Part shown: piece after piece, positions 1 to 64,000 of the stretch
Position numbering within the stretch: the stretch's first letter is position 1
Layout: each line of letters begins with the position of its first letter
Assembly (NCBI GenBank): GCA_028275505.1
Contig: JAPWUP010000001.1
Coordinates: 1 to 64,000, forward strand
Length of the DNA stretch: 64,000 nucleotides
From: Bryobacteraceae bacterium
GTDB taxonomy: Bacteria > Acidobacteriota > Terriglobia > Bryobacterales > Bryobacteraceae
Direction of reading: 5' to 3'
The notes under the pieces: generated by a model
Told to the model about the DNA's origin: nothing
What the model saw: the letters and a program-made list of their open reading frames with translations, nothing else
The model's database searches: none
Program-made: the position numbers and the translations under genes

Positions 1-373
1 ACTGCGCGATGGCCCGCTCCCAGAAGGGCGGCACGCGGCGAGGCACGAACGACCTGCGGCCTCGCCTGACTTCAACCACCACCCCGAGGATCTCATGAGG
101 CTCCAGGGGAGGATCCGCGGCGGGCGCGGCGTCGCCCCAAGTTACGGGGCACCCATTTTCGAATCCCCTCACCCGATGCGTGCAGATTCGCCCGTCCGGT
201 CCGAGGAAGGCAACAAGATCGCCGGGCCTGAGAGCCTGGACGTCGCTGCGCCGGACCACCAGGCAGTCACCCGGCCGCAGCGCGGGAAACATGCTCCCGC
301 CAGTGACGCGAAAGCCGGCAACTTGCTCCGCGGAACCTGGTGCTGTGGCTGGCAAACAGGGGCTGCTTCTCAT
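1..373 (-). CDS. S24/S26-family signal-peptidase-like protease, partial (runs off the left edge)
   Basis: This gene is not in the ORF track because it has no stop inside the window. I translated the minus strand by hand. It reads 'VTGGSMFPALRPGDCLVV' (the Ser-Met nucleophile box and P-x-L-x-x-G-D strand of S24/S26 peptidases), then 'LRPGDLVAF', 'ICTHRV', a 'TWGDAAPAADPPL' stretch and 'ILGVVVEVRRGRRSFVPRR'. These follow the order of the family's fold, with a His in the position where ER-type S26B enzymes have their base. No membrane anchor is visible in the part present. The start is uncertain: ATG at 373 lacks a clear Shine-Dalgarno and the frame stays open upstream, with an in-frame TTG at 400. 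It lies just downstream of the small Cys peptide gene, so it could process that peptide; this is inference. Family assignment is fairly sure, substrate unknown. Confidence 0.72.
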   Translation of the reverse strand, partial: MRSSPCLPATAPGSAEQVAGFRVTGGSMFPALRPGDCLVVRRSDVQALRPGDLVAFLGPDGRICTHRVRGFENGCPVTWGDAAPAADPPLEPHEILGVVVEVRRGRRSFVPRRVPPFWERAIAQ

Positions 374-500
374 CGAGCTGGCAGTCGCCCCCCTGCGCAA
401 AGTTTCTTGCTGCTGGCCAGGCGGTTTAAGGGGGAGGATTGCCGGCTGCGGGGTACCAGACCTGGCCCTCAGCGCTGGCGTGGCGGCCGATCGGCCCCGG

Positions 501-668
501 TCAGGAGTTTTTCTTCACGCGGTTGCACTGCGCGATGCGCGGATGGGTCTTTCCGCAACGGACCGCGGCCGTTTCGAAGACGCGCTCGCACTGGAAGGCG
601 GGCTTGTGGTAGGGCCGGCGCGGCCCACGCGTCGCCGGCACTTTCGGAACGTGTTTCTCGGAGGCCAT
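501..668 (-). CDS. Small Cys-containing peptide, possible RiPP-like precursor
   Basis: A 55-residue product starts at the second ATG of the track ORF, because AAGGAG lies 9 bases before it. The N-terminal half is basic and rich in Pro, Lys and Arg ('KVPATRGPRRPYHKPAF'). The C-terminal half is 'ERVFETAAVRCGKTHPRIAQC' followed by a basic 'NRVKKNS' end, giving three Cys in all. There is no signal peptide or membrane segment. The layout, a charged leader-like half and a short Cys-bearing tail, resembles a ribosomal peptide precursor, and I have an impression (not checked) of similar K-P-x-FET-x-CGK peptides in acidobacteria. It begins 25 bases after the exported beta-propeller gene and is followed by an S24/S26-like protease. 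No modifying enzyme is visible in the window. Coding is supported by the ribosome site and the co-directional neighbours; function is unknown. Confidence 0.6.
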   Translation of the reverse strand: MASEKHVPKVPATRGPRRPYHKPAFQCERVFETAAVRCGKTHPRIAQCNRVKKNS

Positions 669-693
669 ATCGCGAGTCTCCTTGCTGATCATT

Positions 694-2358
694 CTATTGC
701 AGCCCGCTTTGGGTCAGCTTGACGGCGCAGACTTTGTTGGTTCCGTTCTCGGCACAGGCGCTCGATGCGAGCGCGGTCTGGAAGTAGATGTTGCTCGCCT
801 CGGCGGTGGAGCTGCGGTTATCCACGATGATGCCGGCCGAGCCACCGTTGTAAAGGCCGGCTGTTGCGTCGGGCGCGTCACTCGAGCCACTGATGGGGAT
901 ATTCCACATCTGGACCTGATTCGTCCCGCTGAAACCTAGGAACAGCCGGTCTTGGTTATCGCCCCCTTTGAACGTCGTCAGCGGCGAGCACTCGCCAGCC
1001 GCGTTGGCGATCTTGTTGCTGGTCGTGGGCGAATTGTTCTGCCAGACTCCATTCGAGAACGGGAACATGTAGAGCGCAGGATGCTCACTCGATCCCCGCT
1101 TGCCGCACACGTAAAGGTTGCCGCTGGCGCCGCCGGAGGAATAGTGGGTGTCGTCGAACGCTCCGGCGCGGATGACCGTAGTCGAGTTCTGACCGATCGA
1201 GGCAGTCGTCACGTTGCGGCAGCTATAGTCCGTCTCGATCACCAGAGCCGATGAGGAGCCTTGACGCGCGAACCAAAAGACGCGCTGCCGGTCCACGTCC
1301 ACCAAGGCGGCGTCCTGAACGGCCTCCGTGTCTGTGGTGCCAATGGAGTAGGAACCCGCCAAACTGAAGGAGCCGCCGTAGGAATAGCAATACAGTGTGT
1401 TCCCGTCCGAGACAAAAATCCGGTTGGCCCCGGGATCCATCACGGGACTGGTGAGATATCTGTTGGAGTTGACGACCGTCGAGGCAACATTGAAACCACC
1501 ACTGTTGTTGAACACCGGCCAGATGGCGTACAGCTTCCCATCGTCCGCCCCGACGAAGGCGACGTTGTTCCAGTAATCCACGAAGGGCGACGAGCGCTGG
1601 TTGCCCGCCGTCGAATACTGCACGCTGCGCACGGAAGAGCCCCCGGGGCCGGGAGTGGCGGGGATTCCAATGGTACCCTGCCCCGCTACCCACTTGAGCA
1701 CGTGGAAGTAAGCGCCGCCGTTACCCTTGTTCCGGTTCTCGACGAACGCCACCTCCTTCCCGTCGAGCGAGAGCACCGGAGACGTCCTCACTACGTCCGG
1801 CGTGTTGTCGTCGTCGCCCACATAGTAAGCCCACATCGTCTTGGGAACCGGCGCCGAGCAGGTGGTGTAGAGATTGTTGAACGCCACGATGTTCGCCTGG
1901 CCGGTGGCCGAACCCGCCCGGATGCCAAAGACCACAAAATCATTGGCACAATCCGGGTTGGTGAAGCTCGCCCCCCACATCGCCGGGAAGTGCTCCTTGG
2001 GCACTGGGCTCGAAGTATCCACATCCCCCAGCGACACCGCCCAGTCGCGCTTCAACGTGACCGAATCGCGCCGCCACGGCTGCCTCCCCGGCGCCGAAGC
2101 CGACGCCAAGGCGCCGATCACGTTGCGCTGCACCCAGGCCGCCGCCAGCCGCGGATCGCGCTGGAGCTGACTCAGCGTCGCGGCCCGGAACGAAGCGTTC
2201 CCGTAAGCCAGATACCTGTGGCTCCAGTCGCGAACAATCGGGAAACGCGGCGGCATCGCGCCCTGTCCCGGCGCCTGCGCCGTCACCAGAATAATCCCCG
2301 CCGCAAGAACCACTGCTACCGGAATGAATCCGACCCACTTCGCATGCCCGCTGCTCAT
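694..2358 (-). CDS. Secreted beta-propeller-like protein of unknown function
   Basis: The product is 554 residues when started at ATG 2358, where GGGAGG sits 5 bases upstream; the track start 75 bases earlier has no such site. Residues 1-30 form a signal peptide with core 'FIPVAVVLAAGIILVTA'. The rest is rich in Gly, Ser, Asn and aromatic residues and contains repeated strands of the type 'SPVLSLDGKEVAFVEN', 'FVGADDGKLYAIWPV' and 'RIFVSDGNTLYCYSY', as in WD40/PQQ-like propellers. It has several Cys that could form disulfides outside the cytoplasm. No catalytic motif is recognisable. It is the first gene of a short unit with the small Cys peptide and the S24/S26 protease, and a good promoter lies about 100 bases upstream. 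It could equally be a surface-binding or scaffold protein. Confidence 0.8.
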   Translation of the reverse strand: MSSGHAKWVGFIPVAVVLAAGIILVTAQAPGQGAMPPRFPIVRDWSHRYLAYGNASFRAATLSQLQRDPRLAAAWVQRNVIGALASASAPGRQPWRRDSVTLKRDWAVSLGDVDTSSPVPKEHFPAMWGASFTNPDCANDFVVFGIRAGSATGQANIVAFNNLYTTCSAPVPKTMWAYYVGDDDNTPDVVRTSPVLSLDGKEVAFVENRNKGNGGAYFHVLKWVAGQGTIGIPATPGPGGSSVRSVQYSTAGNQRSSPFVDYWNNVAFVGADDGKLYAIWPVFNNSGGFNVASTVVNSNRYLTSPVMDPGANRIFVSDGNTLYCYSYGGSFSLAGSYSIGTTDTEAVQDAALVDVDRQRVFWFARQGSSSALVIETDYSCRNVTTASIGQNSTTVIRAGAFDDTHYSSGGASGNLYVCGKRGSSEHPALYMFPFSNGVWQNNSPTTSNKIANAAGECSPLTTFKGGDNQDRLFLGFSGTNQVQMWNIPISGSSDAPDATAGLYNGGSAGIIVDNRSSTAEASNIYFQTALASSACAENGTNKVCAVKLTQSGLQ

Positions 2359-2464
2359 CTCGACCTCCCGGTTTCCTGTCCGTGCTTCGCTGTGGCTCAA
2401 TCGCAAGAACGAATGTCTTACGATGTCCAACAAAAATCGCTCTGCCGCGGTGCGCTCAAGTTAC

Positions 2465-2493
2465 AATTTATCCCTGCTTTTCTGCTTTTTCAA
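2465..2493 (-). promoter_or_regulatory. Sigma-70-type promoter for the beta-propeller/small-peptide unit
   Basis: On the minus strand, TTGAAA (2493-2488) and TAAATT (2470-2465) are separated by exactly 17 bases, in an AT-rich island between divergent genes. It would give a leader of about 100 bases before the start at 2358. The divergent plus-strand gene has only a lone -10-like TAAAAT at 2518-2523 with no good -35. Confidence 0.45.
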
Positions 2494-2541
2494 TCCCTAA
2501 TTTGAGGGTGGAAACGATAAAATAACACGCGAGGTTCGCAA

Positions 2542-3678
2542 GTGCGAGACGCAGCGTTTCTGCTCCGCGCGCTGCTCGCCGTGGCCGTCGCCGGCGGCGG
2601 GCTCTGGCTCGCCCTGCGCCCGCCAGAGACCTACCCCGACCTCACGGAACAGCCCGCCACACAAGCCGAAGCTCTCGCACGGCGCCTGCTGCGCTCCGAC
2701 CCCGCCAATCCCTACCGCTGGTGCGATCTCGGCGAAGCCCTCGCCGAGACCGGCAAGATCGCCGAAGCCCGCCTCTGCTTCCGGCGCGCCGTCGAGCTCG
2801 GTCCCAACATTCCGCCCGTGTTGATGCGCGCTGCGGGATTTCACATCCGCGTCGGCGAAGCCCGCACTGCCCTGCCCCACATGCTTCGCATCCTCGAGCT
2901 GGTCCCCGACTATGACGCGATCATCTTCTACTACACCGACCGCCTGATTCCCTTCGATGAGCTGCTGCCCCAGCTCGCCAGGAACCCGCGCGCCGCCCGC
3001 TCGCATTTCCGCTTCCTTCTGCAAAGCGGCGATGCCGGTCGCGCCCGCGCCGCCTGGCACTCCCTCTGCGAGCACCGCCTCGCCAACGACGAGCTGGCGG
3101 CCGCCTATCTGGAGCTGCTTCTGCGCAAGGCCGAGTACCATGAGGCGCTCGCAACCTGGGTTGCCTGGCTGGGGCCGCGGGCCGGCGATTATCCCGTGCG
3201 CAACCTGGTTTACAACGGCAGCTTTGAAAACGAGCCGAGCGGCTCGCCGCTGGACTGGCGCATCCGCCCGCTGGAAGGCGTGCAGGCGGTTCGCGATCCG
3301 GCCCGGGCGCGGGAGGGTCGGGCATCGCTCAAGCTGAGCTTTCCCGGCACGGCCAATTTCGATTACTCGCACGTCTCGCAACTGGTGGTTGTGCCCGCCG
3401 GGCGCTACCGTCTGTCCGCGTGGATTGCTTCGCAGGATCTGACGACCGATCAGGGCCTTTTTCTGCGCCTCAGCGAAACCGGCAGCGGCAACCGCGTCCT
3501 CGCCGAGACTCAGCACATCACGGGAACCACCGACTGGCAATTCGTGGAAGCAGAAGTCGTCGCGCCGCGCACCCTGCTTGCCGCCATCCAGCTTTGCCGC
3601 CGCCCGTCCCGCAAGTTCGACAACAAGATCCGTGGCGCCGCCTGGGTGGACGCGGTCAGGCTCGAGCGGCGCCCGTAG
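2542..3678 (+). CDS. Membrane-anchored TPR protein with C-terminal carbohydrate-binding-like domain
   Basis: The 378-residue product starts at GTG with GAGG 8 bases upstream. An N-terminal hydrophobic segment ('LLRALLAVAVAGGGLWLAL', about residues 7-26) suggests export or anchoring. Residues about 40-200 are Ala/Leu/Arg-rich helical repeats of tetratricopeptide type ('NPYRWCDLGEALAETGKIAEA'). From about residue 225 a beta-rich domain follows: 'NLVYNGSFENEPSG', 'GRASLKLSFPG', 'VPAGRYRLSAWI'. The NGSFE opening is typical of CBM4/9-like and related sugar-binding modules. The 3' end overlaps the convergent O-antigen ligase gene by 23 bases. TPR-plus-ligase pairs are common in exopolysaccharide regions, so a role in handling extracellular glycan is plausible. 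Substrate unknown. Confidence 0.75.
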   Translation: MRDAAFLLRALLAVAVAGGGLWLALRPPETYPDLTEQPATQAEALARRLLRSDPANPYRWCDLGEALAETGKIAEARLCFRRAVELGPNIPPVLMRAAGFHIRVGEARTALPHMLRILELVPDYDAIIFYYTDRLIPFDELLPQLARNPRAARSHFRFLLQSGDAGRARAAWHSLCEHRLANDELAAAYLELLLRKAEYHEALATWVAWLGPRAGDYPVRNLVYNGSFENEPSGSPLDWRIRPLEGVQAVRDPARAREGRASLKLSFPGTANFDYSHVSQLVVVPAGRYRLSAWIASQDLTTDQGLFLRLSETGSGNRVLAETQHITGTTDWQFVEAEVVAPRTLLAAIQLCRRPSRKFDNKIRGAAWVDAVRLERRP

Positions 3679-4984
3679 ACACGGAACGGGCGATCGCGAT
3701 CCCTGCTACCCAGGCCAGTGTCATTGCATTCGCCGGAATGTAAAGGTTGAAGTCCACGAAACTGTGCAGGGCCAGCGCCGACAGGCCGCCCAGCGCGCCC
3801 AGCGCCCGCCAGCGCTCCTCCTCCCAGTGACTGCGGCGCGCGGCTCGCCAGGCCGACCGCAGGCAAAGCGCAGCGAGGGTCACGACGACAGCCAGCCCGA
3901 AAACGCCGAGCTCGGCCGCCAACTGCAAATAGTCGTTGTGGGCGAAATCCACCGTGTACAAAGGCGCCGCGAGCTTGTGCCGCATGAGCGCCGATTCGTA
4001 CGCGCCCAGGCCGCTGCCAGCCACAGGCTGCGCCCGCACCAGCTCGAGCGTATCGCGCCAGATCTGAATGCGGACGTCGGCCGAGATTTCCTCCGTGGCG
4101 GCCATGTGGCCGAAGCGCTCGATCAGCTTGTCCGGGGGCAAGAAGATGAAAGCGAGGAGCACGAGCAAGCCGATGAGTGCCGGTCCCAGCCGGCGTCTCC
4201 ATGCGGGCGCTTCGCCGCTGCCCAGCGCGGCCGCCCCCATGATGAACATCGAGACCAGAGCGGCCACGAAACCCATCCGCGAGAACGAGTGCAGAATCGC
4301 CAGCAGGATCAGGGCGGCGATCGTGAACAGGCCGCAGGCCGCCAGCGCCATGCGCAGGCTTACGCCGTGGCGCGATCGCCCGCGCCCGAGAACCGCTACG
4401 CCGTAAGCCAGCGCGAACGGCAGGCACAGCTCGAGAAAGCCGCAGTAGTGGTTGCGGTTGACCCAAGTTCCCGTGGCTATGCGATCGCCGCCGGGCGCAT
4501 ACGCCTGAATGAGCCCCAGAACCGCCTCGAAGCCTGCAAGGATCAGCAGGGGCCACGCGACAGCCCACGGATAGTCATCGAGCCGCCCGGCCAGATCCGC
4601 CATGAGCCAGAAAACGAGGATGCAGCCCGCCAGCCCGATCACCTTTTCCAGGGTTGCCGCGGGCTTGGCGCTCAACGCGGCCCAGCTCCACGGTCCCGCG
4701 ATGGCGGAGAGGCCATCCAGCGCCGCGGCGCGCTCGGGCGCCAGCAGCCTGACAAGGGCTTTGGGCAAAGGCAGCAAGGCGAGGCACGCCCACGCCAAGA
4801 GGCTCAGAGGCAGCCAAGTTGTCCATCCACGCGGCCACGGCGATCGCGCGCGAGACCAGCACAGGATTCCGCACAATCCGACCGCGACCAGCGAGACGCC
4901 CCAGTCGTTGGGTTCAACGCCCGCATCATGCAAGGCCGCATAGCCGAGGGCCAGCGAGAGGAGGACGACACAAGCAGCGTTCAC
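3656..4984 (-). CDS. O-antigen ligase/polymerase family (Wzy_C) membrane protein
   Basis: The 442-residue product starts at GTG and has about 10-12 hydrophobic segments. The large periplasmic loop and Wzy_C signature are clear: 'PVAGSGLGAYESALMRHKL', then 'DFAHNDYLQLAAELGVFGL'. The G-x-G-x-x-x-Y-x-S and H-N-D-Y-L-Q elements are the ones conserved in WaaL/Wzy proteins, which join undecaprenyl-linked glycans to acceptors or to each other outside the inner membrane. A second protein of the same family is at 24.7-26.1 kb, so one may polymerise and the other ligate, or this one may act on a different glycan or on protein. Family sure; exact reaction not decidable from sequence. Confidence 0.88.
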   Translation of the reverse strand: MNAACVVLLSLALGYAALHDAGVEPNDWGVSLVAVGLCGILCWSRARSPWPRGWTTWLPLSLLAWACLALLPLPKALVRLLAPERAAALDGLSAIAGPWSWAALSAKPAATLEKVIGLAGCILVFWLMADLAGRLDDYPWAVAWPLLILAGFEAVLGLIQAYAPGGDRIATGTWVNRNHYCGFLELCLPFALAYGVAVLGRGRSRHGVSLRMALAACGLFTIAALILLAILHSFSRMGFVAALVSMFIMGAAALGSGEAPAWRRRLGPALIGLLVLLAFIFLPPDKLIERFGHMAATEEISADVRIQIWRDTLELVRAQPVAGSGLGAYESALMRHKLAAPLYTVDFAHNDYLQLAAELGVFGLAVVVTLAALCLRSAWRAARRSHWEEERWRALGALGGLSALALHSFVDFNLYIPANAMTLAWVAGIAIARSVSTGAARA

Positions 4985-5062
4985 TGAGGAACTGGATCAG
5001 AGGGCGGCAGAGGAGCGGCGGCCCAGGATTCCCGCCCCGGGCCGCCTTCAGAACTTTTCCGG

Positions 5063-5851
5063 TCAGGCCGCCTTGCGATAGCGCCGCAGGCAAAGCAGGC
5101 CGGCGAGGCCGAGGCCAATCAGCGCAGCGGTGGCCGGCTCGGGAACCAGGGACGCGCCGGCGCTGGCCGTGACCAACTGGCCATCAATCCAAATCCAATA
5201 AGTTCCCCACCCGAACGGATAATCTTGGTGCGTGATCCACCACAAGGCATAGGGCAAATCGGCAGGATCGGATACCGAGAACGCGGCCCCCAGTCCCGTG
5301 AACCAGAGACGGTTCACGAGAACGCTGTCATTGCCCGGATTGGACTCGCCGTACCAGATGTCGTCCGCGGTGCCGGGGATGCCGTCCGGCCCGTAGTAAT
5401 GCCCGACCAGATCATACCCGTACGCCTGCCCGGCAAAGCTGAAGGTATCGGGACTGCCGAAGAAGTTTTCGTAATACCACAGATCGCGAAGCCGGAACGT
5501 CTTCCCGCCGCCGTCCAAATACAGCCCGAACAACAGCGCGTTGCCGTACTCGCCTTCGTACCCGGGAGGCGGCGGCGCCTGGCCCCGCCACGATTCGAAG
5601 TCGGTAACTACTACGTCTCCCGGATAAAAGGAGTAAGTCCGCTGGTAGTAAGACGGGCTACCCGGCGTACCCCACGAGCTGGCGCCGGTTTGCAAAGCCG
5701 CAATCGCGTTTTGCGCGTAATCGTACCAGCTCGGCGAGTACCACGGGTTGGGCGCGATCGAGGGATAGACGTACATGATCGGCCCGGAGATCAGCAACGC
5801 GGAAAAGATCAGGCCTGCCAGTGCGAGCCGGAATATGCGCAGTCCGAACAT
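5063..5851 (-). CDS. PEP-CTERM sorting-domain exported protein
   Basis: The 262-residue product has an N-terminal signal peptide ('LALAGLIFSALLISG') and a C-terminal 'VPEPATAALIGLGLAGLLCLRRYRKAA' segment: the PEP motif, a membrane helix and an Arg-rich tail. This is the exosortase/PEP-CTERM sorting signal. The mature region is rich in Tyr, Trp, Gly and Asp with no enzyme motif; it contains 'GPDGIPGTADDIWYGE', reminiscent of calcium-binding Asp-rich loops. ATG at 5851 is supported by GGAGG 5 bases upstream. No exosortase (EpsH/XrtA) gene is visible in this window. PEP-CTERM proteins typically accompany exopolysaccharide loci, as here. Specific role unknown. Confidence 0.9.
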   Translation of the reverse strand: MFGLRIFRLALAGLIFSALLISGPIMYVYPSIAPNPWYSPSWYDYAQNAIAALQTGASSWGTPGSPSYYQRTYSFYPGDVVVTDFESWRGQAPPPPGYEGEYGNALLFGLYLDGGGKTFRLRDLWYYENFFGSPDTFSFAGQAYGYDLVGHYYGPDGIPGTADDIWYGESNPGNDSVLVNRLWFTGLGAAFSVSDPADLPYALWWITHQDYPFGWGTYWIWIDGQLVTASAGASLVPEPATAALIGLGLAGLLCLRRYRKAA

Positions 5852-5890
5852 GGATGCCTCCTCAGCAAAACCCGCTCAAAGATTGCAGCC

Positions 5891-6283
5891 CTAACGTTGC
5901 CTCCGCCACCGGCTGATCGAGGGAGGAGCCCAGCCTGGCGGCGGCGGGCCCGGCGGTTTCCAGCCGAGCGGCGGGAAGTTGGGGGGGTTGGGATTCCCCA
6001 TGGATTGCACGCCCGCAACATTCCCGTTACTGCCGATGGTTGCCTGGGAGTTCGCGGTCAGCGTCACCTTGGCTCCGCTCGATGTGGTGACCGTAGCAGG
6101 GGCGCTCGTTGTAGTCACCGTGCTGCCCGGCAGGACGGGCAGCGTGGGCACCGACGAAGGCGCGCTGATCCCGTTAATTTTCACGGGCTGCTTGCTGGTG
6201 ACCGTGGCCACGCGAGATTGCGCCAGCGCCAATCCGGCAGCAGCCAAACCAACAACCGAAGCCGTCAGCAGGTTAGTTCTCAC
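5891..6283 (-). CDS. Small exported protein with FecR-like core and Pro-rich tail
   Basis: The 130-residue product starts at GTG with GGAG 7 bases upstream. A clean signal peptide ends at 'LAAAGLALAQ'. Next comes a Thr/Ser/Val-rich beta-strand region ('VATVTSKQPVKING', 'TVTTTSAPATVTTSSGAKVTLTAN') that resembles the short FecR-type surface motif, though it is too short to be certain. The C-terminus is low-complexity 'NPPNFPPLGWKPPGPPPPGW' and ends 'SRWRRQR'. Its own promoter (6310-6338) suggests expression separate from the HYDIN-like gene. I do not recognise a characterised homologue; it is probably a structural or cell-wall-associated small protein. Confidence 0.62.
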   Translation of the reverse strand: MRTNLLTASVVGLAAAGLALAQSRVATVTSKQPVKINGISAPSSVPTLPVLPGSTVTTTSAPATVTTSSGAKVTLTANSQATIGSNGNVAGVQSMGNPNPPNFPPLGWKPPGPPPPGWAPPSISRWRRQR

Positions 6284-6309
6284 CGCCGAGCTCCATGCTT
6301 TCCTAGTTC

Positions 6310-6338
6310 ATTCTAAGATCAGCTTGCAACCGAGTCAA
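6310..6338 (-). promoter_or_regulatory. Strong sigma-70-type promoter upstream of the Pro-rich exported protein
   Basis: On the minus strand TTGACT (6338-6333) and TAGAAT (6315-6310) are separated by 17 bases. Each hexamer has five of six consensus matches. The leader to the GTG at 6283 would be about 20 bases. Confidence 0.6.
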
Positions 6339-6387
6339 TGACCAGCAGTAACAGTACTCGCGTTTACTTTGTCCTACGCCGTAAACT

Positions 6388-8568
6388 TCAACGCAACGCC
6401 ACGCTCGCAGGCTGCGAAGTACCCAGAGCGTTCGACAGGGTCACCGAGACCGATTGCAGCCCGTCGATCGGCGATCCCGAAGGCGTCGTCCCCTGGATGG
6501 AAACCGGGATCGCGGCCGTGAACAGGCTCCCGTACTGCTGAGACTGCGCGTTCTGATACCAAGAAAGGAACGCAGCCTCGACGTTCAGCGTCAGCTTGGG
6601 GTTCGTCAGATTGACGCCCGGCGCGGCCACCGCCTGTAATTCGATCTGCGAGACCGAACGGCTGGTGGAGTAACCGGTTACCAGCAGCGTAAAGCTGTCC
6701 GGGGTGCGCCCGCCCAGTTGCACGCTGACCAGTTGAGGCGGCCCTTGGGCGATCGTCAGACTCACCGTGGGCGGGGAGGCGGGCGTCAGGTTGACGCCCG
6801 TCTCGGTGAAGAAAGCCGGCGTAAGCATGATGGTCCCGGCCACCGTGCCCGTTTGCAGTCGGATCGTGGTCTCCTTGTTGGGAAAGACCGCGCGCGTCGA
6901 ACCCGCCGGAATCGTGAAATTGACGCTCCGTCCGCCGGTGGCGAACTGCACCGTGGCGTCATTGACGAAGACCTCGGAGTTGAAGGTGAGCGTTAGCGTG
7001 CCGACCAGGTTCAAAGGATAGGGTTCGGCTAGCGAGAGCGTGTAGGCCACCTGCTGCATGGGCTGAGCCTGACCGCGCGGCCCCTCCAGCAGGATGGCGG
7101 GCAGGGGCAAGGGTGAGGTCGCAGAGCCTATCAGATCGAAGCTGTGTCCGCCCACGCGCAACACCGCTTGGGCGACGCCGACGGTCGTGGGCGCGAACGT
7201 GACCAGGAACGTCGCAGTCGCACCCGGCTCCAGCGTCAAGGGAAGCTCGGGCAAATCCGAGAGCGAGAAAGCCTGTGATCCAGTAGCGAAGATCGCGCTG
7301 ATCACCGCCGCCTGGTTGCCCGTGTTCGTCACCAGGAAACGGGCGGTGAAGCTCTGGCCCACGGCCAGCGAGCTGAACAGGATACTGCCGTTAGGCGACA
7401 CGGACGTGCTCGCGCCGGCCATCACCACCGTGTAGTTGAGCGCCGCCCCCAAGCCTGTGGCGCTCAGATCGAACATGTCGTTGCCGATGCGAAGCCGGCC
7501 TGTGGCGGCGCCCGGCTGCGTCGGCGCGAAGATCAGCGTGAAGGCAACCGAGGCGCTCGGCGCCAACGTCAGGGGCAGAAACGGCAGATCTGCAAGCTGG
7601 TAGCCCGGCCCCAGCACGCTGATGGTCTGGATGACGCCGTCGGCGTTGCCGGCGTTGCGCACGCGCAAGGTGACGACGGTTCGCTGCCCGATCGCGGTAT
7701 CGCCCAGCGTGATCAACTGGCCGGGCGAGATCGGCGATTCGACCGAATCGCGCACCAACTGATAGAGGAAAGCCGCCGCAGCGCCGGAGCCGCGCAGCAG
7801 GATCGTCAGAGTCCGCCCGGCGTACTCGATGCGCAACGAGCCGCTCTGCACGTCGCGCTGCGAGGGCGTGAAGTTGAGATTGAATCGCAGTTCGCGCCCG
7901 GCCTCGATGCTGATGGGGGGCAGGGGCACGCCGGAGACCGCGAATGCGTCGCCGGATGCGGTCACGGAACTTACGGTTCCCGTCGCGCTGCCGCGATTCA
8001 GGATCGCGATGACGGCGGAAGCGGTCGTGTTCAGCGGCGTGGGGGGAAACGTGATCGTGCCGCCGTCGCTGATTGCAACGGCGTTGCCGCCCGGCAACGT
8101 GTAGCTAAAGACCAGCTCCGGCGCGAAGCCGGCGAGATTCACCACGAGTTGCCCTTGCGTCGCGGCTCCCTGCACGGTTTCGGTCACGGTGAGCGTGAGG
8201 CGCCCCGTAACCCGAGCGCCGGAACTGGGCAGGAAGCGAACCACCAGAGTCCAGCCTTCGTTCGGCCCCAGAGTGATCGGGAGGCCGGCAGGGGCAACGG
8301 AAAAGTCGTTCGAGCCGGTGCGATCTACCGTGCTGATGGTGGCCGTGCCCGCGCCGCGATAGGAGAACGTCAGCCGCGCTTGCACTGGCGAACCGATGGC
8401 TTCGGCCACCATGTTTACCGTGCCGCCGTTGGGGAGTGTGCTCGTGCCCAGCGGACCCTGGTCCGCGAGGATCACGAAGGACTGCGCCCGCGCCTGCGTC
8501 ATGCACAGGCCCAGCGCAAGCACGACTGCGATAAGCAAGCCGAGGCCCGTTGAGTGCAACCGAATCAC
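6388..8568 (-). CDS. HYDIN/ASPM-SPD-2-like 'choice-of-anchor D' repeat protein, secreted
   Basis: I start this at GTG 8568 (726 residues) and not at the longer track ORF, because GGAGG lies 6 bases upstream and a signal peptide follows at once ('GLGLLIAVVLALGLCMTQARAQ'). The body has at least three tandem Ig-like ASH/HYDIN domains of about 110 residues, each with 'F..t.vG....a.f.v.N.Gn..a.I', 'lp.lpltL.PgatatF.v.FaPt' and 'G.L.ig...f.l'; examples are 'GQSFTARFLVTNTGNQAAVI' and 'PLTLEPGATATFLVTFAPTT'. The C-terminus is a further beta-rich module. These proteins usually act as adhesive or structural extracellular proteins. The start overlaps the stop of the upstream lipoprotein gene by four bases (GTGA), so the two are translationally coupled. 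Confidence 0.85.
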   Translation of the reverse strand: MIRLHSTGLGLLIAVVLALGLCMTQARAQSFVILADQGPLGTSTLPNGGTVNMVAEAIGSPVQARLTFSYRGAGTATISTVDRTGSNDFSVAPAGLPITLGPNEGWTLVVRFLPSSGARVTGRLTLTVTETVQGAATQGQLVVNLAGFAPELVFSYTLPGGNAVAISDGGTITFPPTPLNTTASAVIAILNRGSATGTVSSVTASGDAFAVSGVPLPPISIEAGRELRFNLNFTPSQRDVQSGSLRIEYAGRTLTILLRGSGAAAAFLYQLVRDSVESPISPGQLITLGDTAIGQRTVVTLRVRNAGNADGVIQTISVLGPGYQLADLPFLPLTLAPSASVAFTLIFAPTQPGAATGRLRIGNDMFDLSATGLGAALNYTVVMAGASTSVSPNGSILFSSLAVGQSFTARFLVTNTGNQAAVISAIFATGSQAFSLSDLPELPLTLEPGATATFLVTFAPTTVGVAQAVLRVGGHSFDLIGSATSPLPLPAILLEGPRGQAQPMQQVAYTLSLAEPYPLNLVGTLTLTFNSEVFVNDATVQFATGGRSVNFTIPAGSTRAVFPNKETTIRLQTGTVAGTIMLTPAFFTETGVNLTPASPPTVSLTIAQGPPQLVSVQLGGRTPDSFTLLVTGYSTSRSVSQIELQAVAAPGVNLTNPKLTLNVEAAFLSWYQNAQSQQYGSLFTAAIPVSIQGTTPSGSPIDGLQSVSVTLSNALGTSQPASVALR

Positions 8569-9131
8569 CGCGGCCCTCCTACCGAGACCGGACCCGGAAC
8601 GAGGGTGATCGTGGGTGTTTGCGCGGCAGGCGAGCCTCCGCCTCCCCGCGTGCCCAGCACAATCCCTGCCGTCGCGCCACCCAGCGCGACGATGATCCAA
8701 GGCTTCTTCGAGCGCCGCGCCCGGTCAATTTCCGTGCGCGCCTGGTTGATCTGGGAGACAACGGTCTCCGCGGTGAGATCGCCGGAGCTGACCACCACCT
8801 TCAGGTTGAACCGCCCCTCCTGATCGTTCGGGGCAAAGCCGGCGGTGGCGGCCTGGCCGCGCGCATCCGTCACGGTCCGCTGGGTGAGCCGGCCGCCGGG
8901 AAACGTTCCGCCGGGGCCGGCAGCCGGAAGTTGGAAGACGACCTGCGCGCCGGGCAGGGGCCGGTCGTTCTGATCGCGCACCTCGATCACGGTCTGCACG
9001 CCGTGCCGGCTGCGAATGCTGTGCCGGGCTCCCTCTCCCTGAAGGACGATGATTTTCAGCGCGGAAGGCGCCGGTTGCTGGCCGCACGCGATCGCGGCAG
9101 CCGCGAGCATGACAAAAATTCGAAGACGCAT
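8565..9131 (-). CDS. Ig-like (Big_1-type) lipoprotein with C-terminal membrane segment
   Basis: The start at ATG 9131 gives 188 residues with a lipoprotein signal 'FVMLAAAAIACGQQ' (lipobox A-I-A-C); the longer track ORF adds a non-coding-like leader. Residues about 30-125 look like a bacterial Ig-like group 1 domain: 'GVQTVIEVRDQNDRPLPGAQVVFQLPAAG', then 'GTFPGG', 'TVTDARGQAATAGFAPN' and 'FNLKVVVSSG'. A second hydrophobic stretch 'PWIIVALGGATAGIVLGT' near the C-terminus is unusual for a lipoprotein and is followed by a Gly-rich tail. It overlaps the HYDIN-like gene by four bases, so the two products are probably made together and may interact at the surface. Function beyond that unknown. Confidence 0.78.
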   Translation of the reverse strand: MRLRIFVMLAAAAIACGQQPAPSALKIIVLQGEGARHSIRSRHGVQTVIEVRDQNDRPLPGAQVVFQLPAAGPGGTFPGGRLTQRTVTDARGQAATAGFAPNDQEGRFNLKVVVSSGDLTAETVVSQINQARTEIDRARRSKKPWIIVALGGATAGIVLGTRGGGGSPAAQTPTITLVPGPVSVGGPR

Positions 9132-9148
9132 CGCACGACTCTTGACTT

Positions 9149-11080
9149 TTATACCCCCGCCACAGCCGCCCGCGCAGGCGGCAGCACGCGCTCGAGCATG
9201 TAACGGCTGGGATTGTAATCGGGCACCACCTCTTTGAACAGTAGCACCAGCCGGGCCAGATCCCGCTCCTCGCAAATGCGACGCAGCTCGCGCAGCAAGT
9301 CATCCACACGCGCGCGGGGCAGACCGTCGCTGGTGAAGATGCGGATCTTCTCGTGGAACGTCGGCACGGTCTCCTCTTCGAACGTGCTCAGCTCCTCGTA
9401 GAGCTTTTCGCCCGGACGCGGTCCCGTGAACACGATTTGGATGTCTTCGTCGGGCCTCAGCCCGGAAAGCAGAATCATCTTGCGCGCCAGGTCCACGATC
9501 TTCACCGGCTGGCCCATGTCGAGCAGGAAGATCTCGCCGCCCTTGCCCATGGCTGCGGCCTGCAACACCAACTGCACCGCTTCGGGAATCGTCATGAAGT
9601 AGCGGCGCATCTCCGGGTGGGTTACGGTGACCGGCCCTCCCGCAGCGATCTGTTCCCGGAAAAGCGGGACCACGCTGCCCGCCGAACCGAGCACGTTGCC
9701 GAAACGTACCGCGACGTAGCGCGCGCCCCCGTCCTGGAAAGAAAGCGCCACCAGCTCCGCGATGCGCTTGGTTACGCCCATCACGCTGGTGGGCCGCACC
9801 GCCTTGTCCGTCGAAATCAGCACGAACTTTTCCACGCCGTACTCGGCGCCGATGGCCGCCACATTGTACGTTCCGAAAACGTTGTTCTCCACCGCCTCAA
9901 AGGCGTGGGTTTCCATCACCGGCACGTGCTTGTAGGCAGCGGCGTGATAGACGACCTGCGGGCGGTAGCGCGCGAAGATCTCCCGGAGCCGCGCGGGATT
10001 CTGGATGGTCCCGATTTCCGGATGGAAGGCCACATGGGGGAAGGCCTGGCGCATGCGGCGCTCCAGATCGAACAGCGGCGTTTCGGCAATCTCCAGACCC
10101 ACAAGGGCTGCGGGATGGAAGCGCGCGATCTGCCGGCAGAGCTCCGAGCCGATCGAGCCTGCCGCGCCCGTCACCAGCACGACGCGCCCCTCCAGGTGCG
10201 CGCGAATCGCTGTCTCGTCGAGCCGCACCGGGTTGCGCCCCAGCAGGTCTTCCACGGACACTTCGCGGATCTGCCGCGCAAGGCCGCCGTTCTCGATCAG
10301 CTCCCCCAGCCCGGGAATCGTCCGGAACGCCACCCCCGCCCGGTGACAGTGCTCGAGGATTCGCGTCATCTCGGCGCCAGTCGCGGAAGGGATGGCGATC
10401 AGCACTTCTTCGATCTCGTACTGGACTGCCAGTTCCTTGAGCTTTTCACCGCCGCCCAGCACCGGCGTTCCCTGGATGCGCGTGCCGATCTTGCTCGGGC
10501 TGTCATCTACAAAGCCACGCACGGAGAGGCCCAGCCGCGGGTTGCTTCGGATTTCTCTGAGCAGCATCACCCCGGCCTCGCCGGCCCCGTAGATGAGCAC
10601 GCGCTTGCCGGCCTCTTTCGGCCCGGCCCGCGTGATATTCTCGCAAAGGATGCGCACCGCCACCCTGGCGCCTGAAACGGCGAGGAAGCACAAGACGAGG
10701 TCGAGAATGTAGATCGAGCGCGGAAAGCCGCGGGGCGCCAGGGCCGTGATCACCAGGGCAGCCCCCGCGGAGCCGCCCACGTTTGCCAGGCCGATCCGCG
10801 CCAGATCTTCGATCGAAACGAAGCGCCACCAGCCTCGGTCCAGCCCCAACCAGCGAAACGCCACGGACTTGCAGACCAGCCATGCGGCCAGCCCGTAGCC
10901 CAGGTGCGTCCACTCGTTGGCCGGGATGCGAAACTCGAAGCGAAGCAGGAACGCAGCCACCCCGGAACCTGCGATGAGCGTCAAATGCAGCAGCCAGACC
11001 AGCGGCCGCAGCAGGCGCGGGTGGCGATCCAGAAAGGCTCCCAGCCGCCTCAGATGTCGCCCGAAATCTGTTCTCTCCAC
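9149..11080 (-). CDS. Membrane-bound nucleotide-sugar 4,6-dehydratase (FlaA1/WbpM/PglF type)
   Basis: The 643-residue product starts at GTG. The first about 140 residues hold four hydrophobic segments. A CoA-binding-like Rossmann fold follows ('VLIYGAGEAGVMLLREI', about 145-160), then the catalytic SDR domain with 'VVLVTGAAGSIGSELCRQI' (about 290-308), 'AAYKHVPVMETH', 'LISTDKAVRPTSVMGVTKR' and 'VRFGNVLGSAGSVVPLF'. This is the full-length architecture of WbpM/PglF, which convert UDP-GlcNAc to the 4-keto-6-deoxy sugar. The TDKAV and MGVTKR boxes hold the catalytic residues of this class. It is next to a DegT aminotransferase and a PglC-like transferase, so it probably feeds synthesis of a 4-amino-4,6-dideoxy initiating sugar. 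The C-terminus ends shortly before the lipoprotein gene. Confidence 0.9.
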   Translation of the reverse strand: MERTDFGRHLRRLGAFLDRHPRLLRPLVWLLHLTLIAGSGVAAFLLRFEFRIPANEWTHLGYGLAAWLVCKSVAFRWLGLDRGWWRFVSIEDLARIGLANVGGSAGAALVITALAPRGFPRSIYILDLVLCFLAVSGARVAVRILCENITRAGPKEAGKRVLIYGAGEAGVMLLREIRSNPRLGLSVRGFVDDSPSKIGTRIQGTPVLGGGEKLKELAVQYEIEEVLIAIPSATGAEMTRILEHCHRAGVAFRTIPGLGELIENGGLARQIREVSVEDLLGRNPVRLDETAIRAHLEGRVVLVTGAAGSIGSELCRQIARFHPAALVGLEIAETPLFDLERRMRQAFPHVAFHPEIGTIQNPARLREIFARYRPQVVYHAAAYKHVPVMETHAFEAVENNVFGTYNVAAIGAEYGVEKFVLISTDKAVRPTSVMGVTKRIAELVALSFQDGGARYVAVRFGNVLGSAGSVVPLFREQIAAGGPVTVTHPEMRRYFMTIPEAVQLVLQAAAMGKGGEIFLLDMGQPVKIVDLARKMILLSGLRPDEDIQIVFTGPRPGEKLYEELSTFEEETVPTFHEKIRIFTSDGLPRARVDDLLRELRRICEERDLARLVLLFKEVVPDYNPSRYMLERVLPPARAAVAGV

Positions 11081-11087
11081 AGCACCC

Positions 11088-11678
11088 TCACCTTCCCCGC
11101 AACAATGCCCAGAAGGTTTTCAGCAGGATCGCCAGATCGAGTTTCAGCGACTGCTTGCGCACGTACTCCTCGGCCAGATCGAGTTTGACGGGCAGCACGC
11201 TGCTTACGTACTCGCCCAGCGGATCGGCCGCCTGCGCGAGCAGCTCCTCTTCATTCCGGAACCGCACCGAAGCCAGATCCGTGATGCCTGGCCGGACCGT
11301 GAGGATCGTCCGGTAACGATCCCGAAAGCGCTCCACATATTCGGGCAGCTCGGGCCGCGGGCCGACCAGGCTCATCTCCCCGCGCAGCACGTTCCACAAC
11401 TGGGGCAGCTCATCGAGCTTGGTCCGCCGGAGCAAACGCCCCAGGCGCGTGATGCGCGGATCATTGGCCGCCGTGATTCGCGGGCCCGGGATCCCGTTGC
11501 GCATGGTGCGAAACTTCAGGAGGCGGAAGGGTCGGAAGCCGCGGCCCACGCGCTCCTGCGCAAAGCAGATCGGGCGTCCTGACTCGAGCCAGATCGCCGC
11601 CGCAATCAGCGCCAGCAAGGGCGAAAGCACGATCAGACCGGCGGCGCTCGCCGCGATGTCAATTGCCCGTTTCAGCAA
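11088..11678 (-). CDS. Initiating phosphoglycosyl transferase (bacterial sugar transferase, PglC/WbaP-C type)
   Basis: The 196-residue product is the short, catalytic-core-only form of the family. One N-terminal re-entrant helix ('AASAAGLIVLSPLLALIAAAI') is followed by 'LLKFRTMR', 'LRRTKLDELPQLWNVLRGEM' with the catalytic Asp-Glu pair, 'SLVGPRPELPEYVE' and 'VRPGITDLASV'. It moves a sugar-1-phosphate from a UDP-sugar to undecaprenyl phosphate at the inner membrane, starting each polysaccharide unit. The track start is a TTG inside the 3' end of the DegT gene (20-base overlap), so the exact N-terminus is uncertain. It is followed after 7 bases by the 4,6-dehydratase gene, and the pairing supports an amino-dideoxy sugar as first residue. 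Confidence 0.9.
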   Translation of the reverse strand: MLKRAIDIAASAAGLIVLSPLLALIAAAIWLESGRPICFAQERVGRGFRPFRLLKFRTMRNGIPGPRITAANDPRITRLGRLLRRTKLDELPQLWNVLRGEMSLVGPRPELPEYVERFRDRYRTILTVRPGITDLASVRFRNEEELLAQAADPLGEYVSSVLPVKLDLAEEYVRKQSLKLDLAILLKTFWALLRGR

Positions 11679-12855
11679 CGCTGTTCACCGCAACCGGCCG
11701 GGCCTTGCGATGGGCAGCGATGATTTCTCGTACCGCCGCGATCACGCGCTCGACCTCTTCGTCGCTCAGGCGCGAGTGGAGCGGCAGCGACACCAGCCTC
11801 GGATACTCCGCCAACGCGCGCTCGCAGGGATCGCGCAACTCGAGCGTCCGCCGGTAGTAGGGATGCAGAGGGACCGGGATGAAGTGAACGCTGCACCCGA
11901 TCCCGCGATCCCTCATCCTCTCGATGAACTCGGCCCGCCCGATCTCGAGCTTTTCCAGGCGCAGCCGCAAGGCGTACAGATGCCAGGCGTGCTTCGAATC
12001 GCTGCGCACCGGGGGAAGTTCCAGTTCATCCAGGGTCGCGAACGCTTCGTTGTAGCGCCCGGCGATCTCCGCCCGCCGCGCGTTCATCCGGTCCAGCTTG
12101 CGCAGTTGGACCAGCCCGATGGCCGCCTGGATGTCACTCAAGTTGTACTTGAAGCCGCACTCGACCACCTCGTAGTACCAGCTCCCGCGCTCGGCGTAAC
12201 GATTCCAGGCATCCCGGCTCATGCCGTGCAGGGCCAGCACGCGCATCCTCTCGGCCAGCGCGGAGGAGGGCGTCGTGACCATGCCGCCCTCGCCCGTCGT
12301 CATGTTCTTGTTCGCGTAAAAGCTGAAGCAGACGGCGTCGCTGGGGCCTGCGCCGATCTTGCGCCCGCGATACTCGGCCCCCGCGGCATGAGCCGCGTCC
12401 TCGACGACCTTCAGACCATGCTTTGCGGCCAGCGCCCAGATCGCGTCCATCCGGCACGGCAGGCCGCCGTAGTGCACGGGCAGGATGGCTCGGGTGCGCG
12501 GGGTGATCATGGCCTCGACGTGCTCGGGATCGAGATCGAGATCGTCGCCGATATCGGCGAGCACCGCGGTAGCGCCGGTTTGCAGGATCACGTTGACGGT
12601 AGCGCAGAAGGTAAGCGGCGTGGTGATCACTTCGTCGCCCGGCCCGATGCCCAGCGCCGCCAGCGCCAGATGCATGGCCGCCGTACACGAGTTCACGGCC
12701 AGCGCGTGCTCCGCGCCCGTGTACGCGCGGAAAGCCGCCTCGAGCTCCGCGCACTTCGGCCCGGTGGTCACCCACCCGGAGGCCAGCGCCTCGGCCACCG
12801 CCGCCGCCTCCTCCGCGCCCAGATCCGCAGAGGCAAAGGGGATGAAGGGGGGCAT
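11659..12855 (-). CDS. DegT/DnrJ/EryC1-family PLP sugar aminotransferase
   Basis: The 398-residue product is of normal length. It shows 'FASADLGAEEAAAVAEAL', 'SGWVTTGPKCAELEAAF', 'AVNSCTAAMHLALAALGIG', 'DEVITTPLTFCATVN' and 'VVEDAAHAAGA'. The cofactor region 'FSFYANKNMTTGEGGM' places the PLP-binding Lys at about residue 183. These enzymes transfer an amino group from glutamate to keto-sugar nucleotides. Placed between the 4,6-dehydratase and PglC-like genes, it most likely acts on UDP-4-keto-6-deoxy-GlcNAc in the manner of PglE/PseC/WbpE. No acetyltransferase of PglD type is next to it. ATG 12855 is preceded by AAGG. Family certain, exact sugar inferred. Confidence 0.92.
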   Translation of the reverse strand: MPPFIPFASADLGAEEAAAVAEALASGWVTTGPKCAELEAAFRAYTGAEHALAVNSCTAAMHLALAALGIGPGDEVITTPLTFCATVNVILQTGATAVLADIGDDLDLDPEHVEAMITPRTRAILPVHYGGLPCRMDAIWALAAKHGLKVVEDAAHAAGAEYRGRKIGAGPSDAVCFSFYANKNMTTGEGGMVTTPSSALAERMRVLALHGMSRDAWNRYAERGSWYYEVVECGFKYNLSDIQAAIGLVQLRKLDRMNARRAEIAGRYNEAFATLDELELPPVRSDSKHAWHLYALRLRLEKLEIGRAEFIERMRDRGIGCSVHFIPVPLHPYYRRTLELRDPCERALAEYPRLVSLPLHSRLSDEEVERVIAAVREIIAAHRKARPVAVNSVAETGN

Positions 12856-12870
12856 GTCAACCTTGGGCTG

Positions 12871-14473
12871 TCAACTGCCGAGGAACTCCAGTACGTGCGT
12901 CAGCGTGACCGCGGCGCGCTTCACGCTGCGGGGGCAAGAAGGATCCTCGAGCACGCGATCAAGCGGTGCGCTGAGATATTCGCTGAGATCGGCCGAGGTG
13001 CCCTCCACTTCCGTGCGCCAATGAGAGCCCGAGGGCGCTCGGGCCATCTTCTGGTCGGCGAGGTGTACATTGAGCCGGTGAAAGAATTCGTAGTAGAGGC
13101 CCTCCAGCCACAGGCGGACGCCGGAGGGTGGGTCCACGGGGAGCCCATCCGAGTAAGGCACGTTAACCCCGGGGAGGAGCTGCCGGTTCAGCCTCCTTGC
13201 GCGGGCTTTCTGAAAGTTCGCAACAACGGGACTAGCGATGCCGAGCTTCAAAGCTTCCAGGTCGGACAGCAGGAAGACTACATGGCAGAAAAACTGTAGA
13301 TCCAGCGTCGTCGCATAGGACCAGCGCACTCCGCGGCTGTGAAAGTACATCCAGTTCGCCGCCACTTTTCGCGGCCAGTGGCGGAGAAAAGGAATCCACA
13401 GCCCATAATCGCTGGTTATTAGCTCCTGGACCTCAACTCGGTTTCGAGCTCCGCGGAGCCACGGAATCTTAGGAGGCACGAGGTTGAGCAGTCCATATCG
13501 AAAAAGCCTCGAAGGCATTTCAGATCGGGCGCATGGAACCTTCCAGGCCGTCCTGAATGCGTTCTTGAGCAGGGAGTCGGCGAACAGCCCACAGTGGTAC
13601 ACAACGTTGGGTGAACTGTGCTCGCGCAGGCGACTGTAGTTACCACCGCGAAAGTAAATCTGCCCGTCGGTAAGTATGCTATAAAGCCGGCCGGGCAACG
13701 CCGGATCTCCACGAGTGATGACCGTTTCCAGACCCAGCTTCCTGCCCAATTCGGCTACGTAGGGCGCTTCGTTTGACTCGAGGTGCAGCAAGCGCGGCCG
13801 CACCCCTGCCCGCAGCAGGATCCCCAAGACGAAACGGCTGTCTGCACCGCCGGAGATCCCCAGCGCCGTGTGGGGAACCACCGGCACCAAGGAGGTCAGC
13901 CGCTCCACCATCGCACGATCGTCCGGCTCCACGGGCTGAAAGTGCCCGTTTTCCACCACACGCCGACGGCCCAAATCGTAGCTCTGGAACAAAGCCAGCT
14001 TCTTGACGCCGTCGAACAGCGTCAGCGTTCCCGGGAGATAGCCCACCGTGGCCAGCACGGCAAAGCGCTTCGGGCAAGGTCGCAGGCCCGCCGCCGCAGC
14101 GATGGCGAGCTGGGTATCGGCTGCCATGCCATCCCGGTAAAACACGTGCGCGATTCCCTGGGGCTCGACGATCACCGAATCCCGCACGTAGCGGATCCGG
14201 ACCGCGTTCAGCAAGGAGTGGAGTTCGCTCGGCAGGCGTTCGGCGTGCCTGATAGGTGAGTCTTGGGCTGGCTCATCGAAGGCGAGCTTGCCCAGTACAC
14301 AACCGTCCTCGAAGCAATGAAAATTGTCGCTGGGTTTGGCGCGGAACCAACCAATATGGCAGCCAGGCAGGGCCATGACCGTGATCGGCCCCGGCGAGAT
14401 GGGCGCCAGCGCCTTGTGCAGCTTTTTCGAGTGCTGCTCTGCATTGCTCGGGCGTGCTAGCCAACAACCACAT
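12871..14473 (-). CDS. Asparagine-synthase-like protein, apparently frameshifted near its 5' end
   Basis: The track ORF (12871-14376, 501 residues) begins mid-domain. Upstream, a second frame carries 'MWLLASTPEQCRAALEK' from ATG 14473, with GAGGAG 9 bases before it. The first frame, read upstream of its ATG, carries 'LHKALAPISPGPITVMALPGC'. Removing one A from the A5 run (T5 at 14423-14427 on the plus strand) joins them into one sensible protein of about 533 residues. The C-terminal part has the PP-loop 'LGISGGADSRFVLGI', the ATP-pyrophosphatase site of asparagine synthases. The N-terminal part lacks the Met-Cys-Gly start of glutamine amidotransferases, so glutamine hydrolysis is doubtful. 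It may form an amide or other adenylate-derived bond on a sugar acid or peptide. A sequencing indel, a true mutation or slippage can all explain the break. Confidence 0.7.
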
Positions 14474-14520
14474 TGCCAAGGACTCCTCGGGAACGTCGCC
14501 CGATGTCAAACGGGCTCATG

Positions 14521-14733
14521 TCAGCTTCCAATGCCCTCGAACCACTCCAAGAACCGGCGGATACCCTCGGCGAAGGGCGTGCGCGGCGCGTAGCCCAGCA
14601 GCCGCCGAGCCTTGCTGATATCCGCCCAGGTCTGGGGGACGTCGCCCGGCTGCTCGGCCAGCCGTTCGATCCGCGCCCGCTGCCCCATGGCGCCTTGGAG
14701 CAATCGAGTGAGATCCAAAGGTGCGGTGATCAT
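14521..14733 (-). pseudogene. C-terminal fragment of NAD-dependent sugar epimerase (duplicate)
   Basis: This 70-residue frame reads 'GAMGQRARIERLAEQPGD' then 'PQTWADISKARRLLGYAPRT' and 'EGIRRFLEWFE'. It matches the last part of the intact epimerase at 16195-17169 almost residue for residue. The first 13 residues ('MITAPLDLTRLLQ') differ, showing where homology stops. It lacks the Rossmann fold and active site, so it cannot be an enzyme. It is the decayed or truncated copy left by a duplication or recombination event. Confidence 0.8.
14535..14696. repeat. Direct repeat, copy 1 (162 bp)
   Basis: This segment aligns without gaps to 16230-16391; I count two mismatches in 162 bases. It is the 3' end of the epimerase coding sequence. 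The two copies bracket the GT-C membrane protein gene at 14783-16111. Confidence 0.88.
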
Positions 14734-14782
14734 TGGACACCGTTTTCGGGGTTTGCTGTCATCCCCTCACTTCAAGCTCGGC

Positions 14783-16111
14783 CTAACCCAGCTTCCGCAA
14801 CCAGCCCGAGACTAGCTGCCCCGCGCCGACGTAAACACCGGGAAGACCCGGATAGAGATACCGCGGCTCCGCGTAGACCAGGCTGGCGAATATCAGCAGG
14901 CTCAGCCACGGGGCCCACAGGCCCCAATGCGCTGCGAGGTCAGCTCGGGATTTCCAACACAAGCCTAGGAAGCACACGACTGCTGCCCAAAGGCTCAAGT
15001 TCAGCGCCCCATGAACTGCGTAAAACGCCAACGATCCCCGCAAGGGACCGAGTCGGAACTCATGAGGGGAGGCCGAGTGCGCAACCCAGACGTGGGAATA
15101 CAACGCACGGACGACGCCCATCTGCAAGCGCAGATGGGGGTTAGTAAGGAAATCGTTGATCACCCAACGAAGGCGAGCGAGGTCCACTGATTGTCCCGTC
15201 CGATTTGCCCGTTCGACGATCTGATCGTTCGTAGTCCGCCAAGCTTGGTAATCTGTGCTGCCGCCACGCACAGCATCATCCCAATATCGCCAGTCGAGAG
15301 GATCATTCCTGAACTGAAAACTACCGTGGAGGGCCACCCAACCGAGGACTCCCTGCTGGTTGGATCCACCAAAGAGTAACCTCGGGGCAATCAACAACGC
15401 GGCGCACAAGATCATGGCTAGCCCCGCCGTCGCAAGGCTTGCCCTCCGGACCTCTTGACCACGCTCATCGCCCCACAATCTTGGAACCAGGCTCAGCAGC
15501 CCCAGCAGCGGAACGAGCAGTATCGCATTGGGTCGGCACGCAATCAGGGCCGTGCATCCGAAGGCAGCAGTGGCGATCCAGACGGCGGGGCTCGGCGCGG
15601 GACGACGAGACAGCCGGGCCCACGCATAGGCGATCAACGCGGCACCCCCGTAGGCAGGCGGCTCGGCGAGAATTCCCCACGCGTAATAAGGGATGATGGG
15701 GTTGACAGCCAGCAGCAAGGCGGCCACCGCCCCCGCCACAAGGCCGCCACTTAAGATCGCCGCACGCCAGACGAGAAATAGCGAAAAGACCAGGACCCCC
15801 AAATTCAACGCAACGCCCGCAGAATACTGGTGACGCTCCAGGTCGCCGGACTCGGCCGCTGGAACCCAGAGATATGCCACGGCGTAGTACAACACCGGCC
15901 CTGGCGCATGGCGCACTTGCACCTCGGACCAAGTCGCACCACCCTTTAGGGCAGCGACCAGTGCCGACGCGTCTTCATGAAACCAACGGTCACCGAAAGG
16001 CTTCGGGCGTATCGGCAATAGCAAGAAGACGATCAATTGAGCGAGCGCACTGATCCAGAAAGCGTAGCGGAGCGCCCACCGCAGTAAACGCGCGCCAATC
16101 TCGGGGACCAC
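14783..16111 (-). CDS. GT-C-type membrane glycosyltransferase-like protein (ArnT/GT39-like)
   Basis: The 442-residue product has about ten hydrophobic segments. After the first helix comes an Asp/Glu-bearing periplasmic loop: 'FGDRWFHEDASALVAALKGG' then 'HAPGPVLYYAVAYLWVP'. This matches the polyprenol-sugar-dependent GT-C layout. Later helices include 'IAYAWARL' and 'PYYAWGILAEPPAYGGAALI'. It would transfer a sugar from undecaprenyl phosphate on the periplasmic side. The GTG start lacks a convincing ribosome site, so the N-terminus is uncertain. The base composition looks less GC-rich than the export genes. The gene is exactly bracketed by the 162-bp direct repeats, which suggests it arrived or was rearranged separately from its neighbours. 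Confidence 0.68.
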   Translation of the reverse strand: MVPEIGARLLRWALRYAFWISALAQLIVFLLLPIRPKPFGDRWFHEDASALVAALKGGATWSEVQVRHAPGPVLYYAVAYLWVPAAESGDLERHQYSAGVALNLGVLVFSLFLVWRAAILSGGLVAGAVAALLLAVNPIIPYYAWGILAEPPAYGGAALIAYAWARLSRRPAPSPAVWIATAAFGCTALIACRPNAILLVPLLGLLSLVPRLWGDERGQEVRRASLATAGLAMILCAALLIAPRLLFGGSNQQGVLGWVALHGSFQFRNDPLDWRYWDDAVRGGSTDYQAWRTTNDQIVERANRTGQSVDLARLRWVINDFLTNPHLRLQMGVVRALYSHVWVAHSASPHEFRLGPLRGSLAFYAVHGALNLSLWAAVVCFLGLCWKSRADLAAHWGLWAPWLSLLIFASLVYAEPRYLYPGLPGVYVGAGQLVSGWLRKLG

Positions 16112-16194
16112 TTTGCTCTTATTCCCGCCTCGGTGCTACCGTCGCCACGCGCAGGAGTCCAGCTTCTACGTCCGCCAGTCAGTGCGACGGGAGA

Positions 16195-17169
16195 CTACGT
16201 GATGCGGGTCGTGCTCACCGTCTCGGTGGCCTCGAACCACTCCAAGAACCGGCGGATACCCTCGGCGAAGGGCGTGCGCGGCGCGTAGCCCAGCAGCCGC
16301 TGAGCCTTGCTGATATCCGCCCAGGTCTGGGGGGCGTCGCCCGGCTGCTCGGCCAGCCGTTCGATCCGCGCCCGCTGCCCCATGGCGCCTTCGAGCGCCT
16401 CCACCATCTCCTGCAAGCGCACGGGGCGCCCGCTGCCCAGGTTGATCACCTCATAGCGCGACCCGTCGAAGTCCATGGCCGCCCGGATGCCCTCGATGAT
16501 GTCGCCGACGTAAGTGTAGTCCCGCCGCGTGCTACCATCGCCGTAAAGCGTTACCGCGCCCCCGTTTCGCATGGCCCGCGCGAACTTATGGATGGCCAGG
16601 TCGGGACGCTGCCGCGGGCCGTACACGGTGAACAGCCGCAGCGCGATGAAGCGAATTCCGTAAAGGTGGCTGTAGACGTGCCCCAGCAACTCGCTGCTGA
16701 CCTTAGTGCTCGCGTAAGGGCTGATGGGCAGCAGCACCGGGTCCTCTTCGCGCCACGGCACGTTGGGATTGATGCCGTAAACGCTGCTCGACGAGGCAAA
16801 CACGAACCGTTCTATACCCCGCTCGCGCGCCAGCTCGAGCAGGTTCTGCGTACCGCGCACGTTGACTTCCTGGTACCCGATGGGGTCCTGGATCGAGGGT
16901 CGCACGCCGGCCCTGGCTGCCAGGTGCACGATGACGTCGTAGCTATCGCGCAGGCCGGCCCGTAACGCATCGAAATCGCGGATGTCGGCCTCCAGGAGCC
17001 GGAACTCCGGCCGCCCGACATGCGCGGCGATGTTCTGGCGCTTGCGCTGCGGCTCGTAAAACGGGTCGAAGTTATCCACTACCGTGACGCGCCAGCCCTC
17101 AGCCAGCAGCTTGTCCACGAGATGGCTTCCGATGAACCCGGCGCCGCCGGTGATCAAGGCGTGGGGCAT
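16195..17169 (-). CDS. UDP-glucuronate 4-epimerase-like NAD-dependent SDR
   Basis: The 324-residue product (start chosen at the internal ATG 17169) has 'ALITGGAGFIGSHLVDKL' for NAD binding, 'VVDNFDPFYEPQRKRQNI' typical of GlcA/GalA epimerases, 'VIVHLAARAGVRPSIQDP', 'FVFASSSSVYG', the catalytic 'SPYASTK' (Tyr-x-x-x-Lys), 'RLFTVYGPRQRPD' and 'GDGSTRRDYTYVGDI'. It most likely interconverts UDP-glucuronate and UDP-galacturonate, giving the glycan an acidic sugar. The 3' end, encoding 'RIERLAEQPGDAPQTWADIS', is the source of the duplicated fragment at 14521-14733. An upstream in-frame GTG at 17184 is an alternative start. Confidence 0.88.
   Translation of the reverse strand: MPHALITGGAGFIGSHLVDKLLAEGWRVTVVDNFDPFYEPQRKRQNIAAHVGRPEFRLLEADIRDFDALRAGLRDSYDVIVHLAARAGVRPSIQDPIGYQEVNVRGTQNLLELARERGIERFVFASSSSVYGINPNVPWREEDPVLLPISPYASTKVSSELLGHVYSHLYGIRFIALRLFTVYGPRQRPDLAIHKFARAMRNGGAVTLYGDGSTRRDYTYVGDIIEGIRAAMDFDGSRYEVINLGSGRPVRLQEMVEALEGAMGQRARIERLAEQPGDAPQTWADISKAQRLLGYAPRTPFAEGIRRFLEWFEATETVSTTRIT
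16230..16391. repeat. Direct repeat, copy 2 (162 bp)
   Basis: This is the intact-gene copy of the repeat at 14535-14696, lying inside the 3' part of the epimerase gene. Recombination between the copies would delete or loop out the intervening 1.7 kb. Confidence 0.88.
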
Positions 17170-17345
17170 GTGTGACTCAACCACCCGTCGGATAAGGTTA
17201 GCCGTCGCATACGCGGCTCAGCACAGGTTCCAGGAGCAGCCGGTGATCCCCGAGGCCGCAGCCCTCATGCGGTGCACGCAGCGCCGAGAACCACAAGCCG
17301 TTGCATCACCGCTTGCAGGAGCACGCCTCCGTAGCCTGGCGTCTC

Positions 17346-18098
17346 TTACGTGGAAGATTTATATATGACACCCAGATAATGAGTGCGCAGCAAAGGCAGC
17401 TTTTCCACTAAGTACGCGACCGTCCACGAGAAAGGAACAAGCCTCCGCGCAATGGGTGGCGCCAGCGTTACTCTCCGTAGCCGCACGGTGCAGCCGGGAA
17501 ACAGCGATCGGATCTCGCGCGCACCGATTCCCCGAACGTGTGGGTTACGCGGATTGTCATAGCGGAAGTCGTACCAAAGGATCACGCCACCTGGCTTGAG
17601 AACCCGTCGCATCTCGCTCGCAATCTTCCGCTTTACGCCCTGGTGCAAAATCGAAGTGAACACCGTAAACTGCGTGACCAGATCGAACCGCGCGTCCGGC
17701 CACGGGAGGTGGCGGGCATCACCGACCCGCAGATCCGCTGTGGGAAGATACCGCCGGGCCTCTGCAACGCGATTGTCATCCAGATCAATGCCCGCCAAGT
17801 CTTCAGGGAAGGCGCCCCACTGGCAGAATTCTAGCAGCCATGAACCCCTTCCGCATCCCACGTCCAACACCCGCAAGCCCGTAAGCGGGAATAGTTTCGC
17901 CCTCGTGAGCTCTCTCACACAGGCCGCGACCGTGCTCAGGTGCGAGAACAGGTTGGCGGGCCGCTGCCACCCGTAATAATCCGGCGGCAGCTCCCGTTCT
18001 CTGCGTTTGTACTCACTTATAATGCGGCTGATCTCGATCGCTTCCTGATCGGTAATACCCAGGGAGCTCGCTTCTCCGTGCCGTCTCGCGTCGTTCAC
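17346..18098 (-). CDS. Class I SAM-dependent methyltransferase
   Basis: The product is 250 residues from GTG 18098; I choose this start because GTGA overlaps the WecB stop by four bases and AGG precedes it, while the track ORF extends 57 bases into WecB. The motif I 'LRVLDVGCGRGSWLLEF', 'GIDLDDNRVAEARRYLP', 'DLRVGDARHLPWPDARFDLV' and 'RVLKPGGVILWYDFRYDNP' define a class I methyltransferase. 'RRERELPPDYYGWQRPANLF' precedes the fold, as in methyltransferases of polysaccharide clusters. It probably methylates a sugar on a lipid-linked intermediate or a chain end. A similar enzyme is encoded at 32379-33077. Confidence 0.85.
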   Translation of the reverse strand: MNDARRHGEASSLGITDQEAIEISRIISEYKRRERELPPDYYGWQRPANLFSHLSTVAACVRELTRAKLFPLTGLRVLDVGCGRGSWLLEFCQWGAFPEDLAGIDLDDNRVAEARRYLPTADLRVGDARHLPWPDARFDLVTQFTVFTSILHQGVKRKIASEMRRVLKPGGVILWYDFRYDNPRNPHVRGIGAREIRSLFPGCTVRLRRVTLAPPIARRLVPFSWTVAYLVEKLPLLRTHYLGVIYKSST

Positions 18099-19222
18099 TG
18101 TCCACCTCGAGATGCCCGTTGCGAGCCGGCGGTAACAACACGCTCGGCCAGCCACTGTTCAATCACGTCTACCACCCGCTTGCTCGCCTGCCCGTCCCAG
18201 AGTGGCGGTTGCACAGCGGAAGGGGGGTCCCCGGCCAGGATTGCTTCGACGTGCCGTGGCAACTGGCCAGGATCCTCTCCCACCAGCCGGTTGGTCCCCA
18301 TTTCGATCGTGACCGGGCGCTCCGTGTTGGTTCGCAGAGTGAGACAGGGTACACCCAAGGCTGTGGTTTCCTCCTGGATCCCGCCCGAATCCGTCAGCAC
18401 CAACCGGGCCTTTGCCATCAAGCCAAGGAACTCCAGGTAGGGTACTGGCGGGCACATCCGCAACCCACAGTTCGTCCGAACGCCCAGACTTTCGATCCGC
18501 TCGCGAGTGCGAGGATGCACCGGGAACACAACGGGAATGCGCCGCGCGACCTCGCTGATCGCATCCAGGAATCGGGCTAGCCGCGCCGGCTCGTCCACGT
18601 TGGACGGGCGGTGCAGCGTCACGACAGCGTAGCCTAAGGGTTCCAAGCCGAAGTCTCGCCAGGCGGCGCGAGCCAAGGCGCAGTGCAAGTGCCGGCGGAG
18701 GCTATCCACCATGCAGTTGCCGACGAAATGAATCGCCTCGGGCGGCTTGCCTTCCCGGAGCAGGTTCCTGTTTGCTGACTCCTCGGTAGTGAAAAGAATC
18801 TCGGAAACCGAGTCGGTCACGATGCGGTTTATCTCTTCCGGCATCGTGCGGTCGAAGCTGCGCAGGCCCGCCTCTACATGGGCTACGGGTATGTTCTTGG
18901 CCGCGGCTGCCAGTGCTCCGGCGACGGTCGAGTTCACATCTCCGGCGACAATCACCAACGTCGGCTTGCATTGCTCCAGGACCTCGTCCAGCCCCGCCAT
19001 CATGCGAACAATCTGCCGCAGCCGCCCGTCGGCCCCCACACCGAGGTGAAAGTCCGGCTGCGGCAAGTCGAGCTGCTCAAAAAACACCTCGGACATCTCG
19101 ACATCGTAGTGCTGCCCGGTATGCACCAGCACCTGGGGCAGAGCCCGCGCCGCCATCTCACGGATCACCGGCGCCATCTTGACGAAGTTCGGCCGAGCTC
19201 CCACGATGTTGCAGATCAGCAT
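18095..19222 (-). CDS. wecB: UDP-N-acetylglucosamine 2-epimerase (non-hydrolysing)
   Basis: The 375-residue product has the family's usual length and signatures: 'IVGARPNFVKMAPVIREM', 'VHTGQHYDVEMSEVFFEQL', 'VAGDVNSTVAGALAAAAKNI', 'VAHVEAGLRSFDRTMPEEIN', 'VTLHRPSNVD', 'VFPVHPRTRERIE' and 'VLTDSGGIQEETTALGVPCL'. The Asp, Glu and His residues of the active site are all present. It converts UDP-GlcNAc to UDP-ManNAc in the cytoplasm, precursor of ManNAc or ManNAc-uronate residues. It overlaps the upstream glycosyltransferase by 7 bases and the downstream methyltransferase by 4. No UDP-ManNAc dehydrogenase (WecC) is visible in the window. Confidence 0.93.
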   Translation of the reverse strand: MLICNIVGARPNFVKMAPVIREMAARALPQVLVHTGQHYDVEMSEVFFEQLDLPQPDFHLGVGADGRLRQIVRMMAGLDEVLEQCKPTLVIVAGDVNSTVAGALAAAAKNIPVAHVEAGLRSFDRTMPEEINRIVTDSVSEILFTTEESANRNLLREGKPPEAIHFVGNCMVDSLRRHLHCALARAAWRDFGLEPLGYAVVTLHRPSNVDEPARLARFLDAISEVARRIPVVFPVHPRTRERIESLGVRTNCGLRMCPPVPYLEFLGLMAKARLVLTDSGGIQEETTALGVPCLTLRTNTERPVTIEMGTNRLVGEDPGQLPRHVEAILAGDPPSAVQPPLWDGQASKRVVDVIEQWLAERVVTAGSQRASRGGQ

Positions 19223-20430
19223 GCAGGCAACTGCTCCAGTCGGCTGATGAGATGGTCGTTGATTTTCTGCCGATCGAAAAGCTCTACCGCTGCCTTGCGA
19301 CCCGCGCGTCCCAGCCGCTCCCGCAAGGCGGGGTCGTCGGCCAGCACCCGCAAAGCCTCCGCCAGCGCACCCGAATCTCCCGGGGGGACCACCAGCCCGG
19401 CGCCGGCCGTCTCGATGATCTGTGCCGCTTCACCCTCTCCGCACAAAACGACAGGCACGCCTGATGCCATGCCTTCGTAAATCTTCGAGGGGACCGCGCC
19501 CCAAAGCCGCCTTCTCAAAGGAGCCAACGCGATGTCAGCAGAGGCAATGACCTCCGGCGCCCGATCGCGCGGGACGGCATCGAGGAAGGCCACATTGCGG
19601 AGGCCCATCTGACGCGCTTGCTCGATCAGGCGCGGTTTCTCGGGCCCATCGCCCACCAGAACAATACGCAAGTCCTCTCGATCACCCAAGCGGCCCGCCG
19701 CTTCCAGCACTTGCCCAAGTCCCTGCGCCATCCCATGCAATCCCGCGTACAGCGCCACGCATCGCGCTCCTTTGCGCAGCTCCCTGACCAGCGATTCGGA
19801 TCGCCGGCCGGGAGCGAAATGCTCGGTGTCCACGCCGTTCGGCCATTTCCATATCGTGACGCCCGGGAAGCGCCGGGCGATATCGGCCACAATTTCCCCG
19901 CTCTGCCCCGTCACCACACGCGCCTTGCGGTAACAGAAAGCTTCGAGCTGCTCCGCCATGCGCAGCCACAGCCCCTCGCCGACCGCGCCGAGCTCGACTG
20001 CGCTTTTCGGCCACAGATCGGAAACGTTAAACACCCAGCGAGCCTTCTTGAGTCTGCTGAGCCAGTATCCCGTGATTCCCAGGAACAACGGTGGACTCTC
20101 CGTGATCAGCCAGTCGAGCCGCGGCATCACCGCGGCGCCCGCCAGCGCGGCGGACACGACAAATGAGAAGTAACTGGCCAGCCGTTTCGCCGGGCGAAAA
20201 CTTTGAGTTGGATACAGCCACGTCCTGAAGATCCTGAAGTCCCCATCGCCTTCGCATCGCCACAGAGCGCGGTAGCCGGGATAGAACCGGCCGAGAGGAT
20301 AGTTAGGGAGCGCTGTAAGCACCACGACGCGGTGCCCGCGGCGGGCAAGCTGGGTAGCCAGGGCGGAAAGTCGTGCCTGGGGAGCACCCATCTCAGGTGG
20401 ATAGTATTGAGTGAGGATCCCGACCGTCAC
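19216..20430 (-). CDS. Glycosyltransferase family 4 (WbuB-like)
   Basis: The track ORF (739 residues) reads through an out-of-frame part of the neighbouring gene; the real protein is about 404 residues from GTG 20430. It opens with 'VGILTQYYPPEMGAPQARL', the WbuB/WcaI-type N-terminus, then 'FNVSDLWPKSAVELG' and 'IWKWPNGVDTEHFAPG'. The C-terminal donor domain has 'ALYAGLHGMAQGLGQVLEAA', 'LVGDGPEKPRLIEQA' and 'GAVPSKIYEGMASGVPVVL'. This subfamily often transfers an N-acetylated amino sugar to the lipid-linked acceptor. The ribosome site before GTG is weak. It overlaps WecB by 7 bases, fitting a shared pathway in which WecB supplies the donor. Confidence 0.88.
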   Translation of the reverse strand: MTVGILTQYYPPEMGAPQARLSALATQLARRGHRVVVLTALPNYPLGRFYPGYRALWRCEGDGDFRIFRTWLYPTQSFRPAKRLASYFSFVVSAALAGAAVMPRLDWLITESPPLFLGITGYWLSRLKKARWVFNVSDLWPKSAVELGAVGEGLWLRMAEQLEAFCYRKARVVTGQSGEIVADIARRFPGVTIWKWPNGVDTEHFAPGRRSESLVRELRKGARCVALYAGLHGMAQGLGQVLEAAGRLGDREDLRIVLVGDGPEKPRLIEQARQMGLRNVAFLDAVPRDRAPEVIASADIALAPLRRRLWGAVPSKIYEGMASGVPVVLCGEGEAAQIIETAGAGLVVPPGDSGALAEALRVLADDPALRERLGRAGRKAAVELFDRQKINDHLISRLEQLPAC

Positions 20431-20447
20431 GATCCAAAACCCAAGGG

Positions 20448-21851
20448 TTAGATCGAGTGGGGTATCCGGCTCCCCGCCTCCTGTGCGATTTTCGAAATGA
20501 CTGCCCGGAACTTGCCGTTGGGGCCGCGGGGGATGTGTTCGACGGGCTCCAGGATCACTTCCACGGGACCCAAGCGCTCGCGGATCCGTTGACGGATCGC
20601 CTCTGCAGCCTTCCCGTCGTACCCGGTCCCCGGCACGAGACGCACCCTCAAGCGGTCGAGTCCCTCTTGAATGATCATGGCTTCGCGGATCGGCAGGTCC
20701 GTTTTGAAAACGGGGTCGAGGCGTCCGACCTGCCGGCCATCCCGGGTCAGCACCACATCGTCGTACCTGCCCTCGATCCTCGCCAACCCGGGCAGCCTTC
20801 TGCCACAAGCGCACTCGCTGTCCTCCTGCGCCAGAGCGCCCCGGTCCCCCACGCGGTACCGGATCAACGGCATGTCGGCATTGAGCAAGCCCGTGCAAAT
20901 CAGCTCGCCCACGCCATCGGAGTCCGGGTCGAGCACCTCCACCAGCCCCACCTCGGGCCACAGGTGCAAACGCCCGTGCTCGCATTCGCCTGCGGCGGCC
21001 ACGATCTCCGCCATCCCGTAGGTCTCCCGCACCGGGCAGCCGAACGCCTCCCCGATCGCCCGCCGCTGGTATTCGAACAGCGGCTCGGCATTCGTCACGA
21101 CCACCGCGAGACCGCTCGCCCGCCATCCCCTGCGCAGGGCTTCCTGCGCCAACGCGTTCAGCGACGAGCTGTACCCGTAAAGGTAGCGGACCCGGTATTG
21201 CTCGAGCGCCTCCAGGTAATACGGGATCAGGTCGGGCGCCAGGTGGTAGCTGGAGAGGTAAAGCTGATTCAGCGCCGCGTTCCACACCCAGAAGGGCGGT
21301 CGCCTCTGGCTGACCGGCGTGACGAGCTGCCCGCCCAGGATCGCCCAGCGGTCGCGCCGCGAGACGCCGTACCAGCGCCGCCACCGCGCCTCGAACAACG
21401 CGTACCATGCGCGGACGGTCTGGCGGCTCCACCATAACCTGAGCGGCGTGCCCGTGGTGCCGCTGGTGTGTTCCTCGTACATGCGCCGCGGATCGCAGTC
21501 CTCGGCCAGAAACGCCTCGGGCTGCCTGCGGACTTCTTCCTTTTCAAGGATGGGCCAGTTTTCGAGCAGCTCCCAGGACGAACGGTCGCCGCGCCGCCTG
21601 CGCTCTTCCCACATTCGCCGGTAGTAAGGGACCCGGGTGGCCGCGCGGTGGAGCACGTACGCGAGCCGCTCCTGCTGCCAGTTGCGCCAGCGCTCCGCGC
21701 TCCAGCGTTCTCGCTCCAGCGCCTCTTCGACCAGCCGGTCGGTTTCGGAACCATAGCGCCAGCGCCGGAGCCGCCATCCGTGCCAGCTTGCGGCGACCGA
21801 TCGCAGCGCGGGCGGCAGACGATGATAAAGACGCAAGAGTCGTTCGTTCAA
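20448..21851 (-). CDS. PaaK/CapK-like AMP-forming adenylating enzyme
   Basis: The 467-residue product resembles phenylacetate-CoA ligase and the CapK proteins found in capsule loci. The ATP-binding P-loop is 'MYEEHTSGTTGTPLRLWWS', followed by 'YLYGYSSSLNALAQEAL', 'VVTNAEPLFEYQRRAI', 'VRETYGMAEIVAAAGEC' and a C-terminal lid with 'GRYDDVVLTRDGRQVGR' and 'NGKFRAVIS'. Cys residues in 'SECACGRRLPGL' look like the family's metal-binding loop. It may activate a carboxylic acid for attachment to a sugar, but the substrate cannot be read from sequence. The start ATGA overlaps the stop of the upstream glycosyltransferase. Confidence 0.85.
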   Translation of the reverse strand: MNERLLRLYHRLPPALRSVAASWHGWRLRRWRYGSETDRLVEEALERERWSAERWRNWQQERLAYVLHRAATRVPYYRRMWEERRRRGDRSSWELLENWPILEKEEVRRQPEAFLAEDCDPRRMYEEHTSGTTGTPLRLWWSRQTVRAWYALFEARWRRWYGVSRRDRWAILGGQLVTPVSQRRPPFWVWNAALNQLYLSSYHLAPDLIPYYLEALEQYRVRYLYGYSSSLNALAQEALRRGWRASGLAVVVTNAEPLFEYQRRAIGEAFGCPVRETYGMAEIVAAAGECEHGRLHLWPEVGLVEVLDPDSDGVGELICTGLLNADMPLIRYRVGDRGALAQEDSECACGRRLPGLARIEGRYDDVVLTRDGRQVGRLDPVFKTDLPIREAMIIQEGLDRLRVRLVPGTGYDGKAAEAIRQRIRERLGPVEVILEPVEHIPRGPNGKFRAVISKIAQEAGSRIPHSI

Positions 21852-22894
21852 GACCTTTCTCGCTCAGCTACCTCGAGCAGGAGTTGTTCCCACTGCGGCA
21901 GCACGATGGACCAATCGAACTGCTCGGCCTTCCGCCGCGCGTTCTCGGAAAGGCGGGCGGCCAGTCCCGGCTCCGTCAGGATACGCCGTACCGCGGCGGC
22001 CATGGCCTCGGCATCGTCCGGCGGCACGAGCAGCGCATCTCGCTCGTGAGTCCAAAGCAAGGGGATTTCCCCGACGGCAGTGCACACTATGCATAGTCCG
22101 CTCGCCGCTGCCTCCATTACCGAGACCCCGAAGCTTTCGAACCGAGTTGTGTTCAGGAAAACGTCAGAACGGCTCAGCGCCGAAGGAACCCTGTCCTTCG
22201 GGATAACACCCATTAAGCGAACGTGGCCGTCCAATCCGGAATCCGTAATCATCTTCCGCAAGCTGGCGCCCGTACGTGCGTCGCGCATCCTCCCGTAAAG
22301 CTCGAGGGTCGCTTCGGGGAACTCGGGTAGAAGCAAGGCAAGGGCGCGCAACGCCATCTCCGGGTTATAGATTCGGTCCAGCGCCCGCAGCCAACAGATC
22401 TGTGGGCCCGGCTTTGCCCGGAGACGGAAGTGATAAGCAGCGATCTTGATCCCGTTCGGCAAGTACCGGATGTCAGATCTTACGGTCCTGAATCCTTCCG
22501 CCAAACGCTGCGAGGGAGTGATGACCGCTGTCGCGTGCGCCAGCAGGCGAGTAATCCGCTTCGGATGGCTGCCGCCCCAATCCAGCAAGCCGCCCCCGCG
22601 GAGCACGAGCACGTAGGGCTTCGCCAGCCAACGGAGGCATAGGGTCGCGGCCTCGGCCCAAAGGAACGAGCGCCCGGAGAATACATCCACAGTCGCGACC
22701 TGGTATTTCGCCGACCATAGTGCCGGGTGCAACATCATCTCGGCCAGCCGGAGCGGCCGGTTGACACGGCGAGACGTCCGGTAAACGGTCCATCCCCGTT
22801 CCGCCAGGAGCTCGGCTACATCTTCGCAAACCCAACGGTGGGAGATCCCCGCGGACAGGAAGTTACCGATCATCAGCAGGCCCGGCTTCTGCAT
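21848..22894 (-). CDS. Glycosyltransferase family 4
   Basis: The 348-residue product has 'MIGNFLSAGISHRWVCEDVA' at the acceptor-side N-terminus and a GT4 donor domain: 'PQICWLRALDRIYNPEMALR', 'EATLELYGRMRDARTGASLR', 'VRLMGVIPKDRVPSALSRSD' and 'NTTRFESFGVSVMEAAASGL'. The E-x7-E pair is the catalytic signature. It is a cytoplasmic, membrane-associated retaining transferase acting on the lipid-linked repeat unit. It lies 4 bases after the acyltransferase and overlaps the PaaK-like gene by 4. Donor and linkage are not predictable. Confidence 0.87.
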   Translation of the reverse strand: MQKPGLLMIGNFLSAGISHRWVCEDVAELLAERGWTVYRTSRRVNRPLRLAEMMLHPALWSAKYQVATVDVFSGRSFLWAEAATLCLRWLAKPYVLVLRGGGLLDWGGSHPKRITRLLAHATAVITPSQRLAEGFRTVRSDIRYLPNGIKIAAYHFRLRAKPGPQICWLRALDRIYNPEMALRALALLLPEFPEATLELYGRMRDARTGASLRKMITDSGLDGHVRLMGVIPKDRVPSALSRSDVFLNTTRFESFGVSVMEAAASGLCIVCTAVGEIPLLWTHERDALLVPPDDAEAMAAAVRRILTEPGLAARLSENARRKAEQFDWSIVLPQWEQLLLEVAERERS

Positions 22895-22898
22895 TGGC

Positions 22899-23501
22899 CT
22901 ACTCGCACCGCCCCGAAAAGCTTCCCCGGGTCATAGGGTCGCTACTGGTGCTCCCCTCAACCAACGGCCTGATTACGCGCGCCGGCGCCCCGGCAGCCAG
23001 CACCCCCGGCGGAATGACGCCCGACACAACCGAGTTTGCGCCCACGAGACTACCCTCACCTACGGTCGCCCCCGCCACCACGGTGGTATGCGCTCCCAGC
23101 CACGATCCGCGCCCTATGCGAATTGGCCGCAACTCGGGTGCTCCGAATCGAAAGGATCCCCCGACTCGGGTATGGTTCGAGGAAACAACCACGCAGTAAG
23201 GCCCGAGCAGCACCTCGTCCCCAATGTTTATTTCGGCGCCAGCCATCAGCCAGCAGCCGTAAGCGATGTAGACGTCGTTGCCCAAGCGAATCCGGGACGG
23301 GTTGTAAAACGTGATTTTGCGTCCCAGGCGGAGGTTGTGGCCGCATTCCGCGAAGAACGGCCTTGCCAGAAGCCCGCGGAGTCTCAGAAAAATGACGTTG
23401 TCCGGCAGCCAGTCGGTAAGCAGTAGAGAAAAATGGAGGGGCCAGTCGTAGCGCAGTAGCCGCCGGAGCTTGGAAGCAGCGTTCACCAGGATTTTCCGCA
23501 C
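22899..23501 (-). CDS. Hexapeptide-repeat acyltransferase (WcaF/NodL-like)
   Basis: The 200-residue product has left-handed beta-helix repeats: 'FYNPSRIRLGNDVYIAYGCW', 'AEINIGDEVLLGPYCVVVSS', 'RPIRIGRGSWLGAHTTVVAG' and 'GEGSLVGANSVVSGVIPPGV'. The conserved His of the active site appears in 'SSNHTRVGGSF'. It probably O-acetylates a sugar of the repeat unit using acetyl-CoA. The residues before the helix ('PDNVIFLRLRGLLARPFFAE') are typical of WcaF-type enzymes. GTG start at 23501 follows the upstream glycosyltransferase stop without a gap. Confidence 0.88.
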   Translation of the reverse strand: MRKILVNAASKLRRLLRYDWPLHFSLLLTDWLPDNVIFLRLRGLLARPFFAECGHNLRLGRKITFYNPSRIRLGNDVYIAYGCWLMAGAEINIGDEVLLGPYCVVVSSNHTRVGGSFRFGAPELRPIRIGRGSWLGAHTTVVAGATVGEGSLVGANSVVSGVIPPGVLAAGAPARVIRPLVEGSTSSDPMTRGSFSGRCE

Positions 23502-23502
23502 C

Positions 23503-24696
23503 CTATGAAGCGGATCGCGGGTAGTCGTCTATATACCGCTTCAGAAGCCCGGCCATGTCGCGCGCGATCGCTTCCACCGTATTGCTCGCTGCCACGCGGC
23601 GGCCATTGGAGATCAGCTGGCGCCGAAGCTGAGCGTTTCGGAGAAGCTGCTCGAGCGCCGACCTCAATGCGCCGGCATCCCGCGGGGGAACCAGCAACGC
23701 GGACTCGCGGTCCTTCAGATAGTGCGGGATTGAGCCCACGGCGGTCGCCACCACGGGCAGGCTGTGCGCCATCGCCTCCCAGATCGTGCGGGGAAAGCCT
23801 TCGGACGTGGTGGACGCCAGAACGTAAATGTCGGCTCGTCGGTAGAAAGCGAAAAGCTCGGGGCCGAGCGGCCGGTAGCCGTGGTACGTGACCCGTTGTT
23901 CGATCCCCCGCCGCCGGCAAAACGCCGCAAGCTCCTCCAGCACCGGATCACCTGGCTCCCGCATGCCCACTAGGTCCAGAACCAGATCCTCGCCAGCTTC
24001 CACCAACTGGGCCACCGCTTCTGCGATCTCCAAGAGGCCCTTCGCACTGGCCATTCGCCCCGTGTAAAGCAGCCGCACCGGACGCCCCGTGCACGTGTCC
24101 TCGCGCTCATAGCCGTCGGCTTCGCTGAGGGTCGTCGTTCGGGTCAGGTGCAACCGCCCGATCCTGCCGCGGTAAGCCTCATAAAGTTGCGCGCTGTTCA
24201 CGAAAGTGAGCGCCTCGCGCGCCACGCGAAGCTGGGCTCGCGCGTTCCAGTGACACCAAAGCTGCACAGGGAGCTTCTTCCACCACGGAAGCGAGGAATG
24301 AGCCGCCCCGGCCACGTAATCGCCCACGATCAGCAGCGCCACCGGCAAACCGCGAACCGCGGAGGCAGCGGCAGGCAGCAGCGGCGAAGGGCCGCGGATC
24401 AGCATGCAATCGAGGCGATCCCTCCACCGACGCAGCGGCCCGGTCAGTCGCCAGCGGCACGCCAGTCGCTCCGGCACGCTGGCGTGCGGCCCGATATCCA
24501 CCCACTCGACATTGGCCGCCTTGAGAGCGTAATCCATGATTTCCATCTCATCGGGCCGCGGAGTATGCAGGAAGCAAACCAACCGCTCGCAGTGCCCCGC
24601 CAGGGCATCCAGGAAGCATCCTTGGTAGCCGGGCGTTCGCAGACGGCCCTCCGCGTCGCGAAACATCGGAATGTGGTAGTGGTAGCCCAGCCGCAT
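23503..24696 (-). CDS. Glycosyltransferase family 4
   Basis: The track ORF (625 residues) starts inside the O-antigen ligase gene in another frame; the real start is ATG 24696, which shares one base with the ligase stop (TGATG), giving 397 residues. N-terminal 'GYHYHIPMFRDAEGRL' is the acceptor-domain start. The donor domain has 'VRLLYTGRMASAKGLLEIAE', 'LVLDLVGMREPGDPVLEEL', 'RVTYHGYRPLGPELFAFYRR' and 'ASTTSEGFPRTIWEAMAHSL' with the E-x7-E pair. It is a typical exopolysaccharide GT4 transferase with unknown donor. Confidence 0.88.
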   Translation of the reverse strand: MRLGYHYHIPMFRDAEGRLRTPGYQGCFLDALAGHCERLVCFLHTPRPDEMEIMDYALKAANVEWVDIGPHASVPERLACRWRLTGPLRRWRDRLDCMLIRGPSPLLPAAASAVRGLPVALLIVGDYVAGAAHSSLPWWKKLPVQLWCHWNARAQLRVAREALTFVNSAQLYEAYRGRIGRLHLTRTTTLSEADGYEREDTCTGRPVRLLYTGRMASAKGLLEIAEAVAQLVEAGEDLVLDLVGMREPGDPVLEELAAFCRRRGIEQRVTYHGYRPLGPELFAFYRRADIYVLASTTSEGFPRTIWEAMAHSLPVVATAVGSIPHYLKDRESALLVPPRDAGALRSALEQLLRNAQLRRQLISNGRRVAASNTVEAIARDMAGLLKRYIDDYPRSAS

Positions 24697-26051
24697 CAAG
24701 CTCCGAGCGCCCGGGCGGCGACAATCCGGCCCGGCGCGGGAATAAGGCCGACCCGCCGGTAGCGGCCCGAGGACACGATGACCCCCGCCAACAGACCGTA
24801 GATGAACCATGGGGCGGTGCCCGTCAGCCCGGTCAGCACCCACAGGTGAATGCTCATGCCCACGAAACTGGCGTAGGCGGCCACGGACCAGATGTCGCCC
24901 CGTCGCGCCGCGCGCATCGCCGCCGTCAGTCCCTTCAGTGCCAGCGCCGCCAGCAACAACGCCAGCGGCACGCTGGCCGCCAGTCCGGTTTCCGCCAGCA
25001 CCGCAATGTAGGAGTTGTGCGAGGACTTCACGTTGAAGTGCTCCTGGCCGGCGTAGCGCAAAATCGGCGGGCGCTCCAGCGGCACGGAGGTGCTCTTGAA
25101 GCGATCCAGACCAGCGCCGAAAAGCGGGTTCTCCCGGAACATTTTCAAGCCTTTCTGGATCATCAGCTTGCGGATCGCGTAAGACTTGTCCTGATCCAGC
25201 GTCTGGAAGCTGCGCACCCGCTCGCCCACCGGCTCGCTCAGCCGCTCCCGCGCAAGCCAGAACACGACTCCCGCCAGCGCCAGCCCGCCCGCCAAAGCGC
25301 CCAGATAACGGGGCAACGCGCGCGGGCTGGCCAAACAGAGAGCCAGAAAAACGCACAGTCCCGCCGAGAGGGCTACCCACGATCCCCGCGAGCCGCTCAG
25401 CACCCAGGCCAGCAGCACCATCCCCAGCGCCGCGAGCGCCCAGCGCCTCCGCCCGCCTCGCAACGTCGCGGGGAGCGCCACCGCAAACGGGGCGAAGGTC
25501 GTGAACTCCCAGCCATACGCGTTAGGGCTCATGAAATACGACTTTCCGTGTCCCCAGAAGCCGAACGCGACCGCCTCCACAACCCGCAGCCCCGCCAGCA
25601 AAGTGACTCCCGCGGCCAGCGCCTTGCAAACCCGGCCACGGAACTCCGGGTTGGCGCAGAAAACCATGCTGAGCGCGAAGGCCGTCATCCAGTAAGCCCA
25701 GCGGACCAGCTCGTAGGCTTCGCCGGGCGTAATCCGTCGCCCGCCCCAGACCTGATTCGCCACGAGCGACATGGCGCAGCCCAGCCAGTACCACACCGCC
25801 AGAGCCAGCCAGCCCTCGTATCGCGCCCAGTGCACGCGCGCCTGGCCGGTGGCGACCTCCAGCGCCACCAGCATGAGAATGGGCGCCGAAAGCGAGATGC
25901 CCCAGAACGGCACGTCGAGCAGCGGGACGGCCATGTAGAACGCGAAGGCGAGAAAGAGAATCTGGGCGCGCGTCCATGGCGCCCGCCGCAGGGCGCGCCC
26001 GGCGAACCACCTGCTCCGGCAGGCTGATACCAACGCCGAGGCGTTCGTCAC
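24696..26051 (-). CDS. O-antigen ligase/polymerase-like membrane protein (Wzy candidate)
   Basis: I start this at GTG 26051, with GGGAGG 5 bases upstream, giving 451 residues; the track ORF adds 60 residues of unlikely sequence. There are about 10-11 membrane helices and a large loop containing 'ENPLFGAGLDRFKST' and 'KSSHNSYIAVLAETGLAASV', the Wzy_C signature. Placed among the glycosyltransferases it is the best candidate for the polymerase of this glycan, in contrast to the family member at 3656-4984 next to the PEP-CTERM gene. The choice between polymerase and ligase cannot be made from sequence. Confidence 0.87.
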   Translation of the reverse strand: MTNASALVSACRSRWFAGRALRRAPWTRAQILFLAFAFYMAVPLLDVPFWGISLSAPILMLVALEVATGQARVHWARYEGWLALAVWYWLGCAMSLVANQVWGGRRITPGEAYELVRWAYWMTAFALSMVFCANPEFRGRVCKALAAGVTLLAGLRVVEAVAFGFWGHGKSYFMSPNAYGWEFTTFAPFAVALPATLRGGRRRWALAALGMVLLAWVLSGSRGSWVALSAGLCVFLALCLASPRALPRYLGALAGGLALAGVVFWLARERLSEPVGERVRSFQTLDQDKSYAIRKLMIQKGLKMFRENPLFGAGLDRFKSTSVPLERPPILRYAGQEHFNVKSSHNSYIAVLAETGLAASVPLALLLAALALKGLTAAMRAARRGDIWSVAAYASFVGMSIHLWVLTGLTGTAPWFIYGLLAGVIVSSGRYRRVGLIPAPGRIVAARALGA

Positions 26052-26073
26052 GGGATCCTCCCGGGCGCGAGCG

Positions 26074-27270
26074 TCACGGCAGCGGCCTACCTTCGTAGAT
26101 CGCAGCCCAGGCTTCCACGTGCCGACGCCAGCCAAATTCCGACACGACTCGCGACCGGGCAGCCGACCCCATCCGGCGCCGTAAATCTTCGTCCGAACCC
26201 AGACGCTCCATCGCGGCCTCCAGTTCGCCAACGCTGCCGGGCTTCACATAGAATCCGGTCACGCCCTCTATGTTGGCCAGATCGGTAACCCCGGGGATCT
26301 TCGAGACAATCACAGGCAATCCGAGGGCCATGGCCTCCAGTGGGGCGAGCGGCATACCCTCACGGCGGGTCGGAAACACGAACACGTCTGCCGAGCCCAA
26401 GATGGTCCGAAGAAGATCCCTGTTGTCCACTCGTCCGAAGATCACAACCCCGTCTTGCGAACGTGCTTCAGCCACGAGGGCCAGCGCGTCGTCATCGAGA
26501 TTCTGACTTTCCGCCCGGCTCGCCGGTCCAATGACCCAGAGCTGGTAATCCGGATGGCGGTTCCGTAAACCGCTGAAAGCTCGCAAGAGAACGTCAAACC
26601 CTTTGCGGCGGGTGGGACTGCCGAGGAATGCAAACACCGGATCGTGGGGTCCCGCTCCGAACCGCTCGCGGAACGCCGTGCGAGGCCCATCTGCAACGGG
26701 GGCCAGCAGGTCGTCGCGTATCCCATATGGCAGGCAAACCGTGGCCCCAGCGAGGTGCTTTCTGGCCGATTCGTAGAGCGCCGGGCTCACGCAGACCAAA
26801 CGGTCGAGCCGGCGCAGGTAGTGAAGCCGCAGCCATCCCCTGGAGCCGCTCACATCGAAGGCGGACATCTCGCTGTCCGCAAGGCTGTGGACGGCAACCG
26901 CTCTCTTGCGTCGCCAGTTGGCGACCGCGGCGAACGCCCACCCGAGCAGAGAATCGGTGGCGGGTCCAAGCCCCGGCAGCGAACCGAAGTGCACCACGTC
27001 GTAGTCCGATCTTGCCAGATGCAGGAAGGCCCAGCAAGCAAACAAGAATCGGCGAAGAACCCTTCCAGGCCGACTTTCATGGACGGCCGGGGACTCGACC
27101 ACTCGCATCCCGGGTGCACTCGGGATTCGGCTCAACCTAGTCGTTCCCGCTGTTAGCACCGTTACTCGATGCCCCAGCCTGGCGAGCGACTCTAACCGCT
27201 CGATAGCAATGAGCAGCTCGCCGCCGAAGTGGGGCGGCCAGTAAGTGTAAGACAAAAACAAGATCCTCAT
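26074..27270 (-). CDS. Glycosyltransferase family 4
   Basis: The product is 398 residues from ATG 27270, which overlaps the upstream GT2 stop by four bases (ATGA). It starts 'MRILFLSYTYWPPHFGGELL', the typical GT4 acceptor-domain opening, and continues 'VVHFGSLPGLGPATDSLLGW'. Donor-side motifs are 'VFAFLGSPTRRKGFDVLLRA', 'YQLWVIGPASRAESQNLDDD', 'VVIFGRVDNRDLLRTILGSA' and 'TRREGMPLAPLEAMALGLPV' with E-x7-E. The track ORF extends 56 residues upstream inside the GT2 gene and is an over-extension. Confidence 0.88.
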   Translation of the reverse strand: MRILFLSYTYWPPHFGGELLIAIERLESLARLGHRVTVLTAGTTRLSRIPSAPGMRVVESPAVHESRPGRVLRRFLFACWAFLHLARSDYDVVHFGSLPGLGPATDSLLGWAFAAVANWRRKRAVAVHSLADSEMSAFDVSGSRGWLRLHYLRRLDRLVCVSPALYESARKHLAGATVCLPYGIRDDLLAPVADGPRTAFRERFGAGPHDPVFAFLGSPTRRKGFDVLLRAFSGLRNRHPDYQLWVIGPASRAESQNLDDDALALVAEARSQDGVVIFGRVDNRDLLRTILGSADVFVFPTRREGMPLAPLEAMALGLPVIVSKIPGVTDLANIEGVTGFYVKPGSVGELEAAMERLGSDEDLRRRMGSAARSRVVSEFGWRRHVEAWAAIYEGRPLP

Positions 27271-28247
27271 CGCCGGTTCACCCTCCGGGCGAGGCCGATG
27301 GCCCGCGGCCCCAGCAAAGCCGCCCCAAGGTAAGCGAACGCTCGCAACGTGATGCCGGAACGGGCGCAGCGCAAGAAGCACTTGATGGCACTGGCCCTGG
27401 CTCCGGCCTTCGCGTGCTCCAGGATGGCCGAGCGCCAAACGCAGTGCTCCATACGCCGCGCCAATGGGATCAGGTCCCTTTGGCCGGCAGCCGCAGCCGA
27501 TCTTCGCAGCTTCTCAAGGACCAGGCTTACGTACGGCGCCTGCTCGGCCGCACGAAACGACAGACTGGAGGAGTCCTTGAACCGCTCGACCAAGACCCGT
27601 TTCAGCATCGCGAAGCGGACGCCGAGCAAAGCCGCGCGCAACCAAAGATCGAGGTCCTCGGGTCCGAGTAGCGCCGGGTCAAATCCCCCGGTCCCTCCCA
27701 AGGCCGTCGCGCGCGCCACAACACTGCTGGTGGCAATGAAATTCGCCAAGAGCAACCCACGAGCGAGGCCGTCTTGGATCAGGAAGAGGTCTGGCTCGAG
27801 GGGAGCTAGCAGCAATCGCTCGATCCCGGCCCTCGTTTGTTCGAATCCGACGCCCGAGGTTCCCGCCGCGAGGTTGTGGTTTGCGTAGTCGGCAAAGACC
27901 ACGCCGACGTCGGGGTACCGGCTCAGGATGCCCACCTGCAAAGAGAGTTTTCCCGGCAGCCACCGATCGTCGGAGTCAATAAAGGCAATGAAGTCACCGC
28001 GCGCGACTTCGAGTCCGGCGTTGCGCGCTACGCTGACGCCGCGATTGGCACCGAACCGTAAGTATCGGATGCGCGGGTCGCCCCAGCTTGTCACAAGCTT
28101 TTCGGTCTCGTCATTGGACCCATCATCTACAACGATGAGCTCGAGATCCCGGTAGTCCTGCGACAGAACAGACTCCATGGCGCGGGGCAAAACGTGAGCC
28201 CGGTTATAAGTCGGAAGCACCACGCTGACACGGGGCGCGTTAGGCAT
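27267..28247 (-). CDS. Glycosyltransferase family 2 (GT-A fold)
   Basis: The 326-residue product from ATG 28247 opens 'PRVSVVLPTYNRAHVLPRAM' and has 'DLELIVVDDGSNDETEKLV', 'NRGVSVARNAGLEVARGDFI' and 'AFIDSDDRWLPGKLSLQ', the nucleotide-binding D-D-G and D-x-D motifs of GT2. 'GGFDPALLGPEDLDLWLRAA' contains the catalytic-base E-D region. It is the only GT2 among the transferases here; inverting family. It overlaps the upstream GT4 stop by eight bases and the downstream GT4 start by four. Donor sugar unknown. Confidence 0.9.
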   Translation of the reverse strand: MPNAPRVSVVLPTYNRAHVLPRAMESVLSQDYRDLELIVVDDGSNDETEKLVTSWGDPRIRYLRFGANRGVSVARNAGLEVARGDFIAFIDSDDRWLPGKLSLQVGILSRYPDVGVVFADYANHNLAAGTSGVGFEQTRAGIERLLLAPLEPDLFLIQDGLARGLLLANFIATSSVVARATALGGTGGFDPALLGPEDLDLWLRAALLGVRFAMLKRVLVERFKDSSSLSFRAAEQAPYVSLVLEKLRRSAAAAGQRDLIPLARRMEHCVWRSAILEHAKAGARASAIKCFLRCARSGITLRAFAYLGAALLGPRAIGLARRVNRR

Positions 28248-29472
28248 CGTCCTCACCAACAGGTTCGCTGATAGCCTCAATAAAAGCCTCGGCGGAGCGG
28301 CGGGGTGTGAACTGGACCGCGAAGGCCTTCCCTGCCGCGGCCATCCTTGCAGCCGCAGACGGGTCTTGGAGCACGCGCAATATCGCCGCCGCCAGCTCTT
28401 CTACGTTTTCGGGATCGTCAACCAGCACTCCCCGACCGGAGCCCAGCAAATATTCGAAACCGGGTCTCCGCGAAGCGACTACGGGCACGCCGCAAGCCAT
28501 GGCTTCCAAAGCAACCATGCCGAAGCCCTCTACCCAGCGCGATGGAAACACAGCAACAGTGGAGGTACGATAAGCTTCGCACAGGCTTTGGCCCGACAGC
28601 CATCCGCGCCAGACTACCGCGTCCGGCGGCAAAAGACTTCCGGCGAGATCTCGGAGGGCACGGCTGTAGGATCCCGGGGCGCCATCGGTCGGCCCTTCGG
28701 ATCCCACGATCACGAGCCGGGTGCAGGGGTCGCGATCGCGGACCATGGCAAAAGCCTTGATGAGGCAATCCGGACCCTTCACAGGATTCAGCCTGCCTAC
28801 GAAAAGCACGTTTTTGAAGTCGCCCGCTCCAGGTTCGGGAGGGCTCGCGTCCAGGAGTTCAGGCGGCAGGCTGTTCGGCACCGTGCGGACCCACGTCACT
28901 CCAGGATTCAGGCTGCGCACCCACTGCCCTAACGCGTCGTTGCTCACGAGGATACGCCCAGCGAGGTGCAACCGGCGACGGCTTTCACCCATGTCTCCCC
29001 GGCAGTAAAACGACAGTCTCCCTCGCGGAACGAAACGCGCGAGAGGGCGGATGAACTGCGGGCCATCATCGAGAACGAGCAGATGCGGATCCAGCTTCCT
29101 GTACCACCGCCGTACGGCCCGCACGTACCACCAGGACTGGAGGCTGCCGATGCCGGTCATGAGCGTGAGTGCAACCCGTGAAAGCGACAATCGGCGAAAC
29201 AATGACGCACTGACTCGTCTCAGGGAGTCCGGGACGATGACCCAGCGGTAGGACACGCGCTCTGAGGACCCTACGACGGCGGAGCGTAGAGCCACTAACT
29301 GGTCCGCCGAGGCGCAAGACAGGACGGTCAGGGACCAATCCGGCCGCAGCCGTCCGGTTTCTTCCACCAGGCGGTAAATATTACCGTGCGGCGCCCCTGA
29401 GTCGAGCGGGGGCAGTGGCCGCAGCCTCGCCGGCGCCTCCGGAACAATACCGCAAACGTAAAGGATTCTCAC
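28240..29472 (-). CDS. Glycosyltransferase family 4
   Basis: The 410-residue product starts at GTG 29472, overlapping the upstream gene's stop by four bases (GTGA). It shows 'NVLFVGRLNPVKGPDCLIKA', 'TRLVIVGSEGPTDG', 'AVVWRGWLSGQSLCEAYRTS', 'FPSRWVEGFGMVALEAMACG' (E-x7-E) and 'GVPVVASRRPGFEYLLG'. The N-terminal half has the expected acceptor domain with 'LLVLDDGPQFIRPLARFVP'. The C-terminus is acidic ('SEPVGEDDA'). It is a complete, normal-length GT4 enzyme. Confidence 0.88.
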   Translation of the reverse strand: MRILYVCGIVPEAPARLRPLPPLDSGAPHGNIYRLVEETGRLRPDWSLTVLSCASADQLVALRSAVVGSSERVSYRWVIVPDSLRRVSASLFRRLSLSRVALTLMTGIGSLQSWWYVRAVRRWYRKLDPHLLVLDDGPQFIRPLARFVPRGRLSFYCRGDMGESRRRLHLAGRILVSNDALGQWVRSLNPGVTWVRTVPNSLPPELLDASPPEPGAGDFKNVLFVGRLNPVKGPDCLIKAFAMVRDRDPCTRLVIVGSEGPTDGAPGSYSRALRDLAGSLLPPDAVVWRGWLSGQSLCEAYRTSTVAVFPSRWVEGFGMVALEAMACGVPVVASRRPGFEYLLGSGRGVLVDDPENVEELAAAILRVLQDPSAAARMAAAGKAFAVQFTPRRSAEAFIEAISEPVGEDDA

Positions 29473-31052
29473 AGGTGGCTATCCCCCCGAAGCAACGCGA
29501 TGAGTTGCTCGATGGGAACCTCCCTGTTGCATTCTCCGCGGCTCACCCTCCACATGCCGGCGCGCCCTGCGCCTTCTACGAACAATACTCGGCGGAATTC
29601 CGTGCGATCGCGGGAAAGCCGCATTTTCGCCTCGGAGGGTTGGGACTTTATCAGGTCCACGTGACTGCCGAGTTGGAGCTTGTGAACAAGATAGCGAATT
29701 TCCGGCTCCTGAGAGCCGAAACCCGCCAGCACGACGCGAGACCGGTGATTGTTTCGGCCAATGGCAAGGAGAATTTCGTCCAACCGGCATGGCCATTCCC
29801 AGGCGGAGCAAATTACAATGTCCCCGTCGCGGAGCGAAGGCGGGCCGTCTCTCGCCGTGGCCCCTTCCAGTGACTCGCCAATGGACGCACCGGGTGTCCG
29901 CTGGCTACCAGCGTTCGCCGCCTCATAGTAGAACCGAGAGAACCGCTCCGCGTGCAATTCTGCCGCGAATATGCCCTTTGCTGTGCACCAGGCTCTTTCC
30001 CCCACCTGCCGCATGAGTTCCCTTTCACGAGCCATAGCTAACTGTTGCCCCCAACTCTCCGGTTCATCCCAAGGAAGGAGAAAACCGTTGACCCCGTCGT
30101 GGACGATTTCCGGAGTTCCTCCCACATCAGTGGCGAAGACGGGGCGCCCGGCGGCCATGGCTTCGGCGAGCGAATTGCTCAGCCCCTCCGCTACCGACGA
30201 CTGGACGAAAGCGTGCGCCCTGCGCAACAAGCGGTTAATTTCCTCTGGCGGGAGCTTGCCGACCAGACGCACCCGCGCGTGCAAATCCAGTTCGTTGATC
30301 CAGTAGGAAACCCGATCCCGCTCCGGGCCTGCTCCCACGAGGATGAGCTGCGCCCCAATCCCCATGTCCAAGAGAAGCCGGAACGCCTTCAGAAGGTTGG
30401 GAAAGCCTTTGCGCCAATGAAACCTGCCGGCGGCCAGGAGCATCAGCTCTCCTTCCCCCGCGGAATACTCGGGCAAAGCCGCGGGTACCGGCACAGTGGT
30501 GTAAATCGTTTGCATCCGTTCGGACCGGACTCCCAGATCTCGCGCGGTTTGCTGGATCGCATCACAAACCGTGTGCACGGCCGCCGCGCCCTCGATCGCT
30601 TCCTTGACCGCCTCAGCGTACTGGGCTGACATCAGCGGCTCGACTTGAATATCCGATCCCCGCAGGCTCAGGGTGTAAGGGATGCCCAGCGCTTCCGGGA
30701 TCCAACGCATCAGGATTGCGAGCCCGGCCATGTGGAAGTGGATCAGGTCCGGTTGCAGGCGATCGAAAAAGCCCAGAACGGCGCGGTCGCGCAAAGGCCG
30801 CCGAAGGCGCCATGAGTTTCCAACCAGCGCGTAGCGGAGATTCCACACTTTGGCGGGCAACGAAAGGTGATCGTAGTTGGGCATGAGCAGCTCGCCCGCG
30901 ACCGGCTTGTCCGCGAGGCTGGCCTGCGGTTGAGTGGCAGGGCTGCGGCCGACGAGGATGACATCCACCGCCGAATATCTCCGCATAGCTTCCACGTGCC
31001 GCCGGATAAAGACCTCCGGGGGCACCGTGTGGCTGATCTCGCAGACTCTCAT
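29469..31052 (-). CDS. Glycosyltransferase family 4 with a C-terminal GT4-like remnant
   Basis: From ATG 31052 the product is 527 residues, about 140 longer than a usual GT4. Residues 1-385 are a complete enzyme: 'MRVCEISHTVPPEVFIRRHV', 'ELMLLAAGRFHWRKGFPNLL', 'AQLILVGAGPERDRVSYWIN', 'VRLVGKLPPEEINRLLRRAH' and 'SSVAEGLSNSLAEAMAAGRP'. The tail after about residue 385 contains 'RLDEILLAIGRNNHRSRVVL' and 'EPEIRYLVHKLQLGSHVDLI', which look like part of a second GT4 donor domain lacking its catalytic end. The tail is either a degraded fused enzyme or an added regulatory module. Four-base overlaps with both neighbours show the length is real in this sequence. Confidence 0.82.
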   Translation of the reverse strand: MRVCEISHTVPPEVFIRRHVEAMRRYSAVDVILVGRSPATQPQASLADKPVAGELLMPNYDHLSLPAKVWNLRYALVGNSWRLRRPLRDRAVLGFFDRLQPDLIHFHMAGLAILMRWIPEALGIPYTLSLRGSDIQVEPLMSAQYAEAVKEAIEGAAAVHTVCDAIQQTARDLGVRSERMQTIYTTVPVPAALPEYSAGEGELMLLAAGRFHWRKGFPNLLKAFRLLLDMGIGAQLILVGAGPERDRVSYWINELDLHARVRLVGKLPPEEINRLLRRAHAFVQSSVAEGLSNSLAEAMAAGRPVFATDVGGTPEIVHDGVNGFLLPWDEPESWGQQLAMARERELMRQVGERAWCTAKGIFAAELHAERFSRFYYEAANAGSQRTPGASIGESLEGATARDGPPSLRDGDIVICSAWEWPCRLDEILLAIGRNNHRSRVVLAGFGSQEPEIRYLVHKLQLGSHVDLIKSQPSEAKMRLSRDRTEFRRVLFVEGAGRAGMWRVSRGECNREVPIEQLIALLRGDSHL

Positions 31053-32239
31053 GTACCAGCCGTGCGGCCCTCGATCAGGCCACGGTAGATCTCGGCGAAA
31101 CGTTCCGCGCAACGCTCGATCGAAAAACGCTGGGCGGCCACCGCCGCGCGGGCCCCCATGGAGCGGCGACGCCCCTCGTCCAGCATGGCCTCCATGGCGT
31201 TTGCCAGATCGGAGGGCGATTCGGGAGGAACCAGCAGGCCGCAACCGTCTTCCAAAACTTCCGGTACGCCGCCCACGCGCGTCGCCACGCAGGGCAGTCC
31301 GGCTGCCATGGCCTCGATCAAAGCCAACGGCATCCCCTCGGACCTGGAAGGCAAGACGAACACATCGAGTCCGGCGAGAAACTCTTCGATGTGACCTTGA
31401 TAGCCGACAAAGTGCAAACGGGAGCCCAATCCCAAGTGAGCAGCCCGGCTCATCAATTCTCCGCGGAGCGGACCGTCACCTGCCACCGCGAACTGACACG
31501 ATCCGTGGCGCTTAACTAAGATGGCCGCAGCTTCAATGAAAACGTCATGGCCTTTGACCCAATGCATCCGCCCCGCCGTTCCGTAGAGGACGGCGTCATC
31601 GGGAATCCCGAGAGCGCGCCGCCACTGGGGACGCGGGAGTCCCGGAGTTGAAACCGTTGCAATCGGGACACCGACCGGCACCACATCTGGGGTTACTTGG
31701 GAGCCCAATCCTGACTCCCGCCAATGCTGTAGAATCGCGTGCGAATCGGCTGTGATGCGCGTCGGGCGACCGCCCGTCAGTTGTATTGCTCGCTTCCAAC
31801 GAGCAAGTTCTGCCGCATCTGGTGAATAGACACCATGAACAGTCCAAACCCACGGTATCCGGGCATATTTCACGATGGCCTTCGCTTGCAAGTCCATCCA
31901 TGCGGTCACGTGGGTATGGACCAAATCCGCGCGGATCTGGCGAAGCAACCGGGCCAGCCGCCAGGGGAACGTCACAATCATGCGCTGCCTCAACCAGCGC
32001 CAGAACCGGTATGGGCGGGGCGGGAGATGCTCTGGCCAAAGAAACGGGCAGCTCACCAGCAGAACGCCTTCGTCTCGGAAGGATGCCGCGAGCTCTCCGG
32101 TGGTCCCGTGGGTGCAAACCACAACGTGGCGGCACCAGCGCATTACTTGGCTCCGAACAAGGCCGAGAACGAGCCTCTGCACACCGTAGCCCCCAGCGGT
32201 TCCGACCAAGTGCGCCACGCACGCCATCTCGCGTCTCAT
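31049..32239 (-). CDS. Glycosyltransferase family 4
   Basis: I choose ATG 32239 (396 residues); the track start lies 45 bases earlier, and another ATG at 32227 is possible. The sequence has 'CVAHLVGTAGGYGVQRLVLG' at the acceptor side, 'DLVHTHVTAWMDLQAKAIVK', 'WVWTVHGVYSPDAAELARWK' and donor motifs 'YGTAGRMHWVKGHDVFIEAA', 'QFAVAGDGPLRGELMSRAAH', 'LHFVGYQGHIEEFLAGLDVF' and 'SRSEGMPLALIEAMAAGLPC'. It is a normal GT4 transferase overlapping the downstream gene by four bases. Confidence 0.87.
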   Translation of the reverse strand: MRREMACVAHLVGTAGGYGVQRLVLGLVRSQVMRWCRHVVVCTHGTTGELAASFRDEGVLLVSCPFLWPEHLPPRPYRFWRWLRQRMIVTFPWRLARLLRQIRADLVHTHVTAWMDLQAKAIVKYARIPWVWTVHGVYSPDAAELARWKRAIQLTGGRPTRITADSHAILQHWRESGLGSQVTPDVVPVGVPIATVSTPGLPRPQWRRALGIPDDAVLYGTAGRMHWVKGHDVFIEAAAILVKRHGSCQFAVAGDGPLRGELMSRAAHLGLGSRLHFVGYQGHIEEFLAGLDVFVLPSRSEGMPLALIEAMAAGLPCVATRVGGVPEVLEDGCGLLVPPESPSDLANAMEAMLDEGRRRSMGARAAVAAQRFSIERCAERFAEIYRGLIEGRTAGT

Positions 32240-32378
32240 AGGGTCAGATGGGCCCTCCCACCCCCAGAACCGGGACATCCACAAGCTGTACTATCCAAAC
32301 ACCCGGACAAGCCTTCCGCAGGGTTCCTATGCCCCGGGCCCCTGCTGGGACATATCTCACCGCTCAGCCCGAAGCGCT

Positions 32379-33077
32379 TCAGGCAGCTTGGGAATCTTTG
32401 CGTCGGAACAATGCCACGACGTGTGTTGCCGGGTGCCCGAACCAACGCTGCAGAACGCGGGCCAATCTCCGGGTCAGCGCACCCGGGCGAACAGCCTCCG
32501 TGAGAAGCGGCCGCGTCGGAAGTTCTGCCCAATGAACTGCGGTCCAACAGTCGTCGCTGAAATACGACAACGGTTTCAGCTCGTCGCCACCGGCCCATTT
32601 GTTGGCCCTACGCCGATCCCACCACAGAAACACCGCTCCCGGTCTTGTAACACGGGCGATGGCCCAAGCGAGCCTCCGTCTCTCTTGCGGCTGGCGGATA
32701 GAGCTAAACACCGTGCACTGCATAGCAAAATCGAAGACACCCAGCTCATCTATCCATTCCAGCCCGGTCACCGCCTTGAACTGGATGCCCGGATAACGCC
32801 GGCGGGCCTCATCGATGACCCACTCCCGGAGGTCGATCCCGACTATATTGCCGGGCCGAACGCCAAACTCCACAAGGGCGGCGGAGCTCCTACCAAAACC
32901 GCAGCCGACATCCAAGGCTCGTATCTCGGGGAGGGGCCGCCGAAGTTCCAACAGGGCGTGTCGCAGTGCCCACATCAAGCGGAAGCGGTGCCACATCTCT
33001 TTTTCGACGGTCGGGCACCACGTATCGGCGCCGGGTGGTTCTATGAGCGCGTAATCCGCAGAAATTTGCTCAAACAT
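32379..33077 (-). CDS. Class I SAM-dependent methyltransferase
   Basis: The 232-residue product has 'IRALDVGCGFGRSSAALVEF' (motif I), 'VGIDLREWVIDEARRRYPGI', 'LGVFDFAMQCTVFSSIRQPQ' and 'ARVTRPGAVFLWWDRRRANK'. It resembles the methyltransferase at 17346-18098, including the cysteine-bearing 'QCTVF' and the 'P-G-x-x-x-x-W-D-R-R' end strand, so the two may be paralogues with different sugar targets. It lies between the ABC transporter and glycosyltransferase genes, a usual place for chain-capping methyltransferases in ABC-exported polysaccharides. About 140-150 bases on each side are without recognisable genes. Confidence 0.82.
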   Translation of the reverse strand: MFEQISADYALIEPPGADTWCPTVEKEMWHRFRLMWALRHALLELRRPLPEIRALDVGCGFGRSSAALVEFGVRPGNIVGIDLREWVIDEARRRYPGIQFKAVTGLEWIDELGVFDFAMQCTVFSSIRQPQERRRLAWAIARVTRPGAVFLWWDRRRANKWAGGDELKPLSYFSDDCWTAVHWAELPTRPLLTEAVRPGALTRRLARVLQRWFGHPATHVVALFRRKDSQAA

Positions 33078-33229
33078 GGGCGTCGTTCACGCTTTTGAGT
33101 CCTAGTAGTTGGCCACCCACACGAAAGCCCCACGAGCGCGGTCTGGCGGCGAGAATCTTGCCAAGGCAGACCGAGCCAGCGACGTTCTCTCAGGGGATGG
33201 TCTTGGCTCCGGCTCGCAAGGGCCCCCTC

Positions 33230-34516
33230 CTAGTCCAGGTCTGGGGCCGGAAGCTCCAATCGCATCGAAACCCCGGGAACAGCCACCAAGCCGAACCGGT
33301 GATCGACACAGCTAGTCCCATAAATGGGAGCCTGACATACGTCAAGTCGGATGTCCTTCACCCGGCACAAAAAATTCCGCGCACAATCACGGAGCCAGAC
33401 CGTCAGAGCGTAGGTGCCGGGCGTATATGGGACCCTGGGCAAGGTGATAACCAAGAGGCTCCGACCGCGAGGCAAGGCGCCAAGATCAACGCCCAACTCG
33501 TCACTGTTAAGTTCGGTCAAGACTACGTCATTCGCGGTTCGTATCGAAAATCCAGCACTGAACCTCCGCAGCGTATTTTCGCTGTCCAACATGATCTCGA
33601 TAGCCCCGTCGTAGCCAGGGACCAAGCATGAGTTCGACCTCATCGGGCCACCGAGCGAACGTGCCCGGCAACTACATATTCGCACCGGCCCTGAGCATTG
33701 CTCGGCGAAGCTCCCGGGATCCACCTCAGACCTTACGAAGGAGTCGAGGTAAAAGGCCACAGCCCCTTCCGCGCCACCACCATACACAACCTGTCCCTTG
33801 TGCAAGACCACAGCTTTGCTGCACAACACCTGCACGGCCGCCATGTTATGGCTCACAAACAACACCGTCCTGCCCTCGCCGGCGACTTCGCCCATTTTGC
33901 CCAGGCATTTCTTCTGGAAGGCGGCGTCGCCGACGGCCAGGACCTCATCCACCAGCAAGATCTCGGGCTCCAGGTGAGCGGCCACCGCGAAGGCCAGCCG
34001 CAGGTACATGCCGCTCGAGTAGTGCTTGACGGGCGTGTCAATGAACTTCTCGACCTCGGCGAAGGCCACGATCTCGTCGAACTTGCGGGCGATTTCGGCG
34101 CGCTTCATGCCCAGAATCGCGCCGTTCAGGTAAATGTTCTCGCGTCCGGTCAGCTCGGGGTGGAAGCCGGTGCCCACCTCGAGCAGCGAGCCGACCCGAC
34201 CGCGCACCTCGGCCCAGCCCTCGGTCGGTTCCGTCACGCGCGAGAGAATCTTCAGCAGCGTGCTCTTGCCCGCGCCGTTGCGCCCGATGATGCCGAGAAC
34301 CTCGCCGCGCTTGACCTCGAACGACACGTCCTTGAGCGCCCAGATGGTCTGCTCATCCGGCTCGCGGCGGCCATCGCGGCTCAGCCAGCCGCGGATCGTC
34401 CGGACCGTGCGCTGGGCGCCCTCGACCAGTGTGTCGCGCAAGGTGCGGTAGCGCTCCTGCCGCCCGATGCGGTACCGCTTGCCCAGTCCTTCGACCCGAA
34501 TCGCTATGTCGCTCAT
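33230..34516 (-). CDS. wzt: ABC polysaccharide exporter ATP-binding subunit with C-terminal substrate domain
   Basis: The 428-residue product is larger than a KpsT-type ATPase (about 220) and matches the Wzt class with a substrate-binding tail. Walker A 'GRNGAGKST' is at about 78-86, the signature 'HYSSGMYLRLAFAVA' and Walker B 'ILLVDEVLAVGD' follow, with 'VLFVSHNM' as the switch region. From about residue 265 a beta-rich jelly-roll-like domain follows ('YDGAIEIMLDSENTLRRFSA', 'GRSLLVITLPRVPYTPGTYA'). In known Wzt proteins this tail recognises the modified non-reducing end of the glycan. It overlaps the upstream FkbM gene by four bases. Confidence 0.92.
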   Translation of the reverse strand: MSDIAIRVEGLGKRYRIGRQERYRTLRDTLVEGAQRTVRTIRGWLSRDGRREPDEQTIWALKDVSFEVKRGEVLGIIGRNGAGKSTLLKILSRVTEPTEGWAEVRGRVGSLLEVGTGFHPELTGRENIYLNGAILGMKRAEIARKFDEIVAFAEVEKFIDTPVKHYSSGMYLRLAFAVAAHLEPEILLVDEVLAVGDAAFQKKCLGKMGEVAGEGRTVLFVSHNMAAVQVLCSKAVVLHKGQVVYGGGAEGAVAFYLDSFVRSEVDPGSFAEQCSGPVRICSCRARSLGGPMRSNSCLVPGYDGAIEIMLDSENTLRRFSAGFSIRTANDVVLTELNSDELGVDLGALPRGRSLLVITLPRVPYTPGTYALTVWLRDCARNFLCRVKDIRLDVCQAPIYGTSCVDHRFGLVAVPGVSMRLELPAPDLD

Positions 34517-35481
34517 CGGCCCGCTCGCACTTTCTTGGCGCGAGGCACAAACGCGTAGATCTGGGTTCTCCCCCGGATGATCTCGTATTCGGGATTGAGT
34601 TGCTTTACCAGGCGAGGGATGACGGCGCGGTCATCCGGCAAGTGGTACACGCACACGGCGAGCTTCGGTGCAAACATACGCAGTGTCTGCTCAGCGCCCG
34701 CCAGCGCGTGCCGCTCGGATCCCTCGATGTCCATCTTGATGAAATCCACCCGTTGCAAACCCAGTTCCCGCACGACCGCGTCAATTGTGGTCGCGCGGAC
34801 CGAGAGTGCTCCCGCGCCTGATACGTGCCCCGCCGCAGTGTTATTAAGCCGGGGCTGTTGGAACTTGAGCGTGCCTTGGGTGGACCACGCCGCCGCCTCC
34901 ACGACCTTCACACTTCCGCGCCGGATTTGCTCAGCGAAAGTTTTCCGCAGGCACTGGGCATTGACGGGCTCAGGCTCGAAACCCACGACCAGCCCGGCGC
35001 CGCGCTGCAGAGCCAGGCGCGTGAAAAGACCTAAATGAGCGCCGACGTCCAAAACCACGTCACCGGGCGCGACGGTCACGTCGGCGTATTCATAAACCCC
35101 GTCATGGGCGATTTCGTGGGCAATCACTTCGATGGTCGGGGCGTCTTCAAAGCGCCCCCAAATAGCCCCCAACGGCGTTTCCCAAAACACGGAACACGCC
35201 GTAGGGAGATCCCGTTGGCGCATGTGAACCGGGCCATCGCCCAGAACAAACCCCACGTTGGCGGCAAGCCTGCGCTGGTAAGTGAGGAGCCGGTCAGGAT
35301 ACAGAGCCATGAAGATGTCCATCCAGCCCAGTTCTGGGAGCTGCCCCCGGGCCTTCAACCCGATCAGGGAAGCGCGCCAAGCCAGCTTGCTGGTGTCGAA
35401 ACCGGCCAAGGCAGCGAGCGCCACTGCGGCGAGCAACACCAAGGCCGGCACCCAAAACTTACGCGAAATACGGACCGACAT
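34513..35481 (-). CDS. FkbM-family SAM-dependent methyltransferase
   Basis: The 322-residue product carries an N-terminal hydrophobic anchor ('FWVPALVLLAAVALAALAGF'), unusual for this soluble family. The FkbM fold follows: 'VTVAPGDVVLDVGAHLGLFT', 'GAGLVVGFEPEPVNAQCLRK', 'VVEAAAWSTQGTLKFQ' and 'VDFIKMDIEGSERHALAGAE'. ATG 35481 follows AGGTGG. FkbM enzymes O-methylate sugars. Together with Wzt carrying a C-terminal domain, it could cap the chain to set length or export. The anchor would hold it near the exporter. Confidence 0.86.
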   Translation of the reverse strand: MSVRISRKFWVPALVLLAAVALAALAGFDTSKLAWRASLIGLKARGQLPELGWMDIFMALYPDRLLTYQRRLAANVGFVLGDGPVHMRQRDLPTACSVFWETPLGAIWGRFEDAPTIEVIAHEIAHDGVYEYADVTVAPGDVVLDVGAHLGLFTRLALQRGAGLVVGFEPEPVNAQCLRKTFAEQIRRGSVKVVEAAAWSTQGTLKFQQPRLNNTAAGHVSGAGALSVRATTIDAVVRELGLQRVDFIKMDIEGSERHALAGAEQTLRMFAPKLAVCVYHLPDDRAVIPRLVKQLNPEYEIIRGRTQIYAFVPRAKKVRAGR

Positions 35482-35504
35482 TCACCACCTGCCTTCGTGC
35501 ATCT

Positions 35505-37085
35505 TTACGGACGAGAAACTTCAGCGCGTGGCTCCCCCACTCGGCGAGTGGGCGCTCGGTAAAAGGCGCCGTCACCGAGATCCTCGATCAGCTCGAGTCC
35601 GAGTTGGCCGGCGAGCTCCTGTTCGCTCGGCAGGTACCACCTCTGTGTTCCACGCAGGTAGACCAAGAGCGCGCCTTCGGCCTCCATCCGCTCCAGCAGC
35701 CGCGCGGACTCGGCCTCGAAGCTCTCGTTGACCCGCCGGCTCATAGGGTTGGCCTTCCGCGGGATGGGATATGCGGTCCCGCCGGCCAGAAACCAAATCG
35801 CGCCCGGATCGTTACTGTAGTAACCTGCGGCGTTTCCCAGTTCCCGGACCCGCCTGATGGCGGCCGACTCCCTCCAGGCCTTCCCGCTGTATCCCTCACC
35901 GACCGCGAGATACTGCTTGCTCCACGCCACGGTCCGCCGAACGTGCATGGCGACCAAGAGGCAAAAGGCGGCTGCGGCCGTCACCGTCACGATCCGCCCG
36001 CGACCCGAGAGGAGGCGCCAAGCTACGCTCACGGCCACGATAAGGCCGGAAGGATAAATCACGAACCGCAGTAGACGCGGGCCCAGGTCCAACGATGCGT
36101 CGTAGACCGAAATTGAAGTTGCAAGAAAGAGCGGGTAGATGGCGAGGAAGAGGGCGTAAAACCCGAGAATCCGCCGGCGGTCGTCCCCGATCGCGTCGCG
36201 CAATCGGGCTGGCCTGCCGAACAGCAACCCTACCAGCAACGCGCAAGCCAGCGCAAGGACCAGTGCAAAAGTGGCAGGCGATGCGAACCGCTCCGGCAAT
36301 ACGAGTTCTACCAACTCGAACGCCCGGGAGAGCTGTTCGCGCGTGATCGGGTGCCACACCAAACCTCGTCCGGCAAACAGCGCATCACCGCTGGACGGAC
36401 CGCGGGGCAAGCCCCAGAGCACGGCTGGCGCGACGCCGAGCACCAGCAGGCCAGCGCAGCGCAAGAATCGCCGCCCGCTGGGAGCCCACAACCAGAGTCC
36501 TAACGCGCCAGCCAGCAGCAGGGCGATCCCGGCATAACGCGTGAGGCAAGCCAAGGTGAGCGAAACCAGGCCTACCCAGTACCGCCACTCAGCGCCGCGA
36601 ACCGCGTAGGCGCCAAGCTGATAAAGACCGAGCAATCCAAAAAACATGAACAGCGGTTCGGTCCACGCATGGGCGTGAACGCCAAGCACGACTTGAGCCG
36701 TGGCCGTGAGCGTAGCACCCAGCGCCGCCGCAACCGCGGAGCAAGTAAGTCTCGTCAGGATGAACCCCACCAGCGCCACGTTGGCCGGAAACAGGAGCAG
36801 GTTCAGCAGGCGGGCGGCGCCGGGGGGATCGAAGCCGAACTTAACTAGCCCTGCCAAAACCAACGGATAAAACGGGGCCTGAAGATTGCCAGAGCTTAGC
36901 GGCCCGGACGACTCTGCACCGGCAAACTTGAGTGCGGTCCGGAAGTAGCCCAGCGAGTCGGGGCTTAAAGCCACTCCCCAACGCGACGTCACCACCGCCA
37001 GCCACACATCCGCAGCCAGGGCTATCACACCCAGGAGAACAACCGCCACCCACTTGCTCCGGTCCAGCGATCGCCAGGATTTCAT
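35505..37085 (-). CDS. GT-C-type membrane glycosyltransferase-like protein
   Basis: The 526-residue product has about 11-12 membrane helices. The first loop contains 'SRWGVALSPDSLGYFRTALK', a Dolichyl/undecaprenyl-phosphate-sugar transferase type loop with an acidic pair, then 'SSGNLQAPFYPLVLAGLVKF'. The C-terminal about 130 residues form a soluble periplasmic domain ending with 'LGDGAFYRAPTRRVGEPRAE'. It belongs with GT39-like proteins, which use lipid-linked sugars outside the inner membrane. ATG 37085 has GGAGG 6 bases upstream. Sugar and acceptor unknown; weaker evidence than for the cytoplasmic transferases. Confidence 0.7.
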   Translation of the reverse strand: MKSWRSLDRSKWVAVVLLGVIALAADVWLAVVTSRWGVALSPDSLGYFRTALKFAGAESSGPLSSGNLQAPFYPLVLAGLVKFGFDPPGAARLLNLLLFPANVALVGFILTRLTCSAVAAALGATLTATAQVVLGVHAHAWTEPLFMFFGLLGLYQLGAYAVRGAEWRYWVGLVSLTLACLTRYAGIALLLAGALGLWLWAPSGRRFLRCAGLLVLGVAPAVLWGLPRGPSSGDALFAGRGLVWHPITREQLSRAFELVELVLPERFASPATFALVLALACALLVGLLFGRPARLRDAIGDDRRRILGFYALFLAIYPLFLATSISVYDASLDLGPRLLRFVIYPSGLIVAVSVAWRLLSGRGRIVTVTAAAAFCLLVAMHVRRTVAWSKQYLAVGEGYSGKAWRESAAIRRVRELGNAAGYYSNDPGAIWFLAGGTAYPIPRKANPMSRRVNESFEAESARLLERMEAEGALLVYLRGTQRWYLPSEQELAGQLGLELIEDLGDGAFYRAPTRRVGEPRAEVSRP

Positions 37086-37097
37086 CGCGTGCCTCCG

Positions 37098-37955
37098 CTA
37101 CACCACGTCCGCGAACGTCTTTTCCATGCGGCGGAAGTAGAAGGCGCCGGTGATGAGCACGATGAGCGAGGCCAGGGCCGAGGCGGCGATCAGCGGCCCG
37201 GGCCGCGTCCGGGCGCCCAGCAAAGCCCAGCGGAAGCCCTCCACCACGCCAGCCATCGGGTTCAATCCGTAAAGCGTCCGCCACGGCTCAGGCAGCAGGC
37301 TGCTCGGATAGGCGATCGGCGTCGCGTACATCCAGAACTGGACCAAAAACGGCACCAGGTAGCGCACGTCGCGATACTCGACGTTCAGCGCCGAAAGCCA
37401 CAATCCCACACCCAGCGCCGTCACGAAAGCGAGCAGGAAAAACGCCGGCAGCCACAGCGCCTGCCAGCCGGGCCGCACGCCGTAGAAAAGCATCATCGCG
37501 ACCAGCAGCGCAAAGGCCAGCGCGAAATCCACAGCGCCCGCCAGCACGGAGGAAAGCGGAATCGTCAGCCGCGGGAAGTAAACCTTCTTGATGAGATTGG
37601 CGCTGCCCACCAGGCTGTTGGAGGACTGGTTCAGCCCGTAGGCGAAGAACTGCCAGGGCACCAGGCCCGCCAGGGAAAAGATCGGGTAGGGCAGCCCGTC
37701 GGAAGGGATGCGAGCCAGCCGGCCGAAAAACAGGCTGAAGACCACCATGGTCATGAACGGCTGGAGGATGGCCCAGGCCGCGCCGAGGACGGTCTGCTTG
37801 TAGCGGACCTTGATGTCGCGCCACGTCAGGAAATAAAGCAGCTCGCGGTACTCCCACAGCTCGCGCAGCTTCAGGGACACCCAGCCGCGCGAAGGCTCGA
37901 TGCGGATGACGGGCGTCGCCTCTGCGGGCGCGCGAGTTTCAGCGACTACGGCCAC
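37098..37955 (-). CDS. wzm: ABC-2 type polysaccharide exporter permease
   Basis: The 285-residue product has an amphipathic N-terminal segment ('SLKLRELWEYRELLYFLTWR') followed by 'DIKVRYKQTVLGAAWAILQP', the hallmark of Wzm/KpsM/RfbD permeases, and six membrane helices. 'GLVPWQFFAYGLNQSSNSLV' and 'IAYPSSLLPEPWRTLYGLNP' are typical family loops. It pairs with the Wzt at 33230-34516, although two other genes lie between them. It moves the finished lipid-linked polysaccharide across the inner membrane. The GTG start overlaps the upstream beta-propeller gene by 10 bases. Confidence 0.92.
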   Translation of the reverse strand: MAVVAETRAPAEATPVIRIEPSRGWVSLKLRELWEYRELLYFLTWRDIKVRYKQTVLGAAWAILQPFMTMVVFSLFFGRLARIPSDGLPYPIFSLAGLVPWQFFAYGLNQSSNSLVGSANLIKKVYFPRLTIPLSSVLAGAVDFALAFALLVAMMLFYGVRPGWQALWLPAFFLLAFVTALGVGLWLSALNVEYRDVRYLVPFLVQFWMYATPIAYPSSLLPEPWRTLYGLNPMAGVVEGFRWALLGARTRPGPLIAASALASLIVLITGAFYFRRMEKTFADVV

Positions 37956-39931
37956 GGCTGGCTCCTCGCAGGTTCGAAAGCATCAGGTGCGGCTTCTTCT
38001 TCGATCAGGATGTTGCGGATGCGTCGCAGCGACGTGGTCCCGTAAAGGTACAGATCGCGGCCCACGAAAAGCAGGTTCTGCGCGGGCCGGGCCTCCAGGA
38101 CGCGCTCCACGTACCCGGTCCGCGGGTCAATGCGGCTGATGAAATTGTCCACGTAGAGCCAGACCCAACCGTCCGGTCCCAGGATCGGACGGCGGTTGTA
38201 GGACCTCATGTCGCCGAACGCCTGACCGCCCAGATCCTGCACCCACAAAACCTCGCCCGTACGCACGTCGGCCTTGAAGAAACGCGTGCCCAGCAGACCG
38301 AGAACGATGCCCGGCTCCACTTCCACGAGCTTGTCCAGCGCGGAGAGGCCGGGCACGGGAACGATCTCGCGCTCGATGGCGCGGGAGGCCACGTCGTAGA
38401 CGAACAAGCGGGCCTCGAGGCCGGGCTCGATCGCGATGCTGCTGTAAACGATCTTGCGGCCATGGTCGGCGGCGATCAGATCGCGCACGTCGTACTTTTC
38501 AAAGGGCGCCCGCAGGCTGCCGCGAGCGCCGGTGACCGGGTCGTACCAGCCGAGTTGGCCGCCCACGCTGTCGCGCTCGTGATGCACGCCCACGTAAACC
38601 AGGCCGTCGGCTCCGCGCGCCAGGTAGTAGTGGTACTTGTGGAAGCCGGGCAGCATGTAAGGGTTCACGCCGGGATCATAAGGATTCGCCGTCGAATAAA
38701 CCAGCGTCCAGGGCCTGACGGGATTCCAGCGCAGGGTGGCCGCAGGGTAGCCTGCGAAGAACCACTCGCCGTTGACGGGCAGGGCCGCGTACAGGCTGCG
38801 CTGGGTGCGACCGAGAGGTTTGACGGCGCCGCTGACCGTGTCATAGATGACCAGCGGGCCGTAACCGAACGGGAAGACCAGCAACTCGGAACCGGAGAAG
38901 CGGTAGAGCCGATGGACCGTTTCCGCCGCCATGCGGATGGGCGCCGATGCCGAGCGCCATTCCGGTTCGCCCGCGCGCCGCCAGCGGATAGTGGCGAGGC
39001 CGCCAGTGGCGGTGTCCGGCGTCGCTTCCGCCAGATCGAGCTGAACGCCGAACTCTTTCATGGCGACGGCCTCGGTCACGTCAGGGACCAGCCCGCGCGG
39101 CCAACTGGCCAGAGCCGGCCTTTGCCCCGGAGGCAGCGGCGCCAGCTCGCCATTTTCCAGCCGGAACCACGCGCCTCCCGGACCCTGCGTGTACCAGCCT
39201 CCGTTCGCGCCGCGCGAGACGCCCACGTAACTGAGGCGAGCGTCCTTCCAGTACACCTTCTGCTGTTTGGTCTCGCGATCGTAGATCACCAGATACCAGG
39301 GCATCTGGCCGATGGCGACGTAGACGTAGCGACGGTCGGCGCCCAGCGTGTAGGCGTAGCGATAGTAGGGCGGGCCGGGATCGTCCATGATGCCGAAGTT
39401 TTCCAGCACGCCGGTTTCGGGATCGTAGCGCTCGACGTAGCCCTTCGTGGTTTCGCCCAGGTAGACGGCGCCGTCGTCGCCCTCGATGGCGTACTGGGTG
39501 GATTCGGCCAGTTTGCCCAGCAGGCGCGTCTGGCCGGTCTCGGGATCGTACTCGGTAAGGTGACCCGAGCCGATGTAAATCTTGCCGTTCGAATGGAGGA
39601 TGGTCCCGTTGGGTCCCGGACCGCCCGGCGCGATGTCCACCACACGCACCGCGCCCGTGTCCAGGTTCAGATCGAGAGCCTGAAACTGGGCGGTCCCCGT
39701 GTACATGAGCAGCAGATGGACCTCGCCGGTGCGAGGCGACCGGAACATCAGCCGTTGCGAAAGAGTCGCAGCCTCGATGACAGGTCCCAGATTTTCGACC
39801 ACGTAGGGACCCGGAGCGAGGGTCATGCGACGCTGAGTCGGGCGGTCGGACGCCACGACAGCGAGAGCCACCGCACAAAGCGCGGCGGCTTTGCGCGGCG
39901 AGGCGGCTTCACTCGCCAGATGATTCCGCAT
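37946..39931 (-). CDS. Large beta-propeller protein of the polysaccharide locus
   Basis: The 661-residue product has a weak signal-like N-terminus ('KAAALCAVALAVVASDR') and then many repeated strands with 'GKIYIGSGHLTEYDPETGQT', 'GAVYLGETTKGYVERYDPET', 'RRYVYVAIGQMPWYLVIYDR' and 'GLVYVGVHHERDSVGGQLGW'. The recurring 'YDPETG' suggests seven or more propeller blades of PQQ/SMP-30-like type. There is no catalytic motif I can name. It overlaps the Wzc gene by 23 bases and Wzm by 10, so it is co-translated with the export machinery. It may bind glycan in the periplasm or be a polysaccharide lyase-like propeller; unproven. Confidence 0.75.
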   Translation of the reverse strand: MRNHLASEAASPRKAAALCAVALAVVASDRPTQRRMTLAPGPYVVENLGPVIEAATLSQRLMFRSPRTGEVHLLLMYTGTAQFQALDLNLDTGAVRVVDIAPGGPGPNGTILHSNGKIYIGSGHLTEYDPETGQTRLLGKLAESTQYAIEGDDGAVYLGETTKGYVERYDPETGVLENFGIMDDPGPPYYRYAYTLGADRRYVYVAIGQMPWYLVIYDRETKQQKVYWKDARLSYVGVSRGANGGWYTQGPGGAWFRLENGELAPLPPGQRPALASWPRGLVPDVTEAVAMKEFGVQLDLAEATPDTATGGLATIRWRRAGEPEWRSASAPIRMAAETVHRLYRFSGSELLVFPFGYGPLVIYDTVSGAVKPLGRTQRSLYAALPVNGEWFFAGYPAATLRWNPVRPWTLVYSTANPYDPGVNPYMLPGFHKYHYYLARGADGLVYVGVHHERDSVGGQLGWYDPVTGARGSLRAPFEKYDVRDLIAADHGRKIVYSSIAIEPGLEARLFVYDVASRAIEREIVPVPGLSALDKLVEVEPGIVLGLLGTRFFKADVRTGEVLWVQDLGGQAFGDMRSYNRRPILGPDGWVWLYVDNFISRIDPRTGYVERVLEARPAQNLLFVGRDLYLYGTTSLRRIRNILIEEEAAPDAFEPARSQPWP

Positions 39932-42263
39932 GGTAATACCCGCCCGGATAATAATAGCGCCGGTAGTAGGAGTAGTAGCCGGGGCCGGAGGTTTGCGGGT
40001 TCCAGTCGTTCAGGATGACGCCCAGCACCGGGATACCGTCTTCGGCCAGGCGCTGGCGCACGGCCTGGGCGGCGTCGCGCGTGGTTTTGCCGGCGCGCAG
40101 GACGAGGACGACGGCGTCCGCCACGCGTCCGAGCACGCGGGCGTCCGGGATCTGGAGCACGGGCGGGCTGTCAATCAGAACCATATCGAAGTTCTCTCGC
40201 AGCCGCTGGATAAGAGCCGGCAGTTGCGGCGAGTACAGCAGGTTGGTGGCCGCGGCGGTGCTGGGTCCCGCGGTCAGCAGGAACAGGCCGCTGACGCCGG
40301 TCTCGCGCACCAGACCGGGCAAGGCGGCCGCCGGATCCGCGTTGCGGTCGCGCAGGAAGTCGCTCAGGCCGAAGCTGTTGGGCACCGCGAAGATTTCGTG
40401 CAGGTGGGGCTTGCGCATGTCGCCATCCACCAGCACCACTTTCTGGCCGGCCTCGGCCAGCGCCGCCGCAAGGTTGCTGGCCACCGTCGTCTTCCCTTCG
40501 CCGGCAGCGGGGCTGGTCAGGACGAGAACTTTGGGCCGGCCGCCGTTGTGCGTGGAGAACAGGATGGAAGTGAGGGTGGCGCGGAAGGATTCGGCCAGCG
40601 CGGAGCTGCGATGCTTCAGGGTGATCAGCTCGAGGCGGTCGCCGTCGGAATTTTCCGCAGCCCCACTTTCCGGTTCGGGCAAGGCGCGGCGCCGGGACTT
40701 GCGCAGGTAATAGAGGCGCTTGCGCCCCGCATCCGCCGAGGGGATCACGCCCAGCTCGGACAGGCCCAGATAGAAGCCGGCATCATCGGGGTTGCGAATG
40801 GCGCGATCGTAGCGGTGTCGCAGGATCACGAAGCCGACCCCGCCGATCAATCCGACGACCAGGCCGAGGCCGCCGCTGCGAGGCAGGTCCGGCTTGTAGG
40901 GCGCCGCGGGCGGCTTGGCCGGATCCACCACGCGCACGTTGCTGGCGCGAATCGCCGAGGCCACGCTGGCCTCCTTGACGCGCTGGAGCATGGCTTCGTA
41001 AAGCTGGCGGTTGGTCTCGACTTCGCGCTTGAGAATGTTGTACTGGATGGCCTTTTCGGCCTCTTCGCGCACCCGGGCCGCCTGCCGCTCGTAATCGGCC
41101 AAGAGCAGCTTCTCGCGACGCACTGCTTCTTCATAATCGTTTCGGATGCGGTTCAAAACCGCGTCGCGTTCCTTGTTGAAGGCGGCCTCGACGGCGGCGA
41201 TCTGGGCTTGCACGCGCTTCACGCGGGAGTGGGCGGGCGTGAAAGTGGTGGAGAGTTCGGCCAGCTCGCGTTGCAGGTCGGCGATGCGGGACTGATAGGC
41301 GCGCAAGGAAGCGTCGTTCAGCACGTCGGGCAGCGCCTCGGGCGGGCTGGTGCGAGCCGTCTCGTAGCGCGACTGTTTGGCGATGCGATCGGCCTGGGCG
41401 CGGCTGAGTTCCTCCTGGATCTGGCGCAGCTTTTCCTCGGAGACGTTGCGGTCGGCCGTCATCATGAGGCCGGCGTTGCGCGCGTAGGTTTGCAGGGCGT
41501 CCTCAGAGCGCTCGAGCTTGATGCGCATGTCTTCGAGCTGGCGCGCGAGCCACTCGCTGGTGCGCTGCGCCATGTTCCAGCGGGACTCCAGATTCTCCCG
41601 GATGTACTCGTCGGCCAGGGTATTGGCGAAGGCGGCGGCGACTTTGGGATCGGTGGAATCGCACAAGATTTCGACGATGCGAGTTTCCTCGTCCGAGCGC
41701 ACCTTGACGGCGCCGGCCGCCATCGCCACCGCTTGCTCGTACGCCGTGGCCGGGGGCGGCTCGGGGAGGTTCAGGGCGCGCCGCCAGGCGGAGATGCGGC
41801 TGGTCTCAAGGCCCAGGTCGGCGGGCTTGGCGGCCTTGAGCTTTTGCACGACGCGCTCGATCAGGGTTGCACTTTGGATGAGCTTGACCTGCGTGGGGAT
41901 GTCGCTCAACCCGTACGCGCGCCCGCCCGACTGATCCACCGGGCTGACCTGCCGCATGTTGAGGAACTCTTCGTTGAGGGCCTGGATTTCGAGCGTGGTG
42001 CGCGCCTGGTAGACCGGGGTTTGGGGGATCGTCACGAGCACGCCCGCCAGCGCGCCCAGGAAGGCAAACAGGACCAGGGTGCCCTTTCGCCGTCGCAGCA
42101 GGTACCAGTATTCGAGCAGGCCGCTGCGCCCGGTCTCTTCGTGATAGGCGCCGTAGCCGTAGCCATAGGGCGGCACGTCAATGTACTGCGCGGGCGCCGG
42201 CTCCCGAGGAGACCGGGGTGCGACAGGACCCGGACCGGGTAGCTGGGCAGGTTGTTCAGGCAT
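39909..42263 (-). CDS. wzc: Polysaccharide co-polymerase/tyrosine autokinase (Wzc/BY-kinase)
   Basis: The 784-residue product is a full Wzc. A Pro/Tyr-rich cytoplasmic N-tail is followed by a membrane helix ('LVLFAFLGALAGVLVTIP'), the Wzz chain-length domain, long coiled-coil stretches (about residues 200-430: 'RQIQEELSRAQADRIAKQSR'), the P-x-x-P segment 'DPAKPPAAPYKPDLPRSGG' before the second helix, and a C-terminal BY-kinase. The kinase has Walker A 'TSPAAGEGKTTVASNLAAAL', A' 'VVLVDGDMRKP' and B 'FDMVLIDSPPVL', and ends in a Tyr cluster 'GYYSYYRRYYYPGGYYHAE' for autophosphorylation. It controls chain length and export with the Wza-like protein upstream. Confidence 0.95.
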   Translation of the reverse strand: MPEQPAQLPGPGPVAPRSPREPAPAQYIDVPPYGYGYGAYHEETGRSGLLEYWYLLRRRKGTLVLFAFLGALAGVLVTIPQTPVYQARTTLEIQALNEEFLNMRQVSPVDQSGGRAYGLSDIPTQVKLIQSATLIERVVQKLKAAKPADLGLETSRISAWRRALNLPEPPPATAYEQAVAMAAGAVKVRSDEETRIVEILCDSTDPKVAAAFANTLADEYIRENLESRWNMAQRTSEWLARQLEDMRIKLERSEDALQTYARNAGLMMTADRNVSEEKLRQIQEELSRAQADRIAKQSRYETARTSPPEALPDVLNDASLRAYQSRIADLQRELAELSTTFTPAHSRVKRVQAQIAAVEAAFNKERDAVLNRIRNDYEEAVRREKLLLADYERQAARVREEAEKAIQYNILKREVETNRQLYEAMLQRVKEASVASAIRASNVRVVDPAKPPAAPYKPDLPRSGGLGLVVGLIGGVGFVILRHRYDRAIRNPDDAGFYLGLSELGVIPSADAGRKRLYYLRKSRRRALPEPESGAAENSDGDRLELITLKHRSSALAESFRATLTSILFSTHNGGRPKVLVLTSPAAGEGKTTVASNLAAALAEAGQKVVLVDGDMRKPHLHEIFAVPNSFGLSDFLRDRNADPAAALPGLVRETGVSGLFLLTAGPSTAAATNLLYSPQLPALIQRLRENFDMVLIDSPPVLQIPDARVLGRVADAVVLVLRAGKTTRDAAQAVRQRLAEDGIPVLGVILNDWNPQTSGPGYYSYYRRYYYPGGYYHAESSGE

Positions 42264-42287
42264 GGCAGGACCGTCCCTGCATTGCGT

Positions 42288-43241
42288 TCATCGCGCTCCG
42301 CGATAAATGGCGAAGCCAGTGCCGATCGCGAACATGGCCTCTACGCTGCGGTAGGCAAGGTTCTTGCTCGTGCTGCCAGGCACAAAGAGAATGTCGTCAG
42401 GGCCCAGAGGCACGTCGCTGGCCTTCCCTTGCAGAATGCGCTTCAGATCAATGGGGATTTCGGTGCGAGTGGTCGAGCCCTGCGAGGCCCGAAGAATCTT
42501 GGCGTTCTGCGGCGCCGCACCGCGATCGAGACCTTCGGCCAGCGAAAGCGCCTGGAGCACCGTAAGAATTTCCTTGTCGCCGAGCACGAACCCGCCGGGC
42601 TTGCGGACGGAACCGATCACGTAGACCATTTGCGCGCGCGGCACCGTGATGACGTCAAACGGGCAGACGAGAATGTTCTGCTCGGGGTTTTGCGCCTCCA
42701 TCACCGACTTGACCGAGACTTCGGCGATCCAGAACTGGCCGGTGGGATCCTCGGTGGTTCCCGGCAAAGGAATGCGGCCCCATTGCTTGCGGCGCGTAAT
42801 GCGAATCGTGTCGCCGGCGTCGGGTCGCAAACCGCCGGCCAGCGAGAGGACTTCGAAGAGGGTCTTGCGGCCCTCCAGTTGCAACACGCCGGGGCTGGCC
42901 ACGGCGCCGAGGACGGACACCGGCTGGCTGCGATACTGGTTCACCGAGACTGCGACCTGCGGTTCGACCAGGTAGGTTTTCAGCCGCCGCGTCAACTCGG
43001 CTTCCAACTGCTCGATGGTGAGGCCGCCCGCTTGCACGCGTCCCACCAAAGGCAGATTGATCAAACCCTGCATGTCAATGCGCACGGGGCGATCGGCGAT
43101 TTCGGGGGCGTCCGGCGCGCGGATGACGATCTCGTCGCCGGGACCTAGCACGTAAGTGTTAGGCGGGCCGGGCGACGGTTCCTGCAAGGCAGCCAGAGCC
43201 GAGCAGGAGAGCAAAGCGGCCCAGCTTATCAGACGCCTCAT
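42288..43241 (-). CDS. wza: Outer-membrane polysaccharide export protein (Wza-like, SLBB domains)
   Basis: The 317-residue product has a signal peptide with a possible lipobox ('AALLSCSALAAL'). The polysaccharide export domain 'TYVLGPGDEIVIRAPDAPEI' is followed by 'GLINLPLVGRVQAGGLTIEQ' and 'LEAELTRRLKTYLVEPQVAV', then two SLBB domains: 'VSVLGAVASPGVLQLEGRKT' and 'VYVIGSVRKPGGFVLGDKEI'. It would form the outer-membrane channel that works with Wzc. It begins 20 bases after the ribbon-helix-helix gene, so the two share a transcript. GGAG lies 7 bases before the ATG. Confidence 0.93.
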   Translation of the reverse strand: MRRLISWAALLSCSALAALQEPSPGPPNTYVLGPGDEIVIRAPDAPEIADRPVRIDMQGLINLPLVGRVQAGGLTIEQLEAELTRRLKTYLVEPQVAVSVNQYRSQPVSVLGAVASPGVLQLEGRKTLFEVLSLAGGLRPDAGDTIRITRRKQWGRIPLPGTTEDPTGQFWIAEVSVKSVMEAQNPEQNILVCPFDVITVPRAQMVYVIGSVRKPGGFVLGDKEILTVLQALSLAEGLDRGAAPQNAKILRASQGSTTRTEIPIDLKRILQGKASDVPLGPDDILFVPGSTSKNLAYRSVEAMFAIGTGFAIYRGAR

Positions 43242-43261
43242 ATCAAGTCTCCTGGGCTTTC

Positions 43262-43558
43262 CTATGCAGACTGCCGTGGCGGCTGGCTTTCACCGGCCGC
43301 CGTCTTGGATTCCACCAGTTGGGCGAGTCGTTCGACGGCGCGGTCCAGAACGCTGAGGCGACCCGCAAGCCACTCGATTTTGCTTTCCAGGTCACTGGGC
43401 CGCATGGCATTGCTGGACAGATAGTCCTCGATCGCGCGCCGAGCCAACTCGGATATGCTTTGTATGCCGTTATTGGCCGAGAACACCCTGAGCGCCTCGT
43501 ACTCTTCGGGAGAGAGGCGGAAGCTCACGATACGACACCGGCGATTGGAAGCGATCAT
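43262..43558 (-). CDS. Ribbon-helix-helix (CopG/Arc-like) regulator
   Basis: The 98-residue product opens with 'RRCRIVSFRLSPEEYEALRV', a basic beta-strand followed by helix 1 of the RHH fold, and 'IQSISELARRAIEDYL' as helix 2. The second half ('IEWLAGRLSVLDRAVERLAQ') is a likely coiled coil for oligomerisation. GGAGG precedes the ATG. As first gene ahead of the Wza/Wzc-like genes, it probably regulates the polysaccharide operon and itself, and the palindromes upstream are candidate operators. An antitoxin role is less likely because no toxin gene is beside it. Confidence 0.78.
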   Translation of the reverse strand: MIASNRRCRIVSFRLSPEEYEALRVFSANNGIQSISELARRAIEDYLSSNAMRPSDLESKIEWLAGRLSVLDRAVERLAQLVESKTAAGESQPPRQSA

Positions 43559-43706
43559 GCTGCCTCCGTCGGCCAGACGCTTGCGGAGCCTTGGTTAGGA
43601 GATGTTTGGCAGGAGGCTCTGTCCGTTCTTGGGAAAAACTTACCCCGGGAACTGGCCTTCCGCGCAGCGATCTGACTGCCAGCCCGCAGCAACCCCTGCC
43701 GTGGAT

Positions 43707-43736
43707 CGTAGGACGCTAGTAAGTCAGTGTCCTACG
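43707..43736. repeat. Inverted repeat, 8-bp arms, 14-base loop
   Basis: CGTAGGAC and GTCCTACG are perfect inverted complements. No T-run follows on either strand, so an operator or RNA hairpin is more likely than an intrinsic terminator. Confidence 0.6.
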
Positions 43737-43754
43737 CAACTGAGGAAACGCACA

Positions 43755-43771
43755 GCTCACGCTCTGTGAGC
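43755..43771. repeat. Inverted repeat, 6-bp arms, 5-base loop
   Basis: GCTCAC-GCTCT-GTGAGC, perfect arms. It lies 19 bases from the previous hairpin. Confidence 0.45.
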
Positions 43772-43809
43772 CCCAGCGGGCTTCACCGCGTACACACCCG
43801 CACCCGCGT

Positions 43810-43824
43810 GGTACCACTGGTACC
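43810..43824. promoter_or_regulatory. Candidate operator: perfect 15-bp palindrome (7-1-7)
   Basis: GGTACCA-C-TGGTACC is a perfect dyad with a single central base. It is directly followed by a second small hairpin, CCCTC-TCGG-GAGGG (43824-43837). It has the same geometry as the AT-rich dyad at 43912-43926. It may be bound by the RHH regulator, which is inference. Confidence 0.42.
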
Positions 43825-43870
43825 CCTCTCGGGAGGGTTAACCAAGGCGCCAAGCGAGGCTGAGACTTTG

Positions 43871-43900
43871 TATTTACCATGGAGTGCACCTGTCTGACAA
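43871..43900 (-). promoter_or_regulatory. Weak candidate promoter for the RHH/Wza/Wzc operon
   Basis: On the minus strand TTGTCA (43900-43895) is followed after 18 bases by TAAATA (43876-43871). The -35 is good and the -10 weak. It sits between the two 15-bp dyads, which would suit repression. The leader to 43558 would be about 310 bases and would include the hairpins. Confidence 0.3.
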
Positions 43901-43911
43901 GACCTTAGGCG

Positions 43912-43926
43912 ATAAAAAGTTTTTAT
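43912..43926. promoter_or_regulatory. AT-rich perfect 15-bp palindrome (7-1-7)
   Basis: ATAAAAA-G-TTTTTAT is a perfect dyad in otherwise GC-rich DNA, just upstream of the candidate minus-strand promoter. It could be an operator, an UP-like element or an integration-linked site. Confidence 0.45.
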
Positions 43927-44065
43927 ACGAGGTGGGCATCAGTCGAATCACCTATCTCCCGAAGCAGCGCGTTACGCGAACCACACAAACAAAGCGCGTC
44001 GAAGTTGTGGGCAAGCGAAAGATCCTGCCGCTGTCAAGCCCGGGCGCCGCGGCGGCTTGAAGCGC

Positions 44066-44152
44066 ATGGCTATGCTAACCCCGCAGCAGCGAGCCGACCT
44101 GGCCCGCCGGGCCGCGCTGGCGCGCTGGCGACGGGCCAAACCGGAGAAGTAA
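44066..44152 (+). pseudogene. Remnant of small mobile-element-associated basic protein
   Basis: The frame ends with 'MAMLTPQQRADLARRAALAR' and 'WRRAKPEK', and the in-frame codons before the ATG read 'KDPAAVKPGRRGGLKR'. Together they match the small basic K-D-P-A-A-V...G-R-R-G-G-L-K...A-R-W protein often seen near integrases in acidobacteria (from memory). No start codon with a ribosome site precedes the KDPAAV part, so I treat it as truncated. Its stop is 4 bases before the integrase start. Confidence 0.45.
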
Positions 44153-44155
44153 GCC

Positions 44156-44726
44156 GTGAGCGTCTTTCGTCCGCCCTACAAGGACCCCAAGACAGGCGAG
44201 CGCCGGCAGTCTCGCATCTGGTGGTATGAGTTCTGGGTCGGTGGCCGGCGCATCCGCGAATCGGCGCGCACAACGCGCAAGACCGTGGCGATCGAAGCCG
44301 AGAACCGCCGGCGGGCGGCGGTGGAGCTTCACGCATCGAGGCATGCGCGCTGGTTCGGTCCGATCAAGCCGGACTGGTATGTCTTCCCGGCATCGAACCG
44401 GCGCAGGCCGGTTGATCCTGCCCGCCCTGTGGGGAGCCTGAAGCGGGCTTGGGAAGCCGTACGCCGCGCGGCAGGGGTCAACTGCCGGTTGCACGATCTG
44501 CGCCACACGTTCTGTACGAAACTGGCCGAGGCGGGCATCCCCGCTCAGGTCATGTTTGATATCATGTGAGGTGAGCCAGGCGATGCTGAAGCGGTACTCG
44601 CACATTCGGCTTGAGGCGCGGCGGCGTGCGATTGAGGCGCTGGAACGCGCGGGAGCGGAAGTTTCAGTTGGGGTCCCCAAAGAAATCCCAAAGTGTGCGA
44701 GACCGCCGCGAAGGCGAAGCCTGTAA
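44156..44726 (+). pseudogene. Tyrosine recombinase (phage-type integrase), internally deleted and frameshifted
   Basis: The first frame (GTG 44156 to 44569, GGAG upstream) starts like an integrase N-terminus, 'MSVFRPPYKDPKTGERRQSR'. After about 60 residues it jumps to the C-terminal catalytic part, 'RAWEAVRRAAGVNCRLHDLR' and 'HTFCTKLAEAGI', containing the second Arg box H-x-x-R-H. It stops at 'VMFDIM'. In a second frame from 44571 the end of the family continues as 'VSQAMLKRYSHIRLEARRRA', with the catalytic Tyr in R-Y-S-H. The first catalytic Arg region is missing, so about 200-250 residues were deleted, plus a short indel at about 44567. The end lies 20 bases from a tRNA gene. It is a dead integrase. 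Confidence 0.85.
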
Positions 44727-44746
44727 CTAACTGAAAACAAAGGATT

Positions 44747-44823
44747 GGGCGCGTAGCTCAGTTGGTCAGAGCGCCTGCTTCACACGCAGGAGGTCTCAGG
44801 TTCGAGTCCTGACGCGCCCACCA
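44747..44823 (+). tRNA. tRNA-Val (anticodon CAC), CCA encoded
   Basis: The full cloverleaf can be drawn. Acceptor GGGCGCG pairs with CGCGCCC; D-arm GCTC-AGTTGGTCA-GAGC; anticodon stem CCTGC/GCAGG with loop TTCACAC, giving anticodon CAC (reads GUG, Val). The variable loop is AGGTC and the T-arm is TCAGG-TTCGAGT-CCTGA. The discriminator A is followed by an encoded CCA. The integrase remnant ends just upstream, consistent with an island boundary. Confidence 0.96.
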
Positions 44824-45077
44824 CTCCCTGGCACGAACCCTCGCTGAATCGGAAAGCCGTGGACCCGTTTAGCCGAGAGCAGGCTATCGCTGCGCAAGTC
44901 CGCCATCGCCGAAACGCGCCGCAAGCGTCACTGGGAGCGTAGCGGTTCGTCGCGCCGGCGCATAGACTACGGGTCTGGGGGCTGCCGACGGCCCGCGGTC
45001 ATCGTCCTGCCCGATTCGAAACGCCTCCTTAAAGTGGCCCCCTTGCATTCCCCGGCCCGCGTGTACACTATGATCCA

Positions 45078-46535
45078 ATGACGCGCAGGCAAATGTTTCC
45101 GGCCCTCGCCGCGGGGCTCCGCCTTGCCCGGGCCGCCACACGGGCGCCCAATTTCCTCTTCATCCTCACCGACGACCACCGCTACGACTTTGCCGGAGCT
45201 CTCGGTCACCCATGGCTGAAAACGCCGGGCATGGATCGCCTAGTGCGGGAAGGCGTCCTGTTCCGCAACGCCTTCGTAACCACATCACTCTGCTCGCCCA
45301 GCCGCGCTAGCATTTTGACCGGCCTCTACATGCACGCTCATCGCGTCGTGGATAACTTCACCCCGTTCGATCCGAGGCTGCCCACCTTCCCCGCCCTGCT
45401 GCGCGAAGCCGGTTACCGTACCGCTTTCATCGGCAAGTGGCACATGGGAGGAGAGAGCGATGAGCCTCGCCCGGGCTTTGACCATTGGGTATCCTTCCGC
45501 GGCCAAGGCGAGTATTTCGACCCCGAATTGAACCGCAACGGCACACGCACGCGCGTTCGGGGCTATATCACGGACGTGCTTACCGCCGAGGCAGAGCAGT
45601 TCCTCTCCCAAACGGCTGGCCGTCCTTTCCTGCTCTATCTCTCCCACAAGGCCGTGCACTATGACTTCCAGCCGGCGCCGCGTCACCGGCATCTGTATGC
45701 CTGCGATCCGATCCCTCTGCCTTCCACCATGCCGTTTCGCGAAGAGCACTACCGTCAGAAGCCGGAGTGGATCCTGCGGCGACGCTATTCGCGCCAAGGG
45801 GTGGACGGGTTGTTCGGTCACCAAATGACCTTCGAGGCGGCCTATCGCAACTACTGTCGGAGCCTGATGGCGGTGGACGAAAGCGTAAGTGCGCTCCTGG
45901 CGGCGCTCGAGAAACACAAGCTTGCAGACAACACGATCGTGATTTATATGGGCGACAACGGCTATATGTGGGGCGAGCACGGTCTGCTGGACAAACGGTC
46001 CATGCACGAACCCTCGATCCGCGTTCCGCTGATCGTCTGGGCGCCGGCTCTGTTCCGCCCCGCGGTGCGCGAGGAAATGGTGCTCAATCTCGATCTGGCG
46101 CCCACCTTTCTTGAGGCCGCCGGAATCACACCCCGCTCTCCGATGCATGGGCGCTCGCTGCTTCCTCTGCTGCGTGGCGAGCATCCGCCGTGGCGCACCG
46201 ACTTTCTCTACGAGTACGAGTGGGAGTTCGATTTTCCCTACACGCCGACACTCGTCGGTCTGCGCACCGCTCGCTACAGTTACTGCCAGAGTCTGGGTGT
46301 GTGGGACAAAGACGAGCTTTACGATCTCACCGCGGATCCCGAACAGCGCCATAACTTGCTGGGCGACGTCAAAGTAGGCCTGCGACGGGGAAGGCTGGTG
46401 GAGCAAATCCCGGATCCTGCCCTCAGAGAGCTGGTGCGCGACCTCCAGCGCCGTATCTATGAGATCCTGCGCACGACGGGCGGCGACCCGCGTCGCTCCG
46501 GCCTGACGCCCGAAGGTCACGCGTATGCTCTCTGA
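45078..46535 (+). CDS. Sulfatase (arylsulfatase family), Tat-type N-terminus
   Basis: The 485-residue product starts 'MTRRQMFPALAAGLRLARA', a twin-arginine-like signal. The sulfatase core begins 'PNFLFILTDDHRYDFAG' with metal-binding Asp-Asp, and the formylglycine motif is 'LCSPSRASILTGLYMHAH' with Cys at about residue 72. Further metal/substrate motifs are 'YRTAFIGKWHMGGE', 'LYLSHKAVHYDFQP' and 'IVIYMGDNGYMWGEHGLLDK'. It resembles the S1 family acting on sulfated carbohydrates. The Cys must be matured by a formylglycine-generating enzyme or anaerobic maturase, not visible here. A second sulfatase is 1.8 kb downstream. Confidence 0.92.
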   Translation: MTRRQMFPALAAGLRLARAATRAPNFLFILTDDHRYDFAGALGHPWLKTPGMDRLVREGVLFRNAFVTTSLCSPSRASILTGLYMHAHRVVDNFTPFDPRLPTFPALLREAGYRTAFIGKWHMGGESDEPRPGFDHWVSFRGQGEYFDPELNRNGTRTRVRGYITDVLTAEAEQFLSQTAGRPFLLYLSHKAVHYDFQPAPRHRHLYACDPIPLPSTMPFREEHYRQKPEWILRRRYSRQGVDGLFGHQMTFEAAYRNYCRSLMAVDESVSALLAALEKHKLADNTIVIYMGDNGYMWGEHGLLDKRSMHEPSIRVPLIVWAPALFRPAVREEMVLNLDLAPTFLEAAGITPRSPMHGRSLLPLLRGEHPPWRTDFLYEYEWEFDFPYTPTLVGLRTARYSYCQSLGVWDKDELYDLTADPEQRHNLLGDVKVGLRRGRLVEQIPDPALRELVRDLQRRIYEILRTTGGDPRRSGLTPEGHAYAL

Positions 46536-46613
46536 CGGCCGCGCGCTCCGGAGGATTTGCCTGAGCCGCGGCGCCTGGCGATCGCAATCAAACCTGGAGG
46601 AGCGTGAAACCCT

Positions 46614-48206
46614 ATGTCAGAAAGAGTCGAATCCTGGACCCGCAGGGAATGGCTGCAAGGCGTGACTTGCGGCCTGGCCTCGGCGGCCGGGCAGGCTAGC
46701 CAGGCCGTTACCGAGTCACCCTACCGAACTTACTGGGGGGATTTGCACAACCACAATCTGATCGGCTACGCGCAGGGCTCCCTGCGACGGACCTTCGAGA
46801 TCGCCCGCGAGCACCTGGATTTCTTTGCCTTCACGCCTCACGCCCACTGGCACGACATCGGCCATTACGAGAACGCCATTGAAAACAAGTGGATCAACGG
46901 CTTTGCCGTCACGCGAGCGCGCTGGCCCGAGGTCGTGCGAATGGCGCGCGAGTTCGATTCGCCGGGGCGCTTCGTCCCCATTCTGGGCTACGAGTGTCAC
47001 TCGGCCAGTTTGGGCGACTACCACATTCTCTTCCCCGACCTCGATGCCGAGCTCGAGCTGTTTGACGATTTGCGCCGCTGGCAGGAGTTCGCCCGCCGGC
47101 GAGGATGTTTGCTGATCCCTCACCACCCTGCTTGCCGGCAAGGCCACCGGGGCGCCAACATCGCTTTTCTGGATCCCTCAGTTTCGCCTGTGCTTGAGGT
47201 CTACTCGGAATGGGGCAACGCCGAGCACGACCGCGCGCCCTTCCCTTACGTCCGCCATACTGAACCCGGTCGCTGGACTCGCAACACCTGGCAATACTTT
47301 CTCTCCCAAGGCCACCGGCTCGGCGTCATTGCTTCCACCGACGATCACCTGGGCTACCCCGGGGCCTATCGCGAAGGACTGGCGGCAGTGAAGGCGCGGG
47401 AGCTGAGCCGGCCCGCCATTTTCGAGGCCCTGCGCGCGCGTCGCTGCTACGCCGTCACCGGGGACCGGATCGCGCTCGAGTTCACACTCAATGGCCACAG
47501 GATGGGCGAGGAGCTGCCTTATGCGCGGCACCGCGAAATCCAGGTGCAAGTGAGCGGCTGGGATCAGGTGGATCGCGTGGAAGTTCTCAAGAACAACCGC
47601 GTGCTCCATCGCGATTTCCCCTGCGATCGCATCCCGTCAGCTCGAAGCTGGGAGCGACCTGTGCTAGTGCGTTTCGAATTCGGTTGGGGACCCTGGCCGG
47701 CGCTTGGCATCACGCGCGTCTGCGACTGGGAAATGCGGATCAGCGTGGAGGGAGGTCAGATCGCAGCCTTCCAGACCTGCTTCCAGTCGGGGCCGCTGGA
47801 CGAGAGTCGGCGTGACCGCGTGCTGGAGGCCGGCCCCCAGCAGATTCGTGTCCGTTCATTCACTGCGCTGCGCGAGCGCATTGATGATATCTCGACCAAG
47901 GCCGTGGTGCTGAAGATCCAGGGCCGCCCCGACACCCGCCTTACCGTCGCCCTCGAGCAGCCCGTGCGCACGAGCCTGACGCAGACGCTGGCCCAGTTGA
48001 GCGAGAGTTCGGAGATGCTGTTCACCGGCGACTTTCCCAAGGAGTCGGCCATGCTGCATCGGCTGGTGTTCGCGGACCACTACGATACGCAGTTCACTCT
48101 GCGCGACGAGGATCCCGGCGGCGAGCCCACCTGGTACTACGTTCGCGTGGTGCAGGCCAACGGCCAGCTCGCCTGGTCCAGCCCCATCTGGGTCGCGTCG
48201 GCGTAA
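46614..48206 (+). CDS. DUF3604-type metallohydrolase-like protein, Tat-type N-terminus
   Basis: The 530-residue product starts with 'SWTRREWLQGVTCGLASAAG', a Tat-like signal. The body opens 'TYWGDLHNHNLIGYAQGSLR' and 'FFAFTPHAHWHDIGHYE', the PHP-like metal-binding His/Asp cluster of DUF3604 proteins. 'LGYECHSASLGDYHILFPD', 'LIPHHPACRQGHRG' and 'IASTDDHLGYPGAYREGLAA' supply the remaining His and Asp ligands. A C-terminal beta-rich domain contains 'REIQVQVSGWDQVDRVEVLK'. It is probably a secreted phosphoesterase or hydrolase acting with the flanking sulfatases on a sulfated substrate. Reaction unproven. Confidence 0.85.
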   Translation: MSERVESWTRREWLQGVTCGLASAAGQASQAVTESPYRTYWGDLHNHNLIGYAQGSLRRTFEIAREHLDFFAFTPHAHWHDIGHYENAIENKWINGFAVTRARWPEVVRMAREFDSPGRFVPILGYECHSASLGDYHILFPDLDAELELFDDLRRWQEFARRRGCLLIPHHPACRQGHRGANIAFLDPSVSPVLEVYSEWGNAEHDRAPFPYVRHTEPGRWTRNTWQYFLSQGHRLGVIASTDDHLGYPGAYREGLAAVKARELSRPAIFEALRARRCYAVTGDRIALEFTLNGHRMGEELPYARHREIQVQVSGWDQVDRVEVLKNNRVLHRDFPCDRIPSARSWERPVLVRFEFGWGPWPALGITRVCDWEMRISVEGGQIAAFQTCFQSGPLDESRRDRVLEAGPQQIRVRSFTALRERIDDISTKAVVLKIQGRPDTRLTVALEQPVRTSLTQTLAQLSESSEMLFTGDFPKESAMLHRLVFADHYDTQFTLRDEDPGGEPTWYYVRVVQANGQLAWSSPIWVASA

Positions 48207-48371
48207 GTGAGCCTGCACGCTACCTCGCGGGCAGCGAAGCCACGTGCGCAGAAGAAGGCATCCACCCATGGCCCAACAATCTCCAGGGTTCGGGCGCGCA
48301 ACCGCGCCAGCCGCTGGCAGCCGGCCTACCCAGAAAAATGCATAGAGTAAAATACGCCGAGGGATGAGACT

Positions 48372-49778
48372 ATGAAGCTCACACGTCGCAGCCTGCTATC
48401 CGGCGTTGCCGCGCCCGCGATCCTTCAACAGCCCAAAAACAAACCCAACATCCTTTTCCTGTTGTCCGACGATCACAGTTATCCCTACCTCGGCGTTTAC
48501 GGCGCCAGGTGGATGTCCACGCCCACCCTGGATCGCCTGGCCGCCGAGGGCCTGCGCTTTGACAGGATGTTCACCTCTTCCCCGCAATGCGTTCCCTCGC
48601 GTGCGGCGTTCATGACCGGCCAGTCGCCGGTCGCGGTTCGCGTAGGGCGTTTCAACACTCCGCTGCCGCCCGACGTGAAAAGCCTTCCGGAATATCTGCG
48701 CGAACTCGGTTACTACACCGGGGTTTGCGGCCGGTATTTCCACCTGGACGGCGTGATCAAAGCCGGCCCCATTACCCAGCGCGTCTACGAGAAATACGGA
48801 TTGAAGACCTGGAACAAACGGGTGGATTACCTCGACGTGAGCCCGCAAGGACAGACGCCCGCCAGGTTCCGCGAATTTCTCTCACGCGTGCCCAGGAACA
48901 CGCCGTGGTTCCTCTGGATCAACTTCAGCGATCCCCATCACGTGTGGGACAAAGACGCCGGTCACGTAAATCCTGCGGCGATCGAATTGCCGCCGCATCT
49001 GCCGGACCTTCCGGGGGTACGAGAAGACCTGGCCCGATACTGCGGAGAGATCGAGCGTCTGGATTCCCTGGTGGCTGAAAACCTGGAAGTCCTGCGGAAA
49101 AGCGGTCAGGAGGAAAACACTCTGGTGTTATTCGCAGGGGACAACGGCATGGCGTTCCCCCACGGCAAAGGATCCTTGTACGATCCGGGGTTGCACGTGC
49201 CGCTCATCGTCCGATGGCCGGGTCGGGGACGGACCGGCGTAACCGACGCGCTGATCTCGGGCGAGGACCTCGCGCCGACTTTCATCGAGGCAGCAGGCGG
49301 GAAACCTCCGGAACGGATGACCGGCCGCAGCTTCCTGGGATTGATTACGGGCGGTTCTTACCAGCCGCGCAAATATATCTTTGCCCAGCGCCTGCACCAC
49401 GGTAACCAGCCTTTCACGGCGAATACAAAATCCGCAGGCTTCGACCTGGGCCGCTGCGTCCGCAGCGATCGGTGGAAGCTGATCTATAACTGCACGCCGT
49501 ACATGGAATACCAGCCCACCGACAGCGCCCGGGATCCGAGCTGGCAACAAATCGTCCAAGCCCACGCCGAGGGTAAACTCCCGCCCGCCATCGAGCGCGC
49601 TTACTTCCAGCGACCCCGGCCTGTAATCGAGCTTTATGATCTGGCAAAGGATCCCGGCGAACTCAACAACCTGGCCGGCGATCCGAACTACAAAGCGGTT
49701 CAGGAAGAACTGATCGCTGCTCTCACCGAAAAGATGATCATTGACTTCGACTTCCTGCCGCCACCTACGGCGGACTGA
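48372..49778 (+). CDS. Sulfatase, Tat-type N-terminus
   Basis: The 468-residue product begins 'MKLTRRSLLSGVAAPAIL', a Tat signal, with GAGGG 8 bases before ATG. 'PNILFLLSDDHSYPYLGVYG' gives the metal site. The formylglycine motif is 'SSPQCVPSRAAFMTGQSPVA' with Cys at about 73. 'YTGVCGRYFHLDG', 'WINFSDPHHVWDKDAGHVNP' and 'LVLFAGDNGMAFPHGKGSLY' follow. The substrate-binding loops differ from those of the first sulfatase, so the two probably act on different linkages. It resembles sulfatases of the iduronate-2-/choline-sulfatase type more than arylsulfatase A. Confidence 0.92.
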   Translation: MKLTRRSLLSGVAAPAILQQPKNKPNILFLLSDDHSYPYLGVYGARWMSTPTLDRLAAEGLRFDRMFTSSPQCVPSRAAFMTGQSPVAVRVGRFNTPLPPDVKSLPEYLRELGYYTGVCGRYFHLDGVIKAGPITQRVYEKYGLKTWNKRVDYLDVSPQGQTPARFREFLSRVPRNTPWFLWINFSDPHHVWDKDAGHVNPAAIELPPHLPDLPGVREDLARYCGEIERLDSLVAENLEVLRKSGQEENTLVLFAGDNGMAFPHGKGSLYDPGLHVPLIVRWPGRGRTGVTDALISGEDLAPTFIEAAGGKPPERMTGRSFLGLITGGSYQPRKYIFAQRLHHGNQPFTANTKSAGFDLGRCVRSDRWKLIYNCTPYMEYQPTDSARDPSWQQIVQAHAEGKLPPAIERAYFQRPRPVIELYDLAKDPGELNNLAGDPNYKAVQEELIAALTEKMIIDFDFLPPPTAD

Positions 49779-49890
49779 AAGATGCGAACAGCGCGACGCG
49801 GGACCTTCCCACGGGCCGGTTTTGCTCTGACCCCACGCGATCGAGCCCTGCGCATCAGTCACTTGCCTGGCCGCTGACGGAAAGCGACCT

Positions 49891-49909
49891 GCCGCCGGCG
49901 GCTTTCTTC
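49891..49909 (+). terminator. Weak candidate terminator after the second sulfatase
   Basis: A GC palindrome GCCGCCGGCGGC is followed by TTTCTTCGT in the gap between convergent genes. The stem has no spare loop and the T-run is short, so it may be only partly effective. Confidence 0.3.
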
Positions 49910-49937
49910 GTTCCCTCACCGCGCCGGCGCCAACAGT

Positions 49938-51170
49938 TCAGAAGGACAGCGATTCCGCCAGCAGCTCGGTCACATCGCGAACCACCATGCGCCCGTCGTA
50001 GCCAGTCACCTTCAGCGCGTCCTCGAAACGCGAAAGCTCATAAGGACAGGAGATCGCCAGCACGTCGGCGCCGGTCGCCACCGCTTCCTTGATGCGGCGC
50101 TCCGAAAGCCTCTCGTAACCTTTCGCCTTGAAGTAAGTGTCCAGCCACATCCCGCCGCCACCGCCACCGCAGCAAATCGCGTTCACGCGATTGTGCACCA
50201 TTTCCACGAGGCGGATGCCAGGGATCGCCCGTAACAGCGCGCGGGGCTCTTCGTAAAAGCCGTTGTGCCGGCCCAGGCAGCAGGAATCGTGGTACGTCAC
50301 GACGTACGGCAGCCTGCGCGTGAGCATGGGCCGCAACTGATCCAGGCGCCGCGCCAGAAAAGGAGTCGTCTGCTCGACGGGGTAACGGAAGCCGCGCTCG
50401 GGGTATTCGTAAACAAAAGCGTCGTAGGCGTGTACCCCTGAAGTTACGATCCGGTTGAACCGGTAGCGCGAAAAAACCACCATGTTGTAGTCCATCAGGG
50501 TGTCGAACAGCCCCCGTTCGCCGAGCAAGCGCGCGCACTCCCCGGCGCACTTTTCCTCGTTCCCCAGAATGGCAAAGTCAATACCGAGCGCATGAAACAG
50601 CCGCGCCGTGGCTCGGCTCACATCCTGGCCGCGGGGATGGTACGAGTTATGACACTCCACGATCCACAATACATCCACCGGTCCCGGGTTCTCGGAGAGG
50701 ATTCTTACCGGTACGCCCGCCGTCTTTACCCACGCCGCGCGCTTCCGGGAGGGCTCGCCGAACGGGTTGCCGTAGCGGAGGGTATTCTCCAGCGCGCGGT
50801 GGAGCTCGGCCGGCACCTCGGAAAGATTCAGGAAAACCTGCTCCTTGATCAGGGGCAGCAGAATTTCAGTAAGTCGGATGCCCCGCGGGCATTTGGCCAT
50901 GCAACTGTAACAGGCGACGCAACCGAGCAAAGCTTCGCTTCGAATTACTTTCTCGATTTGTCCCGCCCGCAACATGGCTATCAGTCGTCGCGGCGGGTAC
51001 TCCATCACGTCCCCGTAAGGGCAGCTCGCCGTGCACATACCGCACTGCATACAGGCGAGGATGCGTCGCCCTTCGGGAAAATCGAATAAGTTGTCCAAAC
51101 TTAGCTCCACGCCCGCGGGCAGCGGGAGCTGGCTCGTTGCCCCCCTATCGAACACGGCTGACTGCGTCAC
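49938..51170 (-). CDS. HdrD/DsrK-like iron-sulfur protein (HdrC-HdrB fusion type)
   Basis: The 410-residue product starts at GTG with GGAGG upstream. The N-terminal HdrC-like part has two [4Fe-4S] motifs, 'CMQCGMCTASCP' and 'CVACYSCMAKCP'. The C-terminal HdrB-like part carries CCG-type Cys segments: 'LWIVECHNSYHPRGQDVS' with 'EEKCAGECARLLG', then 'VTYHDSCCLGRHNG' and 'AICCGGGGGGMWLDTY'. Such single-chain proteins (HdrD, DsrK, TmcB) pass electrons between a membrane partner and a thiol/disulfide or cofactor. No membrane subunit is beside it. It is next to the Rrf2 regulator and opposite the large Hdr/Mvh operon, so it may share that regulator. Exact partner unknown. Confidence 0.85.
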   Translation of the reverse strand: MTQSAVFDRGATSQLPLPAGVELSLDNLFDFPEGRRILACMQCGMCTASCPYGDVMEYPPRRLIAMLRAGQIEKVIRSEALLGCVACYSCMAKCPRGIRLTEILLPLIKEQVFLNLSEVPAELHRALENTLRYGNPFGEPSRKRAAWVKTAGVPVRILSENPGPVDVLWIVECHNSYHPRGQDVSRATARLFHALGIDFAILGNEEKCAGECARLLGERGLFDTLMDYNMVVFSRYRFNRIVTSGVHAYDAFVYEYPERGFRYPVEQTTPFLARRLDQLRPMLTRRLPYVVTYHDSCCLGRHNGFYEEPRALLRAIPGIRLVEMVHNRVNAICCGGGGGGMWLDTYFKAKGYERLSERRIKEAVATGADVLAISCPYELSRFEDALKVTGYDGRMVVRDVTELLAESLSF

Positions 51171-51278
51171 GCTCCACCTCCTCCCGGCCCAGGCTCAGAC
51201 TTCAGGGCCGCGCAGATAAGCGACTCTTGGATACGAAGGTCATAGAATCCCGCTAGCTGAAACTTTCGTCCCGCCCAC

Positions 51279-51845
51279 TCAATCCAGCGGCTGTCGCACA
51301 TCCCAGACTTCCTCCCCGGGCAGCGAGCCAGTTCCTTCCTTGGCTCCGTTCCCTCGCTCCTCTGTCCCTACCGCAATTCCAGCCGCGCCCGCAGCTCCGG
51401 CAGCCCGGACGGCCCCCAAATCATCACGCTCTTTTTTCGACCACGCCTCAGCCACCTGGGCGAGCGTTGTCTCCCGGAGGTACCGCAAGATTTCGGACCT
51501 CACTTTCTCCCAGGAAGCGTGCATCGGACAAGGCGACGCTTCATTGCACTCTGCAATCCCCGTAAAGCATTGCCGGAACTGGCCAAGCCCGTCCACCGCC
51601 TCCACGACGTCAATCAAAGCAACCTTGGACGCAGGCACCCGGAGCCGGAAACCTCCCGTTAGCCCGGGGCTGGAACTTACAATGCCCGCACGAACCAACT
51701 GGTGGAGAACCTTGGCCAAGAAAGCGTACGGGATGTTTTCCTTGGCGGCAATCTCACGGGCCTTCAGCGGCGCGCCCGGCCCCTCGCGCGCCAGGCGAAC
51801 CAAGGCCTTCACGGCGTAAGCGCAGGCTCGCGAGCAAACGAGCAT
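51279..51845 (-). CDS. Rrf2-family transcriptional regulator (IscR/NsrR-like, probable Fe-S sensor)
   Basis: The 188-residue product has a winged helix 'YAVKALVRLAREGPGAPLKA', 'REIAAKENIPYAFLAKVLHQ' and 'LVRAGIVSSSPGLTGGFRLR', the Rrf2 DNA-binding region. The cluster-binding segment 'QCFTGIAECNEASPCPMHAS' has three Cys spaced C-x6-C-x5-C, close to IscR/NsrR spacing. A low-complexity Ala/Gly tail of about 40 residues ('AVRAAGAAGAAGIAVGTEER') is unusual. It is divergent from the Hdr/Mvh operon and upstream of the HdrD-like gene, and so likely controls both in response to oxygen, NO or iron-sulfur status. Confidence 0.88.
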   Translation of the reverse strand: MLVCSRACAYAVKALVRLAREGPGAPLKAREIAAKENIPYAFLAKVLHQLVRAGIVSSSPGLTGGFRLRVPASKVALIDVVEAVDGLGQFRQCFTGIAECNEASPCPMHASWEKVRSEILRYLRETTLAQVAEAWSKKERDDLGAVRAAGAAGAAGIAVGTEERGNGAKEGTGSLPGEEVWDVRQPLD

Positions 51846-51972
51846 CTGTCCCCCCCTTGCGCCGCTTGATACGAGCTTCCAAGCTCCCGGCGACCGCTGG
51901 CTACGCGCGGCTGCCCGGAATCGGGCTTTGGCCGTCTCGCAAGAACCTCGCTGCTCGACTTACCAGTCACTA

Positions 51973-52003
51973 AGTCTGGCCTCCGCGAGCGGAGTTTCAG
52001 ACT
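51973..52003. promoter_or_regulatory. Nested dyad, candidate Rrf2 operator
   Basis: Outer arms AGTCTG (51973-51978) and CAGACT (51998-52003) enclose inner arms CTCCGC (51981-51986) and GCGGAG (51989-51994) with a GA centre. It lies between the divergent Rrf2 and HdrC genes, about 57 bases upstream of the HdrC promoter -35. Binding by the neighbouring Rrf2 protein is inferred from position and symmetry. Confidence 0.45.
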
Positions 52004-52059
52004 CTAAGATCTGTTAGCTCCCGGGTACCACTTTTTTCGTAAAAATGACCTTAATACCC

Positions 52060-52088
52060 TTGATTCCTTTTGCCGCCCCGATTATTAT
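52060..52088 (+). promoter_or_regulatory. Sigma-70-type promoter of the Hdr/Mvh/Nuo operon
   Basis: TTGATT (52060-52065) and TATTAT (52083-52088) are separated by exactly 17 bases in an AT-rich stretch. The leader to ATG 52145 would be about 50 bases. GGAGG precedes that ATG. Confidence 0.6.
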
Positions 52089-52144
52089 ACTGTCTGGAAG
52101 TTCCGGCCGCCAAGAAAAAAATTTCGGCGGTCCGAGGAGGGCAC

Positions 52145-52822
52145 ATGATCAGGCAATCCCACCGCCTGCCCGGCGCGCTACCCCCTCGCGAGCGGGAACT
52201 CCGGGAAACCTTCCTCAAGCAGGTCGAACTGGTCCCGGGAGGAGACCGCCTGTCCCGTTGCTTGCAGTGCGGTACGTGCACGGGGAGTTGTCCGGTCAGT
52301 TACGCCATGGATCTTTCGCCGCGCATGATGATCGCCCTTTTCCGGGCGGGCATGATCGAAGAGATCTTGCACAGCCGCTCGATCTGGATTTGTGCTTCCT
52401 GCTACATGTGCACCACCCGGTGCCCCCAGCAAATCAAGATCACCGACCTGCTGTACGCGCTCAAACGCGTCGCCATGGAAAAGAAACTCTACCCGGATCG
52501 CTTCCCGGTCTATCTGCTTTCCAACAGCTTTGTGAGGCTGCTTTATCGCTATGGCCGCAACCATGAGCTGCTTCTGCTCCTGCGTTTCCAGCTTCGCCGG
52601 GATCCGCTCCAACTGTTGCGCATGCTGCCACTGGGATGGGCCATGTACCGCCGGGGAAGGCTCGCCCTCTGGCCGAAACGCATTCACGGCGTTTCCGCAA
52701 TCCGCCAGATGATTGACGCGGCGAAAACGCTGGAGCTGCCGCGCGAAGCCGCGCCGCTGGAGTTCGTGCCGGGCGCCATCGGCTACCGGGCCGTCGGTCA
52801 ACTGCCCGAAAAGGCGGTTTGA
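52145..52822 (+). CDS. hdrC: Heterodisulfide-reductase-like subunit C
   Basis: Start ATG 52145 (225 residues) is supported by GGAGG; the track ORF begins 75 bases too early. Two [4Fe-4S] motifs are present, 'CLQCGTCTGSCP' (about 41-52) and 'CASCYMCTTRCP' (about 90-101), followed by 'QQIKITDLLYALKRVAMEKK' and a helical C-terminus. This is the electron-relay subunit that carries electrons from HdrA to HdrB. The C-terminal about 60 residues are longer than in the smallest methanogen HdrC proteins. It is followed after 10 bases by HdrB, both in the operon driven from 52060. Confidence 0.92.
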   Translation: MIRQSHRLPGALPPRERELRETFLKQVELVPGGDRLSRCLQCGTCTGSCPVSYAMDLSPRMMIALFRAGMIEEILHSRSIWICASCYMCTTRCPQQIKITDLLYALKRVAMEKKLYPDRFPVYLLSNSFVRLLYRYGRNHELLLLLRFQLRRDPLQLLRMLPLGWAMYRRGRLALWPKRIHGVSAIRQMIDAAKTLELPREAAPLEFVPGAIGYRAVGQLPEKAV

Positions 52823-52832
52823 GGAGGTGGGC

Positions 52833-53699
52833 ATGGAATACCTGTACTATCCGGGATGCAGTCTGGAAGGCGCTGCCCGCCAGTATGACGAAAGCCTTCG
52901 TGCGGTATTCCAGGCCCTCGGGGTGGGTCTCCGCCCGCTCGAGGACTGGAACTGCTGTGGCGCAACCATTTACATGAGCGTGGACGAGACCACTTCGCTG
53001 GCGGTCAGCGCGCGCAACCTGGCCCTGGCCGGGCGCGACGGGCAGCGCGATCTCATCGCGCCTTGCAGCGCCTGCTACACCGTCCTTCTGAAGACGAATC
53101 GCTACCTTACCGAAAGTCCTGAACTGCGCCAGAAAGTAGACGCCCTGCTCGCCAAGGCCGGTCTCAGCTATCGGCTCAATGTCACGGTCCGTCATCCTCT
53201 GGACGTGCTGGTCAACGACGTCGGCATCGAGCGGATCGCGGCGGCCGCCTCCCGCCGCCTCGATGGGCTGCGCGTGGCCCCATACTATGGCTGCCAGATC
53301 GTCCGGCCCGAGCGGGGCTTCGATCACTCCGAGTTCCCGGAAACCATGGATCGCCTCTTCCGCGCGCTGGGCGCCGAACCCGTCTACTACCCGGTCAAGA
53401 CGCGCTGCTGCGGCGGTATGCTCATGACCACCTTCCGGGATGTGGCGCTGGATCTGGTGCGCGAACTGCTCTCCTGCGCCGTCGAAAACGGGGCCGAGTG
53501 CATCGTCACCACCTGCCCCATGTGTCAGGTGAATCTGGAACTCTACCAGGACCAGGTCAACCAAGCGTTCAAGACCTCGTATCGCGTGCCGGTTCTCTTC
53601 TTCACGCAACTGCTGGGACTGGCGCTGGGATGCGAGGAGAAATCTTTGGGCCTGCAAAGGAATCTGATCCCCTTCCAGCTGGGCGTGGCAACCGCCTAG
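52833..53699 (+). CDS. hdrB: Heterodisulfide-reductase-like subunit B (two CCG domains)
   Basis: Start ATG 52833 (288 residues) has GAGGAGGTGG just upstream. Both cysteine-rich CCG domains are complete: 'YYPGCSLEGAARQYDESLRA' with 'DWNCCGATIYM' and 'APCSACYTVLLK', then 'PYYGCQIVRPERGFDHSEFP' with 'KTRCCGGMLMTT' and 'TTCPMCQVNLELYQDQ'. These ligate the noncubane [4Fe-4S] pair of the catalytic site that reduces a disulfide in methanogens. The organism probably lacks CoM-S-S-CoB, so the real substrate is unknown and may be another disulfide or low-potential acceptor. Its intact Cys pattern shows the site is functional. Confidence 0.92.
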   Translation: MEYLYYPGCSLEGAARQYDESLRAVFQALGVGLRPLEDWNCCGATIYMSVDETTSLAVSARNLALAGRDGQRDLIAPCSACYTVLLKTNRYLTESPELRQKVDALLAKAGLSYRLNVTVRHPLDVLVNDVGIERIAAAASRRLDGLRVAPYYGCQIVRPERGFDHSEFPETMDRLFRALGAEPVYYPVKTRCCGGMLMTTFRDVALDLVRELLSCAVENGAECIVTTCPMCQVNLELYQDQVNQAFKTSYRVPVLFFTQLLGLALGCEEKSLGLQRNLIPFQLGVATA

Positions 53700-53711
53700 G
53701 AGGTGCCTGCG

Positions 53712-54557
53712 ATGCAGCAAAACGGCAACGTCCGCATCGGGGTTTACATCTGCCATTGCGGCGCCAACATCGCCTCCACCGTCAAGGTGGACGAAGTGCG
53801 CCAGTTCATCAGCTCGGCGCCGGGCGTGGTCGTCGCCCGCGATTACAAATTCATGTGTTCGGATCCGGGCCAGGACCTCATCCGCAACGACATCGCGCAA
53901 CTGGGCCTGAACCGCGTCGTGGTGGCCGCCTGCTCTCCGCTCATGCACGAGCTGACCTTCCGCAACGCCGCCGCCAAGGCAGGCCTGAACCGCTATCTGG
54001 TCCAGATCGCGAACATTCGCGAGCACTGCTCGTGGATTCACGACGACGCGCGCATGGCCACGCAGAAAGCCAAGGCCCTGGTTCTGGCCGCGGTGCGGCG
54101 GGTGGCGCTCCATCAGCCGCTGGAGCCGCTGCGCGCGCCGGTGAATCCCAACGTCCTGGTGGTGGGCGGCGGCATCGCAGGCATCCAGGCCGCGCTCGAG
54201 CTGGCCGAGGCCGGACACACCGTCTATTTGGTCGAGCGTGAGCCTTCCATCGGCGGGCGCATGGGCGTCTTCGACAAAACGTTTCCGACCCTGGACTGCG
54301 CCGCCTGCATTCTCACGCCCAAGATGGTTTCCGTCGGGCACCGGCCCAACATCAAACTGCTCACGCTGAGCGAGGTCACCGGGGTCTCCGGCTACATCGG
54401 CAACTTCAAGGTCCGCGTGCGGCGCTATGCGCGCTATGTGGACGAAACCAAGTGCACCGGCTGCGGCCAGTGCTGGAACGTGTGCCCGGCCACGCGCGTG
54501 CCGCGCAACCGCACCATCTGGCTGGGCAAGCAAGTGGTCAAGCGGGTGACGTCATGA
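53712..54557 (+). CDS. HdrA N-terminal half (split heterodisulfide reductase A)
   Basis: Start ATG 53712 has AGGAGG 8 bases upstream; the track uses a GTG within that site. The 281 residues hold 'VYICHCGANIASTVKVDEV', the FAD motif 'VLVVGGGIAGIQAALELAEA' (about 148-167), the conserved 'TLDCAACILTPKM' and one [4Fe-4S] motif 'CTGCGQCWNVCP' (about 248-259). Normal HdrA is about 650 residues; this chain ends just after that cluster. The missing C-half, starting at the homologous next segment, is fused to a NuoG-like N-terminus at 61030-62799. The flavin and one cluster are here and the rest of the flavoprotein is on another chain. It overlaps the next gene by four bases. Confidence 0.88.
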   Translation: MQQNGNVRIGVYICHCGANIASTVKVDEVRQFISSAPGVVVARDYKFMCSDPGQDLIRNDIAQLGLNRVVVAACSPLMHELTFRNAAAKAGLNRYLVQIANIREHCSWIHDDARMATQKAKALVLAAVRRVALHQPLEPLRAPVNPNVLVVGGGIAGIQAALELAEAGHTVYLVEREPSIGGRMGVFDKTFPTLDCAACILTPKMVSVGHRPNIKLLTLSEVTGVSGYIGNFKVRVRRYARYVDETKCTGCGQCWNVCPATRVPRNRTIWLGKQVVKRVTS

Positions 54558-54949
54558 GGCTGGAGGAAATTCGCCGGATCCTGAACTGTGAGGTTCTGAG
54601 CGGCGATGAGGACCTCGAGCAGGAGGTCGTCGCCGGCTGCGGCGCCGATCTGATGAGCGACGTGCTGGCTTTCGCCACGCCCGGGTCGGTTCTGCTCACC
54701 GGCCTCACCAACGTTCAGGCCGTGCGCACCGCGGACGTGGCCGACATCAAAGCCATCGTTTTTGTCCGCGGCAAGCTTCCCGACAGGGAAGCGATCGAAC
54801 TGGCCAGGATTAAGGGAATCCCGCTGCTGGCCACGCGGTTGACCATGTTCGAAGCCTGCGGCCGGCTTTGGGCCGCGGGCCTGCGCGGGCAACCGGAGCA
54901 GGAACAGCCCCAGAATGCCGGGAGCGTCCGTCTTCACACAACAGTTTGA
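54554..54949 (+). CDS. DRTGG-domain regulatory protein
   Basis: Start ATG 54554 overlaps the HdrA-half stop (ATGA). The 131-residue product has 'MRLEEIRRILNCEVLSGDED', 'VVAGCGADLMSDVLAFATPG', 'VLLTGLTNVQAVRTADVADI' and 'GIPLLATRLTMFEACGRLWA', the pattern of DRTGG domains found beside [FeFe]-hydrogenase loci. It is soluble and lacks catalytic motifs; the domain is thought to bind a regulatory ligand. The tail after about residue 115 is low complexity. A paralogue is encoded at 56643-56981. Role in this operon is probably regulatory. Confidence 0.8.
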   Translation: MRLEEIRRILNCEVLSGDEDLEQEVVAGCGADLMSDVLAFATPGSVLLTGLTNVQAVRTADVADIKAIVFVRGKLPDREAIELARIKGIPLLATRLTMFEACGRLWAAGLRGQPEQEQPQNAGSVRLHTTV

Positions 54950-55343
54950 GGTCCGGGGGAGGGATTTTGCCAATGCCGGGAGAGCTTCCACCGCGATCAA
55001 AGAGATTCTCAAGGAGATCGGGATTCCCCCGGCGACTGTGCGCCGTGCGGCCATTGCCGCTTACGAAGCGGAGATGAACGTCGTGCTCTACGCGCGCAAA
55101 GGCACCGTGGAGTTGCAGGTCAGCCCCCGGGAGATTCGCCTGCTCGTGCGCGACGAAGGCGACGGCATCCCCGATATCGAGCTGGCCATGCAGGAAGGCT
55201 ACTCCACGGCATCGGAGGAAATTCGCGAAATGGGCTTCGGCGCCGGGATGGGGCTGCCGAACATTCGCAAGAATGCGGACGAGTTCCGCATCGAATCGGT
55301 GGTCGGACAGGGTACGGAACTGGATATCAGGATACGGCTTTGA
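54915..55343 (+). CDS. RsbW-like ATP-binding protein (HATPase_c)
   Basis: The 142-residue product overlaps the DRTGG gene by 35 bases. It has 'VRRAAIAAYEAEMNVVLYAR' (N-box with Asn), 'REIRLLVRDEGDGIPDIELA' (G1 box D-x-G-x-G) and 'EMGFGAGMGLPNIRKNADEF' (G2 box), with a C-terminal 'GTELDIRI'. This is the anti-sigma-factor/serine-kinase-type GHKL fold without a histidine-kinase phosphoacceptor. In hydrogenase loci of Firmicutes such proteins stand beside DRTGG and Fe-S proteins. It probably senses or transmits a signal in the regulatory module rather than taking part in catalysis. Confidence 0.85.
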   Translation: MPGASVFTQQFEVRGRDFANAGRASTAIKEILKEIGIPPATVRRAAIAAYEAEMNVVLYARKGTVELQVSPREIRLLVRDEGDGIPDIELAMQEGYSTASEEIREMGFGAGMGLPNIRKNADEFRIESVVGQGTELDIRIRL

Positions 55344-55346
55344 GCC

Positions 55347-56630
55347 ATGGGCGATGATCTTCGCTCGGTGCGCGTGAACCCGGAACGCTGCCGGGGGCGC
55401 ATGTCCTGCATGCGCGCATGCCCCACCGAGGCGATTCGTATCCGCCAGGGGCGCGCCGTCATCCTCGAGGATCGCTGCATTGACTGCGGGGAGTGCGTGC
55501 GCGCCTGCCCCAACAGCGCCATCCAGCCCCTGACCGGTTCCTTCACCGACTTCGCCCGATTCAAGTACACCATCGCCCTGCCCTCGCCCGCCATCTACGG
55601 CCAGTTCCGCCGCGATATCCTGCCCGGCACCATCCTGCGCGCGCTCACCAGAATCGGCTTTGATGAAGCCTGCGATCTGACTTGGGCCACGGAAGCCGTC
55701 AGCGTCGCCATTGACGAGTTCCTGGCCGACTATCGCGGCCCGCTGCCGCTGATCTCGCCCTTCTGCCCTGCTGTGGTCCGGCTCGTGCAGGCCCGCTTCC
55801 CCGCTCTGGTGGACCAGCTCGTGCCCATTGACTCGCCCATGGAGATCGCTGCCCGCGAGATCAAGAATCGCAAGGCGCGGGAGCTGGGCTTGCCCATGGA
55901 CGAGATCGGCGTGATCTATCTCACTCCCTGCCCCGCCAAGATCGTAGCCGTCGAATACCCGCCGCGCAAGCGCGCCTCCTATCTGGACGGGGCCATCGCG
56001 ATCTCCGATATCTATCAGCCGCTGTTGGCCGCGGTGTCGCGCGAGGCCGAGCAACCCGCAGATGCCGAGGCCGTCAAGGGACTGGGTCTGGGCTGGCCCG
56101 TGCTGGGCGGTCAGGCGGCTTGTCTGCGAACCGAAGACACCCTGGCCGTGGGCGGGCTGCGCGACGTGGCGCGCATCCTCGAGGACGTGGAGAACGGCAA
56201 GCTGGGCGAACTCCAGTATCTGGAGTGTCACGCCTGCCCGCAGGGCTGCTGCTCTGGCCCGCTGACCGTCGAGAATCCTTACTTCGCGCGCAGCAAGATC
56301 CTGCACCTGGTGGATCGCTACGGGCGCCAGCCCGGCTGCTCCCGCGAGGAGATCCAGCGGCTCTATCGGCTGGGCTACTTCTCCCTGCCCGGGCGCTTCT
56401 CGCCGCAACCGTTCCCGCCGCTGGACGCCGAAATCTCGCGGGCCATCGAGAAACGCGCACGCATGAAAGAGATCCTGGAGACGCTGCCGCACATTGACTG
56501 CGGCGCCTGCGGCGCGCCCACCTGCCACAGTTTCGCCGAAGACGTTGTGCAGGGACGCGCCGTGATCGAGGACTGCGTCGTGCTGGCCGCCGAACACGCT
56601 CGACGGAACCGGCACACCGCCCTGGCTTGA
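55347..56630 (+). CDS. [FeFe]-hydrogenase-like iron-sulfur protein, probably sensory
   Basis: The 427-residue product starts with two [4Fe-4S] motifs, 'CRGRMSCMRACP' and 'CIDCGECVRACP', followed by a hydrogenase large-subunit-like domain. The H-cluster boxes are divergent: 'LISPFCPAVVRL' (about 135-146) where P1 should be, 'LTPCPAKIVAVE' (about 192-203) for P2 and 'YLECHACPQGCCSGP' (about 291-305) for P3. A C-terminal Fe-S domain 'IDCGACGAPTCHSFAEDVVQ' follows. The P3 box lacks the standard G-C-x-x-G-G-G form. This matches short putatively sensory [FeFe]-hydrogenase-like proteins (group D-like). It is embedded with the ATPase, DRTGG and PHP genes, supporting a sensing role. Confidence 0.82.
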   Translation: MGDDLRSVRVNPERCRGRMSCMRACPTEAIRIRQGRAVILEDRCIDCGECVRACPNSAIQPLTGSFTDFARFKYTIALPSPAIYGQFRRDILPGTILRALTRIGFDEACDLTWATEAVSVAIDEFLADYRGPLPLISPFCPAVVRLVQARFPALVDQLVPIDSPMEIAAREIKNRKARELGLPMDEIGVIYLTPCPAKIVAVEYPPRKRASYLDGAIAISDIYQPLLAAVSREAEQPADAEAVKGLGLGWPVLGGQAACLRTEDTLAVGGLRDVARILEDVENGKLGELQYLECHACPQGCCSGPLTVENPYFARSKILHLVDRYGRQPGCSREEIQRLYRLGYFSLPGRFSPQPFPPLDAEISRAIEKRARMKEILETLPHIDCGACGAPTCHSFAEDVVQGRAVIEDCVVLAAEHARRNRHTALA

Positions 56631-56642
56631 GGAGGCATGCCG

Positions 56643-56981
56643 ATGACGGTACGCAGCATCGTCGAGGCGTTGGGGCTGGAGGTCCTCAACCAGGCGGATC
56701 CGGATCGCGAGGTCACCAGCGCCTACGCCTCGGACCTGCTGAGCGACGTCATGGCTCATGCCTCGCCGGGTGCCCTGTGGTTGACGCTGCAAACCCATTC
56801 CAACGTCGCCGCGGTGGCGGCGCTCAAAGAACTGGTTGTACTGCTGGTCAACGGGCGCAATCCCGATTCCGACATGCTGGAACGCGCCCGCGAACACAAG
56901 GTCACCGTCCTGCGCACGTCGCTGCCCGCTTTTGAAGCGGCGGGACGGCTGTACGCGCTCGGTCTTCGTGGGGGGGCATGA
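56643..56981 (+). CDS. DRTGG-domain regulatory protein, second copy
   Basis: I start this at ATG 56643 (112 residues) because GGAGG is 7 bases upstream; the track starts 6 bases earlier. 'MTVRSIVEALGLEVLNQADP', 'YASDLLSDVMAHASPGALWL' and 'VTVLRTSLPAFEAAGRLYAL' follow the same layout as the DRTGG protein at 54554-54949, so the two arose by duplication. It is followed by the PHP gene with a four-base overlap. The pair of DRTGG proteins flanks the [FeFe]-like gene. Confidence 0.8.
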   Translation: MTVRSIVEALGLEVLNQADPDREVTSAYASDLLSDVMAHASPGALWLTLQTHSNVAAVAALKELVVLLVNGRNPDSDMLERAREHKVTVLRTSLPAFEAAGRLYALGLRGGA

Positions 56982-57751
56982 TGCGAGTCTGGCGCGCCGA
57001 CCTGCACGTGCACACCTGCCTGTCGCCCTGCGCCGATCTCAGCATGGCGCCACGCACGATCGTCGCCGCGGCGCTCGAGCGAGGCCTGGATGCCATCGGC
57101 GTGGCTGACCACAACTCCGCAGGCAACATCCCGGCCGTCGTGGGCGCAGCGCGCCAGACTCGCCTTGCGGTTCTGCCCGCCATGGAGATCACTTCGCGCG
57201 AGGAGGTTCACATCCTCGCCATCTTCGGCGACCTGGAGGCGGCCCGGGCCATGCAGGAGGTCGTCTACCAGCGCCTCCCCGGCGAGAACCAGCCCGAGAT
57301 CTTCGGGCTTCAGGTCCTGGTCAACGAAGACCACGACGTGCTCGGATTCGAGCCACGCCTGCTGGCGGGCGCCACCGAGATGAGCGTCAGCGAAATCGTC
57401 CAGCGCGTGCACACACTGGGCGGGCTGGCCATCGCCGCCCATGCCGATCGCGAAGCGTTCGGCCTTCTCGGCCACTTGGGGTTCGTTCCGCCGGACCTGG
57501 CGCTGGACGCGGTGGAGCTTTCCCCGCACATGCCCGCGGCCGAATTCCGCAAGCGTTGGCCCGAATGCGCCGCCCTTGCCGTGGTGCGTTCTTCGGACGC
57601 CCACTGGCCCGAGCAGATCGGCGCCTGCACAACGAGCTTCCGCTTGCAGCGGATTACAGTGGACGAACTGCGACAGGCCTTCGCCCGCCGCGAGGGCCGC
57701 TGCGTGGTGAACGAGGGCAACGAAGGGGCGAGTGAGCCATGGAGGAACTAG
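56978..57751 (+). CDS. PHP-domain metal-dependent phosphoesterase
   Basis: The 257-residue product opens 'RADLHVHTCLSPCADLSMAP' with the H-x-H metal motif, then 'GLDAIGVADHNSAGN', 'LPAMEITSREEVHILAIFGD', 'GGLAIAAHADREAFGL' and 'VVRSSDAHWPEQIGA'. All four PHP motifs are present, so it should bind metals and hydrolyse a phosphoester. It overlaps the upstream DRTGG gene by four bases (ATGA) and the downstream kinase-like gene by 13. PHP proteins in hydrogenase loci have unknown substrates; it may turn over a nucleotide signal used by the ATPases here. Confidence 0.88.
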   Translation: MMRVWRADLHVHTCLSPCADLSMAPRTIVAAALERGLDAIGVADHNSAGNIPAVVGAARQTRLAVLPAMEITSREEVHILAIFGDLEAARAMQEVVYQRLPGENQPEIFGLQVLVNEDHDVLGFEPRLLAGATEMSVSEIVQRVHTLGGLAIAAHADREAFGLLGHLGFVPPDLALDAVELSPHMPAAEFRKRWPECAALAVVRSSDAHWPEQIGACTTSFRLQRITVDELRQAFARREGRCVVNEGNEGASEPWRN

Positions 57752-58320
57752 CCTTGCACATGCTCGACCTGGCTGAAAACTCCATCGCCGCGGGCGCCCG
57801 GCGCGTGGACATCCGCGTGACGGAAGATCCCGCGAGCGACCGGCTCGTCCTGGAAGTTCGCGACGACGGCTCGGGGATGCCGGAGGAAGTCGCCCGGCGC
57901 GCCGCCGACCCCTTCTTCACCACGCGCCAGACGCGGCCCGTGGGCCTGGGACTGGCGCTTCTGGACCAGGCCGCTCGCATGGCTGGCGGAAGCCTGCGCA
58001 TCGAGTCCGAGCCCGGCGTCGGAACCACGGTCAGGGCGGAGTTTCAACTGAGTCACCCGGACCGCCAGCCGCTGGGCGATGTGGCGGCTACTTTGCTCGC
58101 CTTGGCGGCCGGACATCCCGAGATCGAGTTCTCCTACGAACATCGCGGCGCAGATTTCTCGACCCGCTTCGATACGGCGGAATTCCGGCGCAGCCTAGGG
58201 GACGTGGCGCCCCACAGCCCTGCCGCCATCTCGGCTCTGCGCCGGGCGCTGGCGGAAGCGCTGCGCGCCTTGCACCGCGATAGCAGGCAGGAGGTCAGTC
58301 ATGGATCTGGCAACCATTGA
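57739..58320 (+). CDS. Histidine-kinase-like ATPase (HATPase_c only)
   Basis: The 193-residue product has 'LHMLDLAENSIAAGARRVDI' (N-box), 'LVLEVRDDGSGMPEEVARRA' (G1), 'DPFFTTRQTRPVGLGLALLD' (F and G2 boxes) and 'GGSLRIESEPGVGTTVRAEF'. It is the kinase ATPase domain without a visible phosphoaccepting His domain or sensor. After residue about 130 a C-terminal part of unknown fold follows. It overlaps PHP upstream by 13 bases and the NuoE-like gene downstream by 20. It closes the regulatory module that separates the Hdr genes from the Nuo-like genes. Confidence 0.85.
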   Translation: MEELALHMLDLAENSIAAGARRVDIRVTEDPASDRLVLEVRDDGSGMPEEVARRAADPFFTTRQTRPVGLGLALLDQAARMAGGSLRIESEPGVGTTVRAEFQLSHPDRQPLGDVAATLLALAAGHPEIEFSYEHRGADFSTRFDTAEFRRSLGDVAPHSPAAISALRRALAEALRALHRDSRQEVSHGSGNH

Positions 58321-58780
58321 GAGCATCATCCGGCAGCATGGGGGCCAGAAAAGCGCCCTGATCGCCATGCTCCAGGACGTCCAGCAACAGTACACGTACT
58401 TGCCCAAGGACGTCCTCCAGTACCTTTCACGCACGCTCAACGTGCCTCTCAGCCGGGCTTACAGCCTGGCCACCTTCTACCGCGCTTTCAGCCTGAAACC
58501 GAAAGGCCGGCATCCCATCTCGGTCTGCCTCGGTACGGCCTGTCACGTCAAGGGCGCGGTGAAGATCCTGGAGAAGTTCGAGCGTGAGCTGGGCATCAAA
58601 ACCGGGCAGACGACGCCCGACCTCATGTTCGGCCTGGAACAGGTGCGCTGCCTGGGGTGCTGCGGGCTGGCGCCCGTGGTCACCGTGGGACAGGATCTCT
58701 ACGGCAAGGTCACCGTGTCCAAGGTGGATCAGATCATCAAGCGTTACCAGAAGCAGGAGGCGGCACATGCCAAAGCTTAA
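58301..58780 (+). CDS. NuoE/HydC-like thioredoxin-fold [2Fe-2S] subunit
   Basis: The 159-residue product has the N-terminal helical bundle 'GGQKSALIAMLQDVQQQYTY' and 'LPLSRAYSLATFYRAFSL' type segments (here 'VPLSRAYSLATFYRAFSLKP'), and the complete [2Fe-2S] ligand set 'CLGTACHVKGA' and 'VRCLGCCGLAPVVTVGQDLY'. It is the 24-kDa-type subunit that accompanies NuoF-like NADH-binding proteins in complex I and in bifurcating HydABC hydrogenases. It starts the Nuo-like part of the operon and overlaps the kinase-like gene by 20 bases. Confidence 0.93.
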   Translation: MDLATIESIIRQHGGQKSALIAMLQDVQQQYTYLPKDVLQYLSRTLNVPLSRAYSLATFYRAFSLKPKGRHPISVCLGTACHVKGAVKILEKFERELGIKTGQTTPDLMFGLEQVRCLGCCGLAPVVTVGQDLYGKVTVSKVDQIIKRYQKQEAAHAKA

Positions 58781-59150
58781 GATCGAGGACCTGGCGCGCA
58801 TCCGCGAGCAAGCCCGCCGCGCCACCCTGCTGCGCGAAGGAGCCGGACGCGTCAAGATCACCGTGCACCTGGGCACCTGCGGGATCGCCGCCGGCGGGCG
58901 CAACATCATGACCGCCGTGCTGCGCGAGATCGAGGAACGCAACCTGCACGACGTGCTGGTCACGACCTCCGGCTGCGCCGGCCTGTGCAGTCGCGAACCC
59001 ATGATGACAGTCGAGGTGCTCGGCCAGCCCCCGGTCAAGTACGTGGACCTGACCGAGGGCAAGGTCAAGGAAATCTTCGCCGAGCACATCGTGGGAGGAA
59101 AGATCGCCGACCGCTATGCCCTGGCTGTGGGCAGCGAGCGGGTGATGTGA
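58767..59150 (+). CDS. Small [2Fe-2S] thioredoxin-like ferredoxin of hydrogenase loci
   Basis: Start ATG 58767 (127 residues) follows AAGCAGGAGG; the track ORF begins far too early in another gene. It shows 'VKITVHLGTCGIAAGGRNIM' and 'LVTTSGCAGLCSREPMMTVE', then 'KVKEIFAEHIVGGKIADRYA'. It has only three of the four usual ligand positions (C-x4-G and C-x3-C), which from memory is normal for this ferredoxin family. It probably carries electrons between the NuoE/F-like proteins. It overlaps the preceding gene by 14 bases. Confidence 0.88.
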   Translation: MPKLKIEDLARIREQARRATLLREGAGRVKITVHLGTCGIAAGGRNIMTAVLREIEERNLHDVLVTTSGCAGLCSREPMMTVEVLGQPPVKYVDLTEGKVKEIFAEHIVGGKIADRYALAVGSERVM

Positions 59151-59159
59151 GGAGGAGCC

Positions 59160-61019
59160 ATGCCTTATCGCGTCCATTGCATGGTTTGCGCCGGGACGGG
59201 ATGCGTCTCCAACCGGTCCCTGGAAGTGCGCGACGCCCTCGAAAACGAAATCCGCAAACGCGGCCTTCAGGACGAGATCCAGATCGTCACCACAGGCTGC
59301 AACGGCTTCTGCGCCGTCGGCCCCCTCATGGTCGTGCAGCCGGATGGAATCTTCTACCAGCAGGTTTCGGCCAAGGACGTCCCGCTGCTCGTGGAAGAGC
59401 ACTTCATCAAAGGCCGGCCGGTACAGAAGCTGCTGTACAAGCCGCCCGAAGCCGCCGCGCCCATCCCCAAAATGTCCGACATTCCCTTCTTCAAGCACCA
59501 GCGCCTCATCGCCTTGCGCAACCGCGGACTGATTGACCCCGAGAAGATCGAGGACTATATTGCGCGCGACGGCTACCAGGCGCTGGTCAAGGCACTCACC
59601 GAGATGACGCCCGAGCAGATCATTGAGGTGATCACCAAGTCCGGACTGCGCGGGCGCGGAGGGGCCGGCTTCCCCACTGGCGTTAAGTGGCAGAAGGTCC
59701 GGCAGGCCAAGGGCGAGCCCAAATACATCATCTGCAACGGAGACGAGGGCGACCCGGGCGCCTTCATGGACCGCTCCATCTTCGAATCCGACCCGCACTC
59801 GGTCATCGAAGGCATGCTCATCGGAGCCCGCGCCATCGGCGCGCGTTACGGCGTGGTGTACATCCGCAACGAGTATCCGCTGGCGCTGGAGCGTATCCAG
59901 ATCGCCATTCAGCAGGCGCGCGAGTACGGGCTGCTGGGCGAAAACATCCTGGATTCCGGCCTCGACTTCGACATTTCCGTCACTCGCGGCGCTGGCGCTT
60001 TCGTCTGCGGCGAGGAAACGGCCCTGATCGCTTCGGTGGAAGGGCGCCTGGGCGATCCCCGCGCACGCCCGCCTTATCCGGCCGAGTACGGGCTGTGGGG
60101 CAAGCCCACCTGCATCAACAACGTCGAAACCTGGGCCAACGTGCCGCCCATCATCCTGCACGGCTGGGAGTGGTACTCGCAAATTGGCACCGAGCGCAGC
60201 AAAGGCACCAAGGTCTTCTCGCTGGTGGGCAAGGTGCGCAACACCGGGCTGGTGGAAGTCCCCATGGGAATCACGTTGCGCCAGCTCATCTACGACATCG
60301 GCGGCGGCATCCCGGGCGACAAGAAGTTCAAAGCCGTGCAGACGGGCGGCCCTTCGGGCGGCTGCATCCCGGCGGGCATGATGGACCAGCCCATCGAGTA
60401 CATCGCACCCGACGGCAAGCGGGAAGCTCGCGATTACCTCGACCTGCCCATTGATTACGAGAGCCTCACGGACGTCGGCTCCATGATGGGGTCGGGCGGC
60501 CTGGTGGTCATGGACGAGGACACCTGCATGGTGGACGTGGCCCGCTACTTCCTGGCCTTCACGCAGGACGAGTCCTGCGGCGCCTGCACGCCTTGCCGCG
60601 AGGGCACCAAGCTCATGCTGGACATCCTGAACCGCATCGTGGATGGCCACGGCACCATGGACGATTTGCGGGCGCTGGAAGAGATCGCCTGGGTCGTCAA
60701 GCAGACCTCGCTCTGCGGTCTGGGCAAGACGGCGCCCAATCCTGTGCTGACCACCCTGAAGTATTTCCGGGACGAGTACCTGGCCCACATCGAAGCGCAC
60801 AAGTGCCCGGCCCACGTCTGCCGCGCGCTCAATACCTATCGCATAGATCCCGTGATCTGCGTCGAGCGCGGACACGGCTGCGGCGTCTGCCGGCGCGAGT
60901 GTCCGGAAAAGGCCATCTTCGGCGAAAAGAACCAGCCGCACCGCATTGACCAGACGCTGTGCAAGAAGTGCGGCGTATGCGTGGAGGTCTGCCACTTCAA
61001 CGCGGTGATCGTGGAATGA
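59160..61019 (+). CDS. NuoF/HydB-like NADH-binding flavoprotein subunit
   Basis: The 619-residue product is the long HydB/HndC form. An N-terminal thioredoxin-like [2Fe-2S] domain ('MVCAGTGCVSNRSLEV', 'TTGCNGFCAVGPLMV') precedes the NuoF core with 'GRGGAGFPTGVKWQKV' (about 165-180, FMN/NADH), 'ICNGDEGDPGAFMDRSIFES', an SLBB part, and the [4Fe-4S] motif 'ESCGACTPCREGTKLMLDIL' with 'TSLCGLGKTAPNP'. The C-terminus adds two [4Fe-4S] motifs, 'CVERGHGCGVCRRECP' and 'CKKCGVCVEVC'. In HydABC and NADH-dependent Hdr/hydrogenase complexes this subunit exchanges electrons with NAD(P)H. It is directly followed by the NuoG-HdrA fusion. Confidence 0.94.
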   Translation: MPYRVHCMVCAGTGCVSNRSLEVRDALENEIRKRGLQDEIQIVTTGCNGFCAVGPLMVVQPDGIFYQQVSAKDVPLLVEEHFIKGRPVQKLLYKPPEAAAPIPKMSDIPFFKHQRLIALRNRGLIDPEKIEDYIARDGYQALVKALTEMTPEQIIEVITKSGLRGRGGAGFPTGVKWQKVRQAKGEPKYIICNGDEGDPGAFMDRSIFESDPHSVIEGMLIGARAIGARYGVVYIRNEYPLALERIQIAIQQAREYGLLGENILDSGLDFDISVTRGAGAFVCGEETALIASVEGRLGDPRARPPYPAEYGLWGKPTCINNVETWANVPPIILHGWEWYSQIGTERSKGTKVFSLVGKVRNTGLVEVPMGITLRQLIYDIGGGIPGDKKFKAVQTGGPSGGCIPAGMMDQPIEYIAPDGKREARDYLDLPIDYESLTDVGSMMGSGGLVVMDEDTCMVDVARYFLAFTQDESCGACTPCREGTKLMLDILNRIVDGHGTMDDLRALEEIAWVVKQTSLCGLGKTAPNPVLTTLKYFRDEYLAHIEAHKCPAHVCRALNTYRIDPVICVERGHGCGVCRRECPEKAIFGEKNQPHRIDQTLCKKCGVCVEVCHFNAVIVE

Positions 61020-61029
61020 GGGGGTGAAC

Positions 61030-62799
61030 ATGATCTCACTGACGATCAACGGAACCCGAACCGAGGTCCGCGAGGGAACCACGATTCTGCAAGCGGCCAG
61101 GTTTTTGGAGATCCCGATTCCCACGCTCTGTTACCACCCGTGGCTGAAGCCCTTCGGCGCCTGCCGGATCTGCACCGTGCAGGTCCAGCGCCCGCGCGGC
61201 TACGAACTGGTCACCGCCTGCAACACCCCCTGCGAAGAGGGCATGGTCATCCAGACCGACACGGATCATGTGCGGCAGGCGCGGCGCGTGGTGGTCGAAC
61301 TGATGATGGCGCGCTGGCCCAACGTCCCCATCGTCCAGAAGCTGGCGGCCGAGGTGGGACTGGAGAAGCCGCGCTTCATCAGCGAAATGCGTGACGAGGC
61401 GCCCGATGCTTGCATCCTTTGCCTGCGCTGCGTGCGCATCTGCGAAGAAGTGGTGGGGGCGTGCGCCATCGGTTACGAAGACCGCGGCATCAAGCGCAAG
61501 GTGGTGACGCCCTTCCACGAAGAGTCGGAAGCCTGCGTGGCCTGCGGCGCCTGCGCGCACGTCTGCCCCACCGGGCACATGAAGTTCGAACCGGAGGACT
61601 ACCGCGGCAAGCCGCCCGAGTTCCTGCTCGGTCCGAACACGGCCATCCACGTCATGACGCCGCAGGCCGTGCCGAAAGTCCCTCGCATTGACCGCGAAAG
61701 CTGCATCCATTTCAAGACCAACGGCTGCCAGAAGTGCGTCGAGGTCTGCGAGGCCAAAGCCGTCAACCACGAGATGACGGACCAGGAGTTGGAGATCGAA
61801 GTGGGCCAGATCCTGGTGGCCACCGGCTACGACCTGTTCGACGCCTCGGTCATGGCCCAGTACGGCTACGGCCGGCTGGACAACATTTACACCGCCCTGG
61901 ACATCGAACGGATGCTCAATGCGACGGGGCCTACCGGCGGCCAGATCCGCCTGAAGAACGGCCAGCCGCCGCGCGCCGTGGGCATCATCCACTGCGTGGG
62001 TTCGCGCGACGAGAACTACCACCGCTACTGTTCGCGCGTCTGCTGCATGTACGCGCTCAAGTTCGCGCACCTGATCAAGGAACGCTGCCCGGAGGCCGAA
62101 GTCTACAACTTCTACATTGACATGCGCGCCTTCGGCAAAGGCTACGAGGAGTTCTATTCCCGCGTGCTGCACGAGGGCGTCAATGTGATCCGCGGCAAGG
62201 TAGCCGAGGTGGTCCAGGCAGGCTGGTCCAAGCAGGAGGAAGGGACCCTGCTCATCCGTTGCGAGGACACGCTCATCGGGAAGCTCCGCGAGATCCCGGT
62301 GGATATGGTCATCCTGTGCAACGCGATCGAGCCTCGCCGCGACGCCGAACGGGTGGCGCGGCTCTTTGGCCTCAGCCGCAGCCCGGACGGCTTCTTCCTG
62401 GAGCGCCACCCCAAGCTGGACCCGGTGGCGACTTCCTCCGACGGCCTGTTCGTGGCCGGCTGCGCGCAGGGGCCCAAGGATATTCCCGATACGGTGGCCC
62501 AGGCCAGTGCCGCCGCCGCCCGCATGCTGGCCACCATCGCCAAAGGCGTGGTCGAAATGGATCCGGTGCGCGCCGAGATCAACGAGGAGTATTGCAGCGG
62601 ATGCAGGGTCTGCAACGCCTTGTGTCCTTATGAAGCCATCGAATACCTCGAGGACAAGAACGTTTCGCGCGTGAATTCTGCCTTGTGCAAGGGCTGCGGC
62701 ACCTGCGTGGCCGCATGTCCGGCGGGCGCCATCACGGGTTACGGTTTCAGCGACCTGCAATTGCACGCGGAACTGGAAGGTCTGCTGGCGGTTCGCTGA
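61030..62799 (+). CDS. NuoG-like N-terminus fused to HdrA C-terminal half
   Basis: Start ATG 61030 has GAGGGGG 5 bases upstream. Residues 1-190 are NuoG/HydA-like: [2Fe-2S] ligands in 'TLCYHPWLKPFGACRICTVQ' and 'TACNTPC' (Cys 34, 45, 48, 64), then [4Fe-4S] 'CILCLRCVRICEE' and 'CVACGACAHVCP'. The usual His-(Cys)3 cluster loop is replaced by 'RWPNVPIVQKLAAEVG' with no Cys. From about residue 203 HdrA resumes where the chain at 53712 ends: 'NTAIHVMTPQAVPKVPRIDR', 'CIHFKTNGCQKCVEVC', 'LEIEVGQILVATGYDLFD', 'CVGSRDENYHRYCSRVCCMY' and two terminal [4Fe-4S] motifs 'CSGCRVCNALCP' and 'CKGCGTCVAACP'. So one chain links NADH-side and HdrA chemistry. Confidence 0.9.
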   Translation: MISLTINGTRTEVREGTTILQAARFLEIPIPTLCYHPWLKPFGACRICTVQVQRPRGYELVTACNTPCEEGMVIQTDTDHVRQARRVVVELMMARWPNVPIVQKLAAEVGLEKPRFISEMRDEAPDACILCLRCVRICEEVVGACAIGYEDRGIKRKVVTPFHEESEACVACGACAHVCPTGHMKFEPEDYRGKPPEFLLGPNTAIHVMTPQAVPKVPRIDRESCIHFKTNGCQKCVEVCEAKAVNHEMTDQELEIEVGQILVATGYDLFDASVMAQYGYGRLDNIYTALDIERMLNATGPTGGQIRLKNGQPPRAVGIIHCVGSRDENYHRYCSRVCCMYALKFAHLIKERCPEAEVYNFYIDMRAFGKGYEEFYSRVLHEGVNVIRGKVAEVVQAGWSKQEEGTLLIRCEDTLIGKLREIPVDMVILCNAIEPRRDAERVARLFGLSRSPDGFFLERHPKLDPVATSSDGLFVAGCAQGPKDIPDTVAQASAAAARMLATIAKGVVEMDPVRAEINEEYCSGCRVCNALCPYEAIEYLEDKNVSRVNSALCKGCGTCVAACPAGAITGYGFSDLQLHAELEGLLAVR

Positions 62800-62811
62800 C
62801 AAGGAGGAGCC

Positions 62812-63276
62812 ATGAACCAGCAGCAACGATTTGAGCCTCGCATCGTGGGCTTCCTTTGCAACTGGTGCTCGTACACGGGCGCTGATCTGGCCGGCGTCAG
62901 CCGGATGAAATCAGCTCCCAACCTGCGCACGATCCGCGTCATGTGCAGCGGCCGCGTGGATCCCACGCTGGTACTGCGCGCGTTTCAACTGGGCGCGGAC
63001 GGCGTCCTGGTGGCAGGCTGCCATCCCGGCGACTGCCACTACCAGGAGGGCAACTACAAGGCCATGCGCCGCGTGCTGCTGCTCAAGCGCGTGCTCCGAG
63101 AGTTCGGAATTGACGAGCGGCGCCTGCGCCTGGAATGGATCTCGGCCAGCGAGGGCGAAAAATTCGCGCGGGTGGCCAACGAGTTCACCGAGCAGGTCCG
63201 GGCGCTGGGACCGCTCCAGCTCGAGGAGGCGCCCGCGGCCGTCGCTGAGCCCCAGCTCGAGGAGGTGCGGGCATGA
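62812..63276 (+). CDS. mvhD: MvhD-like hydrogenase iron-sulfur subunit
   Basis: The 154-residue product has 'RIVGFLCNWCSYTGADLAGV', 'NLRTIRVMCSGRVDPTLVLR', 'AFQLGADGVLVAGCHPGDCH' and 'YQEGNYKAMRRVLLLKRVLR', the complete MvhD/FlpD Cys set for a [2Fe-2S] cluster. MvhD links the [NiFe] hydrogenase dimer MvhAG to HdrA. GGAGGAG lies before the ATG. A Pro/Ala/Glu-rich tail of about 20 residues ends the chain. It overlaps the MvhG-like start by four bases, placing hydrogenase and Hdr parts in one operon. Confidence 0.94.
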   Translation: MNQQQRFEPRIVGFLCNWCSYTGADLAGVSRMKSAPNLRTIRVMCSGRVDPTLVLRAFQLGADGVLVAGCHPGDCHYQEGNYKAMRRVLLLKRVLREFGIDERRLRLEWISASEGEKFARVANEFTEQVRALGPLQLEEAPAAVAEPQLEEVRA

Positions 63277-64000
63277 GCAAACCCAAACTGGCTCTCTACT
63301 GGGCGGCCAGTTGCGGCGGTTGCGAAATCGCCGTGCTCGACGTGGAAGAAAAAATCCTCGACGTGGCCGCCTTCTTCGACATCGTCTTCTGGCCCTGCGC
63401 CATGGACTTCAAGTACAAGGACGTCCAGGCCATGGAAGACGGCAGCATTGACCTGTGCCTGTTCAACGGCGCCATCCGCACCAGCGAAAACGAAGCCATG
63501 GCGCGGCTGCTGCGGCGCAAGTCCAAGGTGCTGGTCGCTTTCGGCTCCTGCGCCACCGAGGGTTGCATTCCCGGCCTGGCCAACCTGACCACGAAAGAAG
63601 AAATCCTGGACTGGGTCTATCACCGCTCGCCCAGCACGGTGAACGAAAATGGCGTGCGGCCGCAGCCGCGTTTCCACGTGCCCGAGGGCGAGCTCGAAAT
63701 CCCCGAATTTTACGAGGAGGTACGCACGCTCGCCCAGGTGGTCCCCGTGGATTACTTCATCCCCGGCTGCCCGCCGCAGGCGCCCCAGATCGTCAACGTG
63801 CTCAGCGCCATCATGACCGGGGCGCCCCTGCCCCCGCCGGGATCGGTGATCGGAGCGGGCGAGAAGACCTGCTGCGACGAGTGCGGGCGCAAGCGGGAGG
63901 AGAAGCGGATCAAGCGCTTCTACCGGCCGTGGGAAATCGTCCCCGACCCCAACCAGTGCCTGCTCGACCAGGGCATCATCTGCCTGGGTCCGGCCACGCG
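63273..64000 (+). CDS. mvhG: MvhG-like [NiFe]-hydrogenase small subunit, partial (runs off the right edge)
   Basis: This gene is absent from the track because it has no stop in the window. From ATG 63273 (overlapping the MvhD stop by four bases, GGAGGTGCGGGC before it) it reads 'LALYWAASCGGCEIAVLDVE', 'LLRRKSKVLVAFGSCATEGC' and 'VDYFIPGCPPQAPQIVNVLS', the proximal-cluster Cys set of group 3 hydrogenase small subunits. 'KTCCDECGRKREEKRIKRFY' and 'PNQCLLDQGIICLGPATR' match the F420-non-reducing (Mvh) type. The large subunit MvhA, with the NiFe site, should lie just beyond 64000. At least 242 residues are present and look intact. Confidence 0.92.
   Translation, partial: MSKPKLALYWAASCGGCEIAVLDVEEKILDVAAFFDIVFWPCAMDFKYKDVQAMEDGSIDLCLFNGAIRTSENEAMARLLRRKSKVLVAFGSCATEGCIPGLANLTTKEEILDWVYHRSPSTVNENGVRPQPRFHVPEGELEIPEFYEEVRTLAQVVPVDYFIPGCPPQAPQIVNVLSAIMTGAPLPPPGSVIGAGEKTCCDECGRKREEKRIKRFYRPWEIVPDPNQCLLDQGIICLGPAT

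Follow-up and report, generated by a model that had tools for sequence, protein, structure and literature searches.

A 55-residue cysteine peptide encoded at the left end of the acidobacterial DNA analysed here (the window, 64,000 nucleotides) is very probably the precursor from which a bacterial modified peptide of a new type is made, and we propose it as the substrate for a kinase/PqqD/radical SAM cassette found in at least four phyla. The cassette unites tailoring genes of lasso clusters with radical SAM chemistry and an exported beta-propeller, which makes its chemistry and role directly testable; its owners include two cultured species, Thermomonas beijingensis and T. flagellata. An earlier note on this DNA, made from the sequence alone, had suspected an unrecognised RiPP-like peptide system. 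The linkage to PqqD and radical SAM/SPASM genes and the recurrence at 72 loci support that suspicion, and neither outcome that would have undone it—a peptide not conserved among relatives, or an unrelated gene always following it—was met.

Gene Layout and the Overlapping Contig

Three genes lie at the left end of the window, co-directional as the earlier note had described and all on the minus strand: a propeller, the peptide, and a truncated protease. The propeller gene (694–2358, ATG at 2358, stop at 694–696) encodes 554 residues beginning with a signal sequence, and its stop is 25 bases from the peptide start. The peptide gene occupies 501–668 (ATG at 668, stop at 501–503), and its reportedly strong ribosome site can be read directly as an AAGGAG Shine-Dalgarno sequence at 683–678. 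The promoter claimed in front of the genes is also there, in the form of one sigma70-like site before the propeller (2465–2493, minus strand; first hexamer at 2493, second ending at 2465), against 0.1 expected in shuffles. The protease gene (2–373 from an ATG, or 2–400 from an alternative TTG) does leave the window; position 1 is the end of the contig (C96), where the reading frame is cut and its 3' part lost. The genes next to the cassette, at 2542–5851, encode a TPR protein, an O-antigen-ligase-like protein (Wzy_C), and also a PEP-CTERM protein; they hint that the surroundings serve exosortase or surface-polysaccharide functions.

The genes left of position 1 in the window strain were not read directly; they are inferred by orthology with contig C185 of the same assembly (locus L005), which matches window positions 499–5454 with 92% identity over 5 kb. 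Identity reaches 97–100% in most of the sequence flanking the propeller and 100% over 2800–4500, and on this sequence evidence C185 most likely represents the same locus in a variant strain. Its gene order is propeller, peptide, second propeller, protease, HprK-like kinase, PqqD protein, radical SAM/SPASM enzyme (rSAM), and NTP_transf_5 nucleotidyltransferase, the last four frames overlapping or standing close together. The peptide there is 84% identical to that of the window, the protease allele is complete (L005 6822–7265), and the second propeller, between peptide and protease, is absent from that place in the window allele. The earlier note had proposed looking left of position 1 for PqqD, radical SAM, or lasso-type genes: the first two are present on the overlapping contig, whereas lasso-type genes are absent from the cassette, despite a lasso-like leader. 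Peptide matches occur on three contigs of this genome (C96, C185, and C108), and the same genome holds a second complete cassette with no propeller adjoining (L259, G000:C108, 11356–15398).

The Probable Precursor Peptide

The window peptide, MASEKHVPKVPATRGPRRPYHKPAFQCERVFETAAVRCGKTHPRIAQCNRVKKNS, consists of a leader (RPYHKPAF..E..FET.A) followed by Cys38-Gly-Lys..Cys48..Ser55. Its predicted core, residues 38–55 (CGK...C...S; 504–557, minus strand), is inferred from the alignment and from allele comparison. Counting from the first tail Cys as position 0 in 83 distinct sequences, Tyr −18, Pro −15, Glu −6, Ala −3, and Cys 0 are invariant, and Glu/Asp −10, Phe/Tyr −7, Thr/Ser −5, and Leu/Val −2 are nearly so; at position −1, 76 of the 83 have Ser, Ala, or Thr, and the window peptide has Arg. 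The tail is basic and usually 18 residues long, with the second Cys at +10. Exactly two tail Cys are found in 81/83 peptides (the second is missing in 2), a C-terminal Ser is found in all 83, and the core consensus across phyla, CGKxxxTQxxCxxNRKNS, is fairly uniform. A lasso-type leader motif, YxxPx[L/F], is also recognizable, with Y and P in 83/83 and F, Y, V, or L at the sixth position. The scan that gathered these peptides was partly selected on the FETMAL motif, which inflates the conservation of that stretch but not that of the C-terminal Ser, the second Cys, or the neighbouring genes.

A short gene-encoded precursor with a conserved leader beside tailoring genes meets one criterion for a RiPP. 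No model covering the peptide was found in Pfam or NCBIfam, and word searches of the literature, which did not reach subscription journals, found no description of the cassette. A wider superfamily occurs in the phylum (L158–L170; L058–L080), of the form KKPYEKPAIIHTEKIEARAVSCxK..C..TS; these peptides have 37–57 residues, are sometimes paired, and end in Ser, the only exception seen being L078 (Gln). Many lie beside PqqD, rSAM, and HprK-like kinase genes, mostly without an S26 protease or a propeller. At one locus (L256, G530:C268; 6257–6481 and 9639–9821) two peptides have identical C-terminal parts, FETSALSCGKVQTTQSGCHSNRKTS, and different N-terminal leaders.

Proteins Encoded beside the Peptide

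The truncated protease scores 24.6 bits against Pfam Peptidase_S24 (cut-off 23.3). Its best NCBIfam match is TIGR02228, the archaeal-type signal peptidase I, at 46.9 bits (below the cut-off of 51.85), and whole-protein scores to signal peptidase models are below cut-off. The catalytic Ser (G.SM.P) and His (HR) are kept in 58/58 relatives and the downstream Asp positions in 58/58 and 56/58, while a membrane helix is absent from nearly all. From these features of Pfam and NCBIfam matches and relatives, the enzyme looks like a soluble cytosolic protease of the S26B signal-peptidase-like, Ser/His type, and is a probable leader peptidase; within the S24/S26 label given earlier, the kind appears to be S26B rather than LexA-type S24.

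Walker A, His, and Asp-Glu motifs are present in 53/53 kinase sequences, and the structural model of the kinase (pLDDT 94) has the PEPCK/HPr-kinase fold, matching PEP carboxykinase and HPr kinase; its best NCBIfam match is ScmC, at 47 bits with a cut-off of 125. The PqqD protein reaches 61 bits against Pfam PqqD (cut-off 23.4), fulfilling the RRE/PqqD criterion, and 22 bits against the NCBIfam equivalog (cut-off 46). In the rSAM, the CxxxCxxC and SPASM Cys are kept in 54–55 of 55 sequences. NCBIfam matches it best to the mycofactocin maturase (141 bits, cut-off 265) and also to PqqE (108 bits, cut-off 381), and its nearest solved relatives by profile search are SkfB, PqqE, 5v1q, and 5wgg, the last two of which we take to be SuiB and CteB.

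The propeller carries a hydrophobic signal sequence at its N-terminus. Two Cys (C137, C167) are conserved in it, as is its C-terminus, of CAVKLTQS.LQ type, and AlphaFold2 predicts an all-beta propeller (pLDDT 80, pTM 0.84). Pfam, which has no model for it, barely detects it and recognises no enzyme domain; its PDB fold matches are generic only, and include the methylamine dehydrogenase heavy chain and BamB.

Distribution and Gene Co-occurrence

A scan of 85,000 named genomes with the FETMAL subset of the peptide alignment yielded 72 loci in four phyla—mostly in Acidobacteriota, with others in Lysobacterales, Burkholderiales, Thermomonas, Myxococcota, and one Binatota; the two cultured species are among the Pseudomonadota carriers. 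The small-ORF search near S24 genes that the earlier note had suggested is answered by this result, for FETMAL-C type peptides lie mostly beside S24/S26 genes at these loci. The usual order is propeller, peptide, protease, kinase, PqqD, and rSAM; at some loci the rSAM is followed by a propeller or a nucleotidyltransferase. All peptide matches with E < 0.001 lie beside S24/S26, kinase, PqqD, and rSAM genes, also in other families and classes; weak single-sequence matches with E > 0.001 (L013–L034) had no cassette genes adjoining where checked.

Among the 40 loci flanked by 6 kb or more on each side, neighbours include S24 (30), rSAM (31), HprK (28), PqqD (27), and propeller (24) genes; an rSAM or kinase is present in 31/40, and at least one of rSAM, kinase, and propeller in 36/40. 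The propeller is not obligatory, since 19 of 55 rSAM-bearing loci lack one within 6 kb. About ten orphan peptides without enzymes sit beside a propeller, in genomes that mostly hold a kinase elsewhere, and these pairs tie the propeller to the peptide and not only to the enzymes. Several genomes hold two or three peptides and several propellers.

Within 150 genomes of the host family, separate peptide and kinase (HprK) profile searches matched the identical six genomes. For independent genomes the chance of this coincidence would be about 1 in 1.4e10, but genomes of one family are not independent; moreover, the profiles included members from some of the six, so the result describes distribution rather than detection. 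The propeller profile matched three of the same 150 genomes, two of them also with the peptide. One genome (G553) has a propeller with no peptide detected, and another (G499) a peptide with no kinase detected. For peptide loci without HprK nearby, the kinase is elsewhere in the genome in 12/13 cases; in another seven genomes the same holds in 7/7, among them one (L113) with a nearby copy as well. No exporter gene shared across loci was found: ABC genes lie near 13 loci and are of mixed types, and the cassette of this genome has no exporter gene. Upstream of cassettes mostly without a propeller (L124, L125, L127, L129, L132, and L144) are ABC transporter genes with an NTP_transf_5 gene, a possible alternative export module.

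Allelic Diversity of Peptide and Propeller

Comparison of the two strain-variant contigs places a hypervariable part of the propeller gene at window positions 800–1500 (minus strand; residues ~290–520), where DNA identity between alleles is 55–79% (54–79% over residues ~290–520) and that of the flanks mostly 97–100%. The middle of the propeller is a sharply bounded diversity island between these contigs. In the peptide, residues 1–40 differ by 2 non-synonymous and 7 synonymous changes and residues 41–55 by 7 non-synonymous and 3 synonymous changes, with Cys48 and Ser55 kept. As far as a sequence comparison of one strain pair with small counts allows, this suggests that the peptide core and the propeller may diversify in linked fashion. 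Gene conversion from the second propeller was rejected as the sole cause; only a short segment near residues 290–343 is closer to that propeller than to the first one.

Proposed Pathway and Related Systems

On the joint evidence, we judge it probable, with considerable room for doubt, that the peptide serves as a RiPP-type precursor: PqqD would bind it, the rSAM modify it, the kinase phosphorylate its Ser, and the protease trim it, with the propeller as its partner. Every chemical step of this pathway is inferred, as are the cleavage site, export, and binding to the propeller; what the analysis itself establishes is genomic, namely which genes are present, how they are conserved and co-occur, which catalytic residues are kept, and which folds are predicted. 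As RiPP recognition element, the PqqD protein would bind the leader motif K-P-Y-x-K-P-x-F-x-x-E-x-V-F-E-T and present the peptide to the rSAM/SPASM enzyme, which may modify the core; the likeliest sites there are the two conserved Cys (a thioether or similar). The HprK-like kinase would phosphorylate the invariant C-terminal Ser; known lasso kinases phosphorylate this residue, though BsfK acts on Ser3 instead (PMC10368454). Leader removal would fall to the soluble Ser/His S26-type protease; a cut between A-L-[S/A/T] and Cys is the most likely, and the product would then have about 18 residues (CGK...C...S). Signal-peptidase-like enzymes favour small residues at −3 and −1, hence the placement of the putative cleavage before the first Cys; the site remains uncertain because the window peptide has Arg at −1, which weakens the proposed rule. 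The beta subunit of quinohemoprotein amine dehydrogenase (QHNDH) is a propeller, and the mature peptide might join the co-encoded, presumably Sec-exported propeller in the manner of the qhp gamma subunit.

In the qhp operon, a radical SAM enzyme crosslinks a small, leader-bearing Cys peptide in the cytoplasm, and a dedicated cytosolic protease removes the leader before export (PMC7876137). The operon shows that an architecture of such a peptide and an exported propeller exists. It differs in its unrelated peptide and protease and in its haem subunit, flavoprotein, and ABC exporter (PMC7876137), and it is not known to include a PqqD-type protein or HprK-like kinase. The comparison with QHNDH-type systems rests on peptide–propeller gene linkage only, the propeller matches being generic.

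SynChlorMet cassettes (NCBIfam ScmC/D/E/F) resemble this one in an HprK-like ScmC, a PqqD-like ScmD, and a PqqE-like rSAM, but have two rSAM models, and all scores are below cut-offs (ScmC 47/125, ScmD 21/100, ScmE/F 119/400 and 80/400 bits); we know of no S26 protease or propeller in them. In PQQ and mycofactocin biosynthesis, too, a PqqD-type chaperone and a SPASM rSAM work on a short peptide of ribosomal origin; however, the cassette is far below their equivalog cut-offs, and to our knowledge neither involves a kinase. The curated GeoRSP cut-offs are not reached either. Sactipeptide-type maturases (SkfB, CteB) are among the closest solved relatives of the rSAM by profile, but sactipeptide systems differ in leader, accessory enzymes, and propeller, and a thioether is only inferred here. 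Since the cassette is not a lasso cluster (see below), stays below curated cut-offs, and yielded no known peptide family or description, we class it as a radical SAM RiPP-like system. The most complete version of the proposal—a new RiPP class with a lasso-type leader, an rSAM, and a C-terminal-Ser kinase, whose S26B-released, phosphorylated, Cys-crosslinked 18-mer would be a subunit or ligand of the propeller and co-diversify with it—is tentative and, taken whole, doubtful.

Alternative Explanations

Leaving biosynthesis unchanged, the mature peptide may be a diversifying signal or antagonist, with the propeller as receptor, decoy, or immunity protein. The peptide core and propeller residues ~290–520, far more diverged than their 97–100% flanks, would fit such a role, as would the multiple peptides and propellers of several genomes and the ABC transporter near some propeller-less clusters; but the divergence comes from a single strain pair with small counts, and a short basic core that is fairly uniform across phyla is unlike typical fast-evolving bacteriocins, so we hold this role possible but unlikely. 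We think it less likely still that a small redox cofactor is built on the peptide as scaffold, which is then degraded, by PQQ/mycofactocin logic, to a product used by propellers. A conserved C-terminal Ser with a dedicated kinase is hard to square with a degraded scaffold, the scores fall below every equivalog cut-off, and the propeller has no recognised enzyme domain, even though PqqD and a SPASM enzyme are the PQQ/mycofactocin toolkit, the mycofactocin maturase is the best NCBIfam match of the rSAM (141 bits), and the propeller shows PQQ-like repeat motifs on visual inspection and weakly matches a pyrrolo-quinoline-quinone propeller in a PDB profile search (3hxj, E 0.06). That the ORF is a chance frame or an unrelated small protein, for which only the lack of a Pfam or NCBIfam match speaks, we consider practically inconceivable; a chance ORF is refuted by protein-level conservation across phyla with fixed motifs and neighbours.

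A lasso peptide cluster, intact or decayed, would account for several of the same parts. Lasso clusters are likewise known to contain a YxxPxF/L leader, a PqqD-type RRE, an HprK-like kinase, and a nucleotidyltransferase (PMC10368454), the last two together in bsf of Bradymonas sediminis (PMC10368454) and in paeninodin. The lasso YxxPxL motif lies at −17 to −12 of the core, and the Tyr-to-core spacing of our peptide agrees with this position (PMC10368454). The likeness extends to a nearly equal spacing between leader motif and core, a separate RRE, and a C-terminal Ser, as in the classic phosphorylated members. Unlike lasso clusters, the cassette has no transglutaminase-like B2 protease, Asn-synthetase-like cyclase, or ring acceptor; it has instead a constant rSAM/SPASM enzyme, an S26-type protease, and a secreted propeller. 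The lasso protease (PF13471) is absent from this genome and, where relatives have it, lies outside the cassette, the Asn synthetases (PF00733) of this genome are on other contigs, and Asp/Glu at ring positions 7–9 occurs in only 4–11 of 83 peptides with any core start tried. With its defining protease, in-cluster cyclase, and ring acceptor not met, lasso identity was rejected, and we regard it as very improbable. An Asn-synthetase-like cyclase lies near the cassette in only one of the relatives tested (G020), within a separate lasso cluster. That cluster (L146/L041, G020:C531, 1771–6687; PqqD, PF13471, HprK-like, cyclase) is directly upstream of the cassette, whose own kinase has an in-frame TGA.
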